Position numbers and translations under genes: made by a program. A stretch of DNA of 54,370 bases, from the NCBI GenBank assembly GCA_001803165.1, contig MHAZ01000010.1:1-54370 (forward strand), written 5' to 3'. This stretch comes from Stygiobacter sp. RIFOXYC2_FULL_38_25. Its GTDB lineage: Bacteria > Bacteroidota > Ignavibacteria > Ignavibacteriales > Melioribacteraceae. This document shows positions 1 through 54,370 of this stretch, in pieces. The first letter of the stretch is position 1; each line of letters begins with the position of its first letter. The notes beneath the pieces are model-generated. The model did not search any database, had not been told where the DNA came from, and was given only the letters and a program-made list of their open reading frames with translations.

Positions 1-81
1 GAGCTGATATTTATTTATAAATACGATTATTTGTCAAAAAAATCAGCAATACTTAAAAATCTATTTCTCTAACTGAATTTT

Positions 82-279
82 TCAGATGTTTCCTTTTAAT
101 ACATTCCACGCAAGTTCATGCGTAAATTCAAACGCTTGAATTAATCCTTGTTTTTCAAGGAGACTAAGTTCTCTCAGATTAATTAAATCAACACCGCTTT
201 GTAGTTGCCGGATAGCAGCTTGAAAATTCGAGAACCTTTGTATCCATCTAATATCTGACTTATCCTTTTCCATCGCCAA
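82..279 (-). pseudogene. Truncated HI0074-like nucleotidyltransferase substrate-binding (HEPN) protein fragment
   Basis: The 65-residue product has the N-terminal pattern of the HI0074 family: RWIQRF, then EKQGLIQAFEFTHELAWNVLK. This HEPN-fold protein normally pairs with a small MNT nucleotidyltransferase as a toxin-antitoxin type module. Family members run to about 130-140 residues. Here a stop follows the LAWNVLK helix, so roughly half the protein is missing, and I see no continuation in the other two frames within the 81 bases left of it. Start is TTG (279) or the ATG two codons on. Upstream in frame is a stop, and no MNT gene is present. I read it as a decayed remnant; the window edge hides what lies further left. 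Confidence 0.6.
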
Positions 280-353
280 AACCCTTACAAATCAAATTTC
301 TTGATCGGATGCAAGAATCAAAACTGCGCGATTCTTATGATCCTGACTCATTT

Positions 354-490
354 ACTAAATACTATATTCTAGCTACTAAATACTAGTTCTTCCCTACTAT
401 TTACTATTGCCTACAGCCTAACGGTCTACTGCCTATTACCTATTGTCTTGCACCTGCTTGCCGATTACCCTGTGCTGAGCTTACTGAAGC
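354..490. repeat. Word-like low-complexity intergenic repeats
   Basis: Between the HI0074 remnant and the phosphorylase stop, the DNA repeats short words: ACTAAATACTA twice, then TACTATTTACTATTGCC and TGCCTATTACCTATTG. It ends in a variant of the GTGCTGAGC..GAAGC word. The same words recur elsewhere: TAGTATTTAGTA just after groEL near 9466, and TTGCCTATTG near 3445 and 30240. There is no coding potential. Confidence 0.55.
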
Positions 491-491
491 A

Positions 492-3056
492 TCACGCCCA
501 TCTTATCAAGCCAAGCTCAAACGGACTAATCAGCATCGGATGATTAGGCAGAATGCGCAAAGTAAATCCAAACTGACCTGTATCCTTACAATCAATTTCG
601 CCGCGGTATAAGTAATGGGCTGATTTACCTTTCTTCTGAGCATTCAGCATTTTTACAACAGACTTTGGTGTATCAGCACCGCCGTCAACTTTTCCGTAAT
701 AGATTTGTACTTCTACATCATCGGGAGTTAAATCACCAAGTTCAACTTCTGCAACAATGTGATAAGTGAGCCCAACTTTTAAGTCATCATTTTTATTTTC
801 TTCGCAGATGCTTAAAAAGCGGACACGGTTCCAGTTTTCACTAAGCTTATGTTTCCACGCAGAGAACTCTTTTCCTTTGTGCCAGTTGTTCTTCATCAGT
901 CCCATACGTTTTTCGTACGAGGCAAAATAGAACTTGCGCGAATATTCCTCTACCATTCTGTGTGTGTTGTAAACCGGTCCTAAATTTTTCATGGAAGCTT
1001 TCATTGTTGAGATCCAGCCGCGCGGAAGTTTTTCCTCTCCTCTATTATAGAATAGCGGAACAATATCTTTCTCAATCGCTTCATAAATCAAACGCGATTC
1101 TACTTCATCATGATATTCTAGGTTTTCATACTCTTCTCTATTGCCTATCTTCCAGCCAACATCCGGCGTGTATGCTTCATCCCACCAGCCGTCCATAACG
1201 CTAAAGTTTAAGCCGCCGTTTGCAATTATTTTCATTCCGGATGTGCCGCTTGCTTCAAGTGGTCTGCGCGGATTATTCAACCAAACATCGCATCCCTCAA
1301 CCAAATAGCGTGCAACATTCATATCATAATTTTCTAAGAACACAATTTTCTTCCTGAGCATTGGATCTTTTGACAAAGCAACTATTTCTTGAATGAGCTT
1401 TTTACCCTCATCATCTTTTGGATGCGCTTTACCGGCAATAATAAATTGTACCGGATAATCGGGATTGCTAAGAATGCTCACTAATCTGTCTAAATCTCTG
1501 AAGATTAAAGTTGCGCGTTTATATGTTGCAAATCGTCTTGCAAAACCAATTGTTAGAGCCTGAACATCAAGTACTTCGCGCGCAAAAGCTAATTCTGATT
1601 TTGACCCGCCACGCTCCACGATTTGTTTTGTTAAGCGGCTGCGTGCAAAAGCAACTAGACGCTCTCTTCTTCTTTCATGCGTACGCCATAATTCTTCATC
1701 CGGAATTTCATCAATCGCTTTCCAAACTTCGGCATCGGAAGGATCGCGAACAAATTTCTCTCCTAAATATCTGTAGAGTAATTCATTCATATCATTGGAT
1801 AAATGTGTTGGTGTATGAACACCATTGGTAATGTAGTCAATCGGTATCTCATCAAATGGAATATTTGGGAAACCAGCCATCCACATTTTCTTACTAACAA
1901 GGCCATGAAGTTTGCTCACACCGTTTACATATCCGGCCATATTCATGGCAAGATGAGCCATATTAAAATTGCTCGGAGCTTTCTCTTTAATAATTGTTCC
2001 TAGTCCGTAAAAGGTTTTATCATTAATCTGAAGTTCGTTGCGGTAATAGAATCCGAAATATTTTTCTATTAAGTCATTTGGAAAAATATCTATTCCGGCT
2101 GGTACCGGTGTGTGAGTAGTAAATACGTTCGAATAAAAATTCATATCCTTTGCTTCGCTGAAAGTAAGGTTATGATTCTTTATTAAGTTTCTAATTCTCT
2201 CAAGCGCTAGAAAAGCTGAGTGCCCTTCGTTCATGTGGCAGACTACCGGCTTGACGCCCATTGCGCTAAGCGCGCGGATTCCGCCGATACCTAAAATAAT
2301 TTCCTGCTGGATTCTAGTTTCTACATTTCCGCCATAGAGTGAGCGGGTAATTTTTTTATCTTCTTCCGAGTTTTCAACAACGTTTGTATCTAGTAAGAAT
2401 AATGGAAGCCTGCCAACTTGTATTTGCCAGATTTGTACTACAACAGTTCTTCCGGGGAATTCTAAACTGATTTTAACCGGCTGCTGTTCCTTATCAACTA
2501 CAAGCGTCATCGGCTGATTATAAAAATCGGTTATCTCATAACGCTCCTGCTGCCAACCGTCATTGGTTAAATATTGCTGGAAGTAACCCTCTTTATAGCA
2601 AAGCCCGATTCCAACTAGAGGCAATCCTAAATCGCTCGCAGATTTAAGATGATCACCCGACAAAACTCCTAAGCCGCCGGAGTAAACTTGAAGACATTCG
2701 GTCAGTCCAAATTCTGCCGAGAAGTATGCGATGAAATTCTTTCCTTCTAAATCATAATTTCTCTGAAACCAGGTGCGCTCTTGCAAATAAATATTTAACT
2801 GATCCTTTACACGGTTCATATGCGAAACAAAACTATCATCATTTGCTACTTGGTTTAATCTATCCTGGCTCAACTTGCCCAACATTAATACTGGATTGTG
2901 ATGTGTTTCTTCCCAGAGTTTTCTATCTAATCTTCTGAACAATTCAATAGCGTCATGATTCCAGGTCCAATAAAGATTATGCACAATTGTTCTTAACGGC
3001 TCTAATTTCTCCGGAAGAGAAGGTGTTACATTAAAACGACCAACATAATTAATCAA
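492..3056 (-). CDS. glgP: Alpha-glucan (glycogen/maltodextrin) phosphorylase, GT35
   Basis: Releases glucose-1-phosphate from alpha-1,4-glucans in the cytosol using pyridoxal phosphate. The protein is full length for the alpha-glucan phosphorylase branch (about 854 residues). It shows the N-terminal LHNLYWTWNHDA-type segment, the glycine-rich SGGLGVLSGDHLKSASDLG stretch, and the PLP motif EASGTSGMK with the Schiff-base lysine near residue 609. The reading frame is open to 3113, but TTG at 3056 (residue 20 of the longer frame) has a perfect GGAGG five bases upstream. The longer start has no ribosome site, and the mature homology begins at INYVGRF, so I chose 3056. It stands alone, followed by repeats and no evident terminator. 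Confidence 0.93.
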   Translation of the reverse strand: MINYVGRFNVTPSLPEKLEPLRTIVHNLYWTWNHDAIELFRRLDRKLWEETHHNPVLMLGKLSQDRLNQVANDDSFVSHMNRVKDQLNIYLQERTWFQRNYDLEGKNFIAYFSAEFGLTECLQVYSGGLGVLSGDHLKSASDLGLPLVGIGLCYKEGYFQQYLTNDGWQQERYEITDFYNQPMTLVVDKEQQPVKISLEFPGRTVVVQIWQIQVGRLPLFLLDTNVVENSEEDKKITRSLYGGNVETRIQQEIILGIGGIRALSAMGVKPVVCHMNEGHSAFLALERIRNLIKNHNLTFSEAKDMNFYSNVFTTHTPVPAGIDIFPNDLIEKYFGFYYRNELQINDKTFYGLGTIIKEKAPSNFNMAHLAMNMAGYVNGVSKLHGLVSKKMWMAGFPNIPFDEIPIDYITNGVHTPTHLSNDMNELLYRYLGEKFVRDPSDAEVWKAIDEIPDEELWRTHERRRERLVAFARSRLTKQIVERGGSKSELAFAREVLDVQALTIGFARRFATYKRATLIFRDLDRLVSILSNPDYPVQFIIAGKAHPKDDEGKKLIQEIVALSKDPMLRKKIVFLENYDMNVARYLVEGCDVWLNNPRRPLEASGTSGMKIIANGGLNFSVMDGWWDEAYTPDVGWKIGNREEYENLEYHDEVESRLIYEAIEKDIVPLFYNRGEEKLPRGWISTMKASMKNLGPVYNTHRMVEEYSRKFYFASYEKRMGLMKNNWHKGKEFSAWKHKLSENWNRVRFLSICEENKNDDLKVGLTYHIVAEVELGDLTPDDVEVQIYYGKVDGGADTPKSVVKMLNAQKKGKSAHYLYRGEIDCKDTGQFGFTLRILPNHPMLISPFELGLIRWA

Positions 3057-3336
3057 ACGTGCCTCCGTTGTGGTTCTTTCTGAATTGAGTTTCAAGATAA
3101 AAAAAAATCCCAACTCTTAAAAATTTGTTATTTCTTGACATTCATAATTCTTATTGATTATGTATTATACAGATATAAATCTCCTAAGTTCAGTTATTCA
3201 CTCTTCGATTTTTATATCTGACTTCTTATTTCTATCTGTTTCAGTCTCTTGATCTTGCTCATGCTCTTGATCCGCGCTATTTGCGTCCCGCGCTTTTTGG
3301 CGGGATTGATCTTAATCGTATTCTGCTTTTCCATTT

Positions 3337-3362
3337 CCCGCCTGCCCGCCGTTTTCTGGCGG
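3337..3362. repeat. GCCTGCCCGCCG hairpin repeat
   Basis: The 12-base word GCCTGCCCGCCG (3340-3351) leads into a CCGCC-7 nt-GGCGG hairpin. The same 12 bases occur at 4646-4657 inside the HtrA coding sequence, so this is a dispersed repeat copy. Confidence 0.6.
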
Positions 3363-3381
3363 ATATTCTGTCTCTCCCCTG

Positions 3382-3443
3382 CTCTGAGCGAAGTCGAAGT
3401 GTCCGTTTCCGTCTCACCCATGCACTGAGCGAAGTCGAAGTGT
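3382..3443. repeat. Two direct copies of CTGAGCGAAGTCGAAGTG word
   Basis: CTCTGAGCGAAGTCGAAGTGT (written here without flanks) lies at 3382-3402. A copy differing only in its first bases lies at 3423-3443, 41 bases further on. A reverse-complement relative (ACTTCGCTCAG) lies at 32247-32257. This word is familiar as a dispersed intergenic repeat in Bacteroidota-like genomes, which is recollection rather than a search. Confidence 0.6.
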
Positions 3444-3708
3444 TTGCCTATTGCCTCATTTGCCTTTTCCCTATACTGGAACAAAGCCAATTCATAGTGA
3501 CTAAAACAACCTAAGACTGAATTTCTTATAGCGTTCATTATTTCTTAATTTTGCTTCATATAATTTGAAACAAGCAAAGCATAAACATGAAAATGAATTT
3601 ATTTTTTAGATACTCTACACTCTACGCTCTTCTTGCCTCGCATTTCGCTAGGCAAGACGGGTGTTCCACACTGGCATGTCTTCTACTTACGCACAATGAG
3701 GAAGCGTT

Positions 3709-4335
3709 ATGAGTTACATATACTCGGCACTCATTGGATATCTTCTTGGTTCTATTCCCACAGCGTACTTACTCTTAAAAAAATCACACGGAATAGATAT
3801 TACCATAAATGGAAGCGGTAATGTTGGAGCCATGAACTCCTACGAAGTTTCTAACTCTAAAAGAATCGGCATGTATGTATTCTTGCTTGACGCGCTCAAA
3901 GGGTGGCTAAGCTCATTTATTGCTTTTTATTTTTTCGGCGGAACTTTTTTGATTGCTATGACAGCTCTTATTGCCTCGGTTTTTGCTCACTGTTATTCTC
4001 CATGGCTTAAGTTCAAAGGAGGTCGTGGACTCGCAACATCAGCCGGCGGCTCTTTCTTTATCTCTCTTCCCGTGCTTGTAATTTGGGGACTTAACTGGAT
4101 TGCCATTTATCTTTTTAGCAAAAGCATACACCTCGGTAATTTCATGGCTACAATTTTTACCGCAATCGGAGCTTTCGCTTTTCCGCAATTATTGATTAAA
4201 TACTCATTCATTAAGCCGGCGTCAATTAATGAGTTCAGCATAACTGTAACTATATTAATGTTCATCATCTTAACAAAACACATTGCCCCGATGAGGAATT
4301 TTCTGAAATCGAATAATAATTTAAAGGATAAATAA
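3709..4335 (+). CDS. plsY: Acyl-phosphate:glycerol-3-phosphate acyltransferase PlsY
   Basis: First acylation step of phospholipid synthesis: moves the acyl group from acyl-phosphate to sn-glycerol-3-phosphate at the inner membrane. The 208-residue multi-helix protein has the PlsY motifs in order: LGSIPTAYLL near residue 13, GSGNVGAMNSYEV (family GSGNxGATN) near 36, and the FKGGRGLATS motif near 101. GAGG lies 8 bases before the ATG. The T of GATN is replaced by M, a mild variant. It stands alone, with repeats on both sides. Confidence 0.93.
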   Translation: MSYIYSALIGYLLGSIPTAYLLLKKSHGIDITINGSGNVGAMNSYEVSNSKRIGMYVFLLDALKGWLSSFIAFYFFGGTFLIAMTALIASVFAHCYSPWLKFKGGRGLATSAGGSFFISLPVLVIWGLNWIAIYLFSKSIHLGNFMATIFTAIGAFAFPQLLIKYSFIKPASINEFSITVTILMFIILTKHIAPMRNFLKSNNNLKDK

Positions 4336-4430
4336 AACTAGACAGTTTCTTTTGTGTTCTCAAAATATCTACATCCTATGCGTTCATTGTGTGAAATTTT
4401 TTAATCTATGTTTTTTGCATGCTCTTAATC

Positions 4431-4470
4431 CTTTGCGGACTTTGCGCTTGCTTTGCGTACTCTGCGTTTA
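4431..4470. repeat. CTTTGCGGAC dispersed word, copy 1
   Basis: Successive CTTTGCG/CTCTGCG words, beginning CTTTGCGGACTTTGCG, fill the plsY-htrA gap. The copy at 9566-9604 begins with the same 16 bases bar one. It is non-coding. Confidence 0.55.
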
Positions 4471-4535
4471 ATTTTTAGAAAATATTATTTTTGACACTAC
4501 TCTTAAATCGTACAATTATTTGAAGGATAAATCAG

Positions 4536-5807
4536 ATGTCATTTAAGTCAATTTATTTTCCCACTAACTTACTGCTGAAAGACTTTTTCGCACTTAATCA
4601 GCGTAAATCCGTTCAACTTGCCCAACAACTTTGTTATGGATCTGCGCCTGCCCGCCGCCCTTCCGGCATCCTTTTGACGGATTTTTTGGCGTGGTTCTAT
4701 TTTCTTTTCTTTTTTCTTTTCTCTGTAGTCTCTGCTCAAACTTCTTTACGCGATAAAGCCAATGATGATATTTATTCATCACGCCAGACGATAATTACAA
4801 AAACTGTTAAAGAAGTAAGCCCGGCAGTAGTTGGCATAAACGTAACCGAACTCCGTGAATACAGAGACGCACGTAGTTTCGATCCAATCTGGCGATTCTG
4901 GTTCGGCGATCAATTAGACCGTGTTTATCAACAACAAATTAAAGGATTAGGCAGCGGTGCAATTATTTCCGATGACGGATATATATTAACTAATGATCAC
5001 GTTGCCGGTAACGCAGTAACTGCTACAGTTACTTTAACCGATGGAAGAAAATACGATGCTAAAATTGTTGGCAGCGATCCTACTTCCGATATTTGTCTGC
5101 TAAAAATTGAAGCTAAAAATCTGCCCTACATTAAGTTTGGAAATTCAGATGATCTTATGATTGGTGAATGGACAATCGCTTTCGGTAATCCATTTGGACT
5201 CTTCGACATCAATGATAAACCAACGGTAACAGTCGGTGTTATTTCAAATACTAATATGACCCTCTCGCCGAGTAGTAATCGCTACTACGTGAACATGCTT
5301 CAAACAGATGCAGCTATTAACCCAGGCAACAGCGGAGGTCCCCTTGTAAATGCTATTGGCGAGCTAATCGGGATGAATACTATTATTGCTCAATCTCAGG
5401 ATGCCACAAAGTATGGACTTAATATCGGCAGTATTGGCGTTGGTTTTGCAATTCCGGTTAACAAAATAAAAAGAATTGTTGAAGAGCTGAAAAATAAAGG
5501 AAAAGTAAACCGCGATTTTTGGACCGGTCTAAACATAATTACTGTTGATGAAAACTTCGCCAAGACTTATAATCTTTTCACTAATCGGGGTGTTATTATT
5601 AACCAACTTACAAAAGACTCTCCGGCAGATAGAGCTGGTTTAAAAGTTGAAGATATTATTGTTAGTTTAGATGGGAATAAAATCAACAATTACGAAACTT
5701 TCCTAAGCTATATTTTTGAACATCGGACTGGCGATACTGTTGATGTTACATTTATTCGTGGCGAAAAAGAAATGACAAAAAAAATGAAACTGGAGAAAAC
5801 TAAATGA
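4536..5807 (+). CDS. HtrA/Deg-like trypsin-family serine protease with one PDZ domain
   Basis: Envelope quality-control protease. The catalytic triad is visible as His155 (TNDHVAG), Asp185 (TSDICLL) and Ser266 (NPGNSGGPL). A single C-terminal PDZ domain covers about residues 335-420 (GVIINQLTKDSPADRAGL). The hydrophobic signal segment FLAWFYFLFFFLFSVVSA sits unusually deep, at residues 50-67. The 49 residues before it include a stretch (about 36-52) encoded by the dispersed GCCTGCCCGCCG repeat, apparently inserted near the N-terminus. The ATG at 4536 has AAGGAT upstream, which favours this start over one after the repeat. It overlaps purB by ATGA, so the two are probably cotranscribed. Confidence 0.9.
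   Translation: MSFKSIYFPTNLLLKDFFALNQRKSVQLAQQLCYGSAPARRPSGILLTDFLAWFYFLFFFLFSVVSAQTSLRDKANDDIYSSRQTIITKTVKEVSPAVVGINVTELREYRDARSFDPIWRFWFGDQLDRVYQQQIKGLGSGAIISDDGYILTNDHVAGNAVTATVTLTDGRKYDAKIVGSDPTSDICLLKIEAKNLPYIKFGNSDDLMIGEWTIAFGNPFGLFDINDKPTVTVGVISNTNMTLSPSSNRYYVNMLQTDAAINPGNSGGPLVNAIGELIGMNTIIAQSQDATKYGLNIGSIGVGFAIPVNKIKRIVEELKNKGKVNRDFWTGLNIITVDENFAKTYNLFTNRGVIINQLTKDSPADRAGLKVEDIIVSLDGNKINNYETFLSYIFEHRTGDTVDVTFIRGEKEMTKKMKLEKTK
4646..4687. repeat. Dispersed GCCTGCCCGCCG repeat inside the HtrA gene
   Basis: GCCTGCCCGCCG at 4646-4657 is identical to the intergenic copy at 3340-3351. It is followed by a GACGGATTTTTTGGC-type tail. It is read through in frame and encodes part of the N-terminal extension before the signal peptide. 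Confidence 0.6.
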
Positions 5808-7102
5808 TTGAGCGTTACACTCGCCCCGAAATAGGAAATATCTGGACAGAACAATTCAAATTAGAATCTTGGCTTAAGGTTGAGATATTAGCTTGTGAAG
5901 CCCGCGCGCAAATGGGTGATATCCCACAGAGTGATCTTGATGAAATAAAATCCAAAGCTAAGTTTGATGCTAAACGTGTTCTAGAAATCGAAGAAACTAC
6001 CAAGCATGATGTTATCGCTTTCCTAACTAACGTTGCCGAAAATGTTGGTCCGGCTTCTCGTCATATTCATTACGGAATGACATCATCGGATGTTCTTGAT
6101 ACAGCACTCGCTTACCAAATTAAGTGCGCCGGCGAAATTCTCCTTAAAGATATGAATGCGCTTAAAGATGCGTTAAAGAAACGCGCTCTTGAACATAAGC
6201 GGACAATCTGTGTTGGCCGCTCTCACGGCATTCATGCAGAGGCTTATTCCATGGGATTAAAGTTTGCTCTCTGGTATGAAGAAGCTAAGCGTAATTTAGA
6301 ACGACTAGAACACGCCGTTAAATCAGTTTCATGCGGAAAGATTTCCGGTGCGGTTGGAACTTTTGAGCACCTCTCTCCAAAAGTTGAAGAATATGTTTGC
6401 GAAAAACTTGGATTAATTCCCGAACCGGTTGCAACTCAAGTAGTGCAGCGCGACCGTCATGCTCATTTTCTTTCAACCATTGCAATCATTGGTTCGTCAC
6501 TCGAAAAAATTGCTATAGAGATTCGCCATCTTCAAAGAACAGAAGTTTTGGAAGCTGAAGAATTTTTCTCGAAAGGTCAAAAAGGTTCTTCTGCAATGCC
6601 GCACAAGCGTAATCCAATTGTTAGTGAACGTATCACTGGTATAGCTCGACTATTAAGAAGTAATTCTATTGCAGCTCTTGAAAACGTAGCTCTCTGGCAT
6701 GAACGCGATATTTCTCATTCTTCGGTAGAGCGTGTAATCATTCCGGATAGCTGCATTGCGCTAGATTATATTTTATCACTCGCGACTAAACTTGTGGATA
6801 ACTTAATCATCTACCCGGAGAACATGATTAATAATCTTAACCTTACCCGAGGTTTAATTTTCTCTCAAACAGTACTTCTTAGGTTAACTGAAAAAGGAAT
6901 GACTCGAGAAGAGGCATATGCTTTCGTGCAGAAATCCGCTATGGAAGTTTGGGCTGATAAAAATAAAAATCTTAAAGATGAGCTCTTAGCTTCCGAAAGT
7001 GTCAGAAAGTTTTTATCAGAAAATGAAATTGATGAGCTCTTTAATTCTGAAAAGCTGCTCAAGAACTTAGATTACATTTTCGCCCGCTCAGTAGAGAAGT
7101 AA
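5804..7102 (+). CDS. purB: Adenylosuccinate lyase
   Basis: Catalyses two purine steps: SAICAR to AICAR, and adenylosuccinate to AMP, each releasing fumarate. The 432 residues match the usual bacterial length. The fumarase/aspartase signature GSSAMPHKRNP lies at 261-271, with the catalytic serine at about 263. The general-acid histidine is in GRSHGIHAEAYSMG (His141), and TSSDVLDT at 93-100 binds substrate. The start ATG overlaps the stop of the protease gene (ATGA). purS and purQ lie 11 kb downstream in a separate unit. Confidence 0.96.
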   Translation: MIERYTRPEIGNIWTEQFKLESWLKVEILACEARAQMGDIPQSDLDEIKSKAKFDAKRVLEIEETTKHDVIAFLTNVAENVGPASRHIHYGMTSSDVLDTALAYQIKCAGEILLKDMNALKDALKKRALEHKRTICVGRSHGIHAEAYSMGLKFALWYEEAKRNLERLEHAVKSVSCGKISGAVGTFEHLSPKVEEYVCEKLGLIPEPVATQVVQRDRHAHFLSTIAIIGSSLEKIAIEIRHLQRTEVLEAEEFFSKGQKGSSAMPHKRNPIVSERITGIARLLRSNSIAALENVALWHERDISHSSVERVIIPDSCIALDYILSLATKLVDNLIIYPENMINNLNLTRGLIFSQTVLLRLTEKGMTREEAYAFVQKSAMEVWADKNKNLKDELLASESVRKFLSENEIDELFNSEKLLKNLDYIFARSVEK

Positions 7103-7426
7103 TTTGAAAGTGTTGCTTCAATTTTTACTTATTTAAGTAGAGACGCTCCGTCGGAGCGTCTGCTTTTAATATCTTTTTTACACCTACCGCCCGAGTGAAA
7201 CTTAAGCTTGCTCAAACAGATGGCTGGCTTTTCCAATCACAAATAACCAATCACAATCCACTTTTGTTTTTTGCTCTACTTTCTACACTCTTCGTTCTTC
7301 ACTCTCAACGCCATTCTGTCATAGCCTTCATCAAGCCTCTACCTGGCTTCTACCAAGCCTATGACAAGCCTAAATGTTGAGAGCCACATGTGCGCCAATA
7401 TGGCGGGCTTATCATTTTAATATCCC
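7103..7426. other. Intergenic region upstream of groES promoter
   Basis: Contains the 21-bp AGACG..CGTCT palindrome (listed separately). After it come word-like stretches such as CCAATCACAAATAACCAATCAC, which resemble the sucD-ndk gap near 28470, and TCTACACTCTTCG, which resembles 3612-3630. A 61-codon open frame here consists of this repeat text and is not a gene. Confidence 0.5.
7141..7161. repeat. Perfect 21-bp palindrome, AGACG..CGTCT family
   Basis: Arms AGACGCTCCG and CGGAGCGTCT around one central base, preceded by GTAG and followed by GCTTTT. It lies 38 bases after the purB stop, so it could act as its terminator, although the T run is short. The hairpin at 26294-26314 has the same 10+1+10 plan and the same outer AGACG/CGTCT bases. 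Confidence 0.7.
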
Positions 7427-7455
7427 TTGACAAGCTTTTTCCTCATAGCTATATT
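7427..7455 (+). promoter_or_regulatory. Sigma-70-type promoter of groESL
   Basis: TTGACA (7427-7432), exactly 17 bases, then TATATT (7450-7455). The last two bases of the -10 box are also the first two of the CIRCE operator, so a bound repressor would cover the promoter. Confidence 0.85.
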
Positions 7456-7480
7456 AGCACTCACAAATAAAGAGTGCTAA
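7454..7480 (+). promoter_or_regulatory. CIRCE operator (HrcA binding site)
   Basis: Perfect inverted repeat TTAGCACTC, nine bases, GAGTGCTAA, 27 bases before the groES start. This is the canonical HrcA heat-shock operator without any mismatch, so groESL should be repressed by HrcA and released on heat stress. hrcA itself is not in the window. Confidence 0.97.
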
Positions 7481-7507
7481 ACAACAAATCATTAATCGGA
7501 GGTACAA

Positions 7508-7804
7508 ATGGCTAATTTCAAGATTCAACCTCTCCAGGATAGAGTAATTGTAAAACCTAAAGAGGCTGAAGAAACAACAAAAGGCGGAATTATTCTGCCG
7601 GATACAGCTAAAGAAAAACCAATTGAAGGTACAATAGTAGCTGTTGGCGAAGGTAAAGTCGCTGATAACGGAACTGTTACTAAACTAACTGTTAAAGCCG
7701 GCGATGTTGTTCTTTACGGAAAATATTCCGGTACAGAAATTAAAGTTGAAGGTGAAGATTATTTAATCATGCGCGAAAGCGACATTTACGGAATCGTAAA
7801 ATAA
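7508..7804 (+). CDS. groS: Co-chaperonin GroES
   Basis: Lid of the GroEL folding chamber. The 98 residues show the GroES pattern: [33 protein letters not shown], where the mobile loop [10 protein letters not shown] contacts GroEL, then [28 protein letters not shown] lies six bases before the ATG. It is first in a two-gene heat-shock operon behind CIRCE, with groEL 21 bases downstream. Confidence 0.98.
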
Positions 7805-7810
7805 GTTTGA

Positions 7811-9460
<1,650 letters not shown>

Positions 9461-9497
9461 GAGGTAGTATTTAGTAATTAGTACAGGGTATTTAGAT

Positions 9498-9532
9498 AGA
9501 ACCCCGGTGAGAATTCATCGGGGTTCTTTTTT
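9498..9532 (+). terminator. Rho-independent terminator of groESL
   Basis: Arms AGAACCCCGGTGA and TCATCGGGGTTCT, 13 pairs with one G-U, around a GAAT loop and followed by six T. It lies 38 bases after the groEL stop. Confidence 0.92.
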
Positions 9533-9565
9533 GATCTTATAGGCTGTTCAAAAAATATCAATATC

Positions 9566-9604
9566 CTTTGCGGACTCTGCGTAATCTTTGCGCTCTTTGC
9601 GTGA
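9566..9604. repeat. CTTTGCGGAC dispersed word, copy 2
   Basis: CTTTGCGGACTCTGCG followed by further CTTTGCG words. It matches the plsY-htrA copy at 4431 in 15 of its first 16 bases and is non-coding. Confidence 0.55.
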
Positions 9605-9666
9605 TATTTTTATAGAAAGGTTTTAGAGGTTTGTTCTTGTTGTAAATGAAAACAGATCGCTGAGAG

Positions 9667-10605
9667 CTACTTCACTTCCTTCTTAAAATACTCCAAAGTG
9701 ATTTTTAGTCCCTCTGCCCTATCAACTTTTGGCTGCCAGCCAAGAATGTTCTTAGCACGAGTTATATCTGGCTGACGAACCTTTGGATCATCAACAGGTA
9801 ATTCCTGGTAAATTAATTTCGACTTTGAACCGGTTAGTTTAATTACTTCTTTGGCAAAATCTTCAATTGTAATTTCATTTGGGTTGCCGATATTAACCGG
9901 CATCGGCTCATTAGATAAAAGCAATTTGTAAATACCATCAATCAAATCGCTGACAAAACAGAAACTTCTCGTCTGCTTACCATCTCCAAAAATTGTTACA
10001 TCTTCGCCCTTGAGAGCTTGAGAAATAAATGCCGGGAGAGCTCTGCCGTCATCTAGCCTCATGCGAGGACCGTAAGTATTGAAGATTCTAACGATGCGGG
10101 TTTCAAGTCCATGATAACGATGATAAGCCATAGTCATTGCTTCGGCAAAACGCTTGGCTTCATCATAAACTCCGCGCGGTCCAACAGGATTTACATTTCC
10201 CCAATAATCTTCTTGCTGCGGATGAATAAGCGGGTCACCGTAAACTTCGGAAGTTGATGCGATTAGAAATCTTGCATTCTTTTCTTTTGCAAGTCCTAAC
10301 GATTTATGTGTTCCAAGTGAGCCAACCTTAAGGGTCTGGATTGGAAACTTGAGATAATCAATCGGGCTAGCCGGAGAGGCAAAGTGAAGAATATAATCCA
10401 CATTGCCGGGAATATGTATGAAGTTTGTTACATCTAATTTAATAAACTGAAAATTCGGATTACCGAAAAGATGCTCTATGTTTTCAATTCTACCGGTTAA
10501 AAAATTATCTATGCATATAACAGAAATATCTTCAGCTAATAATCTATCGCACAAATGAGAACCTAAAAATCCGGCACCTCCGGTTACAACGGCAACTTTC
10601 TTCAT
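9667..10605 (-). CDS. UDP-glucuronate decarboxylase (UDP-xylose synthase), SDR family
   Basis: Converts UDP-glucuronate to UDP-xylose with bound NAD, supplying pentose for surface polysaccharide. The 312-residue extended SDR has the nucleotide motif [10 protein letters not shown] (8-17), STSEVYGDP (118-125) and the catalytic YDEAK (Tyr147, Lys151). The signature [14 protein letters not shown]-type stretch separates UXS from other sugar epimerases. Its ATG overlaps the stop of the BY-kinase gene by one base (TAATG). It is the last gene of a long minus-strand unit that also carries polysaccharide export genes. Confidence 0.9.
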
Positions 10606-12839
10606 TATACTTTCAGCTTGTTCTTCTTAGAAGAACCATCTTTCGGTCTTGAGTAATAGTAGTAATACTTGTAGTAAGAACCATAACCGCTTCTGTAAGT
10701 AAAGTTGTTCAGGATAATTCCAATAAACGAACCTTGCTCGTGATTTAGTAACTCAACAGCTTTTTCCATCAATTCCATTTCGGTATTGTTTGCAGAGACA
10801 ACAAGCACAGTTGCATCAACAATGCTGGAAAGAATTTCCGAATCAGTTACTGCAATTACCGGCGGTGAATCTATCAAAATGTAATCATACATCGTTTTTA
10901 ACTTTTCAATAAATGCTTCCATTTGAGTAGAACTCAAAATTTCCGATGGATTAGGTGGAATCGTCCCGGCAGTAATATAGTCTAGATTATTCAATTCGGT
11001 TTTTCTAACTACCTCTTCAAAAGTAGCTTGTCCAAAGAAATAATCTGTAAAGCCCGGGAATCTCTTTTGATTAAATACGGTATGCACGCGAGGTTTTCTT
11101 AAGTCAGCATCAAGAATTATTGTTTTGAAATTAGCTTGAGCAAAACTACCCGCAAGATTAACAGTTGTAGTTGTCTTACCTTCACCGGATGTTGGAGAAG
11201 TAACAAGAAGAACTTTAAGTGATTCTTTATCAAGTTTGGAGAATTTAATTCTAGTACGCAGAGCGCGGTAAGCTTCGCTTGCGCTTGCATCGGGTTTTCT
11301 TGCAACAACAAACTCAAAGTCTTTGATTCCGCTTTCGAGTCCTTCAATTTGAGGAATCCATGCAAGTATGTTAAGATTTTTATTCTGAATGTCTTCGGGA
11401 GTTTTAACAGTATTATCCAAGTAATTCCTAATGAATGCAAAACCAATACCCATACCAAAGCCAAGAATTAATCCAATTAACACAATTAGCAGACGGTTTG
11501 GTTTAGCAGGTTTAACCGGTACTAGACCTTCATCAATAATCAAAACGTTTCCGGGAACCGACTGTTCACTAATAATAGCCTCTTGATAGCGCTCTTCAAC
11601 TTGTAGATAGAGTTTTTCATAAGCCATTTTCTCTCTTGTTAAGCGTGCTAAATCTGTGCTGCTTGTTGGGAGAGCACTTAACTTTCTATCGTAATCACCA
11701 CCTATCTCGTTTAGTTTTCTGTAAGAAGCATTAAGCGATTGGTACTTTGTTTCTTCTTCTAAGACTTTTGCCGTCAAAGTTTTAATTTCTTCGGGAGTAG
11801 CAGCAAGCACCCCGGCTTTGAAGACAGACAATTGATTCTTTAATCTAGCATCAATTTCATTAATCTTTGTTTCAGCTTTTTTAACAAGTGGCGAATTTGG
11901 ACCAGCATCTTTGATTGCTCTATCACGTTGCGATTTCTGTTCGGCTAATTCATCCTGCATTCTCTTTATATATGGCTCAGAAGCAAGGTTATCAATATAA
12001 TTTTGAATTTCCGGATTTCTCCTCTTCAGCTCATCTTTATACTGATTTAACGATTTCTCGGTCATTGTTAGATCAATTCTTGTCGCATTCATCTTAGCTT
12101 GAATATCGCTGGATTGCTCAATCAACGCTTTAGCTTGTTCCGGCAATTCTACAATGCCTCTCTGCTCCTGGTAATTCTTTAATGTTTCTTCAACACTAAT
12201 AAGTTCTGATTGCTTTTCATCTCTCTGAGAAGCCAAGAAATTCTTAACTCTTGTTAGTTGTTCACGGTTGTAAGAAAGGTTAATTCCCTTGTAAGCTTCT
12301 GCATAACAATTTACAATCATGGCAGATTCAGTGGGAGAAGGAGACTCTACCGAAATCTCAACAATGTCTAGTCCTCTTTTTTGATCAATCGAAACTTTAC
12401 TAGGCAGCATTCCAACAATAGAAGCAATTGTCTTAAGCCGGAATTTCCCTTGTTTAAGTTCTGATGGATCTTCAAATATCATGTAGTATTTGTTCTTAGT
12501 GCTTGAAACATTGAAACTATCCAATAGCGCATTAGCAACTTTCGATCTCAGCTTATAACTTTTAAGAATTTCAATCTCGTTGGCAATAAATCTATCACTA
12601 CCAAAATCTTGAAACTCCGGCAGCAAGGAACCGGAAAGAACCGAGCCTTGCGGTTTAGAAAGTTTTAGTACTGTAGTGGACTTATAAATATCCGGCGCAT
12701 TAACAGCGTAGATTATAGCTACTAATAATCCGGTAAGCGCTATCAAAAAGATTGGTACAAAATTCAATTTGACTAAATTGATATAATCACGCAAAGTATG
12801 AGTGTCTTGTACGTGCGGTTGGACGGCTGCTTTATTCAC
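10605..12839 (-). CDS. Wzz/BY-kinase: exopolysaccharide chain-length regulator fused to tyrosine autokinase
   Basis: Inner-membrane polysaccharide co-polymerase with a cytoplasmic kinase. Two membrane helices (about 27-47 and 449-470) flank a long periplasmic coiled-coil region (about 190-425). The kinase has Walker [12 protein letters not shown] (548-558), Walker A' ILDADLRKP (575-583) and Walker B ILIDSPP (654-660). A tyrosine cluster at the C-terminus (715, 719, 722-723, 725-729) is the expected autophosphorylation tail. It starts 11 bases after the SLBB export gene and overlaps the UDP-xylose synthase gene. No polymerase or flippase gene is in the window, so the rest of the pathway must lie elsewhere. 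Confidence 0.93.
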
Positions 12840-12850
12840 TATAACTCCTA

Positions 12851-13363
12851 CTACCCTTTAATAATGTTTAATGCTAAAATTGATAACGATATAAGCATAC
12901 TGATAACCGACATCCAAATAGAGAAGTGATCTCTGAAATATAATTTCGGCTCACCGGGAACAACTAAAACATCGCCCGCATCAAGCTTCGGCACTTTTCT
13001 ATATCTGTTCTGAAGCCTTGATTCATACATTACATCATTGAAACTAAATTTAATCATCTGCTGTGTAGAATCTTCATTCACTCGTACAATACGAATATCT
13101 TCCAAATCAGCGCCTTCCATAGGTCCGCCGGCAAAGGAAAGCAAATCACTAATATCAGTGTTGATTGGAATTTTGTACTTGCCCGGGTAACGAACCCAGC
13201 CCCAAACAGAAACCGTAATATTCACCGTTTCCGGGTCCGAAAGATCAAAAAAACCGCTTTGCTGAAAAGTCCTAACACCGGATGAACCAAGATCATAGCC
13301 TTTTGATTGAGCAAAACTTAGGTTTACTAAAAGGAACAAGAATAAGAATGAAATTCTTTTCAT
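12851..13363 (-). CDS. SLBB-domain polysaccharide export protein
   Basis: Small (170 residues) exported protein with a signal peptide (cleavage likely after LSFAQ) and one SLBB-like beta-grasp domain (about 48-137: VSVWGWVRYPGKYKI, DLLSFAGGPMEGADLEDIRIVR, DAGDVLVVPGEP). A C-terminal membrane helix covers about 148-168. It lacks the large poly-export domain of Wza, so it may serve as an accessory export or tether partner of the Wzz/BY-kinase encoded just downstream. It sits between ftsX and the kinase gene, with short gaps on both sides. Confidence 0.8.
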   Translation of the reverse strand: MKRISFLFLFLLVNLSFAQSKGYDLGSSGVRTFQQSGFFDLSDPETVNITVSVWGWVRYPGKYKIPINTDISDLLSFAGGPMEGADLEDIRIVRVNEDSTQQMIKFSFNDVMYESRLQNRYRKVPKLDAGDVLVVPGEPKLYFRDHFSIWMSVISMLISLSILALNIIKG

Positions 13364-13385
13364 TAAATGACTCCATCCAAGAAGA

Positions 13386-14249
13386 TTAATTTTTTTGCTT
13401 TATTATTAAACGTGAAGATAAATAACTGCCCACAATGCCCAACGAGATGCTTATCACAACTATTATAACATTAATAGCTAAATAATACTTGCCGAATTTA
13501 AGATTATTTAAAGAGGCAGTCAATAAAACTACAGTTAAATTGAAAAATGTTAAACAAATAACCGATGAGATTATCCCTATCAGCAAACCATTGAGAATTA
13601 CCGGAATTCTAATGCTTCCAATTTTTCCACCAACCAATCTCATAGTTCTAAAGAGATTTGAATTCTGCTTGATAAGAAGTTTATTGTTGCTGTAAACTAA
13701 GTAGATTGAAAGCAGCACAAGCAAAACCGATAATGGATAAAAGAAATACTGAATCATTCGAAGTGTTTTAAGCAATTTAAGTGTTGTCTCGTAATCGTAA
13801 ATTACATCTTCAACACCGGCAATTTGTTTTATGCGGTTTGAAAGTTGCTCAATCCCACCCTCGCTGATTTGGCTGCTGTTCAGTGAAACTATGTATGAGC
13901 TCGGAAGCGGATTATCATCCAAAACATTTCGGAAATTCTCGCCGGTCTCTTTAATGAAAGTCTTTCCGGCTTCTTCACTTGATACATAAACAGCCGATTT
14001 AATCGGGTTAATTTTTTCTAATTCTATTTTGATTGAATCAATTTTTATGGTGGAGATATCCGGCTTCAAGAATACATTTAGCTTGATTCCGGATTTTATT
14101 GTTTTATCAAGCTCCTGAACTCCAACTACAATTGATAACGATGCTATTGTTACAAAGACCGCAAGCGATGTAACAAAAATCAGCACAACAGAATTGTAGC
14201 CGCTTTTTCGGAATAATCTAAATGCTTCTGATAAATAAAATGAAATCAT
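13386..14249 (-). CDS. ftsX: FtsX-family permease-like cell division protein
   Basis: Membrane partner of the ATPase FtsE, linking division to peptidoglycan hydrolase activation. The 287 residues have an N-terminal SEAFRLFRKSGYNS segment, one helix near 22-44, and an extracytoplasmic domain (about 45-165, with EEAGKTFIKETGENFRNVLDDNPLPSSY split over 107-134). Three C-terminal helices follow, the classic FtsX plan. ftsE is not adjacent, as is common in this lineage. It follows two lipoprotein genes and precedes the polysaccharide export genes in the same unit. Confidence 0.85.
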   Translation of the reverse strand: MISFYLSEAFRLFRKSGYNSVVLIFVTSLAVFVTIASLSIVVGVQELDKTIKSGIKLNVFLKPDISTIKIDSIKIELEKINPIKSAVYVSSEEAGKTFIKETGENFRNVLDDNPLPSSYIVSLNSSQISEGGIEQLSNRIKQIAGVEDVIYDYETTLKLLKTLRMIQYFFYPLSVLLVLLSIYLVYSNNKLLIKQNSNLFRTMRLVGGKIGSIRIPVILNGLLIGIISSVICLTFFNLTVVLLTASLNNLKFGKYYLAINVIIVVISISLGIVGSYLSSRLIIKQKN

Positions 14250-14258
14250 ATTTTTTAG

Positions 14259-14741
14259 TTAAAAGTTCGATTCATCAATCCAGCGAATTATCTTCCATTT
14301 TCCACTTTCATTCTTGCCAAGTGTTAAGTTCACTTTCCCGTCAATAAAGATAATGTCTGTTGGATTAAAAGTAATGGTTAAATTAAAACTCCTAACAATT
14401 CTTGTCGAGTCCGCAGTCATCGAAACAATATTGTTCCAAGTAAGATCAAGCCGCTGGGTGTTTTGGAACAGACCATTGGAAACTCTCATCTCTTCATCGC
14501 GTCCCCAGTTAACATCAACTCCCAAATCATAATCGCGGTAGCTAAATGTAAAATCTTTGTTGAGTAACTGGCTGTAAATAAGAGTATCCTTAAAAGTGTA
14601 AGCATACTGAAAATTTTGAAAGACTCCTTGAACTGAAGTCTGATCGCTAATCAGTCCGCCGGCAGAACCTAACTTTTCATCTAAAGCCGGTGCAAAGGGA
14701 TTGCAACTATAAAACAACATTGCCGTGCCAGTTATGATCAA
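14259..14741 (-). CDS. Putative lipoprotein, NTF2-like fold suspected
   Basis: I do not recognise a named family. The product is a small lipoprotein: hydrophobic MLFYSC with a lipid-accepting Cys, then about 145 mostly beta residues ending in GKWKIIRWIDE. That W-x-I-x2-W-x-D ending resembles the upstream neighbour (QWVIGSWEDI) and NTF2/SnoaL-like proteins, so the two may be diverged paralogues. The TTG at 14741 has no ribosome site. An ATT at 14753, overlapping the stop of the upstream gene, lies four bases after GGGAGG and would give a better signal peptide, MKIFLIITGTAMLFYSC. It lies nine bases before ftsX. Confidence 0.7.
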   Translation of the reverse strand: MIITGTAMLFYSCNPFAPALDEKLGSAGGLISDQTSVQGVFQNFQYAYTFKDTLIYSQLLNKDFTFSYRDYDLGVDVNWGRDEEMRVSNGLFQNTQRLDLTWNNIVSMTADSTRIVRSFNLTITFNPTDIIFIDGKVNLTLGKNESGKWKIIRWIDESNF

Positions 14742-14748
14742 AAATATT

Positions 14749-15321
14749 TTAATAGAGCCTCCCTTTCAAATCGCTCCAGGATTTTTGATCACCCTTACGG
14801 ATATCTTCCCAACTGCCAATCACCCATTGATTCCTCTTATCAAGATAAATCTTAAACTGAACAGTTCCTTTATAATCGCCGGTTATATTTTGATCTTTTG
14901 TGTTAACTGTTAAAGAATAATCAGCTTGATAAATTGCACTATCTCCAAGCGGAGTATTCACTTGGTTAGATAAACTAAGAGTTATTGAATTACCATTAAG
15001 TGAAATTGTTTTGAGATTGTTAAAGTATTGCCTTTCCGATTCGATTCCCCAGTTTGTTAAAACCGGATACTGAACGAAAGCTGCTGCCGAAGCAGTGAAA
15101 GTGTATTTCTTGGAACTGAAAGCCGGATCGGCAAAACAGACCATATAATTATCAATAACTTTTTCTTCGATGGATGATTTGAAATTGCCAAACAAAATAT
15201 CCGGAGTTGAAGCCGGGACTTGCGTGATAGAAGATGTCGTCGGCAATTCCGGTTCACGTGTTGAGAACAAATCGCACGAAGAAAGTCCAACAAGCAATAT
15301 TAGAATTAGGAAGTATTTCAT
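14749..15321 (-). CDS. Putative lipoprotein, NTF2-like
   Basis: No named family recognised. The N-terminus MKYFLILILLVGLSSC is a clear lipoprotein signal with the lipid-accepting Cys at 16. The body (about 170 residues) is beta-rich and ends NQWVIGSWEDIRKGD, an ending seen in NTF2-like proteins. Its ATG overlaps the stop of the methyltransferase gene (ATGA), and it is followed directly by a second, probably related lipoprotein gene and ftsX. This suggests an envelope function coupled to that unit. Confidence 0.75.
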   Translation of the reverse strand: MKYFLILILLVGLSSCDLFSTREPELPTTSSITQVPASTPDILFGNFKSSIEEKVIDNYMVCFADPAFSSKKYTFTASAAAFVQYPVLTNWGIESERQYFNNLKTISLNGNSITLSLSNQVNTPLGDSAIYQADYSLTVNTKDQNITGDYKGTVQFKIYLDKRNQWVIGSWEDIRKGDQKSWSDLKGRLY

Positions 15322-16055
15322 TTTTGAAACACAGCAATTAATCTGTTAGAAATATTTTCATCGAAAATTGTTCCGGTATAATCTCCGAAAAGGCTAACTA
15401 CTCTAAAGCCAATGCTTTTAGCTTCTTTCAAGATCTCATCTCGGCTATAGAGTCTAACCGATTCATGAAATTTAATTTCTTGATCTCCGGAAAAAACATT
15501 TATTTCTTTTACTACTCTATTGCTTTGAATCTCTCTTCGTTCAACTATTTTCCCGTTATTAATCATTTTTTCGCTTTGCGGGACTAAGTTTTCTCGCAAC
15601 GTTTTCTCGTTCAGATAATCCAAAACGTAATAGCCGCCAAGTTCAAGTAGCGAATAAGCTTGTTGTATAAAGGAAAAATTTTCCTTGTCAGTTTCAAAAT
15701 AACCAAAGCTGGTAAAGAGATTTACAATCAACTCAAATTTACTTTTGAGGGGAACATTTCTAATATCACTGCAAAAGAAATTTGCCGGAAGAGTTTTGTC
15801 TTTTGCAGAATTCACCGCAACATTTAGCAAAGTCTTGCTCAAATCGAAACCAGCTACATCAAAACCGAGAAAGCTGAAATAATTTGAGTGTCTGCCGGCG
15901 CCGCAAGCAGCATCAAGAATTTTTGCGCCATCTTTAATCTGTGTTGAAGATAGGATTAACCGGCAAAGCTGTACAGCTTCTTCATCATTACGATGACTGT
16001 AAACAGAAAGATAAAGCTCCGAGCTAAACCAATCTTTATACCATTCTTTCATCAC
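15318..16055 (-). CDS. Class I SAM-dependent methyltransferase
   Basis: The 245-residue protein has the Rossmann methyltransferase motifs: ILDAACGAGRHS (motif I, about 46-57), GFDLS (motif II acidic strand end, about 69-73), and the post-I segment FELIVNLFTSFGYF (about 107-120). The substrate is not evident. It overlaps recR by ATGA upstream and a lipoprotein gene by four bases downstream, so translation is probably coupled along the unit. Confidence 0.85.
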   Translation of the reverse strand: MMKEWYKDWFSSELYLSVYSHRNDEEAVQLCRLILSSTQIKDGAKILDAACGAGRHSNYFSFLGFDVAGFDLSKTLLNVAVNSAKDKTLPANFFCSDIRNVPLKSKFELIVNLFTSFGYFETDKENFSFIQQAYSLLELGGYYVLDYLNEKTLRENLVPQSEKMINNGKIVERREIQSNRVVKEINVFSGDQEIKFHESVRLYSRDEILKEAKSIGFRVVSLFGDYTGTIFDENISNRLIAVFQK

Positions 16056-16648
16056 AGTTGAATTCTTCCGATGAATGCCCTGCCGATTGTTGCCGAGTCG
16101 GCAAATTCAATATCGCCGCCAATTGGCAAGCCGCGCGCAATTCTTGAAATCCTAACACTTTTTTCTTTCAGCATTCTGCTTAAGTAAAGTGAAGTAGCGT
16201 CACCCTCAGCATTTGGATTAAGCGCTAATATTATTTCTTTTATTTCTTGATTTGAAATTCTATGAAGTAGTTCTTTTATTTTTAGTGAGTCTGCTGTTAC
16301 GCCGGAAAGTGGATTGAGCACGCCGCCGAGCACATGATAAAGTCCATTGTACTCATTTGTTTTTTCGATTGAGATTACATCGCTCGCGTCTTCAACGATA
16401 CACAGAACTGTTCTATCCCGTTTGGCACTTTTACAAATGTCACAAGTCTCATCAACAGAAATATTATAGCATTCCTGGCAAAAACGAATCTTCTCTTTCA
16501 AGTCTCTAAGCGATGCAATCAGAGACTCAACAGTTTCTCTATCATTTTTAAGTAAGTGAATAGCTAATCTCTGAGCAGTTTTCTTGCCTATCGAAGGTAG
16601 TTTGCTCAGTTCATCAATTGCTTTTTGTAGTGGCTCTGCTATCAGCAC
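16052..16648 (-). CDS. recR: Recombination protein RecR
   Basis: Loads RecA onto gaps with RecO and RecF. The 198 residues are of normal length. The helix-hairpin-helix is SKLPSIGKKTAQRLAIHLL (15-33). The zinc finger is Cys57, Cys60, Cys69 and Cys72. A Toprim domain begins LCIVEDASDV, with ALNPNAEGDATSLYL. It follows ybaB by two bases, the widely conserved ybaB-recR pair, although dnaX does not precede it here. Confidence 0.96.
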   Translation of the reverse strand: MLIAEPLQKAIDELSKLPSIGKKTAQRLAIHLLKNDRETVESLIASLRDLKEKIRFCQECYNISVDETCDICKSAKRDRTVLCIVEDASDVISIEKTNEYNGLYHVLGGVLNPLSGVTADSLKIKELLHRISNQEIKEIILALNPNAEGDATSLYLSRMLKEKSVRISRIARGLPIGGDIEFADSATIGRAFIGRIQL

Positions 16649-16650
16649 AA

Positions 16651-16977
16651 TTAAAATCCCGGAATATTCATACCTGGAGGAAGCATTCCCTTAGTTAAGC
16701 TAGACATTTCATCTTCAGCCATTTTACCAGCTTTTTGAAGAGCTTTATTCACGGCGGCAACAACTAAATCTTCCAGCATTTCTTTATCGCTATCTTTCAT
16801 TACGCTTTCATCTATTGAAAGAGAAACAAGTTCTTTTTTTCCATTCACGGTAGCTTTTACCATACCGCCGCCGCTTTCTTCTGTAACTATTTTATTTTCG
16901 AGCTCGGCTTGCACTTTTGCCATATCGGCTTGCATTTTCTGAACTTGTTTCATCATACTGCCCATATCCAGCTTCAT
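16651..16977 (-). CDS. ybaB: YbaB/EbfC nucleoid-associated protein
   Basis: Small DNA-binding protein (108 residues), dimeric in the family. Visible are the N-terminal coiled segment MKQVQKMQADMAKVQAEL (8-25), the central VKATVNGKKELVSLSID, and the Gly/Met/Pro ending KGMLPPGMNIPGF. It is first in the long minus-strand unit that continues into recR. GGAGGAAC precedes the ATG, and psd diverges from it across 155 bases. Confidence 0.93.
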   Translation of the reverse strand: MKLDMGSMMKQVQKMQADMAKVQAELENKIVTEESGGGMVKATVNGKKELVSLSIDESVMKDSDKEMLEDLVVAAVNKALQKAGKMAEDEMSSLTKGMLPPGMNIPGF

Positions 16978-17132
16978 TGTTCCTCCGGAAACTTTTTGGT
17001 TTGATTTATTGGATTGAAATTGATTTGGTTTCTTTCATTCTGAACGAAAATTAGCAAAAAAAAGAATGACAAGAAATTAAAGGCAGAAAATATTACATTT
17101 GTGCCGTCTTTCAACAAATTCATTCTCAATAA

Positions 17133-17783
17133 ATGGTAACAAAATACGGCTTAAATACATTTCTAGTCTGCTCGACTTTTGCTGCAATTCTCGTTCTCAT
17201 CGGTTTATATGTTAACAATGGTTGGATCAAATATCCTCTCATCGTTTTAGGCGTAGGATTCTTCCTTTTTACCCTAAATTTTTTCCGCGATCCCGACAGA
17301 ACTCCTCCAAGCCGTGATGATGTGATCGTATCCCCGGCAGATGGAACAGTCATTATCATTAAGGACATTTTTGAAGAGGAATTTGTAAAGGATACAACAA
17401 CCCAGCTTTCTATTTTTATGTCGCCTCTTAATGTTCACGTGAATAGAATTCCGATTAGCGGGACTATTGGGATGAGGAAATATATTGAAGGCGATTATCT
17501 TGTAGCTTCATACGAAAAAGCAGATAAACGAAACGAACGAACTGAAATTGGAATTGACTGCAAACATGGTAAGATGATGTTTACACAAGTTGCCGGATTT
17601 GTAGCGCGCAGAATTGTTTGTCCGCTCAAAGAAGGTGAATCCGTTAAAATGGGCAACCGTTTCGGAATGATTAAGTTTGGCAGCCGCTCCGATGTTTTTG
17701 CGCCTAAGAAATGGAAGCTGAAAGTTAAAGTTGGTGATCAAGTTACTGCCGGTGAAACAATACTTTTCGAGTTAGATAAATGA
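17133..17783 (+). CDS. psd: Phosphatidylserine decarboxylase, short (archaeal-type) form
   Basis: Makes phosphatidylethanolamine from phosphatidylserine. The 216-residue proenzyme has two N-terminal helices (about 8-26 and 32-50), the FFRDPDRTPP segment, IVSPADGTV (65-73), MSPLNVHVNR (96-105), and the self-cleavage site KFGSRSD. In this site Gly183-Ser184 gives the pyruvoyl group. The gene overlaps pssA by ATGA, so both phosphatidylethanolamine steps are coupled. Confidence 0.95.
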   Translation: MVTKYGLNTFLVCSTFAAILVLIGLYVNNGWIKYPLIVLGVGFFLFTLNFFRDPDRTPPSRDDVIVSPADGTVIIIKDIFEEEFVKDTTTQLSIFMSPLNVHVNRIPISGTIGMRKYIEGDYLVASYEKADKRNERTEIGIDCKHGKMMFTQVAGFVARRIVCPLKEGESVKMGNRFGMIKFGSRSDVFAPKKWKLKVKVGDQVTAGETILFELDK

Positions 17784-18532
17784 AACAAAGTTTTTCAAAA
17801 GCGTTCATAGCAAACACGGTTACTTCGTTAAACGTATTTTGCGGATTTCTTTCACTGTTATATGCATCCCAGCATGATTTCCAGATGGCTGCTGTGTTCA
17901 TAATAGTTGCGGCAATCTTCGATGCATTCGACGGGATTGTAGCGCGTCTTCTCGGTACATCATCGCGCTTCGGCGTAGAACTCGATTCCCTTTCGGATGT
18001 AGTTAGCTTTGGCGCCGCACCGGCTTTCTTAATTTACAAAGCTTACGCATTCCAACTTGGCGTTGCCGGAATTGTTCTTAGCTCGCTTCTCTTAATTTTC
18101 GGCGCGTTAAGATTAGCGCGCTTCAATCTATCCGTAGAAGACTTAAATACAAAGTCGGATTTCTCCGGGCTCCCGATTCCGGTATCTGCAATCACTGTAG
18201 CACTTTTAGTTTTTTCATTTCACAAAGATGGCTCGTTGGTATTCCCATATAATTATATTGCTGCGCCATTGGTAATAGGTTTGGCAATTCTAATGGTCAG
18301 CAAAATTAGATATAACGCGTTACCAAAAATGAAAGACAAAAACTTCAAGCAGAAAATTTTATTTATCGTAACTCTGCTTGTTGCGTTAGTTTTAACTTTC
18401 CTTACGGATGGAGTTATAGTATTCTTTATTTTCCTCGGCATGGTTCTGTTTGGAGTATTGCGCGCGTTGTACTATTTGATTGCCGGTTCCAAAGATGAAA
18501 TTGAAAACGAAATAAAAGTCTCGGAGAATTAA
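17780..18532 (+). CDS. pssA: CDP-diacylglycerol-serine O-phosphatidyltransferase
   Basis: Makes phosphatidylserine, the substrate of the enzyme encoded just upstream. The 250-residue multi-helix membrane protein carries the CDP-alcohol phosphatidyltransferase motif DG-x2-AR-x8-G-x3-D-x3-D, seen as DGIVARLLGTSSRFGVELD with the last Asp in SLSD (about 51-73). Its ATG overlaps the psd stop. Confidence 0.95.
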   Translation: MKQSFSKAFIANTVTSLNVFCGFLSLLYASQHDFQMAAVFIIVAAIFDAFDGIVARLLGTSSRFGVELDSLSDVVSFGAAPAFLIYKAYAFQLGVAGIVLSSLLLIFGALRLARFNLSVEDLNTKSDFSGLPIPVSAITVALLVFSFHKDGSLVFPYNYIAAPLVIGLAILMVSKIRYNALPKMKDKNFKQKILFIVTLLVALVLTFLTDGVIVFFIFLGMVLFGVLRALYYLIAGSKDEIENEIKVSEN

Positions 18533-18533
18533 A

Positions 18534-18785
18534 TTGTTTAAAGCAACTGTTATAGTTAAAAGAAGACCAACAATTGTTGACCCTCAAGGGAAGGCTGTTG
18601 AACAAGGAGCTAAACTTCTTGGCTTCAATAACGTCCGCAAAACAAGAATTGGCAAATACATCGAATTTTTTGTTGATACAACAGACAAGTCTCTTGCTGA
18701 AAAGGAAGTTAAAGAATATAGCGAGAAGCTTCTTTCTAATCCTATTATGGAAGATTTTGAATTTATGCTGGAAGAGGTTAGATGA
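18534..18785 (+). CDS. purS: Phosphoribosylformylglycinamidine synthase subunit PurS
   Basis: Small bridging subunit of the three-part FGAM synthase (PurSQL). The 83 residues match the family: FKATVIVKRRPTIVDPQGKAV, then RIGKYIEFFVD and a PIMEDFEF ending. The start is TTG at 18534, directly after the pssA stop, with CGGAG eight bases upstream. The gene overlaps purQ by ATGA. purL is not in the window. Confidence 0.92.
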   Translation: MFKATVIVKRRPTIVDPQGKAVEQGAKLLGFNNVRKTRIGKYIEFFVDTTDKSLAEKEVKEYSEKLLSNPIMEDFEFMLEEVR

Positions 18786-19471
18786 AACCGAAATTCGGCG
18801 TTGTAGTTTTTCCCGGCTCCAATTGCGATCACGATGCATATTATGCTGTTAAGAAAGTTTTAGGATACGAAGCAGAGTTTCTTTGGCATAAAGAAAAAGA
18901 CTTAAAAGGAAGCGATGTAATTATTCTTCCCGGCGGATTTTCTTACGGTGATTATTTAAGAACCGGCTCAATAGCCCGCTTCTCTCCTATTATGGATTCT
19001 GTTTATTCATTCGCCGAAAATGGCGGTGTAGTAATTGGAATCTGTAACGGCTTCCAAATACTCTTAGAAATTGGCTTACTTCCCGGTGTAATGATTCAGA
19101 ATGAATCGCTGAAGTTTGTATGTAAAGATTTATATTTAGCAGTTCAAACATCAGATTCAATTTTCACAAAGGATATTGGGCAGAGTGTTATTAAAATTCC
19201 GATTAAACATGGAGAAGGCAATTATTATACTGATGAAGAAACGCTGAAAAGTCTTGAAGAAAACAACCAGATACTTTTTAAGTATTGTACAATAGATGGT
19301 AAGATTGAGCCGGAAGCAAATCCTAACGGAGCTTTGTTAAACATTGCCGGTATTATGAATAAAAGAAAAAATGTAATGGGAATGATGCCGCATCCGGAAA
19401 ACGCTTGCGACCCAATACTATCAAAAACAGACGGCGCGCTGATTTTCAAATCTGTAGCAATGAATTTGTAA
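18782..19471 (+). CDS. purQ: Phosphoribosylformylglycinamidine synthase, glutaminase subunit PurQ
   Basis: Class I glutamine amidotransferase that feeds ammonia to PurL in purine synthesis. The 229 residues show FPGSNCDHDA (10-19), LPGGFSYGDYLR, the nucleophile Cys in VIGICNGFQILLE (about residue 86), and the His-x-Glu pair in MMPHPENA near the C-terminus. It overlaps purS and is followed by three short hairpins before tatA. Confidence 0.96.
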   Translation: MKPKFGVVVFPGSNCDHDAYYAVKKVLGYEAEFLWHKEKDLKGSDVIILPGGFSYGDYLRTGSIARFSPIMDSVYSFAENGGVVIGICNGFQILLEIGLLPGVMIQNESLKFVCKDLYLAVQTSDSIFTKDIGQSVIKIPIKHGEGNYYTDEETLKSLEENNQILFKYCTIDGKIEPEANPNGALLNIAGIMNKRKNVMGMMPHPENACDPILSKTDGALIFKSVAMNL

Positions 19472-19493
19472 GTTCTATTTCTAATGTTGTTGT

Positions 19494-19553
19494 TGGACTA
19501 AAGTCCAGTTTAGTTTTTGCTCTAATAGAGCACAATACATGGGCTTTAGCCCA
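19494..19553. repeat. Three tandem small hairpins
   Basis: Three consecutive perfect six-base-arm hairpins: TGGACT-AA-AGTCCA (19494-19507), TGCTCT-AAT-AGAGCA (19518-19532) and TGGGCT-TT-AGCCCA (19540-19553). The first and third share a TGGnCT/AGnCCA pattern with AAAG or CTTTAG cores. No T tract follows, so it is not a standard terminator. Confidence 0.75.
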
Positions 19554-19594
19554 AAAATAGTTAGGCGATTATAAAAAAATAAATAGAGGTAACT

Positions 19595-19780
19595 ATGTTC
19601 GGTAACTTAGGAGCCATGGAAATAATTCTCATCGTTCTTGTAATTTTAATTCTCTTCGGCGCAAAAAAGATTCCCGAGCTTGCACAAGGTGTTGGCAAAG
19701 GTATGAGAGAATTCAAAAAAGCATTAAACGACGTTCAAGAGGAAGTTAAGAACGCCGATAAAATTGATGACAAGAAGTAA
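19595..19780 (+). CDS. tatA: Twin-arginine translocase subunit TatA
   Basis: Pore-forming subunit for export of folded proteins. The 61 residues have an N-terminal helix ([15 protein letters not shown]), the [23 protein letters not shown] pattern (hinge and amphipathic helix, about 21-44) and an acidic-basic tail. GAGG lies six bases before the ATG. tatC is not adjacent, and gatA follows after 17 bases. Confidence 0.95.
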
Positions 19781-19797
19781 AACTTTCCGGATTAATT

Positions 19798-21207
19798 TTG
19801 CTCACGTATAAAAACCATTCAGAAAAAATTAGTTTGATCAAAGAGGGTAAACTTTCTCTCTCGGAGAACATTACCTTCTTTCTCTCACGCATTGAAGAGA
19901 ACAAACATCTCAACGCATTCAATTTTGTTTTTGAAGAGTGTGTTGAAAATGCAAAAAGCATAGAAGAGAAAATTAAAGCCGGTACTGCGGGCAAACTTGC
20001 CGGAATGGTAATAGCCATTAAAGATGTACTTGCGCTTGAAAACAAACCTCTTACGTGCTCTTCAAACATTCTTCGCGATTTCAAATCTGTTTACACTGCT
20101 ACCGCTGTTCAAAAATTGATTGACGAAGACGCAATCATAATCGGTAAAGCTAACTGCGATGAATTTGCGATGGGTTCTTCAAACGAGAATTCAGCTTTTG
20201 GTAAGGTTTTGAATCCAATAGATAATTCAAGAGTTCCGGGCGGATCAAGCGGTGGCTCTGCAGTCGCTGTAGCAGCTAATCTTTGCGACGTAGCGCTTGG
20301 AACCGATACCGGCGGGTCAATTCGTCAGCCGGCATCTTTCTGCGGCATAATAGGACTCAAACCAACCTACGGAAGAGTTTCCCGCTTCGGCTTAACTGCT
20401 TTCGCTTCCTCGTTTGATTCAATTGGACCATTCGCAAATTCTGTTGATGACGTAGCTTTGGTTTTAGAAGTTATTGCCGGCGAAGACAAAAAAGATTCAA
20501 CTTGCGAAAAAGTTAATGTGCCGGAATATTCAAAATCATTTAATGAAGAGAAAAAATTTAGAATCGGAATTCCAAAAGAATACTTTGCCGAAGGATTAAA
20601 CTCAGAAGTACGCAAGGCAATTGAAGAGAAAATAGAACTGCTAAAACAGCAAGGACATACTTTTACTGAGATTTCTCTTCCCCATACCGAATATTCGATT
20701 GCGACATATTACATCTTAACTACTGCGGAAGCTTCATCAAACCTCGCCCGTTACGATGGAGCTCACTATGGTTTCCGTTCAACTAAGCCGGCAAATCTTG
20801 AAGAACTATATTCTTCTTCGCGAACACAGGGTTTTGGCAGCGAAGTTAAACGGAGAATAATGCTTGGCACTTATGTTCTTTCTGCCGGTTATTATGATGC
20901 TTACTACCGCAAAGCTCAGAAAGTCCGCCGCTTGCTGAAAAATGATTTCGACGCAGCCTTCAAACAAGTTGATTTAATTCTAACTCCTACTGCACCAAGT
21001 GTTGCCTTCAAGATAGGCGAAAAGACCAACGATCCGTTGGCGATGTACTTGGAAGATATTTACACAACTTCGGCAAATCTTGTTGGCGTTCCCGGAATAA
21101 GTTTGCCGGTTGGTTTCAACAGCGAAGGGATGCCAATCGGAATGCAGTTGATGGCAGATCAATTCCAGGAAGAAAAACTCCTCCAATTCTCTAAACAGAT
21201 TTCTTAG
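19798..21207 (+). CDS. gatA: Glutamyl/aspartyl-tRNA amidotransferase subunit A
   Basis: Amidase subunit that releases ammonia from glutamine for transamidation of Glu-tRNA(Gln) or Asp-tRNA(Asn). The Ser-cisSer-Lys triad is visible: Lys75 in AIKDV, the glycine-serine motif PGGSSGGSA (147-155) and the nucleophile Ser174 in TDTGGSIRQPAS. Length (469) is slightly short but complete at the C-terminus. The start is TTG at 19798 with only a weak GGA upstream. gatB and gatC are elsewhere. Confidence 0.94.
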   Translation: MLTYKNHSEKISLIKEGKLSLSENITFFLSRIEENKHLNAFNFVFEECVENAKSIEEKIKAGTAGKLAGMVIAIKDVLALENKPLTCSSNILRDFKSVYTATAVQKLIDEDAIIIGKANCDEFAMGSSNENSAFGKVLNPIDNSRVPGGSSGGSAVAVAANLCDVALGTDTGGSIRQPASFCGIIGLKPTYGRVSRFGLTAFASSFDSIGPFANSVDDVALVLEVIAGEDKKDSTCEKVNVPEYSKSFNEEKKFRIGIPKEYFAEGLNSEVRKAIEEKIELLKQQGHTFTEISLPHTEYSIATYYILTTAEASSNLARYDGAHYGFRSTKPANLEELYSSSRTQGFGSEVKRRIMLGTYVLSAGYYDAYYRKAQKVRRLLKNDFDAAFKQVDLILTPTAPSVAFKIGEKTNDPLAMYLEDIYTTSANLVGVPGISLPVGFNSEGMPIGMQLMADQFQEEKLLQFSKQIS

Positions 21208-21215
21208 CAGAGAAA

Positions 21216-22262
21216 ATGTTCAATAGCCGGAAGCAAAAAAGAATTCTCGTTGTGCGCACAGACAGAGTTGGAGATGTTTGCTATATAACTCCGGCACTAC
21301 GTGAGCTGCGCAGAACTTTCCCCGATTCATACATCGCAACATTAACAAACCCCAACACAAGTAATCTTATTAAGAATAATCCAAATGTTGATGCAATTAT
21401 TATAGATAATTTAGCTAAAGATAAATTTTGGAAAGTTGTCAAAGAATTAAGGAAACACAGATTCACACACGCGTTGCTGATGCAGCCTACTGAGAGAGCC
21501 GCTTATCAGCTTTTTTTTGCCGGAATTCCATACAGAGTTGGAATCGGGAGAAAGTTTTACGAAGTGATAACATTCATGCATAGCGTTTCAAGAAATAAAT
21601 TCATCCCGCTTCGCCATGAAGCCGATTACTGTATGGACATGGCAAGAAAAATTGGAGTGACGACTAATAATATCAAATTGGAAATTTTTCTCTCTGATGA
21701 AGAAAGAAAAGAAGCTAAGGACTTTTTTGCGAAACGGGACGTTTCCGAAAGCGATCTGAAAGTTTTTTTTCATTTTGGTTCGCTTGGCTCTGCGCCGCAC
21801 TGGAATGAGGAAAAGTACTTCTCCCTTGTCCAGAAATTTTGTTCTACATTCTCAGATAAACCATACAAAATAATTCTCACTGCCAAAGAAATGTCGCCGG
21901 AGTTTCGGCTAAAAATTGCACAGCTGTATAATACGCGCATTCATGATATCTCAAATGAGCTTTATGATCTTCGTGATTTGATTAAATACACTTCGCAAGC
22001 TGATTTGTTTTTTGCGCCTTCAACCGGACCACTGCATATTGCAGATGCTCTGAACATCAAATGCGTGGGATTGTACTGTCACAGATATGCAAGCCGCCCT
22101 CAAATACATGGCATATTAAACGACCGTTCTATCCATCTTGAAGTCTCTGAAGAATATTGCAACAAGAATTGCAGTGCTGACAAGGAGAAATGCGCTATTC
22201 AAACCGGTTTAAGTGAAGAAGACGTTCTCGAAGCGTTTCAAAAACTACTTTTAATTAAGTGA
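21216..22262 (+). CDS. Glycosyltransferase family 9 (heptosyltransferase-like)
   Basis: GT-B fold enzyme of the ADP-heptose:LPS heptosyltransferase family, probably acting on the lipid A-core or another cell-surface glycan. The N-terminal ILVVRTDRVGDVCYITPALRELRRTFP is the family start. The C-terminal nucleotide-sugar site appears as DLFFAPSTGPLHIADAL. A cysteine group near the end (CNKNCSADKEKC) is common in this family. It starts eight bases after gatA, with a second GT9 gene immediately downstream. Confidence 0.85.
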   Translation: MFNSRKQKRILVVRTDRVGDVCYITPALRELRRTFPDSYIATLTNPNTSNLIKNNPNVDAIIIDNLAKDKFWKVVKELRKHRFTHALLMQPTERAAYQLFFAGIPYRVGIGRKFYEVITFMHSVSRNKFIPLRHEADYCMDMARKIGVTTNNIKLEIFLSDEERKEAKDFFAKRDVSESDLKVFFHFGSLGSAPHWNEEKYFSLVQKFCSTFSDKPYKIILTAKEMSPEFRLKIAQLYNTRIHDISNELYDLRDLIKYTSQADLFFAPSTGPLHIADALNIKCVGLYCHRYASRPQIHGILNDRSIHLEVSEEYCNKNCSADKEKCAIQTGLSEEDVLEAFQKLLLIK

Positions 22263-22263
22263 G

Positions 22264-23424
22264 ATGATAATGGATTTTAACGAGTTAAAAATTCCAAAGT
22301 GTAAAAAGTTTAACGGTTACAAGCCTTGCGTATCATATAAAAACTGTTTGGAAGAAGGCTGCCAAGCAGATTGCGAAGAGAATCAAATTGGGACGAAGAT
22401 ATTGATGATTTCACTTGACGCCCTTGGAACTGTTTTGATGAACACTGCTATACTCCCTTCAATAAAAAGGAAGTTTCCGGTTAGCACAATTTATTGGATT
22501 ACGATGCCAGCTGCTGAGAAAATACTTTTTAACAATCCGCTTATTGATAAAGTGCTTACATGGACGGATGAAAACAGAATGGTACTCCGGCAAATTAAAT
22601 TTGACTACGCGTACAATACAGACAAATCAAATTACGCTTGCGCGTTTCTCAATGAAGTAACTGCCGAAAACAAATTAGGCTTTGTACTAAATGATGATGG
22701 GAAGATTGTTCCGGCTAACAAATCGGCAATGTATAGCTACATTCTCGGTGTTGATGATAATTTGAAATTCCGAATCAACCAAAGAAGTGGTCTCGATATT
22801 GTTCATGAAGTTCTTGAGCTCGATTACAAGAAAGACGAATACATTTTTGAATTTACAGAAGAAGAAAAACAGTTCATAGAGAACTTCAAGCAAGAGATTA
22901 ATTACGATTCTAAAAAGTATTACGTAGGCTTCAACACCGGCTGTTCAAATTTATTCCCAAATAAAAAAATGACAGTTGAACAGCATGTTCACTTGATTAA
23001 AGAATTTGCTAAAGATGATAATCTGAAAATAGTTTTGTTTGGCGGACGCGAAGACACTGAACGTAACCAGCAAATTATGGATTTGTTGCCCGCAGATGTG
23101 CAAGCTAAGGTTTTGAACACACCTTCAACACTCGGTTTGCGCCGAGGCGCTTGCTTTATGAGCATTGCAGATTTAGTAATCACCGGAGATTCCTTTGGGA
23201 TGCACATGGCTATCGGCTTGAAAAAATATGTTATTGCTTGGTTTGGTCTTTCTTGTGTTGCCGAAATAGAAATTTACGGACGCGGCGAAAAAGTATATCA
23301 GAAAGATTTGGAATGCTCGCCTTGCTGGGAAAAAACATGCCCATATAATCTCGAATGCATTTCGATGATTGATTTGGATAAAATCGTTTCCCTTGCAAAG
23401 CAAAATTCGCTTTTAAAAAATTAG
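22264..23424 (+). CDS. Glycosyltransferase family 9 with cysteine-rich N-terminus
   Basis: A second GT9-like enzyme (386 residues), paralogous in plan to its upstream neighbour. A roughly 40-residue N-terminal extension carries five cysteines (13, 22, 28, 33, 37; IPKCKKF, YKPC, KNCLEEGCQADC) and could bind zinc or an iron-sulfur centre. The catalytic body begins ILMISLDALGTVLMNTAILP, and the donor site is VITGDSFGMHMAIGL. A further cysteine cluster, CSPCWEKTCPYNLEC, lies near the C-terminus. The start may be the first ATG or the one six bases on. No catalytic specificity can be read from the sequence. Confidence 0.82.
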   Translation: MIMDFNELKIPKCKKFNGYKPCVSYKNCLEEGCQADCEENQIGTKILMISLDALGTVLMNTAILPSIKRKFPVSTIYWITMPAAEKILFNNPLIDKVLTWTDENRMVLRQIKFDYAYNTDKSNYACAFLNEVTAENKLGFVLNDDGKIVPANKSAMYSYILGVDDNLKFRINQRSGLDIVHEVLELDYKKDEYIFEFTEEEKQFIENFKQEINYDSKKYYVGFNTGCSNLFPNKKMTVEQHVHLIKEFAKDDNLKIVLFGGREDTERNQQIMDLLPADVQAKVLNTPSTLGLRRGACFMSIADLVITGDSFGMHMAIGLKKYVIAWFGLSCVAEIEIYGRGEKVYQKDLECSPCWEKTCPYNLECISMIDLDKIVSLAKQNSLLKN

Positions 23425-23598
23425 TGTCTAAGTAACTACTAAGTATAAATACTCAACTCAAATTCTATGAAGCGTTAATATTAAATTCTCCTCTATCTTT
23501 CCCTATCTATATCAGTATATTTCTTAAGTAGTTTTATAACAATAGTCAGATTGTACACATTGCTAAATAACGGCTTTCTTTTCCGAGGTTTATCTGCC

Positions 23599-26514
23599 AT
23601 GAAAATATCCTTTTCTCTATTCCCATTACTTTTAGTTCTACCTTTAAGTTTATTAGCGCAAACCCCAATTGAGGCTCCCGAGTTTTCAACTAAAAGAGGT
23701 TTTTATTCGCAAAACTTTGATCTTACGATTACATCCGCAGTACCCGGCGCAACAATTCTTTACACAATAGATTGTTCGGACCCGCTAACTTCCTCGACGG
23801 CTATTACACAAGCATCACCGGCAACTGTAAGAATTGATCCGGAAACTACACTTGGCAATAAACCTAAATCACCAAGTGTGGTTGTTAGAGCATGTGTTAA
23901 AACAGTAGATGTTTTATTTAGTAAGACAATTACGCATACATATCTTTTCATAGATAAAATTCAAACTCTTTCGCCACAAGGACAAAAACCGGCAGCTAAT
24001 TGGCCAACTGCTACAACCAGCGGTAATCCGCAGGCAATTGATTACGGAATAGACCCGGATGTTTATAACGATACCCGCTATAAAGATTTAATAGATGACG
24101 CGTTATTAGCTGTTCCATCTATTTCTATTGCTACTAACACCGAGCACATTTTTTCTAGAACTACCGGCATTTACATGAACGCATTGAAAGCTGGTGATGC
24201 ATGGGAAAGACCAACTTCAGTAGAATTGCTGAATCCCGATGGAAGCAAAGGATTTCAAGTAAACGCCGGAATTAGAATTCGAGGCGGATACAGCAGCCAT
24301 GGTGAAAATCCCAAACATGCATTCAGACTTTTTTTTAGAGCAGAGTATGGCGACGACAAACTTCGTTTTCCATTATTTGGAAAAGAAGGAACCGATGAGT
24401 TTAACAAAGTTGATTTACGAACCGCACAGAATTATGCTTGGAGTTATCCCGGTCATCTTGGTGAATATAACACTATGATCTCGGAAGTATTTTCTCGCGA
24501 TCTCCAGAGAGAAATGGGGCATCCTTACACAAGGAGTAGGTTTTATCATCTCTATTTGAATGGTGTTTACTGGGGACTTTATCAAACACAGGAAAGATCC
24601 GAAGAGGACTTTGCAGTAAGTTATCTCGGGGGAATTGAGGAAGACTACGATGTAATAAAGCCGGATGACAATAAACAAATTGAGGCAACTTCAGGAAATC
24701 TTGCGGCATATACCGCATTGTGGAATTCATGCAAAATAGGTTTCACTTCTTACGGAGAATATTTCAAAGTACAAGGTCTCAATGTTGATGGAACACCAAA
24801 TATCCAATACAAAAAACTTGTGGATTTAGATAATCTAATAGATTACATGTTAACCATTTTTTTCACCGGCAATTATGATTCGCCGGTATCCTCGTTTGGC
24901 GGTGATAGTATGATTAATAACTTCTTTGCTATATATAACAGAAACGCCAACGAGGGATTTAAGTACTTTGCGCACGATGCCGAACATTCTTTAAGAACCA
25001 CTTCCGGTGAAGGTCCTGGTATTGGTCTTTATGAAAACCGTGTTAGTCTTAGTAGAATGAATATTACAAGTTTCAATTCATTTAATCCCCAGTGGCTTCA
25101 TCACAGGCTCTCTGCCAATCCGGAATACAGATTGAAGTTTGCAGACCGGGTTTACAAACACTTTTTTAATGATGGAGTTATGACACCATCAAAATCAATT
25201 TCACTTTTCAAAGCACGCGCAAAAGAAATTGAAATGGCAATTATTGGCGAATCGGCACGCTGGGGAGATACTTACTATTCTCCGGCACGAACAAAAGATA
25301 ACGATTGGCTCCCGGCTGTAAATGATATCGTAAATAATTATTTCCCGGTTAGAACGAATATTGTTTTAAGCCAACTTTTGAGTGCTAACTTATATGCAAC
25401 TGTAAACCCTCCCGATTTTAGTATTGGGGATCAAACCATAACTGAAACAAGTGCTTCAATAGTAGGGGGCGGTAAAATAAAAATATCTAATCCTCACAGA
25501 CCAGACGGCACTGTTGTTTATACTATTGATGGGACAGATCCGCGAGTAATTGGCGGAACAATTTCGAAAACTGCCGTTGATGGTGGAGATGAATTCGAGG
25601 TTGCAGTAAATCAAACTACAATATTGAAAGCAAGAACTCTTAACGGAACAAGCTGGAGTGCGCTTCACGAAATAGTTCTTAATGTGAATGCCGATCTGAA
25701 AAATTTGAAGGTAACTGAAATCCACTATCACCCGCTTGATAATGGGGCTATTAACAACAGTGAATATGAATTTTTAGAACTGAAAAACACTGGGAACGTT
25801 CCGCTAAATTTATCATCGGCAAAATTTGTAGAAGGAATTGATTACTCCTTCCCGGTCGGGACAAACCTTGACCCAAATAATTTTATAGTTATCGCATCGA
25901 ACAAACAAGAATTTAACGTTAGATATAGCACCGCTCCCTTTGATGAGTATGGTGGTCAATTAGATAATAATGGTGAAAAAATTGTTCTTGTCTCGGCGGT
26001 AAACGATACGGTTTTTTCTCTTAAGTATGATGATTCAACACCTTGGCCAACATCAGCAGATGGAGATGGTTTTTCTCTTGTATCCAAAAGTTCATCGCCA
26101 ACCGGTGATTTGAATGATGCTGCCAATTGGCGCGCATCTAATTCTATTCATGGTTCTCCAGGCAAAGATGATCTTAATAGTTCAGGCATAGAAGAACATC
26201 AATCAACTGTCCCAACGAAATATTCGCTAAATCAAAATTATCCTAATCCGTTTAATCCGGAAACGACAATAAGCTTTACAATACCAAACTTAGAGACGAC
26301 CCGGCGGGTCGTCTTTACAACGTTGAATGTTTACGATGTTCTTGGAAGAGAAGTTGCAACACTTGTTGATGAGTACAAGCAACCTGGCAATTACAAAGTT
26401 ACATTTAACGCGCGTCATCTCGGGCGCGGTAGAGACATACCAAGCGGAATTTATTTTTACACACTGAAAGCCGGTTCGTATATAGAGACGATGAAAATGG
26501 TTCTGCTGAAGTAG
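23599..26514 (+). CDS. Secreted CotH-kinase-family protein with chitobiase-like, lamin-tail and T9SS sorting domains
   Basis: About 971 residues. Order: signal peptide (MKISFSLFPLLLVLPLSLLA, cut near 21), a chitobiase C-terminal-like beta domain (about 26-117), a CotH-like protein-kinase region (about 171-590; RIRGGYSSHGENPKHAFRL and GLYQTQERSEEDF are characteristic), a second chitobiase-like segment (about 624-680), a lamin-tail domain (about 702-815), and a type IX sorting domain (875-971, NQNYPNPFNPETTI). Expected to be exported and anchored or released by the T9SS. The frame is open from a TTG at 23551, but the ATG at 23599 begins the signal peptide and has GAGG ten bases upstream. Two in-frame repeat insertions sit in the sorting domain. 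Confidence 0.88.
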   Translation: MKISFSLFPLLLVLPLSLLAQTPIEAPEFSTKRGFYSQNFDLTITSAVPGATILYTIDCSDPLTSSTAITQASPATVRIDPETTLGNKPKSPSVVVRACVKTVDVLFSKTITHTYLFIDKIQTLSPQGQKPAANWPTATTSGNPQAIDYGIDPDVYNDTRYKDLIDDALLAVPSISIATNTEHIFSRTTGIYMNALKAGDAWERPTSVELLNPDGSKGFQVNAGIRIRGGYSSHGENPKHAFRLFFRAEYGDDKLRFPLFGKEGTDEFNKVDLRTAQNYAWSYPGHLGEYNTMISEVFSRDLQREMGHPYTRSRFYHLYLNGVYWGLYQTQERSEEDFAVSYLGGIEEDYDVIKPDDNKQIEATSGNLAAYTALWNSCKIGFTSYGEYFKVQGLNVDGTPNIQYKKLVDLDNLIDYMLTIFFTGNYDSPVSSFGGDSMINNFFAIYNRNANEGFKYFAHDAEHSLRTTSGEGPGIGLYENRVSLSRMNITSFNSFNPQWLHHRLSANPEYRLKFADRVYKHFFNDGVMTPSKSISLFKARAKEIEMAIIGESARWGDTYYSPARTKDNDWLPAVNDIVNNYFPVRTNIVLSQLLSANLYATVNPPDFSIGDQTITETSASIVGGGKIKISNPHRPDGTVVYTIDGTDPRVIGGTISKTAVDGGDEFEVAVNQTTILKARTLNGTSWSALHEIVLNVNADLKNLKVTEIHYHPLDNGAINNSEYEFLELKNTGNVPLNLSSAKFVEGIDYSFPVGTNLDPNNFIVIASNKQEFNVRYSTAPFDEYGGQLDNNGEKIVLVSAVNDTVFSLKYDDSTPWPTSADGDGFSLVSKSSSPTGDLNDAANWRASNSIHGSPGKDDLNSSGIEEHQSTVPTKYSLNQNYPNPFNPETTISFTIPNLETTRRVVFTTLNVYDVLGREVATLVDEYKQPGNYKVTFNARHLGRGRDIPSGIYFYTLKAGSYIETMKMVLLK
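26293..26316 (+). repeat. AGACG..CGTCT palindrome inserted in the sorting-domain coding sequence
   Basis: A 24-base stretch containing a perfect 10+1+10 palindrome (arms AGACGACCCG and CGGGTCGTCT, 26294-26314). It is read in frame as residues 899-906 between IPNL and TTLNVYD. Without it the sequence would join as IPNLTTLNVYD, the normal sorting-domain pattern. Same plan as the intergenic palindrome at 7141. Confidence 0.7.
26421..26438 (+). repeat. Second in-frame insertion (18 bases) in the sorting-domain coding sequence
   Basis: CGGGCGCGGTAGAGACAT interrupts what would otherwise read ARHLPSGIYFY, the usual end of this sorting domain. It contains GTAGAGAC, the flank motif of the AGACG palindrome family, and is a multiple of three, so the frame is kept. 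Confidence 0.55.
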
Positions 26515-26515
26515 T

Positions 26516-27289
26516 TCACTTTTTATTGTCTTTAGCTTTCACATTCCGGATTTCCCAGATTTTTGTGTAAGTCATCAAATTAGTCATAGAATTCATGATA
26601 GCTACAAGCAAACCGTGTAAGCCATCTTTGTAAGCTTTGCGGGAAAAATAATCTGTAAGAAACGCTGCAATTGGATGAAGAATTAAATCAAACGCATTCA
26701 CCTTTTCACCGGCTCGCTGCTCTGCGGCAAGCGTAGAGTAATGATTTATTTTTCTGTAAGCCTCTTCAAGAGTCCGGTAAGAATAGTGAATTATATCCCC
26801 GCTGATTATTTCGGTATTGCCGTCAACTTCAAAGCCTTCGTGAACGAGAACATTTGTCATTCTTGCTTTTTCTTTTCTAAAAACTCTAAGCTGACGATCA
26901 GGATACCAATTAGCGCCTGTTATCCATTTCCCTAAAAAATAATTTCTTCTGGCAACTTTAAATCCGTTAGCTTCTGTTGGAGCAGATAATATTTTGTCTA
27001 TGGAATCCCTCAATTCCTCGGTAACTCTTTCATCGGCATCCAGGCTAATAATCCATTCATTGCTTGCCATTTCAAGTGAAAACTCTCTCTGCTTGGCAAA
27101 CCCTTCCCACTTCTTCCGGAATACTTTGTCTGTAAATCCCTTGGCAATTTCAACCGTTTTGTCAGTACTGAATGAGTCAATAACAACAATTTCATCTGCC
27201 CATTTTACACTTTCTAGGCATTCGGCAAGGTTTTTCTCCTCGTTAAAGGCAATTATAACTGCTGATATTCTCTGTCTGGCTCTCTGCAT
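26516..27289 (-). CDS. Glycosyltransferase family 2 (LgtF/WaaE-like)
   Basis: GT-A fold enzyme of 257 residues, of the branch that adds glucose to the lipopolysaccharide inner core. Visible are ISAVIIAFNEEKNLAECLESV (8-28), VVIDSFSTDKT (35-45), the metal-binding SLDADERV (about 82-89), and acceptor-side motifs GKWITGANWYPDRQLRVFRK split over about 125-145. Its stop lies one base from the stop of the convergent CotH gene. Together with the two GT9 genes nearby it suggests a surface-glycan neighbourhood. Confidence 0.87.
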   Translation of the reverse strand: MQRARQRISAVIIAFNEEKNLAECLESVKWADEIVVIDSFSTDKTVEIAKGFTDKVFRKKWEGFAKQREFSLEMASNEWIISLDADERVTEELRDSIDKILSAPTEANGFKVARRNYFLGKWITGANWYPDRQLRVFRKEKARMTNVLVHEGFEVDGNTEIISGDIIHYSYRTLEEAYRKINHYSTLAAEQRAGEKVNAFDLILHPIAAFLTDYFSRKAYKDGLHGLLVAIMNSMTNLMTYTKIWEIRNVKAKDNKK

Positions 27290-27415
27290 AATCCGCTGTT
27301 AATTTTGGGGCAAATTTAAGAATAAGAGGGCGGTTATTCTAAAATTGATTAAGGAAATTTCATCAGCCTTTCTTAATTTTACCGCAAGAATTTTAAATTA
27401 ACTTTAAGGAAGAAC

Positions 27416-28426
27416 ATGAGCATCCTACTCGATAAGAAAACCCGCGTTGTAGTTCAAGGAATTACAGGCGGAGAAGGTTCTTTTCATACAAGACAGATGA
27501 TTGAATATGGAACTAACGTTGTTGCCGGAGTTACTCCTGGAAAAGGTGGTCAAAAGTTTGAAGAAACAAACGTCCCGATTTTCAATACAGTTGCAGATGC
27601 TGTAAAAGAAGTTAAGGCAGACGCTTCTGCTATTTTTGTTCCGCCAGCATTTGCCGCGGACGCGATTCTTGAAGCTGCCAACGCGGGAATAAAATTTGTG
27701 GTATGTATAACTGAGGGCATCCCAACCAAGGATATGGTTGCCGTTTACAATTTGATCAAAGAGAAAGGCGTTGCCCTTGTTGGACCAAACTGCCCCGGCG
27801 TAATTTCTCCCGGCAAAGCTAAAATTGGAATCATGCCCGGCTTCATTCACAAGCAAGGTAAGATTGGTGTCGTATCCCGTAGCGGAACCTTAACCTACGA
27901 AGCTGTAAAACAGTTAACAGATTTAGGAATCGGTCAATCAACTTGCGTTGGTATCGGCGGCGATCCAATCATTGGCTCACGTTTCATTGATGTAATTAAA
28001 TTATTCAATGAAGACAAAGGCACCGAAGGAATTATTATGATTGGTGAAATTGGCGGAAGCGCTGAAGAAGAAGCAGCCGAGTTCATCAAAAAGTATGTAA
28101 AGAAACCGGTTGTTGGATTTATTGCCGGAAGAACAGCACCTCCGGGAAGAAGAATGGGACACGCAGGCGCAATCATCTCAGGCGGAAAAGGAACTGCGGC
28201 AGAGAAAATGGCAGCTATGAAGAAAGCTGGAATTCATGTAGTTGAAAGTCCGGCAGAAATTGGCGTTACAATGAAAAAGGCGCTTGATAAACTAAAAGCT
28301 AAATCTGCACCAAAACCAGTTGCAAAGAAAAAAGCTAAGGTTGTTAAAAAAACTTCCAAACCGGCTAAGAAAGTATCAGTTAAAAAAGCAGTTGCTAAGA
28401 AACAAATTAACAAGAAAAAGAAGTGA
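27416..28426 (+). CDS. sucD: Succinyl-CoA synthetase alpha subunit with lysine-rich tail
   Basis: CoA-binding subunit of succinate-CoA ligase (TCA cycle, substrate-level phosphorylation). Residues 1-290 form the normal enzyme: [12 protein letters not shown] (14-25), [16 protein letters not shown] (123-138), SRSGTLTYE, and the phosphorylated His249 in [10 protein letters not shown]. Beyond residue 291 a 45-residue tail holds 21 lysines with Ala, Val, Pro and Ser, like the tails of histone H1-type proteins. No premature stop or frame change is seen, so the tail is part of the reading frame. AAGGAAG precedes the ATG. sucC is not adjacent. Confidence 0.95.
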
Positions 28427-28428
28427 TT

Positions 28429-28500
28429 AGTTGTTTGTGGTTGGTGATTAGATTTTTCGCCAATCGCCAATAACAAATCACCAATAACCAAAAACAAACG
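28429..28500. repeat. CAATAACAAATCACC word repeat with imperfect inverted arms
   Basis: The sucD-ndk gap begins GTTTGTGGTTGGTGATTAG and ends CACCAATAACCAAAAACAAAC (an imperfect inverted repeat), with CCAATCGCCAATAACAAATC between. The word resembles 7234-7262. It could fold as a hairpin between the two genes. Confidence 0.5.
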
Positions 28501-28509
28501 GAGTAAACA

Positions 28510-28944
28510 TTGAGCAACAAAACACTCGCAATTCTCAAACCAGATTGCGTTAGAAAAAACTTAATTGGAAAAGTAGTATCTCAAATACAAGAAGCCGGCT
28601 TCAAAGTAAGCGGCTTGAAGATGGTTCACTTAACCGAGGATTCCGCAAAAGGTTTTTACGAAGTTCACAGTGAAAGACCTTTCTTTAATGATTTGATCGC
28701 ATACATGACTTCCGGTCCTTGCGTGCCGATTGCGTTAGAAAAAGAAAATGCAGTTGAAGATTTCCGCAAGCTAATTGGCGCAACAGACCCAACCAAAGCG
28801 GCTGAAGGAACCATTAGAAAATTATACGCTGAAAGCATTCAAGAAAATATTGTTCACGGTTCGGATTCTGATGAAAATGCTGCGAAAGAAATATCTCACT
28901 TCTTTACTCGAAAAGAACTTTTAGAAATCAACGGTTGGAAGTAA
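28510..28944 (+). CDS. ndk: Nucleoside diphosphate kinase
   Basis: Balances NTP pools by a ping-pong phosphohistidine mechanism. The 144 residues have [18 protein letters not shown] (5-22) and the active site [12 protein letters not shown] with His116. The start is TTG at 28510, with CGGAG seven to eight bases upstream; there is no better start. It may be cotranscribed with sucD and is followed by a clear terminator. Confidence 0.96.
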
Positions 28945-28950
28945 AACCGG

Positions 28951-28972
28951 CTCCCCGTTTTGGGGAGTTTTT
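28951..28972 (+). terminator. Rho-independent terminator after ndk
   Basis: CTCCCC-GTTTT-GGGGAG followed by five T, seven bases after the ndk stop. Confidence 0.9.
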
Positions 28973-29000
28973 ATTATTTGAAATAATGTTCAGATCCAAT

Positions 29001-29067
29001 GTCATCTTGAGCTTGTCGAAAGATGACATAGTATTTTAATCATCACACCTCGACAAGCTCGGTGTGA
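29001..29067. repeat. Paired hairpins with mutually complementary loops
   Basis: Hairpin 1: arms GTCATCTT/AAGATGAC (29001-29008, 29020-29027), loop GAGCTTGTCGA. Hairpin 2: arms TCACACC/GGTGTGA (29043-29049, 29061-29067), loop TCGACAAGCTC. The two 11-base loops are exact reverse complements. The GAGCTTGTCGA word is a widely dispersed intergenic repeat in many bacterial genomes, to my recollection. It ends 30 bases before the lipoprotein start. Confidence 0.8.
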
Positions 29068-29097
29068 CAAATGAAGTCAATATCAATGAGTAAGGCA

Positions 29098-30129
29098 ATG
29101 AAAAAAATCATTTCTGTTTCAATAATTACTGTCCTTTTTATCTCGCTGTTTATTTCTTGCGGCGATAAAGAAACAAAAACTGCTTCGTCAATCCAAACAG
29201 ATAAGCTGGAAAGTGTAGCAGTTGGCGCAGAGAAAATTTATCTGCGTTACAAATTTTCCAAAGGCGAAACATTCAGATATAAGCTAACTACTATTTCCAC
29301 AAACGAAGAAGCAGTTGAAGCTGATTCAATTATGAAAAGTAAAGGGAGCCAAACTTTAAGCTACATTTTCGATTGCGAAATTCTTGATGTAGATGAGGAC
29401 AATGTTGCAGAAATCTCCCTCAAAGTTTCGAATATTAAGTTCGACGCAGAAATCAACGGGACAAAAGTTAGCTACTCTTCATCAACCAAAATCTCCGATC
29501 AAGAAAAACTAAAATTCATGGAGTATGAGACAATCTACAACACACCTTACCGTGCAAGAGTAAACCAGCGCGGCGAAGTTCTGGATGTAAGCCGAATCGA
29601 AAAGATGGTTGAGAAAATGAACGCAATGTCGCCTCAGAAGCAGAATTTAACTACCGATCAGAAAGTACAGTATGCGCAGCAGCTTGGGGAATCCGCTATC
29701 CGCCCAATTACACAAATGTTGTTCAGAGAACTTCCGGCAAACGATGTAGCAAAAGATTCTTCCTGGATTAGACAATATCCCCAACAAATGGGTACAATGA
29801 GAATTGACAACACAGCAAAGTTTACTGTGATTGATTTTGTGAAAGTTGGCGATAACAAAGCCGCAAAAATTAACGCAAGCTTGTCTGCAATTGCTTCCGG
29901 TCCAAGACAAGGAACTGAAAACGGAATTACATATAATTTTGGCGATCCTAAAATTGGCGGCTACGGAACAATTATTTTTGATTTTGACAGCGGTAAGTTG
30001 ATTAAAGCTGATACCGGCACTGATGTGAAAATGTCTATGAGAATGGAAGGTAAAGATTCAATGGGAAAAGTTAGAAAGACAAAAAGAATAACAAACTCGA
30101 TCAACAAGAATTTAGTAGAGCTGCTGTAA
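29098..30129 (+). CDS. Putative lipoprotein, DUF6263-like
   Basis: A 343-residue protein with a lipoprotein signal (MKKIISVSIITVLFISLFISC). The body begins LRYKFSKGETFRYKLTT, and has the ARVNQRGEVLDVS segment and a C-terminal GYGTIIFDFDSGKLIKA segment, a pattern I associate with DUF6263-type proteins of unknown function. The frame opens further upstream at 29071, but that ATG directly abuts the hairpin repeat. I chose the ATG at 29098 because it begins the signal peptide, with AAGG just before it. It stands alone, between repeats and a strong terminator. Confidence 0.72.
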   Translation: MKKIISVSIITVLFISLFISCGDKETKTASSIQTDKLESVAVGAEKIYLRYKFSKGETFRYKLTTISTNEEAVEADSIMKSKGSQTLSYIFDCEILDVDEDNVAEISLKVSNIKFDAEINGTKVSYSSSTKISDQEKLKFMEYETIYNTPYRARVNQRGEVLDVSRIEKMVEKMNAMSPQKQNLTTDQKVQYAQQLGESAIRPITQMLFRELPANDVAKDSSWIRQYPQQMGTMRIDNTAKFTVIDFVKVGDNKAAKINASLSAIASGPRQGTENGITYNFGDPKIGGYGTIIFDFDSGKLIKADTGTDVKMSMRMEGKDSMGKVRKTKRITNSINKNLVELL

Positions 30130-30141
30130 AGTAATTAAAAG

Positions 30142-30175
30142 CTGTCGCGGACCACTCCGCGACAGTTAGTTTTTT
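30142..30175 (+). terminator. Rho-independent terminator
   Basis: Arms CTGTCGCGGA and TCCGCGACAG around a CCAC loop, followed by TTAGTTTTTT. It lies 12 bases after the lipoprotein stop. Confidence 0.88.
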
Positions 30176-30211
30176 CTTCTTTGAATCCATCCTTTGAAAA
30201 ACAATTTTCCC

Positions 30212-30229
30212 AACAACTCGCGAGTTGTT
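30212..30229. repeat. Perfect 18-bp palindrome
   Basis: AACAACTCG joined directly to CGAGTTGTT, in the gap between the lipoprotein terminator and the accessory cassette. It resembles in design the loopless CGCAACTTA/TAAGTTGCG palindrome at 43674. No T tract follows on the minus strand, so terminator function is doubtful. Confidence 0.6.
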
Positions 30230-30293
30230 CGCTTGTATTTTATTGCCTATTGACTTAATTCTTTTTTAAGCGATTAAGCCGCACAAATTCATA

Positions 30294-30776
30294 TCACTCT
30301 GTCGATTTTTCAAAAAGCAATTTCCCAATCCACCAAATCGATTGGCCAAAATTGGATATCAATTGTTCTCCTTGCCTCAAAAACGACTTGCTTTCGTCAA
30401 TTCCCGCGAGTTTTAATGCATCTCCGATATTAGAGCTAGTGGGGTGAGCATCCCCTACTCGCATATCATATGCACCAACAATTGGTCCAATGACTTTACG
30501 AGCTTTATCAATGCCAATTTTCTGAGCTAGTATATCCTGTAAGAGCTTATTTGAGCTCAATTTCTCCTTATCTGAATGTGTTGATAATTTGCGTAGTTCA
30601 CGCACATCAAGACGGTCAGAAAAAACACGAATGAGCTCTTTTGCCAATCTCAGCAATGATTCTTGATCCCTGCTGGCAAAGCGAGATATTTGCTTCATAG
30701 ATTCTGAGCTTTCTATTTTATGCTTGAAAAGAGAAATTTTGAAATCATGTTGAAACATGTCCTCAAGCTTACTCAT
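30294..30776 (-). CDS. Protein of unknown function with HEPN-like R-x4-H motif
   Basis: I do not recognise a named family. The 160 residues are largely helical. About residues 93-125 read RKVIGPIVGAYDMRVGDAH then PTSSNIGDALKLAGI. YDMRVGDAH has the R-x4-H spacing (Arg106, His111) and the surrounding pattern of HEPN ribonuclease-type domains (compare YDLRNxxAH), so an RNase or toxin function is possible but unproven. The ATG overlaps the stop of the 425-residue partner (ATGA) with only GAAG two bases before it, a poor ribosome site. A one-base slip in the T9 run just upstream would fuse this product to the partner. Confidence 0.65.
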   Translation of the reverse strand: MSKLEDMFQHDFKISLFKHKIESSESMKQISRFASRDQESLLRLAKELIRVFSDRLDVRELRKLSTHSDKEKLSSNKLLQDILAQKIGIDKARKVIGPIVGAYDMRVGDAHPTSSNIGDALKLAGIDESKSFLRQGEQLISNFGQSIWWIGKLLFEKSTE

Positions 30777-32050
30777 AACTTCAAAAAAAAATTCTTCAGC
30801 AGCATGGGTAGATGCTGGCTGAACTTTCCTTGTGAGGCTAATAATTCATTCGAAACCTTTCCATCTGGGACAACATTTTGGGTTGCCCAAACATGCTGCT
30901 CCCACGCTGGAAGGCGAGCTATATCATATGCGTAAACTGTGATTAAATCAGAAGAATTTATACCGAAGTGGATAGAATATCCAGATGTGGACAGAATGCC
31001 TCCAGTTTCTGCTGTAAACCACTTAAGGGAAAATCCTCGAAGACCAAGAAGCTCATTTACTATGCTTGAACGAAACCAAAGCCATCTACCAATATCTTCG
31101 TTGTTTAATTCAGTAGAAGCCATCCATGACCCATCTGTCTCTACTATGAATTTAGGTAAATTTGTGTCTTCATCTCCCCTAATTCGCTTGCTTGTCCCTG
31201 AATGCTCAATCCATTCATCGCGCCAAAACTCACCTGAAATCCGCACACCATTATAACCGCTACGATGACCTTCGGTTGTTTCAGAATCAGTATTTTCGTT
31301 TGTTTCTGGTCCCATAACTGGCGCATCTTCTTCTTCATCAACATCAGTTCGCCAAGCTCGCAACATAGCCCAACTGCCGCCAAATACATCATTTAAACTT
31401 CGCATTAGCAACTCATATCGACCACCATCTCGCTTCTCCTTATGTTCTCCCAAGCCTGCGTATTCACTAGCTTCAAGCGTTACTACATTTTCAACTCTTT
31501 GACGGTAGTAAGACAGGCGAAGTGATAAACCTCTAGCAGCCAAATAATCGAGAAGGTACTCTCTTTTAATCTCTATCAGGTGCTTTTTACCTTCATCATC
31601 ATGTACTTCTCTTGCAACAACAACGAAATTCTCTTCTGGTCTTACCCAGTTAGCTCCTTCTTTTATAAGACGAAGAGCAACAACTAAGTCAGGATTCAAA
31701 ATCCATAGATTTCCACCAATTACTGGTTGAGGGTGTTCAAAGACAAGGTGAATTCCTATTGGTTCCTTGTCATTCCTTTGGTACTGCTCAATAGTAGAGT
31801 AATAACCATCTTCGTAAGCATAGGGTTGAATATAACAACCTAATCCAATATCCCCCCAGCTAAGATTTTCTGCAATTTCTCGATGTTCTGGAGGAAAGGC
31901 TACAGACCCGCACCCGAAATACTCTTCGATGTATCCGGTATCGCTAACTTTACCTTTCTCATCATTAATTGATGCCCTCAAAGGCACCCAGGTTGATTTC
32001 GAATAGGTTCGGCGTGTTTCCTTTTTTTGAAGAATCCAATCTTTGTTCAT
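30773..32050 (-). CDS. Protein of unknown function, partner of the HEPN-like gene
   Basis: No family recognised. The 425 residues are soluble, without signal peptide or membrane helix. Conserved-looking blocks include SKSTWVPLRASIND (about 17-30), EEYFGCGSVAFPPEH, IGIHLVFEHPQPVIGGNLWILNPDLV (split over about 97-124), and a C-terminal LPAWEQHVWATQNVVPDGKVS then NELLASQGKFSQ. Residues about 240-262 are an acidic, probably flexible linker. AGGG lies just before the ATG. The ccgg tetranucleotide, frequent in neighbours, occurs once in the whole 1.76-kb cassette, a hint of foreign origin. It ends in KNFFLKL at a T9 run shared with the downstream gene. Confidence 0.7.
   Translation of the reverse strand: MNKDWILQKKETRRTYSKSTWVPLRASINDEKGKVSDTGYIEEYFGCGSVAFPPEHREIAENLSWGDIGLGCYIQPYAYEDGYYSTIEQYQRNDKEPIGIHLVFEHPQPVIGGNLWILNPDLVVALRLIKEGANWVRPEENFVVVAREVHDDEGKKHLIEIKREYLLDYLAARGLSLRLSYYRQRVENVVTLEASEYAGLGEHKEKRDGGRYELLMRSLNDVFGGSWAMLRAWRTDVDEEEDAPVMGPETNENTDSETTEGHRSGYNGVRISGEFWRDEWIEHSGTSKRIRGDEDTNLPKFIVETDGSWMASTELNNEDIGRWLWFRSSIVNELLGLRGFSLKWFTAETGGILSTSGYSIHFGINSSDLITVYAYDIARLPAWEQHVWATQNVVPDGKVSNELLASQGKFSQHLPMLLKNFFLKL
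30783..30791 (-). other. T9 homopolymer at the junction of the two accessory genes
   Basis: Nine A on the plus strand (nine T/U in the message), five codons before the stop of the 425-residue gene. With ten T, or a -1 ribosomal slip, the frame runs on as N-F-F-F-E-V-M into the HEPN-like gene without a stop. Confidence 0.85.
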
Positions 32051-32227
32051 ATCCCTAATTACCTGTTGGCAGAACTATTAATTATCCCGCCACAATTATG
32101 GGCAAATTTACACAGCGGTTGTGTGTTAGAATTCGCTCTTCGTACACTTCCTGTTCGAATGTTGTTTTAAGCAAGCTTACGGCTAACTGCTTATAGCTAA
32201 TAGCTAAAAGCTTCTAAGAGATTCTTC

Positions 32228-32263
32228 TCCGAAGGAGTCCTTCGGACACTTCGCTCAGAATAA
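32228..32263. repeat. TCCGAAGGA hairpin with ACTTCGCTCAG word
   Basis: TCCGAAGGA-G-TCCTTCGGA (32228-32246), a perfect 9+1+9 palindrome, followed by CACTTCGCTCAGAATAACA. The second part is the reverse complement of the CTGAGCGAAGT word at 3385 and 3425. It lies just past the NfeD stop on the minus strand. Words such as GCTAATAGCTAAAAGC precede it (32190-32210). Confidence 0.65.
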
Positions 32264-32270
32264 CAAAACT

Positions 32271-33587
32271 TTACTTCTTCTCCACTACTACTTTTGAACC
32301 CTCAACACGTATTACAACAATCTCAGAATGCCTAGGAATGTAATCTCCGTCAGTGATTACGTCCGCTCTTAAGCCGTTAAATATTGCTGTGCCGCTTGGT
32401 CGTAAATCTGTAAGCGCTGTACCGGCAACGCCTACTAACTGTTCATACTGCGAGTTTGCAGCATAGCCGGATTTTGAAGGAAGATTGTCGTGTAATATCA
32501 ATCGGTTAAATGTTTCCGACTTTGGCAGCAACTTCCACAAGAAATAAATTACAACCGCTGTCATTACAAAACTTCCGGCTAATTGGATGATTGCAATCGA
32601 AATAGAATTTGTTGACGCAATATCCAGATCGGAAATCAACCCGAAGAACAAGCCAAGTATCATCAAAACAATTCCGGCGAAACCGGCAATTCCAAATCCG
32701 GGGATAACAAAAATCTCAATGATTAAAAGTATAACACCAACAACAAAAATTATTATTTCCCAGATTGTTGCCAGCTGTAAAATGTAACTCGTCCCAAAAA
32801 ACAAAGCGAGTGCTATTACTCCCGCGGTTCCGGCAAGTCCCCAACCCGGTGTTTTAATCTCAGTAAACAAACCAATCATACCAATCATTATTAGCAGCGA
32901 AGAAATAACCGGATTGTTAATAAAGCGGACAATATCTTCCGCCCAGTTAGAGCTTACGTCAACATCTTCTTCATTCATCAAACCGTAAATCTTTTTTACC
33001 TCTTCAATCGAAGTTAAAGTTGTGTCAGCCATTTTATATTTAACTGCTTCTTCAGTAGTTAGAGTTACCAACTTTGTGCTATCATCTTGCAAATCTGGGA
33101 CAACAACGGTTTCATCAACCATAGCTTGAGCTATATCGGTTCTTCTGCCATTCTTCTCAGCAGTTGCGCGCATCTCTGAACGCATATACGATTGATATTT
33201 CTCCGCTTGCTTCTTCCCTTCTTGATCAACAACAGTCGAAGCGCCTATAGAAGCGCCGGGCACCATAACAATCTTTTCGCAAGAAAGAGCTATTAAAGCC
33301 CCGGCGGAAATTGCCCGTTTATCAATGAAGGCTATTGTTCTAACACGACTGTTGAGAATTGCGTCTTTGATTTGCGTCGCGGCATCAACTCTGCCGCCGA
33401 ATGTGTTAATCTTAAAAATGATTGCCTTAGCGGAATTTTTTTCCGCCTCGTTAACAACCCGTTTAACATAAGGAGCGAGCCCGAGATCAATTTCTCCGTC
33501 AATGTAAGCGATGTAAACTTTTTGTGCTGGCACTAAAGATGTGAATAAGAAGCCGAGTAGAATTGCTAAAACGATTTTGAATTTCAT
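32271..33587 (-). CDS. NfeD-family membrane-bound ClpP-class serine protease
   Basis: Long-form NfeD protein (438 residues). It has a signal peptide (cut near 21), a ClpP/SppA-like protease domain (about 23-200) with the serine in RAISAGALIA (Ser94) and the FKINTFGGRVDAATQI substrate-groove segment, a four-to-five-helix membrane region (about 220-350), and a C-terminal OB-fold NfeD domain (about 365-438; GVAGTALTDLRPSGTA). In archaeal homologues this protease cleaves stomatin partners; no stomatin gene is adjacent here. It lies 20 bases after the ureohydrolase homologue. Confidence 0.9.
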   Translation of the reverse strand: MKFKIVLAILLGFLFTSLVPAQKVYIAYIDGEIDLGLAPYVKRVVNEAEKNSAKAIIFKINTFGGRVDAATQIKDAILNSRVRTIAFIDKRAISAGALIALSCEKIVMVPGASIGASTVVDQEGKKQAEKYQSYMRSEMRATAEKNGRRTDIAQAMVDETVVVPDLQDDSTKLVTLTTEEAVKYKMADTTLTSIEEVKKIYGLMNEEDVDVSSNWAEDIVRFINNPVISSLLIMIGMIGLFTEIKTPGWGLAGTAGVIALALFFGTSYILQLATIWEIIIFVVGVILLIIEIFVIPGFGIAGFAGIVLMILGLFFGLISDLDIASTNSISIAIIQLAGSFVMTAVVIYFLWKLLPKSETFNRLILHDNLPSKSGYAANSQYEQLVGVAGTALTDLRPSGTAIFNGLRADVITDGDYIPRHSEIVVIRVEGSKVVVEKK

Positions 33588-33607
33588 AATGCCCTCGTTG
33601 TGAGAGA

Positions 33608-34495
33608 CTAACTTTTACTTAGTGCGTAATTTAGAATTTTGTAAATCAATTTTGCCACAAAATAATTTGAAGATGAATTTGCAGAGCTTGGAACCAAACC
33701 CATCACATCAAAACCAACAATTGTTCTGTCCTGCCCAATAACTTTGAATAAGTACATAATCTCATCCCAGTACAAACCGCCCGGTTCGGGATTTTCAACA
33801 GCGCTTATTACGCTTGGATCAAACGCGCTTAGATCTAATGTAATGTAAACCTTATCTGATAAATTTCGGTTAACAAGTTCTTGCCAATCATCGCCATACA
33901 TTCCAAGTTTTATTTCGCACGCAAGAAATTGGTGTATCTGCTTCTCAACGCGGAATTCATTTTCCTCTTTGCTTTGAGAGCGGATGCCAACTTGAGTAAT
34001 CTTGGAATTAAACTCAGCAACCCGGGAAATTAAATTTTCGTGAGGTGATTTGGTTTGCCATTCTTGTTTCATATTCGCGCGCGAATCAATATGAAGTACC
34101 GACAATGATTCAAACTTCTTCTGAAAAGCTTTAATTGCACCGTAAGCAATAGAATGACTTCCGCCAATTGTAGCAACTGTTTTATTCTGCTCACCCAGCA
34201 ATGAAATCTCTTTCTCAACTTTTTCTACTGCTTTAACATAAGACAACTTCTGAAGATTCAGAGTCTCTAAGGTTGCAATTCCTTTTTCAAAACAAAGCTC
34301 GCCGCCCATTTCTTCATCATACGGTTCAAGTTTAGCCGAGGCTTTGATAATTTCTCTTGCCCCTCTTGAGAACACAGTCTTCGCAGTTTTCTGTTCAGAA
34401 TAAATGACTGGAACAATTGCCGCTTGAGAATTATTTAGTGAAGAGTATTTTTTATCGAGAGAGAGGAAATTTGTTTTTTTATCAGCTGTTGTCAT
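33608..34495 (-). CDS. Ureohydrolase (agmatinase/arginase) superfamily protein with degenerate metal site
   Basis: The fold is that of agmatinases, full length at 295 residues: GGSHSIAYGA (111-120), QVGIRSQSKEE (168-178), ENPEPGGLYWDEI (234-246) and a VAKLIYKIL ending. The dinuclear manganese site is incomplete. The DAHxD motif reads DSRAN (137-141), the DxD of the third motif reads DLS (221-223), and the Glu of the VELxP motif is Gly266. His114, Asp137 and Asp221 remain. Three of six usual ligands are lost, so agmatinase or arginase activity is unlikely. It may be a binding or regulatory protein, or use different chemistry. Confidence 0.85.
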   Translation of the reverse strand: MTTADKKTNFLSLDKKYSSLNNSQAAIVPVIYSEQKTAKTVFSRGAREIIKASAKLEPYDEEMGGELCFEKGIATLETLNLQKLSYVKAVEKVEKEISLLGEQNKTVATIGGSHSIAYGAIKAFQKKFESLSVLHIDSRANMKQEWQTKSPHENLISRVAEFNSKITQVGIRSQSKEENEFRVEKQIHQFLACEIKLGMYGDDWQELVNRNLSDKVYITLDLSAFDPSVISAVENPEPGGLYWDEIMYLFKVIGQDRTIVGFDVMGLVPSSANSSSNYFVAKLIYKILNYALSKS

Positions 34496-34533
34496 TTACC
34501 ACCAATTAAATAAGTACCGCTCTTCTTCATTTT

Positions 34534-34590
34534 CTTTGTGTCTTAGTGACTTAGTGGCGTTTTTTCTTGCCACAAAGGCACCAAGGCACA
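34534..34590. repeat. CTTAGTGACTTAGTGGC / GCCACAAAGGCACCAAGG word pair
   Basis: CTTTGTGTCTTAGTGACTTAGTGGC-type DNA followed by an imperfect reverse complement (GCCACAAAGGCACCAAGGCAC) separated by a T run, giving a weak hairpin. Non-coding, between the ureohydrolase homologue and yajC. Confidence 0.5.
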
Positions 34591-34623
34591 ATTGACTGGA
34601 ATTATTTATTCAGTTCCTAAAGT

Positions 34624-34950
34624 TTATTTTGTCTCTTCTTTAGATTTATTAACCGAAGCGATTGCCGAGCGCTCAAACTTAATCTTAACATTATTGCCAA
34701 CATCAACAAGAATAGTTTTTTCTTCTAATCCGGCAACTGTACCATGCATTCCGCCGCTCATAACTACTTTATCACCCTTCTGTAAAGATTCCAACATGCT
34801 CTTATGTTCTTTTTGTCTTTTCTGCTGAGGACGAATAATCATAAAATAAAAAATTGCGAAGATAGCACCGAACATAATAAGAGTGCTTACCATTCCGCCG
34901 CCACCGCCTTGTCCGTTTGCCGGAGGTGCCATTGCTAACAAGAATTCCAT
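34624..34950 (-). CDS. yajC: Preprotein translocase subunit YajC
   Basis: Accessory subunit of the Sec translocon with SecD/SecF. The 108 residues have a Gly-rich N-terminus, one membrane helix (about 20-38, MVSTLIMFGAIFAIFYFMI), then the hallmark RPQQKRQKEHKSMLESLQKGDKVV segment (about 40-63). The GGAG ribosome site lies inside the end of tgt, whose stop directly precedes this ATG. The tgt-yajC pair is conserved in many bacteria; secD is not present here. Confidence 0.95.
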   Translation of the reverse strand: MEFLLAMAPPANGQGGGGGMVSTLIMFGAIFAIFYFMIIRPQQKRQKEHKSMLESLQKGDKVVMSGGMHGTVAGLEEKTILVDVGNNVKIKFERSAIASVNKSKEETK

Positions 34951-36108
<1,158 letters not shown>

Positions 36109-36174
36109 TTATGAATTTTTCGGTGAGAAAGATAACCAAAAAAGTGTTCTCTTACACTTTGCCTTGGCGCTCAC

Positions 36175-36519
36175 TTATTCGCCTTGTTCAAGCTTGCCAA
36201 CCCAGCTTACAATGCCGTCTTCCAAATTGTAAACTTTTTCGAAGCCGTTTTTCATCATAAACTGGCAAGCGGAATTGCTGCGGCTGCCGCTTCTGCAATA
36301 GACAAAGTATGATTTGGATTTATCTAACTTTAGAATTTCGTGCGGGAAAGTTTCTTCGTAAATATCTATCAAAACTGAATTTGGAATTCTTGTGTGGTAA
36401 AATTCATCTTCAGTGCGAACATCTAAAATGACTGAGTCGGTTGTCTCTTCAATTTTCTTTTCAAATGTCTTTGCATCGAGATGATTAACGTGAATTTTAT
36501 TAAAAAATGAAGCCAGCAT
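36175..36519 (-). CDS. Rhodanese-like domain protein
   Basis: Single rhodanese domain of 114 residues, probably a sulfurtransferase or persulfide carrier. The active-site loop is CRSGSRS, following SYFVYC. DVRTEDEF marks the family's N-terminal strand, and GFEKVYNLEDGIVSW is the usual ending. The frame opens at 36549, but the ATG at 36519 has GAAGGA five to ten bases upstream and begins the homologous part. It lies between tgt and a CorC-type transporter gene. Confidence 0.88.
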   Translation of the reverse strand: MLASFFNKIHVNHLDAKTFEKKIEETTDSVILDVRTEDEFYHTRIPNSVLIDIYEETFPHEILKLDKSKSYFVYCRSGSRSNSACQFMMKNGFEKVYNLEDGIVSWVGKLEQGE

Positions 36520-36549
36520 TTGTTTCCTTCTTTGTTTCTTTAGTAACAC

Positions 36550-37785
36550 TTATTCCGGGTTGTTTTGTTCCGCAGTAAGCTTAACTAAATCAATTTTTGT
36601 TTTGTCGGAGCGAAGAATCATTATAGTAAAGTTATCAATCTTAAAAGATTCTCCTTTCACCGGAATTCTGCCAATCTTGTACATGATGAATCCGGCAATT
36701 GTCTCGTAATCACCTTCCGGAATTTTCAAATCGTGCTCTTCGTTCAGAATATCAATTTCAACCTTGCCGCTGAGCACGAAAGCATTCCCTTGAACTTTGC
36801 GGATCATTTTTTCTTCGGCTTCATCATATTCATCACGGATTTCACCAAAGAGTTCTTCAATCAAATCTTCCACAGTAATTAATCCGGCGGTACCTCCAAA
36901 CTCATCAACAACAACAGCAACGCTTATTTGCTTATTGAGAAACTCATTCAGCATCTCCAAACTTTTCTTTGTTTCCGGCACAAATAAAACATCGCGAACA
37001 ATTGTTTTCCAATCTGCCGGCTGTTTGAAAATATCCTTTGTGAAAAGCCAGCCTTTTATGTTATCTAAGTTTTCATCGTACACTAAAATTTTTGAATAAC
37101 CGGATTGAATAAAAGTATCAAGAACTTCTTCCATCGTGAACGTCAAGTCAACTCCAATCACATCTGTTCTCGGAGTCATAGCTTCATAAACTCTCTGTTC
37201 GCGTATGTCAATCACTTTGCTGATAATATCCGATTGAGCCTCATCCATTTTACCGGCTTCGGAACTTTCCTCCAGGAGATCTTGCAAACCCTCTTTATCA
37301 ACAATCTGCATAATCTCTTCTTCTTCTTTTAGATTAGTTCTACTCAACACTGTTGAAATGGATGATGTAAGCTTAGCTAGGGGAAAAATTAAAAACGTAA
37401 TAATCCTTAACGGGATCGCCGAGAAAAGGACTAAACTGTCGGCAAGTTCTTTCCCTAAAAACTTAGGAATCAGCTCACCCAAAACCAATAGAAGCAAAGT
37501 AGAGATAACAAGAATTGTGAGTTCAGAAAAACCGAATAACTCGAATAGCACAACAGAACTAAGTGATGCAAAGGTAATATTAAGTATGTCGTTTGATATA
37601 AGAATTGTAGAGAAGAAAATATTAGGGTTATCAACAAAGTATTTAGCATTTCGTGCCATAAAGTATTTCTTACGGGCACGCAGTTCAATTTTAATTTTGT
37701 TTGAAACAATAAACGCGATTTCTGATGCGGAGAAAAAAGCGCTTGCTATAAGCAAAATAATCAGTATTAGGAGTTCGTTAAACAT
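36550..37785 (-). CDS. CNNM/CorC-HlyC family transporter (DUF21-CBS)
   Basis: Membrane protein of the hemolysin C/CorC type, associated with magnesium or other divalent cation handling. The 411 residues comprise a DUF21 membrane domain with about four helices (1-150), a tandem CBS pair (about 190-315; REQRVYEAMTPRTDVIGVD and VVVDEFGGTAGLITVEDLIEELFGEI are signature pieces) and a C-terminal CorC/HlyC FAD-fold domain (about 330-405). ATG start. Its stop is adjacent to the rhodanese frame and its start lies one base from the end of the prenyltransferase gene. Confidence 0.92.
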   Translation of the reverse strand: MFNELLILIILLIASAFFSASEIAFIVSNKIKIELRARKKYFMARNAKYFVDNPNIFFSTILISNDILNITFASLSSVVLFELFGFSELTILVISTLLLLVLGELIPKFLGKELADSLVLFSAIPLRIITFLIFPLAKLTSSISTVLSRTNLKEEEEIMQIVDKEGLQDLLEESSEAGKMDEAQSDIISKVIDIREQRVYEAMTPRTDVIGVDLTFTMEEVLDTFIQSGYSKILVYDENLDNIKGWLFTKDIFKQPADWKTIVRDVLFVPETKKSLEMLNEFLNKQISVAVVVDEFGGTAGLITVEDLIEELFGEIRDEYDEAEEKMIRKVQGNAFVLSGKVEIDILNEEHDLKIPEGDYETIAGFIMYKIGRIPVKGESFKIDNFTIMILRSDKTKIDLVKLTAEQNNPE

Positions 37786-37786
37786 A

Positions 37787-38665
37787 TTATCTATTATATA
37801 TGAAAGTTATCACCACACCGACATACAAAAGAGCGTTCACAATCATTTGTGAATCGGTAATCATAGCTTCAACAACATTTTCGCCTTTGTCTTTTTTGAA
37901 TACGATATACATGTAACGGAAGATGCCGAAGATTACAAAAATTGTTGTGAAAACGAAATACTCGGAACCGAACATTAGAATCGTCCGCTCTGAAACTGTG
38001 TAAAGCGCGTAACTAATTATTACTCCGCCGCCGGTTATTGAAGAAATCTGATCTATAAAACTAAGGCTGTAATCTTTTAGAACATTTCTCTGCTCAACAG
38101 CGTGTTCGCTGGTGGCAATTTCAACTCTTCGTTTCATAGCAGCAAGAAAGAGTGAAAGGAATAAAGTAGTAAGAATTAACCAGCTGGAAATGCTAACTGA
38201 AATTATTACCGCACCGCCGATAACGCGAAGCATAAATCCAAGCGCAATACAGAAAATATCTACAATAACAATCTGCTTTAAATAGTTCGTGTATAGAATG
38301 TTGAGAAGAATGTAAAACCAGACGATAGCAACGAACGAATAATTCATTACAAACGAAATCGCTCCTGCCAAAATGAAAAATATAGCGCCGGTGATCTTTG
38401 CTTCAATTGCAGAGATCTTTCCGCTTGCTACCGGGCGGTTTTTCTTAAGGGGATGAATTGCATCTTTCTCGGCATCATAAATATCGTTAACAACGTAAAT
38501 TGCGCTAGCTGCAATCGAGAAAAGGATAAATCCGGAAAGTACATCAAGGAATTCTCCTTTGTTGAATAACTGTTTTGCAAAAACAAGCGGCACAAAAACA
38601 AAGAAATTTTTTGCCCAGCTTGTAACACGAAGCAGTTTGCCATATGTAACAATTTTAGAAAACAA
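37787..38665 (-). CDS. UbiA-family prenyltransferase, decaprenyl-phosphate phosphoribosyltransferase-like
   Basis: Polytopic membrane enzyme whose best match among UbiA branches is decaprenyl-phosphate 5-phosphoribosyltransferase, which begins polyprenyl-phospho-arabinose/ribose synthesis. The aspartate motif [21 protein letters not shown] (about 60-80) and about eight to nine helices fit. The frame extends to 38686, but TTG at 38665 has GAGGA five bases upstream and begins [19 protein letters not shown], so I start it there. It overlaps the end of the mutase gene by 11 bases. Why a mutase and a prenyltransferase would be coupled is not clear. Confidence 0.82.
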
Positions 38666-40310
38666 CTGTTTCCTCGTAGGTCCCAAAATGTTGTTTTAAC
38701 TCGCCTACCATCTCGCCAAGAGTAACATAATTCTGAGCGGCTTTAACAAGCACCGGCATTAAATTATTTCCATCTTTTGCCGTAGAGCCAAGTTCGCGCA
38801 GGCACTTTTCAACTTCGACTTCACTTCTGTTATTCCTTAATTCAGCTAAACGCTTTATCTGTGTCTCTTCAACTTCCGGCGAGATTTGCAGAAGCGGGAT
38901 ATCAACTTTCTCATCCTCTTCAACAAACTCATTAACGCCAACAATAAATTTTTCTTTTCTTTCTAATTCTTTCTGGTAGCGGTAAGCGGAATCAGCAATT
39001 TCTTTTTGGAAATATCCTGCTTCAATTGCATTGATTACACCGCCGAGCGAATCTACCTCATCAAAAATTTTATTCGCTTGCTCTTCCATCTTGTTGGTCA
39101 GAGATTCAACAAAATAACTTCCACCTAACGGATCAACCGTATTCACAACGCCGGTTTCATAAGCAAGAAGCTGCTGGGTTCTCAAAGCAATCTTCACAGC
39201 TTTCTCGCTTGGCAAAGCAAGCGTCTCATCCATTGAATTTGTGTGAAGTGATTGTGTTCCTCCTAATACTGCCGCCATTGCTTGGAAAGCTGTTCTAACA
39301 ATATTGTTTTCCGGCTGCTGAGCTGTAAGAGTACAGCCTGCAGTCTGAGTATGAAAGCGAAGCCACCACGAACGCGGATTTTTCGCGCCATACTTTTCCT
39401 TCATGCGTTTGGCGTAAATTCTTCTCGCTGCTCTAAACTTTGCAATCTCTTCAAAGAAATCTAAATGAGAATTGAAGAAGAATGAAAGACGCGGTGCAAA
39501 CAAATCAATATCCATTCCGCGTTCGAGACAAGCTTCTATGTAAGCAAACCCATCGGCAAGTGTGTAGGCTAATTCTTGTACTGAAGTAGAACCAGCTTCT
39601 CTAATATGATAACCGCTTATCGAGACTGGATTCCATTGCGGAACTTCGTTTGCGCAATACTCAATCATATCGGTAATAATTCTCATAGAAGGGCGAGGCG
39701 GAAAAATATATTCTTTCTGTGCTATGTATTCTTTTAGAATATCGTTTTGCAAAGTACCGCGCAGTTTGCCGAAAGGAACATTTTGCTTTTGCGCAATAGC
39801 CAGATAGAAAGCAAAGATCATTGCTGCCGGAGAGTTGATTGTCATCGAAGTAGAAACTTTATCAAGCGGAATTCCGCCAAAAAGAATTTCCATATCCTTC
39901 AATGAAGAAATTGCCACACCGCAGATTCCAACTTCCCCTTCGCTCATTGGTGAATCAGCATCCCAACCCATTAATGTCGGCAAATCGAAAGCTACCGATA
40001 AGCCGGTTTGTCCATGTTCCAACAAATATTTGAAACGCTGGTTTGTATCTTCCGGCGAACCAAAGCCGGCAAACTGTCGCATCGTCCAAACTTTTCCACG
40101 GTAACCATTAGTATGAATTCCGCGAGTGAAGGGATATTCACCCGGAAAGTTTAGATCACGTAAGTAATCTTGCTGCTCAATATCATCTGGAGAATAAATT
40201 GGATTTATATTTTCGCCGGAAACAGTAGAATACTTCATTCCGGTTTCGGAAGACTTATCTAATTTATTTTGGAAAGAATCTTTTGCCCTCTTGTAATCTT
40301 CAGAGAACAT
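38655..40310 (-). CDS. Adenosylcobalamin-dependent acyl-CoA mutase large subunit, isobutyryl-CoA mutase-like
   Basis: Methylmalonyl-CoA mutase superfamily catalytic barrel (551 residues) without the C-terminal cobalamin-binding domain, so it needs a separate small subunit, not in the window. Visible are GEYPFTRGI (57-65), RQFAGFGS (78-85), LQNDILKEY (187-195) and [10 protein letters not shown] (231-240), with the conserved His235. In methylmalonyl-CoA mutase a Tyr (RQYAG) and an Arg ten residues after the Gln of QNDILKE hold the substrate carboxylate. Here they are Phe80 and Gln198, the pair known from isobutyryl-CoA mutase. The predicted substrate is therefore isobutyryl/n-butyryl-CoA rather than methylmalonyl-CoA. 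A generic annotation would call it methylmalonyl-CoA mutase. Confidence 0.9.
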
Positions 40311-40361
40311 ATCTCCTCGCTTTCAAAGGTTTATTTGTTTTGGATAAAATTAGGAAATGGA

Positions 40362-42191
40362 TTAAGTCCGTCCAAATCTTTTGTCGAACTCTTCGAGCGG
40401 AATTTTGATAACAATTGGTCTTCCGTGGGGACAAACGTAAGGCATAGATGTCGCGAAAAGTTTATCTACAAGAATTCTCATCTCGTTTTCGGTGAGCCGG
40501 TCGCCGGCTTTAATTGCTGCTTTGCAAGAAAATGATTTGGCCAGATTATCACGGACTTCCAATTGCTTGAACTGTTCATTCTTTCTAAACTCGTTAAGTA
40601 TTTCAAGCAGCGTTTCAACTTCATGCTCAATTTTTATATCGGAAGGTATGCCAACAATCAAAACAGTATTCTTCGGCTGAAACTTAATTTCAAAACCAAG
40701 ATTCGTTAGATACGTTTCAAGCTCTTTCATCAATTGATAATCAGCCGGATCAAGTTTTACTGTTTGCGGAAACAACAAATGCTGCGAAAAAGGAATGTTT
40801 GCCTCAAAGGATTGCATCGCTTGTTCATAAAGAATTCGCTCGTGAGCAACGTGCGAATCAATAATCATCAATCCGCTTTTGATTTGCGAGAGTATATATT
40901 TGTTATGAAGCAAAACTATGAACGGGGTTTCCAAATCAGAAGTCGGCGATTCATGGTAAACTTCTGTTGTCTGTTTCTCTTCAAAAGGAGTGGAAACAAT
41001 TTCTTGCGATGAAGAAGAACGAACTTCTTTATTCAGATTACCAAAAAGTAAATCAATTTCCTCTTCCCCCATAATTGGAGAAGTTCTTTCCCGCTGAAAA
41101 GGACGGTCAGTAAAATCTTCCCGCTCGGTTTTCTGCGGAGCTTGGAATCTTAGCGTTTCTCTTTCATCCGGCGTATTTTGAAATGAAACGTTCGGCACCA
41201 AATCATAGCTGCCGATAGTTTTTTTAATTACGGCATGGACAAAAGAATAAATTTCTTTTTCATCATCAAACTTAACTTCCAGCTTGGAAGGATGAACATT
41301 TACATCAACGCGCTTAGGATCAATCTGCAAGAAGAGAACAAAGAAAGGATAATCGCCTTTATCAAGAATATTTTCGAAAGCTGAATAAACGGCATGGCTA
41401 ACAATTTTGCTTTGCACAAAGCGGTTATTCAAAAAGAAATATTGTTCACCTTTGCTCTTTCTTAAATAAGCCGGTTTTGCAACAAATCCGGAAATGCTGA
41501 TGTAATCGGTCGGCTCATTCACTACTAAAACTGCATCCAGAATGTTATCAGCAAAAACAGATTTCATTCTGTCATTCAAATTTCCCGCCGGAAAGTCGAA
41601 TATCAAATCGTCATCGTTGTAAAATTTAAAAGTAACTTCCGGATGGCTTAAAGAAATTTTCTTGAACGTCTCGATGATATGCTTCAACTCGGTTGTATTA
41701 CTTTTGAGGAAATTTCTTCTTGCCGGAGTGTTATAGAACAAATTTTTAATCGAGACCGAAGTCCCTTGCGGGAATGAGTCTTTTTCTTTTGTAATTGAAG
41801 AATCTTCTCCGATACGAATGAGTGTACCAAGGTCTTGATCTTTCTGGTGCGTTCTTAACTCGAAAATTGAAACCGAAGCAATTGATGCGAGAGCTTCGCC
41901 GCGGAAGCCGAAAGTTTGAATAGCTTCTAAATCTTCTATCGAAGAAATCTTGCTCGTTGCGTGGCGTTGGATTGATAACAGCGCATCATCCTCATTCATT
42001 CCTTCGCCATTATCTACGACTTGGATTAAGTTCTTTCCGGCATTCTTTATTACAACACTAACTTCAGTAGCACCGGCATCAATGGAGTTTTCCACCAACT
42101 CTTTAACTACAGATTCCGGACGGTTTACAACTTCGCCGGCGGCAATCTTGTTAGCCAAATTTTCCGGCAATATTTTAATTTTTTGAGACAA
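40362..42191 (-). CDS. mutL: DNA mismatch repair protein MutL
   Basis: GHKL ATPase that links mismatch recognition to strand removal. The 609 residues have KIAAGEVVNRPESVVKELVENSIDAG (split over 15-40), DNGEGM (60-65), GFRGEAL (95-101) and the linker at about 335-425. The C-terminal endonuclease-type domain has DSHVAHERILYE (445-456), fitting the D-x-H-x3-x-E-x4-E metal motif though the usual DQHA reads DSHV, and also CKAAIKAGD, VCPHGRP and FDKRFGR. It is probably an active nicking MutL, as in bacteria lacking MutH. Start TTG directly abuts the folA stop. Confidence 0.95.
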   Translation of the reverse strand: MSQKIKILPENLANKIAAGEVVNRPESVVKELVENSIDAGATEVSVVIKNAGKNLIQVVDNGEGMNEDDALLSIQRHATSKISSIEDLEAIQTFGFRGEALASIASVSIFELRTHQKDQDLGTLIRIGEDSSITKEKDSFPQGTSVSIKNLFYNTPARRNFLKSNTTELKHIIETFKKISLSHPEVTFKFYNDDDLIFDFPAGNLNDRMKSVFADNILDAVLVVNEPTDYISISGFVAKPAYLRKSKGEQYFFLNNRFVQSKIVSHAVYSAFENILDKGDYPFFVLFLQIDPKRVDVNVHPSKLEVKFDDEKEIYSFVHAVIKKTIGSYDLVPNVSFQNTPDERETLRFQAPQKTEREDFTDRPFQRERTSPIMGEEEIDLLFGNLNKEVRSSSSQEIVSTPFEEKQTTEVYHESPTSDLETPFIVLLHNKYILSQIKSGLMIIDSHVAHERILYEQAMQSFEANIPFSQHLLFPQTVKLDPADYQLMKELETYLTNLGFEIKFQPKNTVLIVGIPSDIKIEHEVETLLEILNEFRKNEQFKQLEVRDNLAKSFSCKAAIKAGDRLTENEMRILVDKLFATSMPYVCPHGRPIVIKIPLEEFDKRFGRT

Positions 42192-42701
42192 TCAACACTC
42201 TTTCAATTTTTCTTTTCTAATATACGTATGAATCGTGAATTCGGCGAAGTCTTCAACGGAAAGCCCAATCCAGTCGGCTTTCTCATATTTGGGGAAATAA
42301 GCGTCTCCTTCAACTTCAAATTTCATTTCAGAGATGATCAGTTTGTCTGCAAACTCAAGCGCAGATGCATAAACTTGAGCGCCGCCAATGATAAAACACT
42401 TTTCATAATCCCCGGATTCACAAAACTTGAATACATTTTCGAGCGAAGTGAAAACACTAAAATCGTTTCCCGCTTCTCTTTGCGTAACGCTTTTGGATAA
42501 AATTATGTTTGCGCGGTTTTTAAGCGGAGAGCCGATTGCTTCCCAAGTTTTTCTTCCCATCACAATGGGGAATCCGCATGTAGTATTTTTGAAATGCTGT
42601 AGTTCTGCTTTACAACTCCAAGGAATCTTACCTTCGTTTCCAATTACTCCATTCTTCGAAACAGCCGCTATTATTATCTTTTCCAAACTTATATTAAACA
42701 A
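42192..42701 (-). CDS. folA: Dihydrofolate reductase
   Basis: Reduces dihydrofolate with NADPH. The 169 residues have IIIAAVSKNGVIGNEGKIPW (9-28), the catalytic-site acidic region after it, the NADPH-binding VMGRKTWEAIGSPLKNR (about 47-63) and IIGGAQVYASAL (about 104-115). The likely start is TTG at 42701, 18 bases after thyX, with no obvious ribosome site. It lies in a thyX-folA-mutL run and pairs unusually with ThyX rather than ThyA, since ThyX already yields tetrahydrofolate. Confidence 0.92.
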   Translation of the reverse strand: MFNISLEKIIIAAVSKNGVIGNEGKIPWSCKAELQHFKNTTCGFPIVMGRKTWEAIGSPLKNRANIILSKSVTQREAGNDFSVFTSLENVFKFCESGDYEKCFIIGGAQVYASALEFADKLIISEMKFEVEGDAYFPKYEKADWIGLSVEDFAEFTIHTYIRKEKLKEC

Positions 42702-42719
42702 AATTTCTTAATGAATATT

Positions 42720-43640
42720 TTACTTCCACGGGGCAACCAAACCAAGGCGGGTAAGTTTTTCTTCGAACTCTATCCTTTCACGGTTACCGGCAAGTTTTCC
42801 ATCAACTTTTCTAAGCCAGCCAAATTTTTCAGCGGCGGCAAGCGTTTCTTCTTGTTTACCGGCAAGCATCTTTTTCATTACCTCAACTTCCATGGAAGTC
42901 AATTCCATCGAGTTCATCCGGTAATCTTTGAACGCTTCCCACGCAACCGGACACCAGCGCGATACAATTTCATTTCCAATTGTTGTTGCGTAAGAACGGA
43001 TTTCAAACTGCGCGTGAGCATCCATTCTTAAAGCAAGAAAATTTAAGAGATTGTGTAAATCAATTTTCCAATAAGCTTCTGTGTAGGTAGAAAGAGGCAA
43101 ATCTTTGCGGGCTTGCTCGCGTGCAACGCCAAGATTTAATCTTTCTTGATAAATCTCGCGTGCAAAATTTTGAAATTCTTGTTCACGCTCGGTGAGCTTG
43201 CCGCCAATCTCAACCGGAAAAAATCCCTCGCTTCCTTGCTTGTTATCTTTCGATTGCATTCTCCATTCACTATCACTCGTCCTCTGCGAAGAATCAATCG
43301 CGAGCGAGTAGCGGGTGGAGTATTCATTTACATTTGCAGTTCGGTGGCGTATCCACTGGCGCCACGCATCCATCGGAACGCGAACATGTAACTTAATTTC
43401 GCACATTTCAAACGGTGTTGTGTGGCGGTTTCTAAGTAAGTAACGAATCAATCCTCTGTCTTCTGTAACCTTCTTTGTCCCCTTGCCGTAAGAAACACGC
43501 GCGGCTTGAACAATTGATTCATCAGTTCCCATATAATCCACAACGCGTACAAAGCCGTCATCAAGAACCGGAAATTTCTTACCGAGGATTTCATCCAGAG
43601 ATGCTACTTTTATTTGTTCTAACTTTTCTTCGTTTTCCAT
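42720..43640 (-). CDS. thyX: FAD-dependent thymidylate synthase ThyX
   Basis: Makes dTMP from dUMP with FAD, NADPH and methylene-tetrahydrofolate. The ThyX motif RHR-x7-S is present as RHRTANVNEYSTRYS (about 98-112). Other family pieces are LLRNRHTTPFEMCEIKLHVRVP (split over 68-89) and RMDAHAQFEIRSYA. The 306 residues are a little longer than the shortest ThyX proteins. It is first in a run with folA and mutL, preceded by a MITE-like repeat. Confidence 0.95.
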   Translation of the reverse strand: MENEEKLEQIKVASLDEILGKKFPVLDDGFVRVVDYMGTDESIVQAARVSYGKGTKKVTEDRGLIRYLLRNRHTTPFEMCEIKLHVRVPMDAWRQWIRHRTANVNEYSTRYSLAIDSSQRTSDSEWRMQSKDNKQGSEGFFPVEIGGKLTEREQEFQNFAREIYQERLNLGVAREQARKDLPLSTYTEAYWKIDLHNLLNFLALRMDAHAQFEIRSYATTIGNEIVSRWCPVAWEAFKDYRMNSMELTSMEVEVMKKMLAGKQEETLAAAEKFGWLRKVDGKLAGNRERIEFEEKLTRLGLVAPWK

Positions 43641-43666
43641 TCTACACTGTATTTTATTTTGGAATG

Positions 43667-43758
43667 TTGTAGCCGCAACTTATAAGTTGCGTTATTTTCT
43701 TACGCAAGCTGACCCGCATAGCCAAGAGACCTTGCGAGGCAAGAGCTTGCGACTACAA
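43667..43758. mobile_element. Small MITE-like element with imperfect terminal inverted repeats
   Basis: A 92-bp unit with ends TTGTAGCCGCAA (43667-43678) and TTGCGACTACAA (43747-43758), inverted repeats with one mismatch in 12. Inside are a perfect palindrome CGCAACTTA/TAAGTTGCG (43674-43691) and GCGAGGCAAG, the reverse complement of CTTGCCTCGC at 3632. It has no coding capacity and I see no clear target duplication, so it may be a dispersed hairpin repeat rather than a transposon derivative. Confidence 0.5.
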
Positions 43759-43765
43759 TTAATTT

Positions 43766-44947
43766 TTATTTTTCTGAATTCTTTGCTGCATACAGCTTTA
43801 TAACATCTTTGCCTATCTTCTTGCAAGCCATCTCAATCCCTTTATCAATCTTTTCGATTGATTCTTCTTCGGAATTAAAATACTCTGCAACTTCTAACAC
43901 ATGTAGGTTTTCAACATCTGGCAAATCGCCTTCTGTTTGTCCGCAAACCAAATAAATCGGTACTTCCTTCTCGGCAAATTCGTTAACTACAAGCATCGCG
44001 CCTTTGTTCATAAGTGATTTTGAATCGAGCTGACCTTCGCCGGTTATTACAATATCATAATTATTGTTGATTGTATCATGAATCTTAAGTTCATCAACGA
44101 TAAAATCAGTTGCGTATTTTACATCTACATCAAAGAATAATTCGAATGCAGCAGTAAGTCCGCCGCCGGAGCCGTTAAGCAAATCAATTTTCTTTTCACT
44201 AATTCCAAGTACAGAAAGTACATCTTGAAAACCCTTGTCCATTTCTTCGGCTTCTTCTTCGCTTGCACCTTTTTGAAGTGAGAAAACAAGACTCGCGCCC
44301 TGATCGCCAATAAGAGGGTTATCAACATCTACAATCAATTCTATTTTGAACGGTACTTCAATCTTCTCTCCTTCAAATCCTTTTATTCTACTTAGGTTAA
44401 CCGGGAGAGGATCAATTTCATTATCATCTTCATCAAGAAATTTCCATCCAACAGTTTGCAGCATACCTAATCCTAAATCATTAATTGCTGTACCGCCGAC
44501 ACCAATAACAACTTTTTCAATCGCGAGGACACCATCCTCTACCGAGTCGTTAAGATGAATCAACAAATCTCCCATTCCTTTGGACGAAAGGTGCATTGGA
44601 TTTCTGAACTCTTGTGGTATCAGTTTTAATCCAAGAACTTCCGCAGTTTCTACGTACATGGTTTTTGTTTCTTCGGAATAAGCTACAGCGCAGAAAAACT
44701 TTTCGTCGCTGTGCGGGTAAGAAATTTCGAAATGCAGAAACTCCAAGCCGAATATTCTCTGCGCAACTTGAAGGAAACCATCGCCTCCATCAGAGATTGG
44801 CTTGAGATCGAAATTAATCTGGGCTCTAAGTTCTTCCGGAAGCAATCTGAACAAAGATGTTTTCATATATTCGGAAATTTCTACAGAGTCTGCACATTCC
44901 TTAAAACTGTTTGGCGCGATAAGAATATTAAATTTTTTGTTTTCCAT
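43766..44947 (-). CDS. Glycerate kinase, type I (GarK/GlxK family)
   Basis: Phosphorylates glycerate to phosphoglycerate. The 393 residues have the family start ILIAPNSFKECADSVEISEYM (9-29), KPISDGGDGFL (49-59) and IGVGGTAINDLGLGMLQTVGWKFLD (split over about 149-173). Also present are GSGGGLTAAFELF (about 261-273) and VITGEGQLDSKSLMNKGAM (about 301-319). It lies three bases upstream of the HIT gene stop, in the same direction, and is separated from thyX by the repeat element. Confidence 0.92.
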   Translation of the reverse strand: MENKKFNILIAPNSFKECADSVEISEYMKTSLFRLLPEELRAQINFDLKPISDGGDGFLQVAQRIFGLEFLHFEISYPHSDEKFFCAVAYSEETKTMYVETAEVLGLKLIPQEFRNPMHLSSKGMGDLLIHLNDSVEDGVLAIEKVVIGVGGTAINDLGLGMLQTVGWKFLDEDDNEIDPLPVNLSRIKGFEGEKIEVPFKIELIVDVDNPLIGDQGASLVFSLQKGASEEEAEEMDKGFQDVLSVLGISEKKIDLLNGSGGGLTAAFELFFDVDVKYATDFIVDELKIHDTINNNYDIVITGEGQLDSKSLMNKGAMLVVNEFAEKEVPIYLVCGQTEGDLPDVENLHVLEVAEYFNSEEESIEKIDKGIEMACKKIGKDVIKLYAAKNSEK

Positions 44948-44950
44948 AGC

Positions 44951-45460
44951 TCAATTCTGTTTTAGTGCTTCCTTAAAAGCGGTTATTAAATTTTTCTTTG
45001 TTACAAGTAAATCTTGAGAAATAATCTTTACTTCACCTAAAGCCGGCATAAAATTAGTGTCTCCATTCCATCTTGGCAGAACATGAAAATGAATGTGTTC
45101 GTCAATTCCGGCACCCGCAGCCTTGCCGAGATTTGCACCAAAGTTGTAGCCCTGAGGTTTCATTGCAAGTTCAAGCGCTTTCATTGTAAGCTGAACTACA
45201 TCCATAATTTCTTTCATCTCATCAGCGGTTATGCTACTGAACTGAGAAGTGTGCCGGTTTGGAATCACCATTAAATGACCGCTGTTGTAGGGATATAGAT
45301 TAAGCGTTACAAAACATTTTTCGCTCCGGTAAACTACAAGACAATCATCACTTTCCAAACTATATTTCTGAGCGCGGCAAAAGACACAGCTATCATCTTC
45401 CTTTTTCTGCTTGAAAGATTCAATATAGTTTGAACGCCACGGTGACCAAAGTTTTTCCAT
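44951..45460 (-). CDS. HIT-family nucleotide hydrolase/phosphorylase
   Basis: Histidine-triad protein of the Ap4A phosphorylase-like branch (169 residues). It has MEKLWSPWRSNYIESF (1-16), a CVFC pair (25-28), GHLMVIPNRHTSQF (about 61-74) and the active HIHFHVLPRW (about 123-132). The frame also allows a GTG at 45469, but the ATG at 45460 begins the homologous LWSPWR segment. It probably removes dinucleotides or adenylylated by-products; the exact substrate cannot be read. Confidence 0.9.
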   Translation of the reverse strand: MEKLWSPWRSNYIESFKQKKEDDSCVFCRAQKYSLESDDCLVVYRSEKCFVTLNLYPYNSGHLMVIPNRHTSQFSSITADEMKEIMDVVQLTMKALELAMKPQGYNFGANLGKAAGAGIDEHIHFHVLPRWNGDTNFMPALGEVKIISQDLLVTKKNLITAFKEALKQN

Positions 45461-45503
45461 AGAAGACACAGATTGTTGCCGCTAATTTAACATGGTTGGT
45501 TTT

Positions 45504-45537
45504 AAAAAGAAAAAGGCGGAAGCATTTCTTCCGCCTT
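45504..45537 (-). terminator. Rho-independent terminator of the EF-G2 unit
   Basis: On the minus strand AAGGCGGAAG, a 5-base loop, CTTCCGCCTT, then a T-rich run interrupted by one C. It lies 15 bases after the EF-G2 stop. Confidence 0.88.
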
Positions 45538-45551
45538 GAGGAAAGGAAATT

Positions 45552-47648
45552 TTACTCTTCTTCGTGCTCTTTAGACTTCTGGTACTCGTCAATAATCTTG
45601 GCTTCCACATCTTTTGGCACTTCTTCGTAATGTGAGAAAGCCATGCTGAACTGTCCGCGTCCTTGTGTTAAACTGCGAAGTTGAGTTGAATATTTATGCA
45701 ATTCCGCGAGCGGAACTTTAGCTTTAATAATCTGGAACGGGCTTTCTGAATCCATACCTTGAATTTTTCCGCGGTGAGATGAAAAATCGCCCATTACATC
45801 GCCCATGTATTCTTCCGGAATTTTTACCGTTACATCATATATTGGTTCAAGGATAACCGGTTTAGCTTCCATAAATCCTTTTTTGAAAGCTTGTGATGCA
45901 GCCAATTTAAAAGAAACTTCGTCTGAATCTACATCGTGGTAAGTTCCGTCAAACAAAGTAACTTTAACATCAATAACCTTGCTACCGGTCAAAATTCCCT
46001 TGGTCATAATTTCTTTAAGACCTTTTTCAACTGCTGGAATAAATCTGCCGGGAACCACTCCGCCTACTATCGCATCAACAAATTCATAACCGGCACCACG
46101 TACTGTTGGTTCTAATTTCAAGTGAACATGTCCATATTGTCCACGTCCTCCTGATTGTTTTTTATGTTTGAATTCAGCGTCTTCGCATCTTCCACGGATT
46201 GTTTCGCGGTACGGGATTCTTGGTTCTACTAATTCAACTTCTACACCGTAACGGTCTTTCAATAATTTCACGGCAAGATTAAGCTGAAGCTCGCCTTGAC
46301 CGGAAACGATTGATTGAGAAATTTCTCCATCAAATTTTGAACGGAGTGTTGGTTCTTCTTCGTGGGCAGTATGGAGAGCAGCCGAAATTTTATCTTCGTC
46401 CCCTTTAGCTTTTGGCTTAACAGCAAAACGAATAACCGGTTCAGGGTACTGCATTTCCGGTAAAAGAATTGTGAAATTCTTTGAGCAAAGTGTATCACCG
46501 GTATGGCTGTCTTTCAATTTAACAACTGCGCCAATGTCTCCAGCATTAAGCTTCCCGATTTCTGTTCTGTTCCTTCCGTTAAGGACAAAGATTTGTCCTA
46601 AGCGTTCAATTTTATCTCTATGAGTATTTTGTAAATCTAAGCCAGCTGCAAGTGAACCGGAATAAACTTTGAAAATTGAAAGTTCGCCAACATGCTTTTC
46701 AGAAAGAGATTTGAAAATTAACAAAGATGTTTCACCTTTTACATCGCAAGCAATTTTAACCGGATTGCCATTCTCTTTCATCTTTCCCTCAACAGCCGGG
46801 CGGTCGGATGGAGCCGGGAAATACTTGGATGCGAAATCAAGGAAAGTATTCATACCCACAGCTTTGGTTGCAGAAACTGCAAAAGCTGGAATCAATCCGC
46901 CTTGTAGAACAGAAGCTTTTAATCCTTTCACTAATTCTTCATCAGAGAGTGTTCCTTCTTCAAAGAACTTATTCATCAATGATTCATCACTCTCAGCAAC
47001 TTTTTCAATCAATTCTTCTCGTAATTTATTCGCTTTGGCTTTTAAATCTGCCGGAATTTCTTCTTCAGTAACTTTCTTAGAACCGGCTTCGCCGTATGTA
47101 ATCATTTTCATTTTTACAAGATCAACAACAGAAGTAAAGTTTGGTCCTTCTTTAGCTGGAAATGAAACCACGATTAAATCAGAACTCAATTTATTTTTAG
47201 CTTGTTGAAAAGTTTCAAAAAACTTTGAGTGCTCGTTATCAATTTTATTTATGATAACTGCAGCCGGTAATTTGTTTTTCTTAATTAAATCCCAAGTCAA
47301 CTCTGTTCCAACTTCAACACCTTCTGCACTCTTAATCACGGAAACGGCTAAATCAACAACATGTAGCGATGAAATCACTTGTCCAACAAAATCCGGGAAA
47401 CCCGGCGTATCAAGAAAATTAATTTTTGTGTTGTTCCATTCAACATGTAACGGACTTGTAGCAATTGAAATCTGTCTGTCAATTTCATTCTGGTTAAAAT
47501 CGGAAGTGGTGTTTCCCTCTTCAATTCTGCCTATGCGGTTAATCTCGCCGGCAGTAAACAATAAAATTTCGGAAACTGTTGTTTTTCCACTTCCGCCGTG
47601 CCCAATGAGCGCAATATTCCTTATAGCTTCGGCTTGATACTCTTTCAA
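45552..47648 (-). CDS. Elongation factor G, EF-G2-type paralogue
   Basis: Translational GTPase of 698 residues with all five EF-G domains. G1 is GHGGSGKT (16-23), G3 DTPGFPDF (about 80-87) and G4 NKID (about 134-137). G1 differs from the GHVDAGKTT of the main EF-G, and this GHGGSGKTT form marks the EF-G2 branch, whose role is less certain (alternative translocase, or a role under stress or slow growth). The C-terminal RGRCEDAEFKHKKQSGGRGQYG and LRSLTQGRGQFSM fit domains IV and V. A second, canonical fusA is expected elsewhere. DUF948 and YtxH genes lie upstream in the same direction. Confidence 0.92.
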   Translation of the reverse strand: MKEYQAEAIRNIALIGHGGSGKTTVSEILLFTAGEINRIGRIEEGNTTSDFNQNEIDRQISIATSPLHVEWNNTKINFLDTPGFPDFVGQVISSLHVVDLAVSVIKSAEGVEVGTELTWDLIKKNKLPAAVIINKIDNEHSKFFETFQQAKNKLSSDLIVVSFPAKEGPNFTSVVDLVKMKMITYGEAGSKKVTEEEIPADLKAKANKLREELIEKVAESDESLMNKFFEEGTLSDEELVKGLKASVLQGGLIPAFAVSATKAVGMNTFLDFASKYFPAPSDRPAVEGKMKENGNPVKIACDVKGETSLLIFKSLSEKHVGELSIFKVYSGSLAAGLDLQNTHRDKIERLGQIFVLNGRNRTEIGKLNAGDIGAVVKLKDSHTGDTLCSKNFTILLPEMQYPEPVIRFAVKPKAKGDEDKISAALHTAHEEEPTLRSKFDGEISQSIVSGQGELQLNLAVKLLKDRYGVEVELVEPRIPYRETIRGRCEDAEFKHKKQSGGRGQYGHVHLKLEPTVRGAGYEFVDAIVGGVVPGRFIPAVEKGLKEIMTKGILTGSKVIDVKVTLFDGTYHDVDSDEVSFKLAASQAFKKGFMEAKPVILEPIYDVTVKIPEEYMGDVMGDFSSHRGKIQGMDSESPFQIIKAKVPLAELHKYSTQLRSLTQGRGQFSMAFSHYEEVPKDVEAKIIDEYQKSKEHEEE

Positions 47649-47677
47649 GTTATTATCTCCTTGTTAAAAGATTAATT

Positions 47678-48061
47678 TTATCTTCTTCTTAACTCCTGCC
47701 AAAATGCGGTAGCGCCTCTTACAAAAGCCCTAACATTCTGAACAAGATTGCGTGCCGGATGTTCCGCTCCATCGAATCTGGAAATTGATGTAAAATTCGT
47801 AAACTTCATGCGCACATTCTCTATCGATCTCTCGATTCCTTCCCAATAATTTTCTGCTGAAGAAACTATCCGGTTTGCTTTGAGTGTGACTTCATTGAGG
47901 TTTTTTAGAACGGGGATTGTTGTATCTACTAACTGCTTTATATCTTTTTGAAGATCACTTAATTGCGCAACAAGTTTTTTAAGAACTACAATTAAGTATA
48001 TACAAAGTGCAGTCGCGGTAATAATTAACAAGACAAGTAAAATTTGCACTAGGTCGGACAT
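47678..48061 (-). CDS. DUF948-like small membrane protein
   Basis: A 127-residue protein with one N-terminal helix (about 5-28) followed by a helical, coiled-coil-prone region (VVLKKLVAQLSDLQKDIKQLVD and VLKNLNEVTLKANRI) and a basic C-terminus. This layout is that of DUF948 proteins, often found beside YtxH genes as here (six bases downstream of it). Function unknown; probably envelope stress or membrane associated. Confidence 0.75.
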   Translation of the reverse strand: MSDLVQILLVLLIITATALCIYLIVVLKKLVAQLSDLQKDIKQLVDTTIPVLKNLNEVTLKANRIVSSAENYWEGIERSIENVRMKFTNFTSISRFDGAEHPARNLVQNVRAFVRGATAFWQELRRR

Positions 48062-48067
48062 AATCTA

Positions 48068-48487
48068 CTATGCTTCCTTTTCAGATTTGTAAGCATCCAT
48101 ACCAGCTTTTAATGCTGATTTAAGGCGCTCGCTTTCTTTTTCAATTTTTTCTTTTCCGGCAGATGCTACATGTCCGGCTTTGTCTTTTGCTTCTACTAAT
48201 ATTTTTTCAGCTTCATCTAAAAGAGAATCAACTTTCTCTTTTGTCTCCGCCACTAAACGTTCGGACTTTTTTTTCCCTTCGTTAATTAATTGAGAAGCTT
48301 TTTCTTTTGCGTTAGTTAAATACCCTTCCGCATCATCCATAAATTCTTGCGATTTATTTTTGATATCCGAGCGAAGTTCTTTGCCCGATTTTGGTGCGTA
48401 GAGAAGAGCAATGATTGAACCGACAGCTGCGCCGGTTAGAAATCCAATCAATAAACCTTTTCCCATTCCGTTATCTTCATTAGCCAT
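48068..48487 (-). CDS. YtxH-domain protein
   Basis: A 139-residue protein with the YtxH start GKGLLIGFLTGAAVGSIIALLYAPKSGKELR (split over about 8-38) and then a long, charged helix (about 45-130) rich in Lys, Glu and Ala. Its size fits stress-linked YtxH proteins. The frame opens earlier at 48499, but the ATG at 48487 has GGAGG six bases upstream and is clearly the start. It precedes the DUF948 gene. Confidence 0.88.
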   Translation of the reverse strand: MANEDNGMGKGLLIGFLTGAAVGSIIALLYAPKSGKELRSDIKNKSQEFMDDAEGYLTNAKEKASQLINEGKKKSERLVAETKEKVDSLLDEAEKILVEAKDKAGHVASAGKEKIEKESERLKSALKAGMDAYKSEKEA

Positions 48488-48575
48488 ATTAACCTCCAAT
48501 TAATGTGTTTGAAGTAGTGCCAAAATAGTGAGGATAGCTTCTAAAATCAAGGACAGGATTGTCTAAATCAACAAC

Positions 48576-49034
48576 TCATTTATCTGAAAATAAACGGTGA
48601 AAGTAGCTCTTTTCTTGTTCTAATTGTTTTAAAGCAGTGTTCTCTTGATTAGCTTCACCAATCTTTTGTATTTGATTCCCAAACTCTTCAGCTTTGATCA
48701 CAGTACAGCTATTTACTTTTGCATAATTCATCAAACTGTGATCGGATGAAACGAGTATTATCAGTTTTCTGTTTTTAGAGTTATCAATTTCCTGGCGAAT
48801 CATATAATCAGAAATATGATTTTCTGAGTAAACGATTTTTCCTTTGGAAAGATGAAGCGGTGTTTTTACGTGTCCATCTAAATGAAGAGTAAGATTGCAT
48901 TTCTTGCCGGTAAAATATCCGTTTAACAAACTCACTAATTGCACTCGGCTTGATTGTTTATCCTTACTCTGTATTTGGCTAAGAGATTTAATTTTGCCAA
49001 TCAGATTATTGCCGTCAATTATGTAGTGGTTCAT
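48576..49034 (-). CDS. NYN-domain (YacP-like) putative RNA-binding/nuclease protein
   Basis: A 152-residue protein beginning MNHYIIDGNNLIGKI, with Asp and Asn in the first-strand motif of NYN/PIN-like nucleases. VVYSEN/DYMIRQ and ILVSSDHSLMNYAK follow as the second and third acidic strands, which matches YacP-like NYN proteins. The frame opens 60 bases earlier with no homology, so I start at the ATG at 49034; there is no strong ribosome site. Activity is inferred from motifs only. Confidence 0.75.
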   Translation of the reverse strand: MNHYIIDGNNLIGKIKSLSQIQSKDKQSSRVQLVSLLNGYFTGKKCNLTLHLDGHVKTPLHLSKGKIVYSENHISDYMIRQEIDNSKNRKLIILVSSDHSLMNYAKVNSCTVIKAEEFGNQIQKIGEANQENTALKQLEQEKSYFHRLFSDK

Positions 49035-49135
49035 ACCGCAAATGTAGGAATAAAAAAACCATATTGGGGAAGTCCCACGTAAATTGGGAAACAAGTAATT
49101 GCAGTCGGATAAGCGAAAAAAATATTTCGGAAGGA

Positions 49136-49714
49136 TTAGACGATTTTAAGTAATTCTTTGTAAAGTTTTTGAATTGGCAATCCGGTTACGTTATAATAAC
49201 AGCCCTTAATTCTCTCTACGAACACGGATCCGAAATCATCCTGAATTCCGTAAGCACCGGCTTTATCCATCGGGCTACCGGTTTTGATGTAATCAACGAC
49301 TTCATTTTTGGAAAGGATACGAAATGTAACTTTTGTCTTTTCGTAAGAGACAATTTGCTTTTTTGTTTTCTGATTTAGAATTGAAAACCCGGTATATACT
49401 TCGTGAGTTCTTCCGCTCAATTTTGATAAAATCTTGAAAGCATCTTTTTCATCTTTTGGTTTGCCAATTATTTCATGGTCGAGAACTACAATCGTATCAG
49501 CAGTTATGATGATTGAATCGCTAACTTTTTTAGCGGCTTCTTTCATCTTATGCAGCGATAAACGTTTTACAGTCTGAACCGGATGTTCGCCATCAAAAAT
49601 CTCTTCATGAAGATCAACCTGGAATGATTTGAACTTAAGTCCAATTTGCTTAAGCAGCTTTCTTCTTCGTGGAGATTTGGATGCAAGAAATATGGATTGA
49701 TTAGAATTAATCAT
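49136..49714 (-). CDS. maf: Maf-family nucleotide pyrophosphatase
   Basis: House-cleaning nucleotide pyrophosphatase (YhdE/Maf type), possibly acting on dTTP, UTP or modified nucleotides. The 192 residues have LASKSPRRRKLLKQIGL (10-26), ADTIVVLD (about 73-80) and GKPKDEKDAFKILSKLSGRTHEVYTG (split over about 84-110). DKAGAYGIQD comes near 150. Which Maf branch it belongs to cannot be decided from the motifs alone. Confidence 0.92.
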   Translation of the reverse strand: MINSNQSIFLASKSPRRRKLLKQIGLKFKSFQVDLHEEIFDGEHPVQTVKRLSLHKMKEAAKKVSDSIIITADTIVVLDHEIIGKPKDEKDAFKILSKLSGRTHEVYTGFSILNQKTKKQIVSYEKTKVTFRILSKNEVVDYIKTGSPMDKAGAYGIQDDFGSVFVERIKGCYYNVTGLPIQKLYKELLKIV

Positions 49715-49744
49715 TAGTAGTAAAAGGAAATGTAATAGATGAGA

Positions 49745-50143
49745 CTAACGGAAAAGAGCTTTTATGCTTCCCCATGTTCTCTTTACGCTGGAAACGTTAT
49801 GACGAACCGGGACTTCGTTTGAATAGCTTGTTGAGCCATCATTATCAACTATTTTCAAACGGTAGCTGTAAACCGCGTCAGTTACTTTGTAAGCAGAATT
49901 ATCTACAAATTCATAATTTTTGTCTTCACGAGGTTCAACAGTACCAACATAACCAAAACTGCCGTTAACTGTTTTTCTTTCAACTTCATAATGCTTGAGG
50001 TTCGATTCTGCTGAAGCTTGCCAAAAAACTACAATTGTTCCATCGTTTTGACTTTTCACAGAAAACTTTAAAATGCTGGCACCGGCAAATACAATTGCTG
50101 ATGTAAGTAGAAGAAACGCTATAAGAATTCTATTTCTCATCAT
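49745..50143 (-). CDS. Small secreted protein with fibronectin type III-like domain
   Basis: A 132-residue protein with a signal peptide (about 1-22, MMRNRILIAFLLLTSAIVFA) and one fibronectin-like beta domain (about 25-113: VVFWQASAESNLKHYEVERK and YSYRLKIVDNDGSTSYSNEVPVR). A short basic tail follows. No sorting domain or enzyme motif is seen, and its function is not known. It lies between maf and the MATE exporter gene. Confidence 0.7.
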   Translation of the reverse strand: MMRNRILIAFLLLTSAIVFAGASILKFSVKSQNDGTIVVFWQASAESNLKHYEVERKTVNGSFGYVGTVEPREDKNYEFVDNSAYKVTDAVYSYRLKIVDNDGSTSYSNEVPVRHNVSSVKRTWGSIKALFR

Positions 50144-50193
50144 TTTCCAGCCAAAATATATTTTTCTACGACCTCATTGTCAAGGTAAATATC

Positions 50194-51546
50194 CTAAACT
50201 TTTTCGTACTTGTGCCAATTGCCAAACCGGAATTTGATGAAGATTGTAGAGGCAAAAATTAACACATAGAACGGAAGAGCAGCCCAGGCACCAACTAAAC
50301 CCAACTTTAGAAAGACTCCTAAGAAATAGGAAATTGGTACGAAAATAAACCAGTTAACAATCACTTCAGCCATCATCACAAAAAACGTTGCGCCGGATGC
50401 TTGTAAGCCGTTAGCCAATACGACTCCAATTCCATAGAAGATTTGCCCGAATCCGGCAATTCTAAGAGCCGGGACTGCTGTTTCAATAACATTTTGATCA
50501 TTGGTTGTAATTGCAAGAACAAGTCTTGGGGCTATAGTAAAGAATGCACCAACTACTACAGTATAAATAGTAGCCAGTTTACTTGTCTCGAAGCCGAGGT
50601 GTTTTGCTCTAACCATATCTCCGCTACCTATTGAATTCCCGACCAATGTCTGCACGGCAATTCCAAATCCGAAACAAGGAAGAAGAGAAATTAGCAGAGA
50701 AGAGAAAACAACATTGCTTGCAGCTTGTTCAACCGTGCCGATTAATCCAGTGATAGAAATGAAGCTAAGGAATCCAACAAGTATAAAAATATTTTGAAGA
50801 GAGACTGGAAGAGATATCTTAATGATTGAAGAAGCTATTTCCTTAACAAATTTCAGATTTCTGAAATAATGAAATTTCTTCCTATACGATGGCATAAGTG
50901 ACACGCTGAAATAAAAAATCGCATCGCAAATTGTTGCCAGAGTTGAACCAAGCCCGGAACCGGCAAGTCCCATTCCTTTAATTCCAAATGCGCCGTAAAT
51001 CAAAATTATGTTGAAAACTATATTGAGAAAGTTTACAAGCAACCCTGAAATCATAAAAATTTTGGTTTTGCCAATGCCAAAGAAAAAGCCGCGGTAAGAA
51101 ACAGTTATAAGAAAGAATGGAATGCCCATGAAGCGGTAATGCAAAAACTCGCCGGCATAAAAACCTACTTTATCATCAGCAGCAAAGAATGAAGCAATAT
51201 CGTGCGAGAAAGCTACTACAAAAAAACTTACGAAAATGCCTATTAAAAAAGTTAGGATGATTGCTGTGTTTAATACTTTACCGCAGTCCTCGTAATTTTT
51301 CTCACCAAATCTTCTGGCAATTAAAACATGCGTCCCGGTTGCGAGAGATGAAAATAAACTCACAACAGCCCAGGTTGCAAGCACACCAATTCCCATAGCA
51401 GCTAAAACATATTCAGTATCCGGCAATCTGCCAACAAGTGCAGTATCAACCAAGGAAACAATCATTTGGGTGGATAAACCGGCAATTGCGGGAAGTGCAA
51501 TGCGAAGGATGTATTTATAATCTTTTGATATCGAAAGTAAACTCAT
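50194..51546 (-). CDS. MATE-family multidrug/sodium antiporter
   Basis: A 450-residue exporter with about twelve helices in two equivalent halves. The family pattern is in LSTQMIVSLVDTALVGRL (25-42) and the half-site ISITGLIGTVEQAA. It is probably a cation-coupled exporter of drugs or metabolites, with the substrate unassignable. ATG at 51546; it diverges from the HTH gene across about 96 bases. Confidence 0.9.
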   Translation of the reverse strand: MSLLSISKDYKYILRIALPAIAGLSTQMIVSLVDTALVGRLPDTEYVLAAMGIGVLATWAVVSLFSSLATGTHVLIARRFGEKNYEDCGKVLNTAIILTFLIGIFVSFFVVAFSHDIASFFAADDKVGFYAGEFLHYRFMGIPFFLITVSYRGFFFGIGKTKIFMISGLLVNFLNIVFNIILIYGAFGIKGMGLAGSGLGSTLATICDAIFYFSVSLMPSYRKKFHYFRNLKFVKEIASSIIKISLPVSLQNIFILVGFLSFISITGLIGTVEQAASNVVFSSLLISLLPCFGFGIAVQTLVGNSIGSGDMVRAKHLGFETSKLATIYTVVVGAFFTIAPRLVLAITTNDQNVIETAVPALRIAGFGQIFYGIGVVLANGLQASGATFFVMMAEVIVNWFIFVPISYFLGVFLKLGLVGAWAALPFYVLIFASTIFIKFRFGNWHKYEKV

Positions 51547-51642
51547 ATGTTGTAAAGATATCGAAATAAAATCTTGGGTAAAAAAGTTTTCTTAAATTTT
51601 ACTATTTTGTATTTGAGAACTGCTTCAACACAAAAGGTGATT

Positions 51643-52188
51643 ATGACAAAGCAGGAAGAATTAAAATATTTGATTCACACTCTCGGCATCAAGCATTCTA
51701 TGATTGCTGAAAAGCTTGACATGAAAGTTCAAACTCTCTCCTATCTCATCAACGAAAGTCCGCAGTTTGATGATGACCTCTACAAGCAAATCAAAAAAAT
51801 AATTGAAGATTACCAATTTGAGCTTAACCTCTTTGATGTAGAAACGCCCGATAATTTAGACTTATTTACTGGCGAGACGTTACAAATAGGAATTGGCGAA
51901 CGGATGAGATTGTTTGCCCGCAAAAAATATGGCACTCTTAAAAAATTGGCTGAAGCAATGCAGATTTCCCCGCAACAGCTTCAACAATATATTAGTAGTA
52001 AACGGGAACCCGGTACAAGAATTTTAGCTAAGCTGCTTCGTCTCGGCTGCGATGTGAATTGGCTACTGGGAGGAAAAGAATCGCTCGAATCTTATAAAAT
52101 ATATAAACTTGAAAGCGAGTTAAGACGCTTACAAAGCACTATTACGCAAATCCATTCTATTATGCAAAAGACAGAAACCGGTCATTGA
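51643..52188 (+). CDS. Tandem helix-turn-helix protein (XRE-like)
   Basis: A 181-residue protein with two HTH segments: an N-terminal one (about 12-45, IKHSMIAEKLDMKVQTLSYLIN) and a second, more typical XRE-type one (about 92-150, GTLKKLAEAMQISPQQLQQYIS then KREPGTRILAKLLRLG with INWLLGG-like VNWLLGG). A coiled-coil C-terminus follows. The frame opens earlier at 51574, but the ATG at 51643 has AAGGTG four to nine bases upstream. It ends 91 bases before the repeat lipoprotein gene and could regulate it; no operator is evident. Confidence 0.75.
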   Translation: MTKQEELKYLIHTLGIKHSMIAEKLDMKVQTLSYLINESPQFDDDLYKQIKKIIEDYQFELNLFDVETPDNLDLFTGETLQIGIGERMRLFARKKYGTLKKLAEAMQISPQQLQQYISSKREPGTRILAKLLRLGCDVNWLLGGKESLESYKIYKLESELRRLQSTITQIHSIMQKTETGH

Positions 52189-52279
52189 GATTCGTTGTTC
52201 ACCGGCACATTTGATTAAAGTCAACTTTCGTCGAAGAAGATTTTCTCTATCTTGCAAAAGTCTTTTTTTGAGGGAACCC

Positions 52280-54178
52280 ATGAAAAAATTACTCTTACCA
52301 TTAACTTTTTTAATTCTCGTTTTTCTATCTAACAGTTGCGATCTGCTTAACTCTGATCCAAATAAGAGCGACTTGAAATCCATAAGTGGAAACTTTGATA
52401 ACTGGAATTTGGGAAGCGATAAAATGCTTCGTTACGGAGTGGAAGACCAAAGTGGAAATTTTATGCCGATTGGCTCTACGCCGATTTCGAGTAACGGGGC
52501 ATTCAAGTTCGATTCACTCTTGGTCCCGCCAGATTATAGTTTTGAAAATGTTGGGGAAGGTCCTTTTAATGATGGTTGTACCGGAGCCCTAAATGTATCC
52601 AACAAGAATGCTCAAGTAACTGCGGCTAGATTTGTTGTAACTGAACAAAACCCCAATAAAATTATCGGCAAAGTATATAATGCAACCGGCGAGATTAAAG
52701 ATGATGCAGTGGTTGATATAGGCGGTTTCTTTACAGAATATGTTTATTCAAAAGATACTTTGACAATGAGCGGAGAGAAGTTATGCATAGAGACAGGCGG
52801 CTCCACATCCAAAAATCAAATAGATGCAAAATTAAAAATCGGCTGGAATAAAATAATATTCAAAACAATAGAGGCTACACAAAACTCTAAGACTATTCTA
52901 CTCTCTACAAGACTCTCTTCCGGCGGTAGATGGTTCTTCAAAGATGATAGACCGGTTTTGCAATCTGAATACGATATTAATATTGATGCGAAATTTGAAT
53001 ATTGGTATGAAGGAAGCGGAAAGCAACTTCAGTTAGGAGAATATAATTATGAAACTAACCAGTTCTTCCCTTACGCTTATGCAGATATTTCTGCTGAAGG
53101 AAAATTTACAATTGCAAAAACAAAATCCCCGGAAATAAATTTTTTGCATTCCCCCGAGAACCTATATGCTGATAAAATGAATTGTTCTATAAACTTGAGC
53201 GCTTCCGATCCTAAAGCTGTTGTTGCTACATCGCGTATGATTATTATTGATAAAGCGAGCCAGAAACTCGTTTCCGAAGTTTTTTACGGCATTGATATAA
53301 ATAGAAACGGGAACAGAGATGCCGGCGATTCTGAATTCCAGTTTGTCTTTGCTGATAAACCGGTAACAGTTAAAGGTGAATCAACATGTAACTTCACTAA
53401 TCAGGAAGGGCAACCGAGTACTGACAATTTGAAAATTGATGTAGCACTTCAGAGTGGTTGGAATAAAGTAATGTTTCAGTTCTCAGAGTTTACTTCTAAC
53501 GTTACAAAGCGTAACTTGATAAACGCGGCAGCTAATCAAGGCAACTGGTATTACCAGCCAGCGCAGCCAGATATAAGCGGCAGTTTTCCTCTACAACTTA
53601 GCGGCAAATTTGATTTCTGGCAGGAAGGTGCAAATAAAGTCTTGGTAGTTGGCGAAACAGATTATCAGTCTCAAACTCTTTCAAGGTTTGGTTCCGGTGA
53701 TATTTCTCAAGAGGGACAATTCACAATCACATCTGCAATTGCACCGGATCAAAAATTTTTACGCCAAGTTCAATATTTGTATGTTGATCCAAACTCTTGT
53801 ACGACTACTCTAAGTATTAGTGATTTTAATGCGAGAGCTGCAACTGCACATTTTTTCATATTAGATAAGAACAGCGGGCAGCAAGTCGGGGTTGCTTCCT
53901 TCGGTTATGATGCTGCAAAAAATGCAAGATTTGATCCGGGCGACTATCAGATAAATTTAATTTTCTCCGACCGAGACGTTACAGTAACAGGAGAATCTAA
54001 CTGCAATCAAAAAGATCCTAATGGAAATCCTTTTACAGATGTGCGGAAATATAATCTCTCTTTAAAAAAAGGCTGGAATATTGTAACCGAAAAAATATTG
54101 GAAGTAGGCTCATCATCATGGAAAGTTGAGCTGACTTCCGGAATGCCAACTCAAGGGAATTGGTATTACGGGAAATAA
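52280..54178 (+). CDS. Lipoprotein of three ~190-residue repeats
   Basis: No family recognised. MKKLLLPLTFLILVFLSNSC is a lipoprotein signal with the lipid-accepting Cys at 20. The rest is three repeats (about 35-220, 235-425 and 441-630 in this numbering). Each begins with an F-[DE]-x-W segment (NFDNWN, KFEYWY, KFDFWQ), carries two conserved cysteines 68-69 residues apart, includes a GWNK/GWNI strand, and ends RWFF or NWYY. The frame starts at 52211, but the ATG at 52280 has GAGGG upstream. It is followed by a strong terminator and is probably a surface or periplasmic binding protein. Confidence 0.8.
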   Translation: MKKLLLPLTFLILVFLSNSCDLLNSDPNKSDLKSISGNFDNWNLGSDKMLRYGVEDQSGNFMPIGSTPISSNGAFKFDSLLVPPDYSFENVGEGPFNDGCTGALNVSNKNAQVTAARFVVTEQNPNKIIGKVYNATGEIKDDAVVDIGGFFTEYVYSKDTLTMSGEKLCIETGGSTSKNQIDAKLKIGWNKIIFKTIEATQNSKTILLSTRLSSGGRWFFKDDRPVLQSEYDINIDAKFEYWYEGSGKQLQLGEYNYETNQFFPYAYADISAEGKFTIAKTKSPEINFLHSPENLYADKMNCSINLSASDPKAVVATSRMIIIDKASQKLVSEVFYGIDINRNGNRDAGDSEFQFVFADKPVTVKGESTCNFTNQEGQPSTDNLKIDVALQSGWNKVMFQFSEFTSNVTKRNLINAAANQGNWYYQPAQPDISGSFPLQLSGKFDFWQEGANKVLVVGETDYQSQTLSRFGSGDISQEGQFTITSAIAPDQKFLRQVQYLYVDPNSCTTTLSISDFNARAATAHFFILDKNSGQQVGVASFGYDAAKNARFDPGDYQINLIFSDRDVTVTGESNCNQKDPNGNPFTDVRKYNLSLKKGWNIVTEKILEVGSSSWKVELTSGMPTQGNWYYGK

Positions 54179-54202
54179 CATTTTTTTCAATGTTCCTACA
54201 AC

Positions 54203-54233
54203 AAAAAAAGCATCTGGTAAGATGCGTTTTTTT
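54203..54233 (+). terminator. Rho-independent terminator
   Basis: GCATCT-GGTA-AGATGC flanked by seven A and then G with seven T. It lies just after the repeat lipoprotein. Confidence 0.88.
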
Positions 54234-54301
54234 GTGGAGCTAAACGCGTTCCTCCGTAGTTCCAAAGAAATCACTTTGTAGGAATCCCTTCGGGAGAACC
54301 G

Positions 54302-54370
54302 ATGACCTTAGAGAATTTAATTCGGGACGCTGGAATATCCGAAATTGTACAGAATCTATACGTAATACAT
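54302..54370 (+). CDS. Start of an unidentified gene, cut by the window edge
   Basis: ATG at 54302 with GGGAG six to ten bases upstream opens a frame without stop to the window end (23 codons, beginning MTLENLIRDAGISEIV). It is too short to recognise; the codon pattern is compatible with a real gene. Confidence 0.45.
   Translation, partial: MTLENLIRDAGISEIVQNLYVIH

Follow-up and report, generated by a model that had tools for sequence, protein, structure and literature searches.

A Stygiobacter agmatinase orthologue with a dismantled active site, probably retained as a non-catalytic protein beside an agmatine deiminase route

The usual explanation for a dead enzyme is that its gene was duplicated and the inactive copy became the partner of a live paralogue. 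Among the ureohydrolases, an arginase-like protein of Trypanosoma brucei was reportedly described by Hai et al. in 2015 as a natural ureohydrolase without the binuclear manganese cluster. That protein is said to be of the eukaryotic arginase type, whereas the protein reported here is an agmatinase orthologue in a genome with a replacement pathway. In metformin hydrolase, the subunit MetCb is a dead arginase-family protein without the metal site and needs the live MetCa, and the functions of other metal-free members of the family are called elusive (PMC11271267, partial text). Another example is the arginase/agmatinase domain fused behind ornithine decarboxylase (ODC) in Fusobacterium nucleatum, where metal-ligand Asp residues are replaced by Ser and Asn and activity was judged unlikely (PMC8503589, partial text). 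The Stygiobacter protein shares this replacement of Asp ligands by Ser and Asn, but its gene is free-standing. Ureohydrolase pseudoenzymes are already known, and the new part of the present case is the route, in place and alongside pathway replacement. No earlier report of the Stygiobacter case was found in a search of open-licence papers.

The gene lies in a stretch of 54,370 nucleotides of Stygiobacter sp. RIFOXYC2_FULL_38_25 (contig MHAZ01000010.1, positions 1 to 54,370; hereafter the window), and its features are listed in Table 1. It is a homologue within the ureohydrolase (arginase/agmatinase) superfamily. PF00491 (Arginase, Pfam) matches residues 24-287 with 133.6 bits against a cut-off of 22, and the structure predicted by AlphaFold2 from 7 sequences (pLDDT 86.8, pTM 0.90) has the putative agmatinase 3lhl as its top fold match (E 4.9e-18). 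By sequence the nearest solved chains are 3lhl again and the agmatine ureohydrolase 3pzl. The top NCBIfam model is the agmatinase model TIGR01230, with a score of 154.2 bits, below its curated cut-off of 174.3. E. coli agmatinase SpeB binds two Mn via H126, D149, H151, D153, D230 and D232, and contact with the guanidinium is proposed for its H163, T244 and E274 (PMC8049259, partial text). The window protein is like SpeB in fold, length, motif order and orthology with intact family members. It differs in that three of the six ligands (2 His, 4 Asp) are gone, H114, D137 and D221 being left according to the motif alignment, and in that the D153/E274 acid pair and the substrate Thr are N141, G266 and N235. 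The equivalent of H163 is present as H152. The initial annotation, made from the sequence alone, had described DSRAN, DLS and Gly266, the loss of three metal ligands (H139R, D141N and D223S in our motif alignment) and of a guanidinium-contact residue (the E274 equivalent), and a full length without frameshift; the residue table and the ATG-to-TAG frame bear it out in each respect, and the change at the T244 equivalent is a further loss that it did not list. Judged from these residues, catalysis by the known mechanism is very unlikely in this protein, and its loss is nearly certain.

Table 1. Features of the agmatinase locus (positions in the window; residue numbers are those of the window protein)
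Feature	Position	Strand	Evidence
Agmatinase (SpeB/PF00491) orthologue, catalytically dismantled, 295 aa	33608..34495	-	ORF, Pfam, ligand table
GGSH motif, residues 111-114; ligand H114 present here, lost in 3/5 genus copies	34154..34165	-	residue table
DSRAN, residues 137-141, in place of DAHSD; H139 and D141 replaced, D137 present	34073..34087	-	residue table
DLS, residues 221-223, in place of D(V/L/I)D; D223 replaced, D221 present	33827..33835	-	residue table
N235 in place of the invariant Thr of TGTPE (SpeB T244)	33791..33793	-	residue table; T244 role from PMC8049259 (partial text)
G266 in place of the invariant Glu of VVEL (SpeB E274)	33698..33700	-	residue table; PMC8049259 (partial text)
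Segment 184-214, contains HQFLACEIKLGMYGDDWQELV; best kept in genus relative to intact relatives	33854..33946	-	conservation scan
C-terminal helix 274-292; A281, K282, L283, Y285, K286 and N289 kept in 5/5 genus copies	33620..33676	-	AlphaFold2, conservation
nfeD, next downstream, 20-bp gap; conserved neighbour	32271..33587	-	Pfam, synteny
yajC, next upstream; conserved neighbour	34624..34950	-	Pfam, synteny
tgt, conserved neighbour	34951..36102	-	Pfam, synteny
Hairpin-forming stretch between yajC and the dead agmatinase	34534-34577	-	
Two overlapping ORFs (160 and 425 aa)	30294-32050	-	

The same gene was followed through the family. In a search of 79 genomes an orthologue was found at 1e-30 in 62, and these were aligned with five orthologues from the same order and two distant ones. 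At residues 114, 137, 139, 141, 221, 223 and 266 the intact pattern is HDHDDDE, and only six of the 62 family copies have lost ligands. These belong to five members of Stygiobacter, a genus that includes Stygiobacter electus, and to one genome of another genus (G068). All five order copies, both distant ones and, apart from G031, every other family copy (55 of 56) have HDHDDDE; G031 is a partial sequence with six ligands that ends before the Glu. The damaged patterns are HDRNDSG in the window genome (G000), HDRNDSN in its nearest relative G003 (72% identical), QGREDSG in G001, IDKRNNG in G004, VDKRNNG in G005 and RDHCDDG in G068. G000 and G003 share DSRAN and DLS, and G004 and G005 share NIN (residues 221-223) and DAK(A/S)R. 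Thus the loss extends to all Stygiobacter genomes with an assembled copy (5/5) but proceeded differently within the genus. In the sixth genome of the genus, G002, only part of nfeD was found, at a contig end, and its agmatinase copy was left out. On the question put in the initial annotation, whether relatives share exactly DSRAN, DLS and Gly266, the first two motifs recur in G003 alone, but G003 has N266, and the other three members lost ligands by other changes. The contrary picture drawn in the initial annotation, of normal relatives with scattered decay in this one sequence, does not apply. Copies in other genera are normal, but within Stygiobacter every assembled copy has losses, and these cluster in the active site.

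Did these copies lose their ligands once or twice? The protein tree and trees of the three neighbours (tgt-yajC-nfeD) agree that Stygiobacter is one clade. Poorly filled rows were dropped from the neighbour trees, with 60 of 69 rows kept in one and 75 of 82 in the other. In these trees the genus g2, in which all copies are intact, is sister to Stygiobacter; the SH-aLRT values (88 and 92) fall short of the starred level. In the protein tree G068, with an end branch of 1.49, groups with Stygiobacter (96/90), but in the neighbour trees it goes with g13, a genus with intact copies (90 and 94), and the starred larger clades around that grouping leave Stygiobacter out. A single common origin of all damaged copies is rejected, since the neighbour trees disagree with the grouping of G068 and Stygiobacter, which we judge to be long-branch attraction. 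In our judgement, the ligand losses in Stygiobacter and in G068 would be two independent events.

The gene sits in a conserved slot. The order tgt-yajC-agmatinase-nfeD is seen with damaged copies in the window, G004, G005 and G068, and also in G003 (yajC by tblastn), and with intact copies in G017, G006, G071, G013, G007 and G008. In G001, tgt and yajC precede the agmatinase and the contig ends after the gene. G011 has two genes inserted ahead of nfeD, and G034, of another family, has a different arrangement. The gap to nfeD is 19-20 bp in G000, G003, G004 and G005, with a GAGGG stretch inside, as would suit a gene that serves only as an operon spacer or translational leader for nfeD. This explanation is scarcely credible and was rejected, because nfeD directly follows yajC without any agmatinase in seven genomes, six with the deiminase pair described below (G069, G090, G021, G087, G088 and G025) and one without it (G018); besides, selection acts on the amino-acid sequence. 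The agmatinase is missing too in G015, G010, G012, G026 and G030, which have other arrangements at the locus. Since the gene can go while its neighbours are left in order, its retention in Stygiobacter needs a reason.

Some other elements were observed around the gene. The hairpin-forming stretch upstream of it is of the type CTTTGTGGC...GCCAC...ACTAAGACACAAAG; there is one full copy in the window, a similar stretch lies at the same place in the intact G006, and it may be an interspersed repeat. Hairpins are also predicted just before the agmatinase in G003 (L095), G001 (L008), G004 (L096), G005 (L097) and the intact G017 (L098), and those of G003 and G001 are followed by a T run. With hairpins in this place, some genomes may transcribe yajC separately from agmatinase-nfeD. 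The two overlapping ORFs of Table 1 have no Pfam, NCBIfam or PADLOC match. No ORF like them is seen at the same place in G003, G004, G005 and G017, so that they are perhaps a recent insert.

Under the usual account of dead enzymes the protein would be an inactive partner of a live ureohydrolase, like MetCb beside MetCa, a mechanism known in the arginase family (PMC11271267, partial text). Another PF00491 protein is indeed encoded in the window genome, G003 and G004. However, the one in the window genome is an arginase on a different contig, and in G005 and G068 (99% complete) the damaged copy is the sole PF00491 protein found. For MetCb there is a paired gene that encodes the catalytic partner, whereas the Stygiobacter gene has no live arginase-family neighbour, and within the sensitivity of the search none is found elsewhere in G005 and G068 either. 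For these two genomes the model is rejected, and overall we regard it as very improbable. The arginase of the window genome (L001, G000 C21:249330-250205) has the usual motifs. An additional PF00491 match in G069 was considered as a second damaged copy and set aside, as it carries DAHGD and is not the orthologue.

Agmatine can be converted into putrescine by agmatinase, or by agmatine deiminase and then N-carbamoylputrescine amidase (PMC8503589, partial text). PF04371, the deiminase profile, matches in 23 of 76 family genomes. A pair was counted where a deiminase of at least 294 bits adjoins an amidase-like gene of at least 298 bits on TIGR03381, and by this definition 17 of the 76 have one: all six Stygiobacter genomes, G068, G069, G071, G075, G010, G015, G021, G025, G087, G088 and G090. 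In G005 the deiminase is split across two contig ends. Not counted as pairs were a deiminase-like match of 291 bits in G030, which lacks an amidase of this kind, and the PF04371 proteins of five other genomes, which match more weakly and are mostly longer. The pair of the window genome (contig C11) consists of adjacent ORFs with 373.8 bits on PF04371 and 219.5 bits on PF00795; both are below the curated NCBI cut-offs for equivalogs (TIGR03380, 260.4 against 381.8 bits; TIGR03381, 314.3 against 410.25 bits). The two proteins are likely to act on substrates of the agmatine route.

The pair is present in 6/6 genomes with a damaged copy against 2/53 with an intact one (59 of the 76 having the orthologue; Fisher p 6e-7, which is overstated as the genomes are related and kinship was ignored). 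On the neighbour tree, 68 genomes were scored for both traits (75 rows minus 7 without both scores), and the pair is found in 14 of 18 with a damaged or absent agmatinase and in 2 of 50 with an intact one. Independent pairs on supported branches agree in 3-4 cases, disagree in none and tie in 1-2 (sign-test p 0.125-0.25). G012, G018, G026 and G030, also placed on the tree, lack both the agmatinase and the pair. At the level of the order, 19/19 genomes of family f3 have a deiminase match (partial in G054) and a weak or no match to agmatinase; the five f2 genomes have the orthologue, and are neither among the 81 deiminase-positive genomes nor among the negatives listed (20 of 83). Takeover by the deiminase and amidase is likely to be the cause of the catalytic loss. 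It does not force loss, since G071 and G075 have an intact agmatinase beside the pair. These two are g2 genomes (loci L100 and L101). G071 evolves slightly fast, with a distance ratio of 1.23-1.43 against four g2 copies (0.85-0.97 for G075), and is perhaps at an early stage of the same loss. Judged from gene content, the supply of agmatine seems unchanged across genomes. Pyruvoyl arginine decarboxylase (PF01862) is found in 65 of 76 and in 5 of the 6 Stygiobacter genomes, and SpeA above cut-off in 3 of 76. A deoxyhypusine-synthase-like protein is present in 67 of 76 and in all six of the genus. In Thermus, homospermidine is made from two agmatines, which a homologous synthase joins before a SpeB-type ureohydrolase completes the product (PMC10981699, partial text), and by analogy the intact agmatinases of the family could act on such a product rather than on agmatine.

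With its purpose gone after the deiminase route came, the gene could be a slowly decaying relic, caught without function at a stage of erosion. This is the main rival to a retained role, and several results are in its favour. Different species lost the ligands in different ways, the agmatinase is gone in related pair-bearing genomes, including the sister of G068 (G069), and the damaged copies evolve faster than their neighbour genes. The agmatinase distance divided by the neighbour-gene distance is 2.7-8.4 for damaged copies (15 pairs), and has a median of 0.9 and a range of 0.22-2.55 in 1325 intact pairs, those with a neighbour distance of at most 0.04 being left out. However, all five assembled copies of the genus have full-length frames, with amino-acid identity among them falling to about 40%, and a simple neutral simulation without indels, run to the same dS, left 0/2000 frames open in each of four settings. 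Neither stops and frameshifts nor a dN/dS near 1, the usual marks of a pseudogene, are seen. By NG86, dN/dS is 0.144 for G000-G003 and 0.309 for G004-G005, in which the loss is suggested to precede the split by the changes common within each pair. Nine computable intact pairs give 0.037-0.139; two further intact pairs and the damaged G000-G001 gave no NG86 dS. Maximum likelihood in Biopython gives 0.064 and 0.030, within the intact range of 0.005-0.080 and without a rise. These values are read as saturated because of dS of 2.6 and 7.3, and NG86 was preferred. Divided into N- and C-terminal halves, NG86 gives 0.16 and 0.12 for G000-G003, and 0.61 and 0.125 for G004-G005. The N-terminal value of the latter pair again suits a relic; the low C-terminal values of both pairs do not. 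Constraint on the Stygiobacter agmatinase is relaxed but real, and we consider a relic unlikely.

The distribution of the losses also speaks against a relic. Among 59 intact orthologues (G031 as partial, G084 and the distant rows L055 and L056 being left out of the counts), 87 positions are invariant (at least 97%); 31 of them are lost in at least four of the five genus copies and 31 are kept in all five. Within the active-site motifs, chosen from general knowledge of the agmatinase family, 19 are lost and none is kept in all five, and elsewhere 12 are lost and 31 kept (p 7e-8, which is optimistic as the motif set was picked after the lost positions had been viewed). Motif positions such as H114, D137 and D221, lost in part of the genus, fall into neither class. 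The concentration of losses in the active-site motifs is not due to chance. Segment 184-214 is the best-kept stretch of 31 residues. Its conservation in the genus exceeds that in the intact set as a whole (reached by 0/5000 shuffles); compared with the 20 nearest intact copies it is just the least relaxed part (20/5000 shuffles). Much of the core and the C-terminal helix likewise persist.

The protein could instead have stayed enzymatic, whether through a changed or single-metal site or by catalysing another reaction in the old pocket. In the window copy and in G003 the same three ligands remain, so that one metal could perhaps bind, and G001 has an acid (Glu) at 141. Moreover, eleven positions are invariant in the genus yet different from the intact consensus, and one of them is a new His (Q135H), two residues before D137. 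But the leftover ligands differ within the genus, with only D221 in G001 and only D137 in G004 and G005. The equivalents of SpeB E274 and T244 are lost in all five, and that of D153 is N, N, E, R and R. His at 135 is also found, by alignment, in the normal relative 3lhl and is no sign of a new site. Continued catalysis of this kind appears improbable.

The reading we prefer, with a probability of roughly 0.6, is that the deiminase pair took over and a single-copy agmatinase was then converted in place into a retained non-catalytic protein. The gene is the family's vertically inherited agmatinase and lies where it usually does, between yajC and nfeD. The deiminase and amidase, from their co-occurrence with damaged copies, probably took over the step from agmatine to putrescine, which would have lifted selection on catalysis. 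The residue patterns show an active site dismantled in all assembled Stygiobacter copies and damaged, separately in our judgement, in G068. Several other pair-bearing lineages lack the gene, whereas Stygiobacter has kept its frame and many non-catalytic positions under purifying selection. From that selection we infer that the protein has a role that needs no catalysis, most likely that of a folded partner in binding or scaffolding, through a putative surface to which segment 184-214 and the C-terminal helix belong. The conversion would have occurred in place, with no spare duplicate as its starting point, and at least two genomes offer no other ureohydrolase as a partner. A retained non-catalytic function is probable for the Stygiobacter protein on these sequence grounds. 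The idea of a retained pseudo-enzyme or a protein with changed function, first raised in the initial annotation, gains support from the five full-length frames, dN/dS well below 1 and the predicted intact fold. At somewhat less than even odds, we tentatively extend it to an in-place conversion, perhaps twice, to a non-enzymatic selected role, in which segment 184-214 and the C-terminal helix would mark a second function already present in the intact agmatinases of these genera.

Unlike in the usual account of dead enzymes, no duplicate is seen in the Stygiobacter case. The living genomes of one family show every stage by which such a change would proceed: agmatinase intact alone, intact with the route, dead with the route, and deleted with the route. 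Annotation by family name would credit the putrescine-forming step to a protein that is very probably incapable of catalysing it. The conservation that is left over suggests that agmatinase may have a hidden role outside catalysis.
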